Virus record (IMG/VR): IMGVR_UViG_3300018416_000097
Coordinates: 1-26,530 of that record
Strand: one strand, 5' to 3'
Length of the DNA stretch: 26,530 nt
Source of the DNA: a virus
The notes beneath the pieces are model-generated. The model saw only the letters and a list, made by a program, of their open reading frames with translations. It did not search any database and was not told the origin of the DNA. The stretch's first letter is position 1, and the number at the start of each line of letters is the position of its first letter. Shown one piece after another: positions 1-26,530 of the stretch. The translations under genes and the position numbers were made by a program.

Positions 1-1944
1 ATTGAACTTGTCTTTTAAGAACTGCGGAAAGGTATCACTTACAGCGTCACTTATATGGTCATATAGTTTCACAGCACTATCCAAGTTTAATTCTTGTCCT
101 TCTTCTAGTGCTGGAACTGCTGTAAAGTAAACAGAGTCAGTGTCACCGTATATAATACATTCGCCTGTATGATCGTATTCGCCTATAAGCATTTCGTTTG
201 TCTTTGCCGCCATGTGCTTAGTGATAGCTCGACCTGTTAACGTAGTACTCTGTCCGATACGTTTGTCATAAAATCTACAACCCGGATTTAATATCGCACC
301 GTACAAGCTGTTCAGGTTAATCTTCTTAACAAGCTGTCGCTTGTCCCAAAACATTGTATCTTCTTTAGTAGTTGCTTCACGTTTCTTAGCTTGTAAGTCT
401 TGTCGTTCTGCATACCAACGTTCTAACAATCCCGGAACAATGCCCTGGAAGTCTGATTTAAATATAGTACCATTTGCGCTAATGTTCCAAGGCTTGCCAC
501 CGTTAAAAATAAGATTATGTATCTCAGCACCTGTACATTCTATACTTTGGCCATCTACCATATCTAATGTTAATGCGCACTGTGTATCTTTGGCCATAAC
601 GTATTCATATTCGTTAGTACCAAACTTACCGGACCACGCATCTGCGAATGAAGATTTCTCTAAAGTCATTTTGCTTTGGATTTCGTCGTCTGTGTGATTA
701 GTGCGTACCTGCCCGACAATCGTTTCGGGCGCCATGTTAAGTGCGCGGAACACACTAGGGTATAGACTGTTCAAGTCCGAACTGCCTACCCATTCGTGAA
801 ATCCCTTTTTAGGAAATGCTACGTAAGCACCCGCCGCTTGTGTATCAAGTTCTTCCTTGCCTCGTACTCTGTCCGGCACAACGAATCCACGTCTGTGTGC
901 CTCGTTAATAATTGCTTGCTCAGTAGTTGCCACCGCGCCCATTGTTGTAGGAAGTAATACAGTGTTATCGTGCGCAATAGTGTTAGCAAGGTCAATAAAC
1001 TGTAACTTCTTATCTAACTTGTCTAGCAACATAACGTCTTGTATGTTATATTCTAAAAACTTCTCAAAGTCATGATTGTAAAGTCTATCTAAGCTACCTT
1101 CGTATGCGACTTTTGTTTCGCCTACTTCCATCTCACCAATAAAGTCAAGTCTGTAACTGTGCCTTTCTTCGTAGTTAAACTTCATGTAAAGTTGCATGTA
1201 GTCCAAATGCACACGACCAGTTAAGTCATATGTTATTTGTTCTGCACCGTATCTTTCAAATGTACGCTTTTTGGGGAATTGGTCGAATAAGGAATAACGT
1301 CTCGTTGCGTTCTTACCCATTGTGCGTATGGTACGATTAACCATGTAAGGAATATCGTAACCTTCACTGTTCCACCCGCTAATAATATCCGCATCCTCAA
1401 TTAATGTAAGGAATACATCTATCATCTCTGCTTCGGTTCTGTAAAGAATTACTTCGGGCATCTTCTCTGCAATGCTGTTTGCTTGTTCCCAAGTTAATGT
1501 CTTGGGCGGCACTGCTAAACACACCATTGCGTCTAGCCATTGTAAATATACGCCAATAGCAGTAATAGGAGTGAACGGATCTGAGGGCGAACTGTAACCA
1601 CGCAACGGGTCAAAGTCCACCTCAATGTCCACAAACGCAGTATGAAGCACTGGTGTGTCTACTCCGTTGTAATGTTTTGCTAGGGTTTTGTTTACTGGCT
1701 TGATGTCGCTTTCGTATAGACCGTTATGTCTATTCATTGCCACATTTTTCTTAAACTCGCTATTGTTCTTACAGCGTACTTCAGTTACACTATCTCCGTA
1801 TATACTTCGCTGTTTTCCTCTAGGGTCTTTGTAATAAAAATTGTACTCGGGTTTAAGTTCTTGAATAACTCTCTTCCCGTTAACTCGTTCGACGACCTGA
1901 ATGGTATCAGACGTCTTATCAAAATACGCATCAATATAGCACAT
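1..1944 (-). CDS. 43: DNA polymerase, family B, T4 gp43-like (partial)
   Basis: This is the replicative DNA polymerase with a 3'-5' exonuclease. I translated the minus strand from the ATG at 1944 and it stays open for 648 codons to the window edge; about 250 C-terminal residues are missing if it has T4 length (898). Exonuclease motif I is FVDIEVDF (Asp106, Glu108). Polymerase motif A is SDLNSLYPS with Asp390, motif B is KINLNSLYG, and motif C is YGDTDS with Asp601 and Asp603. All key catalytic residues expected in the visible part are intact. The start has a GGAGAG ribosome binding site 9 bases upstream. Its 5' neighbour is a plus-strand homing-type nuclease gene that points away from it. I found no clear promoter directed at it, so transcription may come from promoters within or beyond the nuclease gene. 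Confidence 0.97.
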   Translation of the reverse strand, partial: MCYIDAYFDKTSDTIQVVERVNGKRVIQELKPEYNFYYKDPRGKQRSIYGDSVTEVRCKNNSEFKKNVAMNRHNGLYESDIKPVNKTLAKHYNGVDTPVLHTAFVDIEVDFDPLRGYSSPSDPFTPITAIGVYLQWLDAMVCLAVPPKTLTWEQANSIAEKMPEVILYRTEAEMIDVFLTLIEDADIISGWNSEGYDIPYMVNRTIRTMGKNATRRYSLFDQFPKKRTFERYGAEQITYDLTGRVHLDYMQLYMKFNYEERHSYRLDFIGEMEVGETKVAYEGSLDRLYNHDFEKFLEYNIQDVMLLDKLDKKLQFIDLANTIAHDNTVLLPTTMGAVATTEQAIINEAHRRGFVVPDRVRGKEELDTQAAGAYVAFPKKGFHEWVGSSDLNSLYPSVFRALNMAPETIVGQVRTNHTDDEIQSKMTLEKSSFADAWSGKFGTNEYEYVMAKDTQCALTLDMVDGQSIECTGAEIHNLIFNGGKPWNISANGTIFKSDFQGIVPGLLERWYAERQDLQAKKREATTKEDTMFWDKRQLVKKINLNSLYGAILNPGCRFYDKRIGQSTTLTGRAITKHMAAKTNEMLIGEYDHTGECIIYGDTDSVYFTAVPALEEGQELNLDSAVKLYDHISDAVSDTFPQFLKDKFN

Positions 1945-1961
1945 TAAAATCTCTCCAAAAT

Positions 1962-1969
1962 GATAAATA
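1962..1969 (+). promoter_or_regulatory. T4-late-type promoter (GATAAATA) for the nuclease gene
   Basis: GATAAATA matches the NATAAATA form of the T4-type late -10 element and lies 35 bases before the ATG of the plus-strand nuclease gene. The same motif precedes other genes in this window. Late function is inferred from the T4 consensus TATAAATA. Confidence 0.55.
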
Positions 1970-2003
1970 ACTTACGTACATACTTATTACAGGAAATCGT
2001 ATT

Positions 2004-2750
2004 ATGAGTGCTAAACAGGTATCTGCGCAAAAAGCGAGATTCGAAAAAACACGTAAAACAAGACAAGACAAATTTATTAATAAAGCTATTAAAGTTCATG
2101 ACGGGCTTTACGATTATTCTAAAGTATTTTATACTCGTTCCCATACGAAAGTTATAATTGTTTGTAAAAAGCACGGAGAATTCCTTCAGCGCCCTTGCGA
2201 CCACGTCAATTCTAAACAAGGATGTCCTTCTTGTGCTCATACTGTTCCTTTAACTCTTTGTGATTTCCAAAAAAGAAGTGATAAAAAATTTGATGGTAAA
2301 TTTAAGATTATTTCTTTTACCGGCATTAAACACCCTTCTGTTATTGAATGTAATTTACATGGTGAATTCACTTTGCCTAGGGCTGAGAACCATACATTAA
2401 ACGCCGGCGGTTGTCCGCAATGCCATTTAATTTCTAGACTAGACAATCTGAAACCAGGACGTACTAGCAAAGCTGAAACTGAATGGCTAGATGGCTTAAA
2501 CATTCCTATCCGCCAACATTATATAACAATTGGAGACAAGACTATTATTGCTGATGGATTTGATCCAGCAACTAATACCGTCTATGAATATTATGGAAGT
2601 TTTTGGCACGGTAATCCTAATGTTTATCCTCCGAACGAAATGAATTCGAAGTTAGGCGTAACGCATGGCCATTTATACGAAAGAACGCTAGAACGCGAAT
2701 CTTTAATTAAATCAGAATACCATTTAGTAACTAAATGGTCGTCAACGTAA
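2004..2750 (+). CDS. Putative homing endonuclease, zinc-ribbon repeats plus Vsr/EDxHD-like nuclease domain
   Basis: This 248-residue protein has two successive zinc-ribbon-like units (CKKHGEF...GCPSC and CNLHGEF...GCPQC, about residues 54-77 and 110-142), which probably bind DNA. A C-terminal nuclease-like domain follows: a Glu in SKAETEW near residue 160, then ADGFDP and YEYYGSFWHGNP at about 184-206. That last pattern is typical of phage Vsr-like (EDxHD or PD-(D/E)XK-type) homing endonucleases. The gene lies on the plus strand between the divergent polymerase gene and a convergent small gene, has its own late-type promoter, and has an AGGA ribosome binding site. This placement fits a free-standing homing gene beside an essential locus. 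The family is recognised from motif pattern only; its target site is unknown. Confidence 0.75.
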   Translation: MSAKQVSAQKARFEKTRKTRQDKFINKAIKVHDGLYDYSKVFYTRSHTKVIIVCKKHGEFLQRPCDHVNSKQGCPSCAHTVPLTLCDFQKRSDKKFDGKFKIISFTGIKHPSVIECNLHGEFTLPRAENHTLNAGGCPQCHLISRLDNLKPGRTSKAETEWLDGLNIPIRQHYITIGDKTIIADGFDPATNTVYEYYGSFWHGNPNVYPPNEMNSKLGVTHGHLYERTLERESLIKSEYHLVTKWSST

Positions 2751-2797
2751 CTCATTGTTTTCTCCAAGCGCCGATTTTTGGCAGACGCAACACCTTA

Positions 2798-2923
2798 TTA
2801 TTGTTCTTGCTTAATACGTAATTTACGCAAGGCCGCAAGTTGCCTTTGTCCTTCTTTACTAATTATAATATCCGCAGATTTTACCGTCGCGATACCGGCA
2901 CTTGTAATTTTAATATCTATCAT
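2798..2923 (-). CDS. Small hypothetical protein (41 aa)
   Basis: A 41-residue ORF begins at an ATG that overlaps the stop codon of the upstream dsbA-like gene (TAATG), which suggests translational coupling. It starts MIDIKITSAG and ends in a basic, helical-looking tail (LAALRKLRIKQEQ). No family is recognised. The coupled start and the lack of any other gene in this gap support it being real, but it is short. Confidence 0.5.
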   Translation of the reverse strand: MIDIKITSAGIATVKSADIIISKEGQRQLAALRKLRIKQEQ

Positions 2924-3186
2924 TAAAGAGTTTTGCCGACTGCTTCTAGAATAGTTTCTAGCTCATCAAATTTATCTCGTTCTTCGCCAAGTTTTGCTTT
3001 GTGCGCAACGGAAATTGCCTTGTTGAGAATGGTAGCTTTAATATCCATTTCTTCAGCAATTGCTTTTACTGTATCTCTTAATCCTTCTTTGAGAGAATCG
3101 ACTTCGTAGCTAACTTGGCATCCTTCGTCGATTAGTCTTTTTAGGCGGGCTACTTCTTCTGCGTTAAATGAACGGTTGTGTGACAT
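2923..3186 (-). CDS. dsbA: DsbA-like double-stranded DNA-binding protein
   Basis: This 87-residue charged helical protein resembles T4 DsbA (89 residues), a double-stranded DNA-binding protein linked to late transcription. Similarity is in the C-terminal half: a Lys/Asp/Glu-rich helix followed by a motif like KxxxLNKAISVAHKAK...RDKFDELET, where T4 has KMFNRLLALYHKDNRDVFEAETE. It is recognised by eye, so moderate confidence. In T4, dsbA lies among DNA metabolism and transcription genes; here it lies beside the polymerase gene. Both an early-type promoter (TTGACA/TATACT) and a late-type AATAAATA precede it, so it may be expressed throughout infection. The 41-residue ORF follows with overlapping stop and start. 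Confidence 0.6.
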   Translation of the reverse strand: MSHNRSFNAEEVARLKRLIDEGCQVSYEVDSLKEGLRDTVKAIAEEMDIKATILNKAISVAHKAKLGEERDKFDELETILEAVGKTL

Positions 3187-3213
3187 TTATATCTCCTGTG
3201 TGTTTTGTAGTTA

Positions 3214-3221
3214 TATTTATT
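3214..3221 (-). promoter_or_regulatory. Late-type promoter (AATAAATA) before dsbA
   Basis: The minus strand reads AATAAATA 28 bases upstream of the dsbA-like ATG, matching NATAAATA. It lies just downstream of an early-type promoter, giving a probable tandem early/late arrangement. Confidence 0.5.
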
Positions 3222-3233
3222 AGTACAGGATAT

Positions 3234-3261
3234 AGTATAGCAGTTTTTTAAGTTATGTCAA
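3234..3261 (-). promoter_or_regulatory. Sigma70-type promoter TTGACA-N16-TATACT before dsbA
   Basis: The -35 element TTGACA (3256-3261) overlaps the last two codons of the upstream virion-like gene; the -10 element TATACT is at 3234-3239, with a 16-base spacer. It is one of eight promoters with the same spacing in this window. Confidence 0.75.
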
Positions 3262-4527
3262 GTTGATTAATTTGATAGAAGTAAGAACATTGCCAGTACC
3301 GGTTGTCTTCTTGGCCGCAATTGTAACAACATCGGAAACACCGTCCACTGTTCTACCTAGCTGTCTTTGGAAAACAGCCAGTGTGTCCCCGGAATTAACA
3401 ACTGCCGCAGATTGGTTTGTAGATGAAGCAAAACTATAGTCTATAACTAACCCGTTAGCTAACGTTGTTGCGGCAGTATCAATGTCTACATGAGAAAAAG
3501 AACTGTCAGCAAAAGTGGCACCAGTTAGGTCTGCGTTTAGGAATAACGCGATTTCATAAATACCAGTGTCCTCTGGGAATACTTGATATGCCCCGGGAAT
3601 AATAGCCGCATTTAAGTGTGCGGAATCTAGTCTCACTGAAACAATCGGAGTCCAAGCAACACCAATAGATTTAGAAGGCCCTAAGTACCACTCTCCTGTG
3701 CCTACTGGGTTAAACCCGCCCTCGGAAATTACAGTAGAACAAATTTGACCCATTACAGAATCAGAATCAGTTACGCCTGTATTAACAATTTCATAACGTA
3801 GCGGTAACGTAGCCGTAGTCATGTAGGTTTGGCTAATTTCATTTGCGTGGTGGAATTTATGTACAGTAATATACGAACCGTCAATTATAAAACCACATCG
3901 AGCAGTACCTGCGCCTAACCATTCTACATCCGACCAAAAAATTTGTATTTTAGATAGGTCTAATGTTATCCCGGACGGCCCTGTGCCATCTAGCGGATCA
4001 CCTGACCAGTCAGCTTGGGCAACTCTAGTCTCAACAAGCGACCCAGTAGAGTATGACCGTAATACCATATTAATATCTAGGCCGTCTTGTTCTACGTAAA
4101 TACCGTTTTCTGTAGTAAACATACCTGCACGTTGGCGTAGATTTGCTTTAGGTTCGTCCATTACTACAGTTGAAAGTTGAAGCAACCCTTTACCTGGTTG
4201 GTAAGGGAATACCCGTTTTGTTTCCCGTATAATAGTATCGCCTGAGCTAGTGCCTATAGTCAGTTCCATTGTGGATGAATTGGCATTGTGAGCGACGGTA
4301 ACATTCCCAGAAGTATTAACAATGTTAGAACTCCATTCGCGATTCTCTTCAAAAATATGTGATGATTCGAACAGTGTTATCGGTTGGGCTACACGTAAAC
4401 GACCAAATGCGTCTCGCGCACTACCGTTTGATGTTGTGCGTAAAGCAGGATGCCCATCAGCATTTAATTCCATGCCGTAATGTGGCCCACTTAGTATTAT
4501 ATCTGTTGGATGTGTATAACCTGCCAT
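3253..4527 (-). CDS. Putative virion structural protein (fibre- or decoration-like)
   Basis: This 424-residue protein is rich in Ser, Thr, Gly and beta-branched residues, as in phage surface proteins. Near the N-terminus it has the segment DAFGRLRVAQPITLFESSH (about residues 39-57), a pattern I associate with large uncharacterised structural proteins of marine T4-like phages. No enzyme motif, signal peptide or membrane segment is seen. It is the last gene of an operon led by the EF-hand membrane protein gene, which has a late-type promoter at 5567-5574. A fibre, baseplate or capsid-decoration role is inference. The start is an ATG with GGGAG upstream. Confidence 0.6.
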   Translation of the reverse strand: MAGYTHPTDIILSGPHYGMELNADGHPALRTTSNGSARDAFGRLRVAQPITLFESSHIFEENREWSSNIVNTSGNVTVAHNANSSTMELTIGTSSGDTIIRETKRVFPYQPGKGLLQLSTVVMDEPKANLRQRAGMFTTENGIYVEQDGLDINMVLRSYSTGSLVETRVAQADWSGDPLDGTGPSGITLDLSKIQIFWSDVEWLGAGTARCGFIIDGSYITVHKFHHANEISQTYMTTATLPLRYEIVNTGVTDSDSVMGQICSTVISEGGFNPVGTGEWYLGPSKSIGVAWTPIVSVRLDSAHLNAAIIPGAYQVFPEDTGIYEIALFLNADLTGATFADSSFSHVDIDTAATTLANGLVIDYSFASSTNQSAAVVNSGDTLAVFQRQLGRTVDGVSDVVTIAAKKTTGTGNVLTSIKLINLT

Positions 4528-4546
4528 TATTAATCTCCCGAATTAT

Positions 4547-4921
4547 TTAACTGTAGTCGACCTCTATCCAATCGGTGGAATCACCGGTTTTCATAATAGT
4601 AGGAGGGTTGCCTAACAGCTTGATAGGTTTTGGACCAGTGTAGGTCCATCGTTCGTTGGATGTTGAACCACTGCCTGGTTCTTGTTCTTTTACTGCCCAG
4701 CCTAATTTTCTTAGGTCGCCCCAAGCAAAGTTGCCTAGACTATAAGAGGCGTCTCTTATCTCAGGAACCAATCCTTTTTTTATTACATCCGAAAGGTAAG
4801 CAAGACGTTGGTTATCTTTGTCTTCCATGGATATAATATCACGGTCTTTGCCACGAGTAGATATGTCGCGATCTTTGCGCTTGTATTCATCTTTCTTATA
4901 AAATATTTCTGCTATTCTCAT
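4547..4921 (-). CDS. Hypothetical protein (124 aa)
   Basis: No family is recognised. The N-terminal 40 residues are very charged, with the repeated pattern KDRDIS (residues about 16-31), followed by a globular-looking C-terminal part with several Trp. Its ATG overlaps the stop of the preceding gene (ATGA), so it belongs to the late-type operon that ends with the virion-like 424-residue protein. This context suggests a structural or assembly role, but the sequence itself does not show one. Confidence 0.7.
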   Translation of the reverse strand: MRIAEIFYKKDEYKRKDRDISTRGKDRDIISMEDKDNQRLAYLSDVIKKGLVPEIRDASYSLGNFAWGDLRKLGWAVKEQEPGSGSTSNERWTYTGPKPIKLLGNPPTIMKTGDSTDWIEVDYS

Positions 4922-5226
4922 ATCTCTACACTTGCTTCAAATTCAAAATCGAAATCAAATTCTTCCTCTAGTTGTTTAGCTATTAAATCGCCTTCTTCTT
5001 CGTCTATGTCTTCTTGTAGTACGATCTCGTAAACGTTGTGCGTTTGTTCATCTGGGTCAGTGTACCCTATTACTTCTATACTTACTTTGCCGCCAGCTTC
5101 GTCGCTGTATGCTGTTACTAACTTAGCCGGGGTTACACTTTGTACAATGTCAAAGTATGTGATTACAGTTTCGTCGTCTAACTCCTGCGGAGTTACTAAC
5201 CTGCAAAAGTGTTTTATAAAATTCAT
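4918..5226 (-). CDS. Hypothetical acidic protein (102 aa)
   Basis: No family is recognised. I chose the ATG at 5226 because it overlaps the upstream stop codon (TAATG); a GTG at 5244 would add six residues. The protein is strongly acidic at its C-terminus, with an alternating Asp/Glu-Phe run (FDFDFEFEASVEI) preceded by EEEGDLIAKQLEEE. It is the second gene of the late-type operon 3253-5534 and overlaps the next gene by 4 bases. Confidence 0.7.
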   Translation of the reverse strand: MNFIKHFCRLVTPQELDDETVITYFDIVQSVTPAKLVTAYSDEAGGKVSIEVIGYTDPDEQTHNVYEIVLQEDIDEEEGDLIAKQLEEEFDFDFEFEASVEI

Positions 5227-5534
5227 TAGTTTTTGCCCATCCACGTAGTAAAGCCAAAAAAGGCACCCACGATGCTTGCTTGCGCAATATAAAACCAGCC
5301 TATAGGTTCGTTAAGTGCGGTTAATTTGCCATCAGAAATATCAGCTAATAAAAGTACCGCAGTAACAACTAACATAGATATCATCGCAATCCACGCCATT
5401 CGTTCCTGGGTTTTAGCTTTTTCTTCGCGGCTTTTTATTTCAAAGATTTCTCTACGTAATTTGAGATCTGTTTCAGAAACGTTGCCGTCGTCGTCTAAGT
5501 CAAAATTATCCAGATTTATATCCTTATCTACCAT
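5226..5534 (-). CDS. Small membrane protein with an EF-hand-like calcium loop
   Basis: This 102-residue protein starts at the ATG at 5534 (GGGAG ribosome binding site); an upstream TTG in the same frame lacks such a signal and overlaps the promoter. Residues 12-23 read DLDDDGNVSETD, matching the canonical 12-residue EF-hand loop with Asp at 1, 3 and 5, Gly at 6, a hydrophobic residue at 8 and Asp at 12. Two hydrophobic segments follow (about residues 44-64 and 77-98), joined by a short loop, so the EF-hand and a charged helix would sit on one side of the membrane. It is the first gene of a late-type operon. Size and topology would also fit a holin-like protein, but there is no direct evidence. 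Confidence 0.7.
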   Translation of the reverse strand: MVDKDINLDNFDLDDDGNVSETDLKLRREIFEIKSREEKAKTQERMAWIAMISMLVVTAVLLLADISDGKLTALNEPIGWFYIAQASIVGAFFGFTTWMGKN

Positions 5535-5566
5535 GTAACGACTCCCTTTACCTATATCGTTACTTG

Positions 5567-5574
5567 TATTTATC
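5567..5574 (-). promoter_or_regulatory. Late-type promoter (GATAAATA)
   Basis: The minus strand reads GATAAATA 32 bases upstream of the ATG at 5534. It would drive the four-gene run ending with the virion-like protein. Confidence 0.55.
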
Positions 5575-5582
5575 AATATAAA

Positions 5583-6230
5583 CTAGATTTTTTTGATGTA
5601 GATAGGGCTCCGTAAAACAGTCTCTTTGAACTTACTATACGGGCTAATTGCGTGGGGTAGTTTGATTTTGCCAGTAACTGTGTAGGCGTTGCTGACTTCA
5701 ATTTTTTTATGAGTAAAGAATTTAATGATGTGTTTGTTATCTAAACTGCCTACAACAAGGTAACTAGATGAGTTAGGAAGCCACTTTAGGTATTCTACAA
5801 CAATGTTAAATGACCCATCTTCTCCGTCTTGGAACTCGCTAGTCTCGCCTAATTCGCGTTCTCTCTTTTCCCAGTCTTCAGCTATCTTTTTTGATTCATA
5901 TACATTAGGTAAACTAGAAGCTATGCCTATATCAGCAAAACGCACTGTATCGCTTGTTACTAACTTGAGGGTCTTTTGTTCCCAGTCGGACAAATCGCGT
6001 TCCATCTTTTTCCATGCTAAACCCGTAAGCAATTCGATAATAGCATTTGCTTGTTCTACGTCGTCGCTTGTTACATCAACTTGGTTCTCGCCGTAAAAAT
6101 GTTCGTATAACATATCGCTATTTGACACTCCGGAGGCGGTTGTTCCCTTTTTAATATAGCCGCCTTGTAGTTTCTGTATTGCGCAACTTGCCGCTATTAC
6201 TTCTCTTACTGGATGTTCGATATTAGGCAT
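5583..6230 (-). CDS. Hypothetical protein (215 aa)
   Basis: No family is recognised. The N-terminal 70 residues are helical and mention no catalytic motif; the middle is charged (EDWEKRERELGETSEFQDGEDGS); the C-terminal third is rich in beta-strand residues with several Lys (IKFFTHKKIEV...TGKIKLP). The start has a strong AGGAGG ribosome binding site and overlaps the end of the 100-residue gene upstream by 8 bases. It is the last gene of the transcript that begins at the early-type promoter at 7157-7184, so an early function is likely. Confidence 0.7.
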   Translation of the reverse strand: MPNIEHPVREVIAASCAIQKLQGGYIKKGTTASGVSNSDMLYEHFYGENQVDVTSDDVEQANAIIELLTGLAWKKMERDLSDWEQKTLKLVTSDTVRFADIGIASSLPNVYESKKIAEDWEKRERELGETSEFQDGEDGSFNIVVEYLKWLPNSSSYLVVGSLDNKHIIKFFTHKKIEVSNAYTVTGKIKLPHAISPYSKFKETVLRSPIYIKKI

Positions 6231-6525
6231 GCGGGCCTCCTGCTAGTTTTTCTTCTGCAACCCCTAGTTCTACATCGGATACAGGTACGGCTTTTATCCT
6301 CTTAATTTTTCGACGCTCGTGATATTCTGCAAGTCTTTTGTATGCGGCCTCTATTGAATTAGTTTGTGCGTAAGACTCAATGTGTTCATTGGTGTGCCAC
6401 CAATGAAAATTGCTACCGTCTCGGCTGAGGTACTCTTTTATCGGATACGTCCAAATGAAAAATTTCTCGATTCCGTATAAACCGTTACTAAATTTTACTA
6501 TTCTAATTGTAGGTTTAAAAATCAT
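6223..6525 (-). CDS. Hypothetical protein (100 aa)
   Basis: This small basic protein is rich in aromatic residues (FFIWTYP, FHWWHTNEH) with a helical segment AAYKRLAEYHERRKIKR near residue 60. No family is recognised. It lies six bases after the HAD-like phosphatase gene and overlaps the next gene, so the three are probably co-transcribed. Confidence 0.7.
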   Translation of the reverse strand: MIFKPTIRIVKFSNGLYGIEKFFIWTYPIKEYLSRDGSNFHWWHTNEHIESYAQTNSIEAAYKRLAEYHERRKIKRIKAVPVSDVELGVAEEKLAGGPHA

Positions 6526-6531
6526 GTCGTT

Positions 6532-7128
6532 TTAAGAACCGCTACGGTTCTCTCCTGTTATGTGATTGTAAATTTCCAGCCAATTTGTGACTACCTTTGC
6601 GCTACCGTCATACCGTAGATTATGTTTGTGTTCCATTAGATAACCGTCAAGGCCAGCTTCGATACCTAAATCTACGTTAACTGGGTGATCTTCAATCCAC
6701 GGAACATTTCCGTACTTAGCGTACAATTCTATTAGTTTCTCTTCTTTTGTTTCGTTTGTTTCTAAGCATATAATTTCGTCAAAAATGTCGCCAAACAATT
6801 TAACAAGATTTCTGCGTCTTAGCTCTACAGCATGAGGTTCTGTGCCAAACGATGTAAGCACAACAAAACGATATCCGTGATTCTCATGTAACAATTTTAC
6901 ATAGTATTGGGCATCACGGTGGGGAGGTAAAAAGCCAATAGCCGCGCTCGCATTAAATTCTTTTACGTGAATCATGCCGTCGTCTAAGGCTGGGTACTGT
7001 TTGGATATATCGTAATACTGCTTGTATCCGATATCTGGAACGTTGCCGCTGAATTGCATCCATTCGTGAAAAGCATATTCCCACGAAAGTAATACACCAT
7101 CTGCGTCCGTTAAAATTACGTTGGACAT
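6532..7128 (-). CDS. HAD-superfamily phosphatase (5'-nucleotidase-like)
   Basis: This 198-residue protein carries the HAD motifs: motif I DADGVLL with the nucleophile Asp8 and acid/base Asp10, motif II LTSFG at about residues 91-95, a Lys in the TKEEKL region as the motif III candidate, and motif IV IEDHP with its Asp at about residue 146. The length and the alpha-helical cap-like segment between motifs I and II fit small HAD phosphatases such as deoxyribonucleotidases. The substrate cannot be told. It is the first gene after a consensus early-type promoter, followed by two unknown genes. A role in nucleotide metabolism is inference. Confidence 0.8.
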   Translation of the reverse strand: MSNVILTDADGVLLSWEYAFHEWMQFSGNVPDIGYKQYYDISKQYPALDDGMIHVKEFNASAAIGFLPPHRDAQYYVKLLHENHGYRFVVLTSFGTEPHAVELRRRNLVKLFGDIFDEIICLETNETKEEKLIELYAKYGNVPWIEDHPVNVDLGIEAGLDGYLMEHKHNLRYDGSAKVVTNWLEIYNHITGENRSGS

Positions 7129-7156
7129 TTTTCTACTCTGTTGTTAGTGTGTAACT

Positions 7157-7184
7157 ATTATAGCACTATGCTAGTGCCTGTCAA
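7157..7184 (-). promoter_or_regulatory. Consensus sigma70-type promoter TTGACA-N16-TATAAT
   Basis: TTGACA at 7179-7184 and TATAAT at 7157-7162 on the minus strand are perfect matches, spaced 16 bases and preceded by TG one base before the -10. It lies 29 bases upstream of the HAD gene ATG, within the short gap after the virion-like 141-residue gene. Confidence 0.85.
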
Positions 7185-7187
7185 GCA

Positions 7188-7613
7188 TTAAGTTGAAAGT
7201 ATAACTCTTGTTACCTGTCCGTATGTACCTAAATAAGTGGAGCCATCGCCAACTGTTTCCCTGTCCATATATACACGTAGCCAAGCAAAGTTGCCTTGTA
7301 CTGTGTATGCTTCGGAGCCATTTGCCCAGTTAGGGTCAGCTCCAAACTCAACATAAATGCCTGTACTGTCTGACGTAAATGCTGTGCCTGAAACTGAAAT
7401 CGGAAGAATGTCAAACCAATCTGTGCTAGTTGGAGTTAAACTAAGAGTGCCCTGGATCCTTACCTTGCCAACATAATCTGCGTAGGTTACTTGAAGTGTA
7501 TGTAACCCGTCAGTATAACCGTAGTAGCTATCAGCTTTAACTTCGGTACTATATGTATTCATAGCAGTACCAGTTGATTCTAGTAATGTTATGTGACGTC
7601 TATTTATTGGCAT
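7188..7613 (-). CDS. Small putative virion protein (141 aa)
   Basis: This 141-residue protein is rich in Thr, Ser, Gly and Tyr with predicted beta-strands throughout (for example GLHTLQVTYADYVGKVRIQG, then TSTDWFDILPI). The ending NFAWLRVYMDRETVGDGS resembles small structural proteins seen in marine T4-like phages. It has no cysteines, signal or membrane segment. It has its own late-type promoter (7634-7641) and an AAGGAG ribosome binding site, which supports a virion role. The exact position in the particle is unknown. Confidence 0.6.
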   Translation of the reverse strand: MPINRRHITLLESTGTAMNTYSTEVKADSYYGYTDGLHTLQVTYADYVGKVRIQGTLSLTPTSTDWFDILPISVSGTAFTSDSTGIYVEFGADPNWANGSEAYTVQGNFAWLRVYMDRETVGDGSTYLGTYGQVTRVILST

Positions 7614-7633
7614 GGTAAGTCTCCTTGTTTAAC

Positions 7634-7641
7634 TATTTATC
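7634..7641 (-). promoter_or_regulatory. Late-type promoter (GATAAATA)
   Basis: The minus strand reads GATAAATA in the 36-base gap between clpA and the 141-residue virion-like gene, 20 bases before its ATG. Confidence 0.55.
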
Positions 7642-7649
7642 AATAATAG

Positions 7650-9896
7650 TTATTTGGACACCCCCTCAACTTCTACATCTTTTGCTATAACTGCTACTTC
7701 AGGTGCTTTCTCGTCAAATACATATTCGCCGACTTTGTACCCAATAGTAATAGTAGTATCTTTGAGACCATCAAACAAGATCTTACGACTTAACTGCTTC
7801 TTGATTTTCTCTTCGAATACTCTCTTAAGAGGCCTTGCTCCCATGCTAGGTTCGTACCCATCATGCGCTAACTGTACTTTAGCTTCCGCGTCAATTTCTA
7901 TAGAAATCATAGAACCGTTTGCGTGTAGCATGTCGTTGGTCTCACTAATAAGACGATCAACAATCTTAAGCATTAACGGAGGGGATAGTTTGTTAAACTC
8001 AATTACCGAATCAAGCCTGTTTCTAAATTCAGGTGTAAAGAACTTTTCAACAGCGTTGCTAACTTCGTCTGTCTTTTCCTGTGCGCCGAAGCCAATACGT
8101 AGCTTCTCGCTATCTGCCGCACCCAAGTTACTAGTCATAAGCAATACTACGTTGTCGAAAGTAACAGTCTTGCCTGTTGCTCCGGTTAACTTGCCATCAT
8201 CCATTACTTGTAACAAGACTTGTAATACTTCTGGCGCCGCTTTCTCTACTTCGTCTAACAGTAGCACACAGTTGGGAGAATCTTCAATAGCCGCTAATAG
8301 CTGGCCTTGTCCCATCTTACCTTCGCCGTGACCAATGTAGCCGGGAGGCGCGCCAATCAACTTACTTACACTGTGACGCTCTTGGTATTCACTCATATCA
8401 AACTTAACAAGTTTTGATTCCATAAACTCAGCAAGTGCTCTAGCTGTTTCAGTTTTGCCTGTACCGGTGGGACCTACAAGCAAGTAACTACCAATCGGCC
8501 TATTAGGTTCACGCAGGCCGGCTTTAGCAACAAGGATGTTTTCGACAATCTTGTCAACAGCCTGATCCTGTCCGAACACTTTAGTCTTGACCCTTGCGTC
8601 GAGCTCTTTGTAGCCTTCAGTCTTTTCGACGTCAATCATGCCTTCGCTAATCTTACTAACCTTGCTTAGGACTGCTGTTACGTCATCAATGCCGACTACT
8701 TTACGTCCTGCAAGTTTTACTTTGGCACCTGCCGCATCCATAATGTCAAGTGCTTTGTCTGGGAAGTGTTTGTTCTTAATATATCTATCAGTCATATCAA
8801 CCAGTTTGTCGATTATGCCATCTTCGTAAGACACGACGTGGAACTTTTCGTAATGCTCTTGCAGTCCGGTACAAATGCGCTTAGTGTCTTCAATGGAAGT
8901 TTCTTCAATATCCAGTCTAGCAAATCGACGCATAAGTGCGCGATCCTTCTCAAAGCTACTAGCAAACTCGTCCGGAGTAGTAGCACCAATTGTAAGCAAA
9001 CGTCCTTTGCCTAGTACAGGCTTAATCATGTTAGCTACGTCTACGCTACTATTGCTGCCAGCGCCCGCACCCATAATCATGTGTATCTCGTCAATAAACA
9101 AAATAGCATCTGGGCTTTCTTCTAATGTTTCTAATACTGTTTTGAAGCGTTCTTCGAAATCGCCTCTATAGCGTGTACCTGCAAGCAAGTCGCCAATGCT
9201 AAGGCTGTACACTGTTTTAGTTTGTAGGAGTTTGGGTACTTGTCCGTCGACTATTCGTTTAGCTAGTCCTTCTGCGATAGCAGTTTTACCTACACCGGGT
9301 TCGCCGACAATCACGCAGTTGTTTTTCTTGCGCCTTGCCAGGATATGTACAAGTTCGTCTACTTCGTGTTCACGTCCAATTAGAGGATCGATTCTGTTTG
9401 CTTGTGCTTCTTTGTTGAGGTTGCGTGTAAACTCCTCTACAACTTCTGCCTTCTTACCTGAACGTTGTTTCTTTTCGAGATAGTCAACTACGTCAGTTCG
9501 TCTTAATCCGTTAAGCTCGGAATAAAACTTAGCGAAACTATTGTCCTCACTTAGCAAACTTACAAGTAAATCAATTGGCAAGATTTCGTCTCGTTCTGAG
9601 AACATAACTTGTGCGATAGTTCTTTGTATTACACCTTCGAGCGCAGTAGTTTTCTTTGGGGTGCCTTTGCTACCGTTTCCATTTACCATTCCGTTGTAAT
9701 TGGCATTCATTAAATACGAAGTTAGGTCGGATTCGATTTTACCTGGATCACCACCTACTTCCTTAACAAATTTGCGGGCGTCTGGATCTTGTATTAACGC
9801 TACCATTACATGCTCGCACGTAACATACTCGTGTTGCATACCGGCCGCTAATACTACGGCATTTTGAAAAATATCATCTACTTGTTTACTGTCCAT
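7650..9896 (-). CDS. clpA: ClpA-type AAA+ unfoldase
   Basis: This 748-residue protein is close to the length of bacterial ClpA (758). Order: an N-domain (about 1-140), a first AAA+ module with Walker A GEPGVGKT (198-205) and Walker B LFIDE (266-270), then a second with GPTGTGKT (475-482) and LLLDE (545-549), and a C-terminal small domain. The long coiled-coil insertion of ClpB is absent. The loop IGF at 601-603, at the place of E. coli ClpA's IGL, is the contact for ClpP, and the window also encodes a ClpP. ClpA unfolds proteins and feeds them to ClpP in the cytoplasm. The ATG overlaps the end of dnaJ by 11 bases with GAGGT upstream, so both come from one mRNA. Its substrates in infection are unknown. 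Confidence 0.95.
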   Translation of the reverse strand: MDSKQVDDIFQNAVVLAAGMQHEYVTCEHVMVALIQDPDARKFVKEVGGDPGKIESDLTSYLMNANYNGMVNGNGSKGTPKKTTALEGVIQRTIAQVMFSERDEILPIDLLVSLLSEDNSFAKFYSELNGLRRTDVVDYLEKKQRSGKKAEVVEEFTRNLNKEAQANRIDPLIGREHEVDELVHILARRKKNNCVIVGEPGVGKTAIAEGLAKRIVDGQVPKLLQTKTVYSLSIGDLLAGTRYRGDFEERFKTVLETLEESPDAILFIDEIHMIMGAGAGSNSSVDVANMIKPVLGKGRLLTIGATTPDEFASSFEKDRALMRRFARLDIEETSIEDTKRICTGLQEHYEKFHVVSYEDGIIDKLVDMTDRYIKNKHFPDKALDIMDAAGAKVKLAGRKVVGIDDVTAVLSKVSKISEGMIDVEKTEGYKELDARVKTKVFGQDQAVDKIVENILVAKAGLREPNRPIGSYLLVGPTGTGKTETARALAEFMESKLVKFDMSEYQERHSVSKLIGAPPGYIGHGEGKMGQGQLLAAIEDSPNCVLLLDEVEKAAPEVLQVLLQVMDDGKLTGATGKTVTFDNVVLLMTSNLGAADSEKLRIGFGAQEKTDEVSNAVEKFFTPEFRNRLDSVIEFNKLSPPLMLKIVDRLISETNDMLHANGSMISIEIDAEAKVQLAHDGYEPSMGARPLKRVFEEKIKKQLSRKILFDGLKDTTITIGYKVGEYVFDEKAPEVAVIAKDVEVEGVSK

Positions 9897-10677
9897 CTAA
9901 TTTACCTCTAAGTTTATTTAAAATTTCAATATCGTCTTTGTCGGTTATAGTAGGAACTGTTACTTCAATCATAACATTTAAGTTACCTACTGTGTTATTA
10001 TTTGGGTTTGGCATTCCCAGTCCTTTTAGTCTAACGTTGTTTGCCGGTTGCACACCTGCTGGTATTTCTACTTTGTATTTTTTGCCTGAAATATGCTCTA
10101 TGCTTTTTGATATTCCGGTCATAGCCTCTATCGCATTTATTGTAACTTTTATGAATAAGTCATCTGCGCTTCTCCACCATGTGTCGTCTTGCTGTGTCAT
10201 TACAGTAACATACAAGTCACCGGGCGGAAACTCTGCCCATCGTTGAGGACCGTGCCCTGGAATTTTGAACTTAGTACCGTCTCGTACACCTGCTGGTATG
10301 TTTAGCTTAACCTGGCCTGATTGTAAATTGAGAGGAAACTCTCCGCCTGTAAACGCATCCTTAAGTGAAACTTCGACGTGCATCATTCCGTCCGGGTTTT
10401 TATGTACTTGTCGTCTTGCTCCTGCTTGGCGGAAAATGTCATCAAACGGGTTTCCGCCTCCACCGAATACATCCTCAAATTTTGGACGGGGATTGTCGTG
10501 CGCTTGCTTTTTGGCATCATCCCCCAATACATCGTATGCTTCTTGGATCTTTTTGAATTCTGTTTCATCGCCGCCATTCCTGTCAGGGTGATGCTTCATA
10601 GCCAATTTACGATACGCTTTCTTTATATTGTCTTTGGAGGCATTTTTGTCAACACCGAGTACAGTATAATAATCCAT
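9886..10677 (-). CDS. dnaJ: DnaJ/CbpA-type J-domain co-chaperone
   Basis: This 263-residue J-protein has an N-terminal J domain (1-60) with the HPD motif at 30-32, a short Gly/Phe-rich linker (FGGGGNPFDDIF, about 71-82), and two beta-rich substrate-binding domains to the end. The Cys-rich zinc domain of DnaJ is absent, so it is the CbpA (type B) form. It would stimulate a DnaK ATPase; no dnaK is in the window, so the host's is the likely partner. It is the first gene of the dnaJ-clpA operon. The ATG follows a perfect -10 element by only six bases and no ribosome binding site is present, so the transcript is probably leaderless. The MDYYTVLGV start is the expected J-domain beginning. Confidence 0.95.
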   Translation of the reverse strand: MDYYTVLGVDKNASKDNIKKAYRKLAMKHHPDRNGGDETEFKKIQEAYDVLGDDAKKQAHDNPRPKFEDVFGGGGNPFDDIFRQAGARRQVHKNPDGMMHVEVSLKDAFTGGEFPLNLQSGQVKLNIPAGVRDGTKFKIPGHGPQRWAEFPPGDLYVTVMTQQDDTWWRSADDLFIKVTINAIEAMTGISKSIEHISGKKYKVEIPAGVQPANNVRLKGLGMPNPNNNTVGNLNVMIEVTVPTITDKDDIEILNKLRGKLDGQ

Positions 10678-10683
10678 ATAGTT

Positions 10684-10711
10684 ATTATAACACCAAACGC
10701 TGGTTTGTCAA
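10684..10711 (-). promoter_or_regulatory. Consensus sigma70-type promoter giving leaderless dnaJ mRNA
   Basis: TTGACA (10706-10711) and TATAAT (10684-10689) are perfect matches with a 16-base spacer and a TG before the -10. The A of the dnaJ ATG is the seventh base after the -10, the usual start point of transcription. Confidence 0.88.
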
Positions 10712-10714
10712 ACT

Positions 10715-11227
10715 TTATTTTCCTAAACGGAATACTTTTTGGAACCAGTTTCTGTTGTCAATTTCGACTTCGGGTTCTTCTGCGTCTACAGCGTCCAATT
10801 GCATCTGTTGGTATGCTTCGTTCTTATCTAACCAAGTGTCTTGCGCTGGTGCTTGGGTAGCGTTTCTGTAGTATAGAATGATTTCTTTTTGTTGGGAGAC
10901 ATAGCGTTTAATCTCTTGTAAATTATACGTTATGTTTTCGTAGGTAGATGGGGTAACAGCAAACACAACAAAGTCTCCGCTGAAATCTTTTATCTCTTGT
11001 ATCTTCTCGTCCAAATTCTCTTCAGTAAGTACAAACCATGTTACTTCATCTAATTTAATAGCTGGCGGTAATGGAGGTTGGTATACATCTATTTGGACTG
11101 GCCTCGTAACTACTTGCACAGGCGGCAGTGGCTGTGGCGCGGATTGAAATAGTGCGCAACTAGAAAGTAACGCAACTATTCCAAATACTAAAATTAATTT
11201 AAGTGTCCGTGTGTCTTTGATTTTCAT
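10715..11227 (-). CDS. Outer-membrane lipoprotein, probable o-spanin (Rz1-like)
   Basis: This 170-residue protein has a signal peptide: basic MKIKDTRTLK, a hydrophobic stretch LILVFGIVALL, then the lipobox LSSC with Cys23. After it comes a proline-rich stretch (PQPLPPVQ... to about residue 57), as in many o-spanins, then a small domain with TWFVLTEENL and LQEIKRYVSQQKEIILYY. It follows an i-spanin-like gene and a small membrane protein gene in the same late operon. As an o-spanin it would link to the i-spanin across the periplasm and fuse the inner and outer membranes at lysis. It is larger than Rz1; another envelope lipoprotein role is possible. It overlaps the preceding gene by 29 bases. 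Confidence 0.65.
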   Translation of the reverse strand: MKIKDTRTLKLILVFGIVALLSSCALFQSAPQPLPPVQVVTRPVQIDVYQPPLPPAIKLDEVTWFVLTEENLDEKIQEIKDFSGDFVVFAVTPSTYENITYNLQEIKRYVSQQKEIILYYRNATQAPAQDTWLDKNEAYQQMQLDAVDAEEPEVEIDNRNWFQKVFRLGK

Positions 11228-11471
11228 TTTTGTTTACTTTCTTCTTATCTTGTATTCTTTGTATCTTATGTTTAGCAGTTAGCTCGTAATGCTCATTGTC
11301 TCCTGATTTACGCATTATGGTTATATCATATTTCATTACAATATAGTCCAAGTATGCATTAATTTTACGTTCAACGAACACGCCTAACTTTGTAGTAAAA
11401 AACCACTTGGTTAACACGCTACTTAGCAACTGTCCTAGCCAAAATACAAATACGCCTATTATCCAGGGCAT
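11199..11471 (-). CDS. Small membrane protein in the lysis cassette (90 aa)
   Basis: A single hydrophobic segment lies at the N-terminus (IIGVFVFWLGQLLSSVL, about 4-20), followed by a mixed helix and a strongly basic C-terminal tail (KHKIQRIQDKKKVNKNENQR). No family is recognised. It lies between the i-spanin-like gene and the lipoprotein gene, so a role in lysis (holin, antiholin or spanin accessory) is a reasonable inference but not shown. Its 3' end overlaps the lipoprotein start by 29 bases. Confidence 0.65.
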   Translation of the reverse strand: MPWIIGVFVFWLGQLLSSVLTKWFFTTKLGVFVERKINAYLDYIVMKYDITIMRKSGDNEHYELTAKHKIQRIQDKKKVNKNENQRHTDT

Positions 11472-11501
11472 CGCACTCTCTTATTAAGTTATGAGTTGTT
11501 G

Positions 11502-11918
11502 CTACCGTGTGTTTGCGCTGTCTGTTTCTATTTGTGTAAATACCTCTTTAGTACCGTTGTTAATGATAGGCTCGATGAGGCCAGGTTTTGCGAGTGCTAA
11601 TCTTTGTAGATCATGCCTACGGAAAACACTAAGATATTCGTCTTTCTCGTTCTGTAATGCATCATTTTTTTCATCTAGTTGGGTGATGCGTATTGTACGT
11701 AATTCCAACTCTCCTTCTAACCCACTAATGGTTTGTAGGTTTTCCGCCTCTGCGGCTTGATAGGCCGAGACTTGGTTTGTCATTTGTTGTATGGTGGCTT
11801 CCTGCGCGGCTATTCTACTCTCTAGTTTATTTACAACAAGTTTGTGTCCAGCAAAGGCTAACATAATAACTATCACCGCTACCGGCAATAGTTTCATATA
11901 TCCAATCAATCCTAGCAT
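11502..11918 (-). CDS. Inner-membrane spanin subunit, Rz-like
   Basis: This 138-residue protein has one N-terminal membrane anchor (about residues 9-24, LLPVAVIVIMLAFAGH) and a long coiled coil (about 28-95, rich in Gln, Glu, Leu and Ala). It ends with HDLQRLALAKPGLIEPIINNGTKEVF, which resembles the conserved C-terminal region of Rz-like spanins in many myoviruses. Such proteins sit in the inner membrane with the coiled coil in the periplasm and act in the last lysis step. Its ATG overlaps the stop codon of the preceding gene by 7 bases. A probable o-spanin lies two genes downstream. Confidence 0.8.
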   Translation of the reverse strand: MLGLIGYMKLLPVAVIVIMLAFAGHKLVVNKLESRIAAQEATIQQMTNQVSAYQAAEAENLQTISGLEGELELRTIRITQLDEKNDALQNEKDEYLSVFRRHDLQRLALAKPGLIEPIINNGTKEVFTQIETDSANTR

Positions 11919-12682
11919 GGTTTAGTTACCAGTATATTTTTGTCGGAAGGGTTGTATATAACAATATACTGATCTATAGCTATCGCTTTCATTTCGCCTA
12001 ACATGCTTCGTAGTGTTTTAAATAAATGTAAATCATAATCTTCGCGTATAGCACTTTCATTTATGCTTAAACTATCTAGTATGTCTGGGCCGTAACCGTA
12101 ATCTACTACTTGTAATTTTGTAGCGCCACGTGCGTCCCTTAAGTTAATGTGTCCTTCTTCTATAGCAACTTTTAACAAATTACTTTTACTTAGGAACTCC
12201 ATTATTTCTTCGTCTTTAGATTCTACGTTTGCTACGTCTTCTGTATTTAATTGCATTAAGTATTCCTTGTATTCGTCTGCTGTTTTATATGTGTCAGCAT
12301 CTTGTTGGATTATATCTTCTGCTTCAGCTAACGGAACATAGTCATCTATATACGGAGTTTTAATTTCCCAAACAAGTTCACCTGCTACTCTTTCTATTTC
12401 GCCTACAAGCGTATTAATAGTATTAACAAGTTTGTCGTTACGATCAACTTCTATAAACACCATATAGTAGCCGTCTTCATTTGGATTAGGAGACACTTCT
12501 ACATCTCTCCACTCAGAGGCACTGCCGTTTAAAAAATTGTATAAGTCTTTGCCTGCTGTTTCTTGTACTACATAAAAGCCAATTACAGCAACATCTTTCT
12601 CATCGCCTGTTTTAGGTTCAAACTCGTCTAGGCTAATTTTCTTTAGCATAGTATCTGCTAGATCGTTTTCTCTAAGTGCCAT
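11912..12682 (-). CDS. Conserved hypothetical protein (256 aa), late operon
   Basis: No family is recognised. The protein is acidic. Its N-terminal half contains DVAVIGFYVVQETAGKDLYNFL and a region with alternating strands and helices (GYYMVFIEVDRNDKLVNTINTLVGEIERVAG), suggesting an alpha/beta domain. The middle is a helical acidic linker (EDIIQQDADTYKTADEYKEYL). The C-terminal part ends in a Cys (VTKPC). It starts on the TAATG overlap with the preceding gene and directly precedes the i-spanin gene. It shares the late promoter at 13268-13275, so it may be a head or morphogenesis protein; that is only context. Confidence 0.7.
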   Translation of the reverse strand: MALRENDLADTMLKKISLDEFEPKTGDEKDVAVIGFYVVQETAGKDLYNFLNGSASEWRDVEVSPNPNEDGYYMVFIEVDRNDKLVNTINTLVGEIERVAGELVWEIKTPYIDDYVPLAEAEDIIQQDADTYKTADEYKEYLMQLNTEDVANVESKDEEIMEFLSKSNLLKVAIEEGHINLRDARGATKLQVVDYGYGPDILDSLSINESAIREDYDLHLFKTLRSMLGEMKAIAIDQYIVIYNPSDKNILVTKPC

Positions 12683-13242
12683 TAAAATTGCTCCCCGCCT
12701 TCTATACCTAAATCATCTACTGGCTCCTCTACTGGCGCATTAACTGCCATCTCTGCGTCAGGGCCAGCATCCGCCATATCTATGTATGAATTATCCTCTA
12801 CTTCTACTACGTTATCATCAAACTCGTCAACATAGCGTCTAGGCATTTTAATTTCAACTACCCAGACTTGCTCAGACTTTGTTTTTGCTCTGTATCTAGG
12901 AGCGCCATCATCGCCTGCTTCGACAACTAAGTCTTCAAAGTTTCTAACTTTTATTGGGGAAATTAACGTATCTTTATTAAACTTAACTAGGCAATCACGT
13001 GCTAGTAGACGCTTTGCACCGGCAGGATCGGGCATTTCTTTGGCGGTATACATTAGCTTAACGGTAATGTAATGTCTGCCTAAATCAGGGCCAGCTAGTA
13101 TTTCACCCTCGTCCCAGTTCTTATAAGCATAAAGATCCATATTATCTAGTGTTTTTTCAAACTCTAGAAGCATATCTAACAACGTATTCGTTTCCGAGAC
13201 CTTCTTTATCTGGTCGTTTAACATTTTAACTGCTATAGTCAT
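12682..13242 (-). CDS. Conserved hypothetical protein (186 aa), late operon
   Basis: No family is recognised. The N-terminal half is helical (MLNDQIKKVSETNTLLDMLLEFEKTL), followed by a beta-rich middle with YITVKLMYTAKEMPDP and VWVVEIKMPRRYVDEF. The last 40 residues are acidic, low-complexity and Pro-containing, probably disordered. It is the first gene after a late-type promoter and is coupled to the next gene by TAATG. A structural or morphogenetic role is suggested by context only. Confidence 0.7.
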   Translation of the reverse strand: MTIAVKMLNDQIKKVSETNTLLDMLLEFEKTLDNMDLYAYKNWDEGEILAGPDLGRHYITVKLMYTAKEMPDPAGAKRLLARDCLVKFNKDTLISPIKVRNFEDLVVEAGDDGAPRYRAKTKSEQVWVVEIKMPRRYVDEFDDNVVEVEDNSYIDMADAGPDAEMAVNAPVEEPVDDLGIEGGEQF

Positions 13243-13267
13243 AATAATTCCTGTTGTTTAATACAAC

Positions 13268-13275
13268 TATTTATC
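13268..13275 (-). promoter_or_regulatory. Late-type promoter (GATAAATA) for the lysis-containing operon
   Basis: The minus strand reads GATAAATA 25 bases upstream of the ATG at 13242. It would drive the five-gene run down to the lipoprotein at 10715. A plus-strand copy lies 9 bases away, forming a divergent pair. Confidence 0.6.
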
Positions 13276-13283
13276 TAAAATAT

Positions 13284-13291
13284 GATAAATA
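13284..13291 (+). promoter_or_regulatory. Late-type promoter (GATAAATA) for the GIY-YIG gene
   Basis: The plus strand reads GATAAATA 58 bases before the ATG of the GIY-YIG nuclease gene. Confidence 0.5.
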
Positions 13292-13349
13292 ATAGTGTAG
13301 TTCGCGTACTGGCATACCAACTACTCTAATACTAACAAGGAGTATCAGC

Positions 13350-13952
13350 ATGTATATTTATATAGTTTACAAGACAACAAATCTAATCAGTGGCAGATTC
13401 TATATCGGACGCCACAAAGTTCATAAAGACAACATAGAAGACGGATATTTAGGCTCCGGCATTGCTATACGAGATGCTATCAAAAGCTACGGCAAAGAGA
13501 ATTTTATCCGAGAAACCCTATACCAATTTGACTGCGAAGAAGATGCAGTTAGCAAAGAAGCTGAGATAGTACATGAGGGTGTAATGAATGACCCTCGTTG
13601 CTACAATCTATGTACCGGCGGCAATGGTGGCAGGAAGCATAGCAAAGAAGCTAGAGCAAAGATATCAGCGGCCCAACTCGGCCACAAAAGAACAGGCAAT
13701 TTTAAAGGTTTTAGAGATTGCACACACACCGAAGAGACAAAAAGAAAAATCTCGGAAAACAAGAAGAAATACTATCAATCCGAGGAAGGAAAGAAAGCCA
13801 AAGATGCGCTTAGGTACAAGCGTACTCCGGAAATGAGAAAGAAAATGAGTGAAATTAAGAAAAATATAAGTGACGAGACAAGGCGTAAAATGAGCGAAGC
13901 TGGTAAAGCAAGGTGTGCGAGAGAAAAAGCCGAACGATTAAGTTCGGCTTGA
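13350..13952 (+). CDS. GIY-YIG homing endonuclease with NUMOD3-type DNA-binding motifs
   Basis: The 200-residue protein starts MYIYIVYKTTNLISGRFYIG, with the paired tyrosine and FYIG pattern of the GIY-YIG catalytic domain; RHKV contributes the expected Arg, and a Glu lies in the AEIVHEGV region (about residue 73). Residues from about 95 contain repeats of the type HSKEARAKIS, HTEETKRKIS and RTPEMRKKMS, typical NUMOD3 DNA-binding units of T4 Seg-like and intron endonucleases. AAGGAG precedes the ATG. It is transcribed against its neighbours from its own late-type promoter and is probably a free-standing mobile gene. Its 3' end carries the terminator for the convergent gene. Confidence 0.9.
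   Translation: MYIYIVYKTTNLISGRFYIGRHKVHKDNIEDGYLGSGIAIRDAIKSYGKENFIRETLYQFDCEEDAVSKEAEIVHEGVMNDPRCYNLCTGGNGGRKHSKEARAKISAAQLGHKRTGNFKGFRDCTHTEETKRKISENKKKYYQSEEGKKAKDALRYKRTPEMRKKMSEIKKNISDETRRKMSEAGKARCAREKAERLSSA
13922..13950 (-). terminator. Rho-independent terminator for the 13970-14509 gene
   Basis: On the minus strand AAGCCGAAC pairs with GTTCGGCTT around a six-base loop (13927-13950), followed by a run of T bases (to about 13924). It lies 20 bases after the stop of the convergent nuclease-like gene and inside the last codons of the plus-strand GIY-YIG gene. Confidence 0.75.
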
Positions 13953-13969
13953 ATATGAGTAGAGTTTAC

Positions 13970-14509
13970 TTATTTTCCGGTCACATTTAGCCGGGGATAC
14001 ATACCGACATTCCACTTTATGGTTTGAAGGTAATCTTGTTCTAATGCTTTGTGTATTTTAGAACCAATTTGTTTAGGTGTTCCGATTATGTTTACTTCTT
14101 TGATTATGATTGGACACTTTTTGGCCCAGATAGAAACTTTATCGTCTCGGACGCTATCTTCTAACTCTTTTCGTATTCTGAAATCAGTATCTGATTCGGT
14201 AGTTCCGAATCCACGTAGTCGTCCCATCCTACATTTGGTGTTAATTATAGGCTGTACTTCTTCGTATTGGTCGGATTCCCTGATCGGTTCTATCCCTAGG
14301 ACATTACCTGTTTCACCTATCTTTACTATCTCATCCCCGTCTACAATTGCGTACACCCAGCTAGTATGGTTAGAATACATTAAGATTTCATTTATATCTT
14401 CATACATCCATCGATGGTCGTAGTACTCCCAGTCGTCTTGCACATCAGCTAACTTTTTGAAGCCATCATCGATATATGATGCGATATCTAATACTTTTGG
14501 AATTTTCAT
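13970..14509 (-). CDS. GIY-YIG-related protein (T5orf172/Mug113-like)
   Basis: The start is taken at the ATG at 14509, which has AGGA six bases upstream and follows the promoter; a GTG further upstream overlaps the -10 element. Near residue 55 the protein has SWVYAIVDGDEIVKIGETG, the VY...VKIGxT pattern of T5orf172-type GIY-YIG domains. Downstream are several Arg (RMGRLRGF, FRIRKELE) and later Glu and Asn residues that fit the domain. The role is probably DNA cleavage, in homing, in host DNA attack or as a stand-alone nuclease; which one is not clear. It has its own early-type promoter, unlike the neighbouring homing gene. Confidence 0.65.
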   Translation of the reverse strand: MKIPKVLDIASYIDDGFKKLADVQDDWEYYDHRWMYEDINEILMYSNHTSWVYAIVDGDEIVKIGETGNVLGIEPIRESDQYEEVQPIINTKCRMGRLRGFGTTESDTDFRIRKELEDSVRDDKVSIWAKKCPIIIKEVNIIGTPKQIGSKIHKALEQDYLQTIKWNVGMYPRLNVTGK

Positions 14510-14536
14510 AATTATCCTAGTTAAGTTAAAAATAGT

Positions 14537-14564
14537 AGTATACACAAATTAGCATACCTGTCAA
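14537..14564 (-). promoter_or_regulatory. Sigma70-type promoter TTGACA-N16-TATACT
   Basis: TTGACA (14559-14564) and TATACT (14537-14542) with a 16-base spacer lie 28 bases before the ATG at 14509. Confidence 0.75.
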
Positions 14565-14567
14565 CCT

Positions 14568-15017
14568 TTATTCTGATGCCTTTTTACTAAACTGCCAATC
14601 TTTGTTGATATGCGTTTTAATATGATGGCATGTATGACATAGAGTTTGACAGTTTTCGGGGCTATTGTTATCGTGATTCCCGTCCTTATGGTCCACTGAT
14701 AGTAGCTTATTTTGACAACGCTTCATATCATTTTCATTTTCGAAGTCATCGACCTCAAATCGTTCTGTGTCTTTATACGGGTTATATCCGCATTTCTCGC
14801 ACTGGTCTTTCTTATGGTAAGTATACTTACGATTAGCATACGCATTACCGCCGTGTTCGTTTAATTGACGTTGGTGCTCTCTGCACAGAGTTTTATTACC
14901 GGGGCCATAGCAAGTGGTTAGAGGGCTATCACAGCCCTCTACCTCGCATATAATTCCTTTCTCTTTTGCAATTAACCAAACTGGTTTAGCCTTTAAGCTA
15001 TTCGGATCCTTGATCAT
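14568..15017 (-). CDS. HNH endonuclease
   Basis: The protein has about 149 residues. The C-terminal region LSVDHKDGNHDNNSPENCQTLCHTCHHIK is a clear HNH (beta-beta-alpha-metal) nuclease motif: His in VDH, Asn in NSPENC, and CxxCH. Two upstream Cys pairs (ICEVEGCDSP... and CEKCGYN) suggest additional zinc binding. I used the ATG at 15017 because it overlaps the ParB-like gene's stop (ATGA); a TTG at 15023 is also in frame. It is co-transcribed with the ParB-like gene. It could be a homing endonuclease or part of a two-gene nuclease system with the upstream gene. Confidence 0.85.
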   Translation of the reverse strand: MIKDPNSLKAKPVWLIAKEKGIICEVEGCDSPLTTCYGPGNKTLCREHQRQLNEHGGNAYANRKYTYHKKDQCEKCGYNPYKDTERFEVDDFENENDMKRCQNKLLSVDHKDGNHDNNSPENCQTLCHTCHHIKTHINKDWQFSKKASE

Positions 15018-16204
15018 TTCCAAAGATCCTTAGCCAGTACAGTAAAGCCGTTGTTCGGCGAGTACGATGGTGTCTTTAGCTTAGTACTTTTATTGAGTTG
15101 AGCAATAAGAAAAGGTAAGCCAGTGCGCATTTCTGTAGTAAATCCCTTCAGCCCGTGCTCCTGGTAGCTTTCCGGATTAGCATGTTCATACCAACGGGTA
15201 TAAGATAATTTAACCTTGCTCCAAAATCTACCGTTCTCGCTAAAGTCGCCTTCGAAATATTTCTTGGTGAACTGTGCAAATTCGTTGATATACGCACTAT
15301 CGACTTTAATCTTTTGTTCGTGGCACAGATTAAAGTACTCGTACAATTGCCTTGCTTCCTTTGCATTTACAGCACGGTTTTGTCCAAGTTCTGTCCAGTA
15401 GTCTGCAAACATTCTTGTTACTGCAACAGGCTTTGCTTTCGTAAGATCTTTGGTCATAATGGTGTCAGATAACAAAGAAAATGCACCCGGGCGATCGCTA
15501 TCGCCGTATTTTTTATTAGTAGCAAACAAGCCTGCTTTTTCAAAAAGCTTCTGTTTTTCGTTTGCGTCTTTCCATGTTTTTTCTGTTGCTCCGTCGACAC
15601 GTACACCAAAAACCATTTGCTTAAAGATATCGATAAACTCTAACGGAGTTTTTGCATCGCCGTTAAGCATAATAAAGTTCCGCCTAATTTCTAGTCTAGA
15701 GTTTGTAGGGTAGACATTTACTGGGATCTCTATATCTTCCGGAAGTTCTCCGTACACTATTGTGGCAATAATGTATAATGCGATTGCAGTATGTTGCCCA
15801 TCCCATGCTATGTATTTTCCGGGTTTTGAAGGGTCTTCGTATACCTGAATAGGCATAACCATAGTAGCTTGAAACTCATCAACAATCCTGCGCACAATAT
15901 CCATGTCGAGCGGGCGCTGAAGTGTGGTGTCGATCATTACTTGGTTTAGTTTTGCTGGGATTGCACTACACAGGGTTATATCAGAGAACCCCTTCCACAT
16001 TTTATTACGGCTACTGAAATTACTTACTGCGTCATTAAGTATGCTCTGCGTCCCTAGCAGATTAAGAGTCTGCACCAATCTTGATTGCAACGTAACAAAA
16101 TTGCTGGCAATCGTGTCAAATTGGTCGTTTATTTGTTTTGCATATGAAGTGGTTGAAACAATGGTGTGACCAGGTGCCACACGTTTAGCGTTAGATTTTG
16201 TCAT
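15014..16204 (-). CDS. ParB-like domain protein
   Basis: The 396-residue protein begins at the ATG at 16204 (GAGGAGATA ribosome binding site); an in-frame GTG at 16294 lies in the -10 element and cannot be used. In the first half IQVYEDPSKPGKYIAWDGQHTAIALY matches the ParB/Srx-type core, in which the DGQH segment binds nucleotide. A long helical, basic and aromatic C-terminal part follows. Phage proteins with this core include plasmid/phage segregation factors, DGQHR-type DNA-modification proteins and nucleases; the sequence does not distinguish these. It has a consensus early promoter and overlaps the HNH gene downstream by 4 bases. Confidence 0.7.
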   Translation of the reverse strand: MTKSNAKRVAPGHTIVSTTSYAKQINDQFDTIASNFVTLQSRLVQTLNLLGTQSILNDAVSNFSSRNKMWKGFSDITLCSAIPAKLNQVMIDTTLQRPLDMDIVRRIVDEFQATMVMPIQVYEDPSKPGKYIAWDGQHTAIALYIIATIVYGELPEDIEIPVNVYPTNSRLEIRRNFIMLNGDAKTPLEFIDIFKQMVFGVRVDGATEKTWKDANEKQKLFEKAGLFATNKKYGDSDRPGAFSLLSDTIMTKDLTKAKPVAVTRMFADYWTELGQNRAVNAKEARQLYEYFNLCHEQKIKVDSAYINEFAQFTKKYFEGDFSENGRFWSKVKLSYTRWYEHANPESYQEHGLKGFTTEMRTGLPFLIAQLNKSTKLKTPSYSPNNGFTVLAKDLWK

Positions 16205-16285
16205 CTCTATCTCCTCGCCCTCTGGGCATTTAACGGGCATCATCGCCCTAAGATTTGACTGTAGATTGCTATAACCTACACGTAT

Positions 16286-16313
16286 ATTATACACGAATAG
16301 CTGTTTTTGTCAA
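16286..16313 (-). promoter_or_regulatory. Consensus sigma70-type promoter TTGACA-N16-TATAAT
   Basis: Perfect -35 (16308-16313) and -10 (16286-16291) with a 16-base spacer. The transcript would have a leader of about 75 bases before the ParB-like ATG at 16204. Confidence 0.88.
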
Positions 16314-16438
16314 CCTTTATTTTCCTGGCTGTTATATGCCGATGATAAGTAATATTAACTACTGCTTTTTGGTACCATATAGCAGAGTTAAATAAATGTG
16401 TATTATGAAAACAAGAACTAATAATACTAAAAGACTAC

Positions 16439-16473
16439 ACCGCAAGGACTTTGCCGTTCTATGCGGTTTTTTT
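16439..16473 (+). terminator. Terminator-like hairpin directly upstream of phoH
   Basis: ACCGCA pairs with TGCGGT and the adjoining AGGAC with GTTCT, with one bulged A and a six-base loop, followed by seven T bases. This is a complete rho-independent terminator shape on the plus strand, ending 20 bases before the phoH ATG. Nothing on the plus strand upstream needs terminating, so it may be a transcription attenuator for phoH or the 3' end of a short RNA from the 16205-16438 stretch. Confidence 0.7.
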
Positions 16474-16493
16474 ACGGCTAAAGGAGACGTAGC

Positions 16494-17237
16494 ATGTCAC
16501 GACGAGCTAGAAAACAGAAGTGTAATAAATACAAAAACCAAAAAGGAGATCATAATTTGAGAGTAATTGACGGCGGAGCGGCAATTGAACGACAACGCCA
16601 AAAAGAAGTAAAGATCAAACCAAGGGGATTTCACCAAGACGACCTTTTAGGTTACCTACAAGCTCAAGACATCAACATTGTATTTGCAGTAGGACCGGCG
16701 GGAACAGGCAAAACCTTAATAAGTACCCTAGCTGGCATACAACTATTAAAACAAAACAAAATTAACAAATTCATTCTTACCCGACCAGCAGTGTCAACGG
16801 ACGAGGAACACGGTTTCCTACCTGGCACATTACAAGAGAAGATGGCTCCCTGGGTAATGCCAATTATGGACGTATTTGAGGAATACTATAGTCCAGAACA
16901 AATCGAATTCATGCTTAAAGATAAGAAAGTAGAGATTGCTCCGTTAGCATATATGCGAGGACGTAGCTTTAAAGATTCTTATATTATCGCAGACGAATGT
17001 CAGCTAACTACACCTAACCAAATGAAGATGTTGTTAACACGCATAGGTGAAGGTTGTAAGTTAGTAATAACCGGTGACTTAGAGCAAGCAGATAGAGGCA
17101 ACGATAACGGCCTCAGAGACTTCTTGACCAGAATCGAACAAACTAACTCAGACAGGATTAAAATTGTTAGGTTCGATAACCAGGACATTGAGAGACATCC
17201 GGTTGTTACTGAAGTATTAGACATTTACAATAAGTAA
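16494..17237 (+). CDS. phoH: PhoH-like ATPase
   Basis: The 247-residue protein has Walker A GPAGTGKT (67-74), Walker B-type IIADECQ (Asp166, Glu167), and the conserved segments LTRPAV, GFLPG and ITGDLEQ that identify the PhoH family, related to superfamily 1 helicases. PhoH is widespread in marine phages; its biochemical role in infection is unsettled (RNA or nucleotide metabolism is suggested for bacterial homologs). The N-terminal 20 residues are very basic. The ATG has AAAGGAG upstream. It is the only full-length non-nuclease gene on the plus strand here and is isolated, with a terminator-like hairpin before it and another after it. Confidence 0.95.
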   Translation: MSRRARKQKCNKYKNQKGDHNLRVIDGGAAIERQRQKEVKIKPRGFHQDDLLGYLQAQDINIVFAVGPAGTGKTLISTLAGIQLLKQNKINKFILTRPAVSTDEEHGFLPGTLQEKMAPWVMPIMDVFEEYYSPEQIEFMLKDKKVEIAPLAYMRGRSFKDSYIIADECQLTTPNQMKMLLTRIGEGCKLVITGDLEQADRGNDNGLRDFLTRIEQTNSDRIKIVRFDNQDIERHPVVTEVLDIYNK

Positions 17238-17243
17238 ACCGAA

Positions 17244-17275
17244 ACATGCGGGCCGCTAACGCCCGCATGTTCTTT
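17244..17275 (+). terminator. Terminator after phoH
   Basis: ACATGCGGGC (17244-17253) and GCCCGCATGT (17261-17270) form a perfect ten-base stem around a seven-base loop, followed by TCTTT. The hairpin begins six bases after the phoH stop. The T tract is short and interrupted. Confidence 0.75.
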
Positions 17276-17296
17276 ACATACTAACTAAATATTAGT

Positions 17297-17578
17297 ATGA
17301 TCCAAGTACCCTTCTTAGAATTCCATGTTTCCCATGCTTGTAACTTCTCATGCGACGGGTGTTCTCACTTTAGCAATTATAAACATGCCGAATTAGCAAG
17401 TCCAAAAGATTTACGTAGACAACATGCGCTATGGAACACGCGCATATTTCCAGAACGTATGATTCTGCTTGGTGGCGAACCTTTACTAAACAAAAAGATA
17501 TATAGGATACTAATTGACACAAGGAGAGCGTGGCCAGCTAACCGCTTATTTGCTATATCTATTCCGTTCATATCTTAA
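17297..17578 (+). pseudogene. Truncated radical SAM protein (N-terminal part)
   Basis: The 93-residue reading frame starts MIQVPFLEFHVSHACNFSCDGCSHFSN and contains the radical SAM CxxxCxxC cluster motif (Cys15, Cys19, Cys22) and the SAM-contacting GGE motif (LLGGEPLL, about 58-65). Radical SAM enzymes need about 200-300 residues or more; the frame stops soon after the second strand-helix pair, where a convergent operon begins. The final residues (RLFAISIPFIS) do not look like the continuation of the fold. I see no matching continuation in the other frames. It may be a decayed remnant or, less likely, a short iron-sulfur protein. It has no clear ribosome binding site or promoter. Confidence 0.7.
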
Positions 17579-17816
17579 ATGACGTTTTGATTCGTTTAAT
17601 TAACCGTGCCTTTCCTTTTGCTCGGTCGGTTTTACGTCCTTTGACCTTAATACCAGCCCGGTACTTCCTCTGATTACCATAGCGCCAGCCTGCGCGTGTG
17701 CGACTGAACTTGCCCTCGGCACCCATATCGTCGGCTTTCTTCTTTACCTTCGGGTCCTTAGACTCTACGTCATGAAACCGCTCGTAGTTAGCCTGGTCTC
17801 GATATGAATCACTCAT
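17568..17816 (-). CDS. Small basic hypothetical protein (82 aa)
   Basis: The 82-residue protein is dominated by Lys and Arg (for example YRAGIKVKGRKTDRAKGKARLIKRIKTSFKI at the end), so it probably binds nucleic acid or another polyanion. No family is recognised. Its ATG overlaps the end of the upstream gene by 8 bases; it is the last gene of the operon led by the glycosylase. Its 3' end overlaps by 11 bases the 3' end of the convergent radical SAM remnant. Confidence 0.65.
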   Translation of the reverse strand: MSDSYRDQANYERFHDVESKDPKVKKKADDMGAEGKFSRTRAGWRYGNQRKYRAGIKVKGRKTDRAKGKARLIKRIKTSFKI

Positions 17817-18138
17817 TTTCTGTTTCTCCTTCTAAAATCCTCATACCGAGTTCAAATGCCAACCGGTTCTTAGTATCTGAAAACTCTGCCCAGAGAAACT
17901 CTCCATGCTTCCGAGCGTCCTTTGTCTCAACAGGATCCTTCTCGCCCTTAACGCGAGTAACTTTCATGTAAACTTCATAAGCGGTCTTTAAGCCCAACCT
18001 ACCAAATACACAGAACTTCTCGCCTATGTCTAATGCCTCTACTCCGTCTTCAACAGTATCGTACTCTGGCAGTTCAATTAAGCCAAGATAATACTGGTAC
18101 CGTCTTTCTAACCTCTTGTAATCTTCAAAATTCATCAT
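17809..18138 (-). CDS. Hypothetical protein (109 aa)
   Basis: I chose the ATG at 18138, one base after the upstream stop codon and preceded by GAGGG; a longer frame would run into the preceding gene. The protein is charged and globular-looking, with EDYKRLERRYQYYLGLIELPEYD near the start and KTAYEVYMKVTRVKGEKD in the middle. No family is recognised. It is third in the glycosylase-led operon. Confidence 0.65.
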   Translation of the reverse strand: MMNFEDYKRLERRYQYYLGLIELPEYDTVEDGVEALDIGEKFCVFGRLGLKTAYEVYMKVTRVKGEKDPVETKDARKHGEFLWAEFSDTKNRLAFELGMRILEGETENE

Positions 18139-18139
18139 C

Positions 18140-18454
18140 TTACCAACCCTCTGCGGCGGCCCGCTCTTCGTATGTTTTGGGATATAAAAGATCCTCCGAC
18201 GGAAGATGCTTTTGTGTTTCTGCGTCAAAATAGTTTCCGTGGGAATGCCAAACCTCATCGCCAACTTGTCCCATTGATGTTGTCGAAATGTGGTGGGCCT
18301 TAACCTTATCGCCAGCTTTCAGTTTACTGTCCTCAGGTTTGTTGATAACGTTAGCACGTGGCCATTCCGAACTGTACAGCATTTTGATAGGACGAAATAG
18401 ATTGCCGCCTGCTTTGCAGTAAATACCATGCTTGTCTTCACGAATTAGTGTCAT
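18140..18454 (-). CDS. Hypothetical protein (104 aa)
   Basis: No family is recognised. The centre (LKAGDKVKAHHISTTSMGQVGDEVWHSHGNYFD) is rich in His and beta-strand residues; the end is helical (KTYEERAAAEGW). The ATG overlaps the glycosylase stop codon (ATGA), so the two are translationally coupled; a partner role is possible but not shown. Confidence 0.7.
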   Translation of the reverse strand: MTLIREDKHGIYCKAGGNLFRPIKMLYSSEWPRANVINKPEDSKLKAGDKVKAHHISTTSMGQVGDEVWHSHGNYFDAETQKHLPSEDLLYPKTYEERAAAEGW

Positions 18455-19269
18455 GCGTATGAACCCTCACCTTCGCCAGCTACAAATTTAACGTGACCAC
18501 AAGTACGTCTAAATCTGTATCCTTTACAGCTACAGGAAATTGTATTCTTTACAGTTACCGTATAAGGCGTATCACTACTGCCTGCAATAACGTTATAACG
18601 CCCAGGAGCAACTTTTCCAGCCACAGTAGATTTACTGACTGTAAACGTTTTCTTCCCGGACTTTGCGGTTTCGTTTATCTTCGGGCAATCCTTAGAAAAA
18701 GGACACGAGTTACATGCGGGATTCTTTGCACAATATTCTTTGCCAAAGTCAACAAAGGCACGTGAAAGGTTGGCCCACTGTTCCGGCTTAACTTCGCCCA
18801 TAACCAAGTTGGTAATAGTTTCGTCAGATGCCTTAGGCGGAACTATTCCCATTCTAACTGCAATGCGTCTAACGTGCAAATCAACTGCAAAATGATTTTG
18901 TCCGTATACCCGGTTTAAAATGATTTTAGCATTGTGTTCACCGATTCCTTTAAACTTAGTGAGACCCTTAAGTGTAGATGGTACCGGGTTGTTATTGAGA
19001 TACTCTAGCATCACTGCAATATTCTTTGCTTTGGTAGGAGCGAAGCGCAGGCTGTTAGCTTCGAGAACTTTCAGTATTCTTTTCTCGGTAGGATTTGCTA
19101 ACTCGCCAATTCCAATTGCGGCCTGTACTGCATTCTCGTCGAGGCTTGCGGCTACGGCCATGTTAGCAATAACAACACGACGAGCATGTTCGGTGGTTCC
19201 CTTTCGGGTTCCAAAGGAACGTGCCTCGAGACGATACTTTTTATTTAATTGGGTTAAAAAATTGCTCAC
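18451..19269 (-). CDS. HhH-GPD DNA glycosylase (endonuclease III-like) fused to a SWIM zinc finger
   Basis: The 272-residue protein has the helix-hairpin-helix FKGIGEHNAKIIL (106-118) and the family Asp in FAVDLHVRR (Asp130), then an iron-sulfur loop C-X5-C-X2-C-X5-C (Cys180, 186, 189, 195). At the position of E. coli endonuclease III Lys120 it has His112, so the lyase reaction by lysine is unlikely; it may be a simple glycosylase. Residues about 207-260 add a small beta domain ending ISCSCKGYRFRRTCGHVKF, a SWIM-type zinc finger (Cys246, Cys248, Cys257, His259), unusual in this family. The GTG start has GGAG upstream and an early promoter. It would remove damaged or modified bases; the substrate is unknown. 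Confidence 0.88.
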   Translation of the reverse strand: MSNFLTQLNKKYRLEARSFGTRKGTTEHARRVVIANMAVAASLDENAVQAAIGIGELANPTEKRILKVLEANSLRFAPTKAKNIAVMLEYLNNNPVPSTLKGLTKFKGIGEHNAKIILNRVYGQNHFAVDLHVRRIAVRMGIVPPKASDETITNLVMGEVKPEQWANLSRAFVDFGKEYCAKNPACNSCPFSKDCPKINETAKSGKKTFTVSKSTVAGKVAPGRYNVIAGSSDTPYTVTVKNTISCSCKGYRFRRTCGHVKFVAGEGEGSYA

Positions 19270-19304
19270 GTTTTGGCTCCATTTGTTAACTTTCTATATA
19301 TACT

Positions 19305-19332
19305 ATTATACAGCAATATTGGGCAAAGTCAA
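19305..19332 (-). promoter_or_regulatory. Sigma70-type promoter TTGACT-N16-TATAAT
   Basis: TTGACT (19327-19332) and TATAAT (19305-19310), 16-base spacer, 36 bases before the glycosylase start. Confidence 0.8.
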
Positions 19333-19391
19333 CAATGGAAGCCAAAAGTAAATCAATAACTTACGTTGCGTTCATTGTAAGTTCAATAATA

Positions 19392-20120
19392 TCACCGCTT
19401 TCCGTCATATTTTTGTATGTTCTCAAGCCAAGGAAGCATCTGCAAGTTCTCTTTATCTGAAATTTCCTCTACTGGTATCTGCCTCTCAAATCCTTCCCTC
19501 ACAGTAACAATATGGTCCAGATGGTACGCTCCGTCTACGCCCGCCTTTCCCCTAGGAAAATCGTTAGGGTTGATTTCTTCTTTAAACTGCTGATAAGTGC
19601 GTTCAGTTCGTACAGCTACACGGTTTCTATATTTTTTGAAGTCACGGTAAATAGGATCATCACGATCTAATATCTCCATATGTTCTTCTTTACGTCTACC
19701 TTTATTCCAAGGAATCTGTCCGGTCTTTTTACCTTTGTTCCACGGTATTTTTTTATTCTTTGCCCAGTGGTTTCTGTTCCCTTCGGCTATTTTGTGTCCG
19801 TAATCTGCAAAATTTCTTCGGCCTTCTGCGTATGCCTTCTTTAGTGCCTCGGATTTTTTGCGTTTTGTTTCTTCGGTATCTTTATTACCTAAATTTGCAA
19901 TAGCATTAGCTTTACCGATTTTAGCTTTTGTTTCTTCTGAAAGGACACCACCATAATTCCAATGAGATTCTGGACCTTTATAGTTTTCTTTAGCAGTTTT
20001 TTTTGCTTTTTCTTTTATTACAGGACACGCTACTGGTGTTTTGCTACATAGCCATTTTTTAGGTGTAGGGGCGTAATAGGTAGCTTCTAGTCCGCATCCT
20101 CGTTCGCATAGTTGAGTCAT
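19392..20120 (-). CDS. HNH-type homing endonuclease with NUMOD3 motifs
   Basis: The 242-residue protein has a Cys-containing N-terminal unit (CERGCGLEATYY...WLCSKTPVACP) and NUMOD3-like repeats (LSEETKAKIGKAN, DTEETKRKKSEA; IPWNKGKKTGQIPWNKG), which bind DNA in phage homing enzymes. At the C-terminus YHLDHIVTVREGFERQIP...ENLQMLPWLENIQK gives an HNH-like catalytic motif (His/Asp-His, then Asn). It sits between gp44 and the glycosylase operon with its own late-type promoter (20140-20147). It is probably a free-standing homing gene beside the clamp-loader gene. The target is not identifiable. Confidence 0.85.
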   Translation of the reverse strand: MTQLCERGCGLEATYYAPTPKKWLCSKTPVACPVIKEKAKKTAKENYKGPESHWNYGGVLSEETKAKIGKANAIANLGNKDTEETKRKKSEALKKAYAEGRRNFADYGHKIAEGNRNHWAKNKKIPWNKGKKTGQIPWNKGRRKEEHMEILDRDDPIYRDFKKYRNRVAVRTERTYQQFKEEINPNDFPRGKAGVDGAYHLDHIVTVREGFERQIPVEEISDKENLQMLPWLENIQKYDGKR

Positions 20121-20139
20121 AAAGTAATTCCTTTTACTT

Positions 20140-20147
20140 TATTTATC
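20140..20147 (-). promoter_or_regulatory. Late-type promoter (GATAAATA)
   Basis: The minus strand reads GATAAATA 19 bases upstream of the homing endonuclease ATG, in the 37-base gap after gp44. Confidence 0.5.
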
Positions 20148-20157
20148 TAAAACTCAA

Positions 20158-21084
20158 CTAATCTTGCGCCAGACAGCAGAGCTCAATAATACAGGCCGCA
20201 AGGTTTATCTCAGGGTCCGAAACTAGGGCTTGTTTTGCCATGCCATTTCGTATAATAACTACTGCTTGATCTTGCTGGGTCTCACTGCTACCCCACAGGT
20301 CTAAATTGCGATACATAAACTTGTAAATCTCATCGTACTCTTCGGGTCTAGCTTGCGCACAAATTAATGTTCTAGCATCTTTGTATTTTCCTTCCTTGAA
20401 TAACTCAACAGCACTAAGCATCCAGTCACTTGTGCTTTCATCGCCTACTTGTGGTTTTTGTAGTTTGTTGCCTACAACGTTTTGCTGTACTAAGTTAATA
20501 CATTTCCTCAAGTCCGGATAAGATGCTTGTACATAAGTATCTAGTGTTTCTAAGTCTACGTCGACACCCTCAGTTATACAAATAGTAGCAAGCCTAGCAG
20601 TAAACTCAGTAATGTCTAGTTTCTCAATGTGGAATCCTTGGCATCTGCTGTGTAGCGCAGGAATAATCTTTTGCGGATAGTTACAAGTTAAGATGAAGCG
20701 ACAATGTGTGGCAAACCTTTCCATAACACCACGTAGAGCCGCTTGTGCGTTAGGGGATAAGTAGTCTGCTTCGTCTAGCAATACGTAACGCATATCGCCA
20801 AAACCCATAGTAGACGCAAAGTTTGTAATTCTGTCTCTCACATCATCTACGCTGTTTGTAGAGGAGCCGTTCATCTCTAGGATGTCCATGTCGTTTACTT
20901 CTAACTCGTTTAGCAATACTTTAGCCAACGTAGTTTTTCCAGTACCGGGTGCTCCGCTAAAAAGCAGATGAGGCATTGCGCCTGAGGTTACCCAACCTGT
21001 TACTTGTTCTTTTTGTGAATTGTCTCTGAATACATAATCAGCTACAGTAGAGGGGCGATATTCCTCCGTCCAAAGTTTGTGCAT
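20158..21084 (-). CDS. 44: Clamp-loader ATPase, T4 gp44-like
   Basis: The 308-residue AAA+ protein has Walker A SGAPGTGKTT (43-52), Walker B LLDEAD (102-107), sensor 1 FILTCNY (130-136) and the SRC motif (146-148) that supplies the arginine finger in clamp loaders. Length and order match T4 gp44 (319). With the gp62 subunit it loads the sliding clamp onto primed DNA for the gp43 polymerase. In T4 the neighbours are 45, 62 and regA; none of these is recognisable beside it here. It has its own consensus early promoter. The start is the only ATG giving the conserved N-terminus (LWTEEYRPST). Confidence 0.95.
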   Translation of the reverse strand: MHKLWTEEYRPSTVADYVFRDNSQKEQVTGWVTSGAMPHLLFSGAPGTGKTTLAKVLLNELEVNDMDILEMNGSSTNSVDDVRDRITNFASTMGFGDMRYVLLDEADYLSPNAQAALRGVMERFATHCRFILTCNYPQKIIPALHSRCQGFHIEKLDITEFTARLATICITEGVDVDLETLDTYVQASYPDLRKCINLVQQNVVGNKLQKPQVGDESTSDWMLSAVELFKEGKYKDARTLICAQARPEEYDEIYKFMYRNLDLWGSSETQQDQAVVIIRNGMAKQALVSDPEINLAACIIELCCLAQD

Positions 21085-21115
21085 GGTATCTCCGTGTTTT
21101 TATTATTATTTGTGT

Positions 21116-21143
21116 ATTATACTTGATGTAGCAAATATGTCAA
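21116..21143 (-). promoter_or_regulatory. Consensus sigma70-type promoter TTGACA-N16-TATAAT before gp44
   Basis: TTGACA (21138-21143) and TATAAT (21116-21121) with a 16-base spacer lie 32 bases before the gp44 ATG, just inside the gap after the 76-residue gene. Confidence 0.88.
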
Positions 21144-21145
21144 GA

Positions 21146-21376
21146 CTAGTTTTCGCCGGAAAGTTTCCTTTCAGCTAGTGCTAATTTACGATCAGTAAGG
21201 AATTCATCTTCGGGTGAAAACGTAGGGCACTTAGCAAGTTCGTCCTCTACTAAGAATAGAATCTCGTACAACTTCTGCTTATTTCCCCATTGGACGAAGC
21301 CATCTTCATACGGATCAGTTATTCGTCGTCTAAGCCACTCTACTTCTATTTTAACATTATCGGGTACTTCGTACAT
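21146..21376 (-). CDS. Hypothetical protein (76 aa)
   Basis: This small acidic, helical protein has VEWLRRRITDPYEDGFVQWGNKQKLYEILFLVEDELAKCP in the middle. No family is recognised. The ATG lies one base after the methyltransferase stop, so both belong to the operon 21146-22919. Confidence 0.65.
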   Translation of the reverse strand: MYEVPDNVKIEVEWLRRRITDPYEDGFVQWGNKQKLYEILFLVEDELAKCPTFSPEDEFLTDRKLALAERKLSGEN

Positions 21377-21377
21377 G

Positions 21378-22085
21378 CTAATTACCTTTAGTGATGATTA
21401 AACCTTTTTGATTATGTCCAAGTATATGATCTTTTATTTTTACTTCTGCATTAAATCCGTTAGCCTGTAACTCACTAACTAACCAATCTAAATTATAAAC
21501 AGCAACGAATAGTATCATGTCTTCCCGCGGAATAACAGAGGTACAAACTTCGCTGTGGTCTATTAAATATTTAAAACGTTCTATGTTATTAAACTCTGCT
21601 AAATTCGCAGACTTACCAAACTCTTGCACTCGCTTTCTTAAAAACCAACCTACACCGGAATAATCTACCACTGTAGTGACGCACTTTCCGCCGGGCTTTA
21701 ATACTCTAACTTGCTCGCTTACATCAAACAACATTTGTTCGTATGTAGTGTGGCTGTGTACGCTATAAGCAAACACGTAATCGAAAGTATTAGCCTCAAA
21801 TGGGTAACGTAGTTGTTCTTCACCTAATTTATTATATACTTGACTATACGCATTGTAGTGTATCCAATTAGCTTCAGGGAATTTAGTTCTTCCGTCGGCT
21901 AACGCATCAGCATCTACATCTATACATGTATAGTTTTTTATTTTGAAATTAGGATCTTTTTCTACTAAGTCATGAAGTAAGTTTCCGCTATTCCCGCCCA
22001 CATCTAGTATTTTCGTGTCTGCGGGAATATCACCGATTTGGGTAGAAAAGAACGAGAGTCGTTCCATCCTGGGAAATTTGTACAC
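21378..22085 (-). CDS. Class I SAM-dependent methyltransferase
   Basis: This 235-residue protein has motif I KILDVGGNSGNL (about 25-36), an acidic motif II ending in YTCIDVDADAL, and motif IV-type VFAYSVHSHTTYEQML followed by VLKPGGKCVT, the typical Rossmann-fold methyltransferase pattern. No DNA methylase motif (DPPY/NPPY) is seen, so the substrate is probably a small molecule, protein or RNA. The GTG at 22085 follows the upstream stop by one base; an ATG at 22067 is an alternative. It lies after the GroES-like gene. Confidence 0.85.
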   Translation of the reverse strand: MYKFPRMERLSFFSTQIGDIPADTKILDVGGNSGNLLHDLVEKDPNFKIKNYTCIDVDADALADGRTKFPEANWIHYNAYSQVYNKLGEEQLRYPFEANTFDYVFAYSVHSHTTYEQMLFDVSEQVRVLKPGGKCVTTVVDYSGVGWFLRKRVQEFGKSANLAEFNNIERFKYLIDHSEVCTSVIPREDMILFVAVYNLDWLVSELQANGFNAEVKIKDHILGHNQKGLIITKGN

Positions 22086-22086
22086 G

Positions 22087-22449
22087 TTAGTCTCGAATTT
22101 TACGTTGTGCGTCTAAGTCGTGAGGGTTAATGTTATAGGTTTCAGGCTTCTCGTTGCTTGTGGCCAGACAGCCTTTTGGGTCTACTTTCCAAATCTGCGC
22201 CCTGGGTTCTAAGCGATCATCGTTAGCTTCTAGCCCTTCAGTCCAGCGACCATATTCTACTAACACCCATTCGCCTTCTGTTAGCCAATTTATGTCAGGG
22301 CCAACGGACAGCACTTTAAACCATCGAGGTACATTAGCACCTGAAGTTTTGCCAATTGTGCTTTTAATGATAATACCAGCTTTGGTAGTTACATCTCCGA
22401 AGTCACCGTCGGAGCATAGGATGTTATCGCCTGTTGCTTTTACTTGCAT
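22087..22449 (-). CDS. GroES/gp31-like co-chaperonin (probable)
   Basis: The 120-residue protein has the layout of GroES: an N-terminal strand (MQVKATGDNILC), a mobile-loop-like stretch with GIIIKSTIGKTSGANVP (about 24-41), then WFKVLSVGPDINWLTEGEWVLVEYGRW, which resembles the barrel part of GroES and of phage co-chaperonins such as T4 gp31, followed by a C-terminal extension. gp31 replaces host GroES on GroEL for folding of the major capsid protein. Identification is by eye, and similarity to bacterial GroES is weak. The start is coupled to the upstream gene by TAATG. Confidence 0.55.
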   Translation of the reverse strand: MQVKATGDNILCSDGDFGDVTTKAGIIIKSTIGKTSGANVPRWFKVLSVGPDINWLTEGEWVLVEYGRWTEGLEANDDRLEPRAQIWKVDPKGCLATSNEKPETYNINPHDLDAQRKIRD

Positions 22450-22919
22450 TACTTCTTTTTCCTTTTAGTAGGTTTAGTGATTTTGTCTTCTTCATTGTAA
22501 TACGGAATCATATCGATGTCACCGTTAGGTAACTCGACTTCGTTGTAGCCCAACGGCTCTGGTAATGGCTCTACTTCCGGTTCTGCAAATTCGTCAGGTT
22601 CTTCTACAGGAGGAGCAGTGCGCACATTCTCTTGGGCAGTTTTAGCAGTTTTAATATCATCTAGTGGATGCGTTCCTGCGTTATCCGGCTGTAGTTTGTT
22701 GTTACCTTTTAAGCTAACTCTGTCGTTACTAGTAATAGGATTGTCTTTGATGTATTTACGTACCCTGTCTTCATTCTTTTGTATGATTGTACCGTTGGGT
22801 CCGAGTTTGTTGCCTCTAGCATCTACACCCATATTGCCCATAGCTGGGCGGTCACCTTGCTCGGCTATAAGTTTATCAAAGTCGATTATTACGCCTCTGT
22901 TTGAACGTTTCTGTACCAT
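22449..22919 (-). CDS. Conserved hypothetical protein (156 aa)
   Basis: The N-terminal third contains MGNMGVDARGNKLGPNGTIIQKNEDRVRKYIKDNP, a pattern that I have seen in uncharacterised marine T4-like phage proteins. The middle and C-terminus are Pro/Glu-rich and probably disordered (EEPDEFAEPEVEPLPEP), ending in a basic KPTKRKKK tail. No function is recognised. It is the first gene of a run with the GroES-like and methyltransferase genes; I see no strong promoter before it. Confidence 0.65.
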   Translation of the reverse strand: MVQKRSNRGVIIDFDKLIAEQGDRPAMGNMGVDARGNKLGPNGTIIQKNEDRVRKYIKDNPITSNDRVSLKGNNKLQPDNAGTHPLDDIKTAKTAQENVRTAPPVEEPDEFAEPEVEPLPEPLGYNEVELPNGDIDMIPYYNEEDKITKPTKRKKK

Positions 22920-22963
22920 TATAAATTCCTTAAGTAAAACTGTATTTACCCAGTTTGCATCTG

Positions 22964-23431
22964 TTATTTCAAAAATTCTGATATATCTAATCCGTGCCTT
23001 ACGGAGTCGATTTTATGTATGCCGATTAAGTAAAGCACGTAACTTGCTACGCTACTACCGCGACCTACGCCCCAAACTATATTATGTTCTCGCATAGCAT
23101 CTACTATGTAAATTAATAGCTGGAGCATAGGGAATAATTCCCTTTCTTTAAACATTCGCAATTCCCTTTCTACTCTGTCATATATAATGCTATCGTTCAT
23201 TATTTCGGGGATCTGACTTCGAACATATTGTTCTACGTCTAACTGTCGATAGCCCAGCGGAATGTTAAAGTCCCGGCTCCATTCGGGTTTTTCTAGAAGT
23301 GCATCCACTTCCAACTCATTACAGAACTGATTAAACTGGGCAGGGTCAGCAAACGGAATGTTGCTAATATCTCTTCTACCTCTGTACAGTATTTCAATAC
23401 CGTCTTGTTCTGTTGCTATACTTTTATCCAT
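22964..23431 (-). CDS. Stand-alone DnaE (DNA polymerase III alpha)-like fragment
   Basis: This 155-residue protein matches only the stretch of bacterial DnaE at the start of the palm: FPMLQLLIYIVDAMREHNIVWGVGRGSSVASYVLYLIGIHKIDSVRHGLDISEFL resembles the DnaE segment [24 protein letters not shown]...FERFL. The catalytic Asp motif PDFDxD that follows in DnaE is absent, as the protein ends just before it. It therefore cannot be an active polymerase by itself. Similar short proteins occur, to my knowledge, in marine T4-like phages. It has its own consensus promoter whose -10 lies five bases before the ATG, so its mRNA is probably leaderless. Confidence 0.75.
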   Translation of the reverse strand: MDKSIATEQDGIEILYRGRRDISNIPFADPAQFNQFCNELEVDALLEKPEWSRDFNIPLGYRQLDVEQYVRSQIPEIMNDSIIYDRVERELRMFKERELFPMLQLLIYIVDAMREHNIVWGVGRGSSVASYVLYLIGIHKIDSVRHGLDISEFLK

Positions 23432-23436
23432 GTCAC

Positions 23437-23464
23437 ATTATAACACGGTTGCTAATCTTGTCAA
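23437..23464 (-). promoter_or_regulatory. Consensus sigma70-type promoter for the DnaE-like fragment
   Basis: TTGACA (23459-23464) and TATAAT (23437-23442), 16-base spacer. The A of the ATG (23431) is the sixth base after the -10, so a leaderless mRNA is expected. Confidence 0.85.
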
Positions 23465-24184
23465 CTATACTACCTTGGGATTCCATTTGGTTGTTGATTT
23501 AGCCTCAGCCAAATCAATTACTTCGCCTGTTTTGCCATCTAGTTTATTAAACAAGCTATCTACTTCGGCATCAATGTCATCTAGTATTTCTTGTGTCATG
23601 CTATGCATCTCTGGCGTTTGGTTAAAGATATCAACCTCGGCTTGACTCTCGCCATAGTTATCAAATGTCAGTGTATCATACCTACGCCACCACGGCTTAT
23701 CCCAAAATGCCAAGTTGCCCATCCATTCTTTTTGTTCAGGCAGGTTATATTTAATGTCTTCGTCAGTCACTAAGTCATAGCCTATGCCCGTATCAGCGTC
23801 TGTCAAAGACAACTGATCCACATAAGTATTCTCGCCTGCTAGTACATTTATCTTAGAATGTATCGCTTCCAGTAATGTAGTTTCTGCTAAGTTAGGCAAT
23901 ACTAAAAAGTTATTATCGTAGTCAGCAAAAAACCGTTCAATTACTTCTATTTCCTCTAGCGTGTACATTAATGAATTGTTCAATACATTTTTAATAAAAT
24001 AGTTAACTTTTAGGAATGATTTGTTCTGTCCTTTTGATGTGTTGTCAACACTTAAATCATCTTCAGATGGAATAGAAAACATTGTATAGGAAAGTTCATA
24101 ATTCTTTATATCTAAAAACCTAGCTGATTCATCGACACATATTAATTTAATTTTGTGGGTCTGGTTTAGTCGCATTGATTTCAT
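23465..24184 (-). CDS. Conserved hypothetical protein (239 aa)
   Basis: No function is recognised, but the stretch EWMGNLAFWDKPWWRRYDTLTF (about 152-173) is a distinctive conserved block that I associate with uncharacterised T4-like marine phage proteins. The N-terminal half is a mixed alpha/beta region; the C-terminal 60 residues are acidic. It is the last gene in a four-gene overlapping operon (24802-25650, 24495, 24181, 23465) behind a late-type promoter. Confidence 0.7.
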   Translation of the reverse strand: MKSMRLNQTHKIKLICVDESARFLDIKNYELSYTMFSIPSEDDLSVDNTSKGQNKSFLKVNYFIKNVLNNSLMYTLEEIEVIERFFADYDNNFLVLPNLAETTLLEAIHSKINVLAGENTYVDQLSLTDADTGIGYDLVTDEDIKYNLPEQKEWMGNLAFWDKPWWRRYDTLTFDNYGESQAEVDIFNQTPEMHSMTQEILDDIDAEVDSLFNKLDGKTGEVIDLAEAKSTTKWNPKVV

Positions 24185-24495
24185 AATTTGTTATCCTTTA
24201 AGTTGCTTACATAACTACTCACAACCACGTCTAGTATATTGTCTCCGTAATCTGGCTCGATAACTTCTTCCTCTATCTCGCCTATGTTCATTACAGTGTC
24301 TTTCTCTTGTCCTTGTAATCGGGTTAGTGCCATTTTGTCGTTGTACACCGTAGCCGCCATGTCTATAACCTTACGCATCTGCATAAAAGTCCCGGAGCCG
24401 GGTTTCATCTTAAACAGCTTCTTGTTAAGCATTTCTATTTCGTCCATTAGTTTCTCAGCAGTTAATTCTTCAAACTTTTGCCAGTGGTCTTCCAT
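24181..24495 (-). CDS. Conserved hypothetical protein (104 aa)
   Basis: Mostly helical: LTAEKLMDEIEMLNKKLFKMKPGSGTFMQMRKVIDMAATVYND, then an acidic tail. The pattern LNKKLFKM-PGSGTFMQM suggests two helices joined by a turn. No function is recognised. The start overlaps the upstream stop by one base, and the gene overlaps the next by 4 bases. Confidence 0.65.
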   Translation of the reverse strand: MEDHWQKFEELTAEKLMDEIEMLNKKLFKMKPGSGTFMQMRKVIDMAATVYNDKMALTRLQGQEKDTVMNIGEIEEEVIEPDYGDNILDVVVSSYVSNLKDNKL

Positions 24496-24836
24496 TATCT
24501 ACTCCATGCTATTTTAAATACTGCGAGATCTTCTTTGTGTTCGAACCTCACAATATTATTTCTTATTTGGTAATCCCACGGGTCTCGCAATCCTAAACCT
24601 TTCAGCAGTATATCTGCTTGCAGTTCGTCTGACCGGAAGAACCCGTCATCTACCCAAGCAGTTTCTGCCATGTTCAATTGGTTACCGCGTCTCTTCAACC
24701 ACATGTCGTAAAAGTACTCTGTCCTTTCCGCCACCGTTGGATTAAGTTTACCGAATGCTCTTACCATTTCGTCGTCGGGAAATAGCTTCCTGTGTGCGTC
24801 GCTACGATTGTATTCTTTTTCGTCGTATATCGTCAT
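24495..24836 (-). CDS. Conserved hypothetical protein (113 aa)
   Basis: The protein is rich in charged and aromatic residues, with SDAHRKLFPDDEMVRAFGKLNPTVAERTEYFYDMWLKRRGN in the N-terminal half. No family is recognised. Its start lies 35 bases inside the end of the 282-residue gene upstream, showing co-translation. Confidence 0.65.
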   Translation of the reverse strand: MTIYDEKEYNRSDAHRKLFPDDEMVRAFGKLNPTVAERTEYFYDMWLKRRGNQLNMAETAWVDDGFFRSDELQADILLKGLGLRDPWDYQIRNNIVRFEHKEDLAVFKIAWSR

Positions 24837-25650
24837 AGTACTGTAGTGTTTCTTCTTTAATTTTTATGTACTGTTTCCGTTGTCTTACAATTAAATCTAA
24901 ACCTAGGACGTTGCTAGTAGCATAGTTCTCTATGCTGTGGCTTTTTTCTGTGCCGATAGCCTTACAGTCATATCCTACAATTTTGTGTGTAAGATCACCG
25001 AAGTCTCCTTCTACTAGATCGTTAAATTCTAAAATATCTATGCTCGGCTGTAAACTTAAGTAACTAGTTAAGTTAAATATGTCGGGAGTATCTAATATGA
25101 TTTTAGTAAAACCTACATCGTCGTTATCCTCTACGAAGATTGTAAACTTGTTAGAAAAAATATACTTGGTGTAAGGATCTGCAGATATGATTTTGTCAGC
25201 ACCACGTTCTAGTAGCTCTAACAAAGATTTGTCGCTAGTGTCTAGCACTATGCCCGACATAGAACTTAACCCCCGTTGCTTTATTTTAGCAGGAGGAGAT
25301 ATCTCGTAACCTGAACTCATATTTTCGTTTAGGGCTAGATATAGGTTAAATGTTCTGTCGTCGTTATGTGCTAAGTAGAAGTCTGTATCGTCGTCGTGAT
25401 ATGCTTCAGGAAACAAATCTAATTCGTCTTCTCCTATAAGCAATCCTAACCCAGTAAATTCTACGCCTTTTGCTAATGTCGGATCTTCCCTTACAAAAAG
25501 AATTGATCTGTTTTGTATCCAAAAAGTAGCACCACTAATTTTGTGGGAACTCCTTGGACTGAAACCTAACATTGCTAAATGGTCATATAAAACTTTGGCT
25601 TCTATGTTTTCTGTGTTATAACTGAGTTCTAAAAATACTGCGTTTGCCAT
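24802..25650 (-). CDS. Hypothetical protein (282 aa), possibly VOC-fold
   Basis: No assigned function. Residues 4-74 (VFLELSYNTENIEAKVLYDHLAMLGFSP...ATFWIQNRSILFV...EFTGLGLLIG) have the strand-helix-strand order and LGF-type turn of vicinal-oxygen-chelate domains, most like the N-terminal, non-metal-binding domain of 4-hydroxyphenylpyruvate dioxygenase. The rest could be a second degenerate unit, but no His/Glu metal ligands are clear, so catalysis is not supported. It is the first gene of an overlapping four-gene operon behind a TATAAATA late promoter and a 5' leader hairpin. Confidence 0.65.
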   Translation of the reverse strand: MANAVFLELSYNTENIEAKVLYDHLAMLGFSPRSSHKISGATFWIQNRSILFVREDPTLAKGVEFTGLGLLIGEDELDLFPEAYHDDDTDFYLAHNDDRTFNLYLALNENMSSGYEISPPAKIKQRGLSSMSGIVLDTSDKSLLELLERGADKIISADPYTKYIFSNKFTIFVEDNDDVGFTKIILDTPDIFNLTSYLSLQPSIDILEFNDLVEGDFGDLTHKIVGYDCKAIGTEKSHSIENYATSNVLGLDLIVRQRKQYIKIKEETLQYYDDIRRKRIQS

Positions 25651-25666
25651 AATATCTACTACTCCT

Positions 25667-25689
25667 GTAACCGAGATTCTCTCGGTTAC
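25667..25689 (-). promoter_or_regulatory. Perfect hairpin in the 5' leader next to the ribosome binding site
   Basis: GTAACCGAGA and TCTCGGTTAC form a perfect ten-base stem around three bases (GAA on the minus strand). The AGGAG of the ribosome binding site follows the stem with no gap, 11 bases before the ATG at 25650. No T tract follows, so it is not a terminator; a role in mRNA stability or translation control is inferred. Confidence 0.7.
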
Positions 25690-25714
25690 GTGTGCCTTTG
25701 TTTGATGCTACTAC

Positions 25715-25722
25715 TATTTATA
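25715..25722 (-). promoter_or_regulatory. T4 late promoter, exact consensus TATAAATA
   Basis: The minus strand reads TATAAATA, identical to the T4 late -10 consensus, in the gap between clpP and the 282-residue gene. Confidence 0.7.
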
Positions 25723-25747
25723 ACATTAAGCACTATTAAGTATGTAG

Positions 25748-26338
25748 TTATCGCGCATTCATGATCTCATCGATAAGACCAAACTCCAATGCTTCTTGCG
25801 CATTGAGGAAGTTATCCCTACCCATTGCTGTTTCGAAGTCTTCGTATGTTTTACCTGCGGAGTTGTGGGTAACATAAATGTCAGTTAACTCCTTTTTGAT
25901 ACGTAGAATTTCGTTGGCGCGGATTTGGATGTCGCTAGCTTGTCCAGACGCTCCACCTAATGGTTGGTGAATCATATGTCTTGCGTTAGGGAGCATGTAA
26001 CGCTTGCCTGGCGCTCCCGCGTTCGCTAGGAAACTACCCATACTTGCGGCTTGTCCCATGACAATTGTGCTGATGTCGGGCTTAACATACTGCATAGTAT
26101 CGTACATAGCCATGCCTGCTGTAACTACTCCACCTGGGCTGTTAATGTAAAAGTTAATATCAGCACTAGGATCTTCAGCTTCTAAGAATAAAAACTGTGC
26201 AACAATGCTGTTACTGACTTGGTCGTTTACTTCTCCATTTAAGAACACTACGCGCTCTTTTAATAGTCTGGAGTATAGGTCATAGCTACGTTCGCCGCCG
26301 CTAGTCTTTTCAATTACGTATGGGATAAATCCGCTCAT
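25748..26338 (-). CDS. clpP: ClpP serine protease subunit
   Basis: The 196-residue protein has the full ClpP pattern: [15 protein letters not shown], nucleophile Ser99 in [10 protein letters not shown], His124 in HMIHQPLGG, and Asp175 in [19 protein letters not shown]. The spacing fits E. coli ClpP (Ser to His 25; His to Asp 51 against 49), and the length is that of a mature subunit. It should form the double heptamer that degrades unfolded proteins delivered by ClpA or ClpX. A ClpA with a ClpP-docking loop is encoded in this window. Its ATG overlaps the stop of the upstream gene (ATGA). Virion-maturation roles for phage ClpP-like proteases are an alternative, but no portal or capsid genes are adjacent. 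Confidence 0.95.
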
Positions 26339-26530
26339 ATTGTCCTCGTAGGTTGGGTTGATAATCGTTTACATTTGTTAATAATTGCTTGCATTCCTTT
26401 ACCTTTTTCCTGACTAATAAACTTGGTCAGAGGAACAAAGTCTTGCCATTTTACTTCTTGTAACTCCTCAGTTGTAAGCCCGCTTAAGCAGTCACAAATA
26501 ACTGCTCCAACGCCCTTCACAAAATAAGAA
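26335..26530 (-). CDS. SufE-like protein, C-terminal part (partial)
   Basis: The frame is open to the right edge; about 65 C-terminal residues are visible. The pattern [52 protein letters not shown] resembles the C-terminal half of SufE-type proteins (GLTxEE...F...R.xG..A), which accept sulfur for iron-sulfur cluster assembly. The catalytic Cys would lie in the missing part, so the call is tentative. It overlaps clpP by 4 bases and is co-transcribed with it. Confidence 0.45.

Follow-up and report, generated by a model that had tools for sequence, protein, structure and literature searches.

A jumbo phage endonuclease III-like protein with histidine at the catalytic lysine position and a fused SWIM module

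A 26.5-kb stretch of viral DNA (26,530 nt, here called the window) encodes a new and rare variant of the HhH-GPD glycosylases, one that carries a phage SWIM module. We put at roughly 50 % the probability that this protein is a phage DNA glycosylase derived from an endonuclease III-like ancestor, acting hydrolytically via Asp130 rather than via a lysine Schiff base and positioned by its SWIM module. Only one full-length relative was found (L015:7974-8801, on a 293-kb contig), which shares 43 % identity with the window protein. No description of an HhH-GPD/SWIM fusion was found in a literature search, and the word SWIM is absent from a review (PMC9266487) that covers the non-catalytic domains of glycosylases.

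The fusion gene and its source phage

The window includes genes for a head maturation protease, a T4 gp44-type clamp loader, PhoH, virion proteins and a ClpA-like ATPase, together with Rz-like spanin-type ORFs. The clamp loader shares 57 % identity with that of Pseudomonas phage PA5oct (Arenbergviridae), and the ClpA proteins of the two share 46 %. The next nearest phages are Atu_ph07 and Phosso, and the nearest environmental relative is a 340-kb contig (L100) with a clamp loader 75 % identical to that of the window. Based on these sequence matches, the window comes from a jumbo myophage allied to PA5oct and Atu_ph07 and is a fragment of its genome. The features of the gene and its surroundings are as follows.

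18451..19269, minus strand: HhH-GPD and SWIM fusion gene, 272 aa, GTG start (start matches L015)
19277..19280, minus strand: ribosome-binding site GGAG, from the sequence, 7 nt before the GTG
19305..19332, minus strand: sigma70-like promoter TTGACT-16-TATAAT, 11/12, 35 nt upstream of the start codon
19392..20120, minus strand: NUMOD3/HNH-like ORF, directly upstream of the glycosylase gene, within the variable clamp loader-phoH interval
18140..18454, minus strand: 104-aa ORF of no known family, with a 4-nt overlap with the end of the glycosylase gene
20158..21084, minus strand: clamp-loader large subunit (gp44-like), a phage-clade marker
3261, 7184, 10711, 14564, 16313, 19332, 21143 and 23464, minus strand: first bases of sigma70-like sites

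The GTG start is supported by the ATG found at the equivalent position in L015, and by the position of the ribosome-binding site and the promoter-like site ahead of it. Eight sigma70-like sites scoring at least 11/12 are present in the window, against 0.8 expected, and all are on the minus strand and have 16-nt spacers. They match TTGACA-16-TATAAT at 11 or 12 of 12 positions, lie mostly directly ahead of gene starts, and are probably the phage's own promoter set.

Directly beside the fusion gene are an HNH-like ORF and small ORFs that belong to no known family. HNH/homing-endonuclease-like ORFs number five per 26 kb (2004-2750, +; 13350-13952, +; 13970-14545, −; 14568-15023, −; 19392-20120, −). 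A methyltransferase ORF beside the clamp loader (21378-22085, −) has a weak PADLOC match to mad2 and no match among the relatives compared, and a truncated radical-SAM ORF of 93 aa (17297-17578, +; CNFSCDGC) adjoins phoH.

In the window the fusion gene lies between the clamp loader and phoH, an interval that is variable and holds other genes or none in L100, L105, L133, L134 and L141. In L015 it is located about 50 kb from the clamp loader. The L015 contig has the same clamp-loader type and a ClpA 42 % identical to that of the window, which places it in the same broad clade. It also includes a phage ORF (3555-3944, +) with a domain resembling the C-terminal domain of ribosomal L7/L12 (6.2e-6).

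Fold and family placement

An AlphaFold2 model of the window protein, built from a 21-row alignment, has a mean pLDDT of 83.7, with values >90 across most of the glycosylase core and much lower values in the linker that follows.

18616..18663, minus strand: low-confidence linker, residues 203-218, pLDDT under 50

The model matches Bst endonuclease III (1orn) with a Z score of 21.0 (2.5 Å over 192 residues, 22 % identity), and its matches to MutY and MIG are clearly lower (Z about 15.6-15.8). Using phmmer, the protein matched Bst Nth at 5.1e-12, and these similarities exceed chance. The endonuclease III-like glycosylase fold of the original prediction is thus supported by the predicted structure, and the window protein has what defines the HhH-GPD superfamily, namely the fold, a GxG hairpin and then the catalytic Asp. 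Within the superfamily, the NCBIfam nth model (TIGR01083) matches it at 1.7e-16, with 60.5 bits (105.7 for L015) against an equivalog cut-off of 211.7, and the MutY model with 50.0 bits against a cut-off of 286.5. The Pfam HhH-GPD score is 22.5 bits, just under the curated cut-off of 26.2, and L015 scores 48.1.

Foldseek also returned very weak matches (E 1.1 to 3.6) to the helical domains of phage 5-hmdU kinases and to a Pplase1, as might be seen if the protein, instead of being a glycosylase, were a base-modifying enzyme with an HhH-derived fold in the manner of the phage aGPT-pyrophosphorylases. However, Nth is far closer, and the window protein has no Pfam match to the aGPT-pyrophosphorylase/hmdU kinase helical domain families, and we regard such a base-modifying enzyme as highly improbable.

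The active site is altered at several positions

The active-site and iron-sulfur features were located by alignment with Nth, and the hairpin also in the model.

18916..18960, minus strand: helix-hairpin-helix, residues 104-118, TKFKGIGEHNAKIIL
18934..18936, minus strand: codon of His112, at the position of the Nth Schiff-base lysine Lys120
18880..18882, minus strand: codon of Asp130, equivalent to the catalytic Asp138 of Nth
19132..19161, minus strand: Nth wedge-loop position (LSAQ-TD), residues 37-46, with Gln41 replaced by Ala41 (Gly in L015)
18685..18732, minus strand: iron-sulfur loop C180-X5-C186-X2-C189-X5-C195

Over residues 1-204, the protein resembles endonuclease III (Nth; E. coli 2abk, G. 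stearothermophilus 1orn) in its fold, HhH hairpin, Asp spacing, VDxH and iron-sulfur cysteines, but differs in having His for Lys120, Ala or Gly for Gln41, Leu for the Thr of VDTH, a first iron-sulfur spacing of X5 and the C-terminal SWIM module. The hairpins align without gaps (FKGIGEHNAK against LPGVGRKTAN in E. coli Nth), and H112 and D130 are 18 residues apart, as are K120 and D138 of E. coli Nth. Hence, histidine at the catalytic lysine position, the retained key Asp and the four iron-sulfur cysteines all stand as originally predicted, though the first cysteine spacing is C-X5-C instead of C-X6-C. The loss of the wedge Gln41 and the change of VDTH to VDLH had been overlooked.

The window and L015 proteins were aligned with viral and cellular homologues (122 rows, many of them near-duplicates). 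The Lys120 position is occupied by Lys in 119 rows, by Tyr in one MutY-like row and by His in the two fusion proteins only. The wedge position is Gln in 104 rows and Arg in nine, and again only the fusion proteins have Ala or Gly, so that they alone are altered at both positions. Directly after the catalytic Asp, 114 rows have Thr and two have Leu; each fusion protein reads VDLH in place of the VDTH of Nth. The Asp and all four iron-sulfur Cys are present in 122/122 rows; together with the His of VDxH and an Arg, they make up a near-universal set found also in both fusion proteins.

The window protein and L015 thus have in common the His, the lost wedge Gln41, VDLH, the shortened iron-sulfur loop and the SWIM module, and both preserve the HhH GxG and D130 at 43 % identity. 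Several active-site positions changed jointly and then stayed changed, and the shared changes, with the SWIM module, are conserved derived features and not noise. As the sole close relative, another giant phage, carries them too, the changes look selected rather than accidental, with conservation resting on two sequences, too few for a fine test.

In the monofunctional HhH-GPD enzymes MutY, MIG and MBD4, the HhH lysine is also replaced and the Asp kept, and MutY and MIG share the iron-sulfur loop. They differ from the fusion proteins in having Ser (MutY) or Tyr (MIG/MBD4) where the window protein has His112, and in the absence of a SWIM module, MutY having a C-terminal domain of its own. The group formed by MpgII, MagIII, Mja-UDG and Sis-HhH-GPD likewise lacks the Lys but has Glu in its place, and Sis-HhH-GPD also lacks the Asp (PMC11754123). 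The classes published for this position have Lys, Trp (AlkA), Tyr (MIG), Ser (MutY) or Glu, but not His (PMC11754123).

With lysine and wedge glutamine lost together, the protein could also be a non-catalytic lesion- or structure-binding protein, in which the fold is kept for DNA bending or scanning, base release is lost and the SWIM module recruits repair or recombination partners. SWIM proteins of the ZSWIM7/Shu2 type act in recombination complexes. There is also a precedent in DrEndoIII3, which has the Nth fold and high affinity for damaged DNA but no detected activity (PMC9268735). However, a pure binder would need neither the catalytic Asp nor its VDxH context, and both are kept in both members, leaving this explanation rather unlikely.

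The SWIM module is a common phage domain

The C-terminal part of the protein is a short, predicted zinc-finger module.

18481..18609, minus strand: SWIM module, residues 221-263, ligands C246, C248, C257 and H259 (motif, model)

The ligands (C246-x-C248-x8-C257-x-H259) are invariant across 29 aligned modules, and the model has two strands ahead of the ligands, then a predicted helix (258-263). The fused C-terminal SWIM finger was therefore correctly recognized at the outset, and the fusion is common to L015. The Pfam SWIM family (PF04434) scores 17.7 in the window protein, just under the cut-off of 19.6, and several relatives are above the cut-off. The phage modules agree with PF04434 in the CxCx8CxH motif and in strands followed by a helix, but are a short form with a GSKGxxYxV lead-in and, here, fused to a glycosylase. 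The isolated SWIM model had no PDB match at E under 0.001, a result that tells little at 60 residues.

A module of about 45 aa with the pattern GSKGxxYxVxx...SCxCxGFxFRxxCxH is present in 156 viral stretches and its position, in 80 of these, is nearly always the C-terminus of a protein of roughly 60-150 aa. The SWIM match was unfused in 40/40 such whole records searched, one of which also has a Lys-type Nth elsewhere. The proteins that carry unfused modules in environmental jumbo phages are mostly small and unannotated. Such mini-SWIMs, at the C-termini of small unannotated proteins of many environmental jumbo phages (L184-L263), constitute a widespread phage domain. L015 has a second SWIM gene, which begins 63 nt behind the fusion gene and follows a perfect sigma70 consensus. 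The two fused modules share 53 % identity with each other versus 29-45 % with the remaining modules, and this closer relationship suits a single fusion event.

Distribution and phylogeny

The single protein recovered nothing in a viral scan, an alignment-based scan found L015, and a focused scan found L015 alone again. When all IMG/VR contigs were scanned with a His-codon pattern, L015 was the sole genuine HhH-GPD recovered, and the same pattern with a Lys codon gave 20 stretches, mostly true HhH-GPDs; because only genes with canonical spacing and with Ala at one position fit the pattern, it undercounts. No further copies of the fusion were detected in 50 related records searched, many of them fragments, and PA5oct, Phosso, Atu_ph07 and SCTP-2 are without the fusion and without any HhH-GPD match. 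PA5oct gp201 (L005:3299-3634), though annotated 'Endonuclease III-like protein', is 111 aa with no HhH-GPD match, and the annotation is likely wrong.

The phage-record matches inspected included no isolated phage with an HhH-GPD/SWIM fusion. They are Lys-type nth or mutY-like genes and look like bacterial chromosome in 'phage' assemblies. The sole match in a genome-contig scan was the Nth of a Blastocatellia MAG, and in 297 genomes of the phylum of that MAG neither His at this position nor a SWIM motif was seen in the best 30 loci. As judged from these sequence searches, the fusion gene is a rare accessory gene.

Among the 122 rows, His is confined to two proteins, and in the tree these form one clade (100/100 support). 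The very long stem of the clade (4.74) counts against any firm choice of its parent or its place within HhH-GPD. A long branch and sporadic presence within the phage clade might also be expected if the gene were a captured nth in decay. However, the frame is intact, a promoter-like site and a ribosome-binding site are present, and L015, which differs at 57 % of positions, has identical derived features, so that decay is scarcely credible.

Proposed function

The reading we prefer remains that of a hydrolytic phage glycosylase. The retained Asp, hairpin and iron-sulfur domain point to base flipping and hydrolysis of the glycosidic bond, and the loss of Lys would remove the usual Schiff base. 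We infer that the enzyme is catalytically active, that bases would be removed by attack of water assisted by Asp130 and not through a Schiff base on lysine, AP lyase activity being weak or absent, and that the SWIM module binds zinc. This C-terminal module, the likely targeting part, would position the enzyme on DNA or on a partner protein.

Most likely the protein would repair or edit the genome of the phage itself, and a host AP endonuclease would finish the work at abasic sites. The host would have to process these sites, as the 293-kb L015 record has no match to an Xth- or Nfo-type AP endonuclease. A search of seven jumbo records gave no Xth-type enzyme and, for AP_endonuc_2, sub-threshold matches only, none of them in the L015 record. 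A 5'-3' exonuclease gene (PF02739, 5.4e-21) about 2.6 kb upstream of the fusion gene in L015 is compatible with a repair role but is not proof of one.

Among the points against this preferred explanation is the lost wedge Gln, which in Nth stabilizes the flipped-out state, and its loss could mean weak or no catalysis. The genes around the fusion gene give no hint of a substrate either. In the Deinococcus enzymes, the wedge residue and the neighbours of the Asp have been proposed to be important for base flipping and backbone contact (PMC9268735).

By analogy with the known monofunctional HhH enzymes in which the Lys is replaced (MutY, MIG and AlkA; PMC8307549, PMC11754123), a monofunctional enzyme is plausible. 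This is only an expectation because a Lys-less enzyme with lyase activity exists: Sis-HhH-GPD has Glu at the Lys position, yet is bifunctional (PMC11754123). DrEndoIII1 acts mostly as a monofunctional enzyme, even though Asp and Lys are given as the active site of endonuclease III (PMC9268735). Following Sis-HhH-GPD, the fusion protein could be a bifunctional glycosylase/lyase in which a different amine (another Lys or the N-terminus) or Glu-like chemistry does the work of Lys120. However, K115, the Lys next to the motif, is Ser in L015 and the alignment shows no evident conserved substitute near the active site, and we consider this very unlikely. It is also unlikely that the conserved His has itself taken over a catalytic or covalent role from the Schiff-base Lys, with the SWIM module steering the enzyme to a phage-specific substrate (a modified base or a replication intermediate), which would make it a new HhH-GPD class.

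The original prediction had further suggested targeting of modified host DNA. More broadly, the targets of such a glycosylase may be modified bases, either those of host or competitor DNA, which it would attack, or those of the phage itself, which it would remove. Conflicts over modified phage DNA do involve glycosylases (Brig1, PMC11078745; Brig3, PMC13160076), and a related jumbo phage pairs an MBD4-like HhH glycosylase with an adjoining QueE-like gene. However, Brig1 and Brig3, though likewise glycosylases in phage-host conflict, are bacteria-encoded members of the UDG superfamily and not HhH enzymes (PMC11078745, PMC13160076), whereas the window model matches the HhH fold. In addition, no base-modification gene was recognized directly beside the fusion gene in the window or in L015, the window protein has no defence match in PADLOC, and most SWIM modules of these phages are in small unannotated proteins. 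Targeting of modified host DNA thus found no support, and a role in attack on or removal of modified bases appears distinctly unlikely.

In the related 316-kb jumbo phage (L300), the MBD4-like glycosylase gene (1363-1842, +; GIGKYGSDSY, with Tyr at the Lys position) overlaps the start of the QueE-like radical-SAM gene (1836-2750, +), an arrangement that suggests a link with 7-deazaguanine DNA. T4 DenV (endonuclease V) is also a phage-encoded glycosylase, but of unrelated fold; it acts in pyrimidine-dimer repair and is present in some jumbo phages (PMC7824862).

Significance

The residue at the Lys position is a main marker of mechanism in HhH glycosylases, and the conserved His class, fused to a SWIM module, provides a small testable protein with which to probe the requirement at that position. 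The fusion also shows jumbo phages attaching a SWIM module of their own to a DNA-repair fold.
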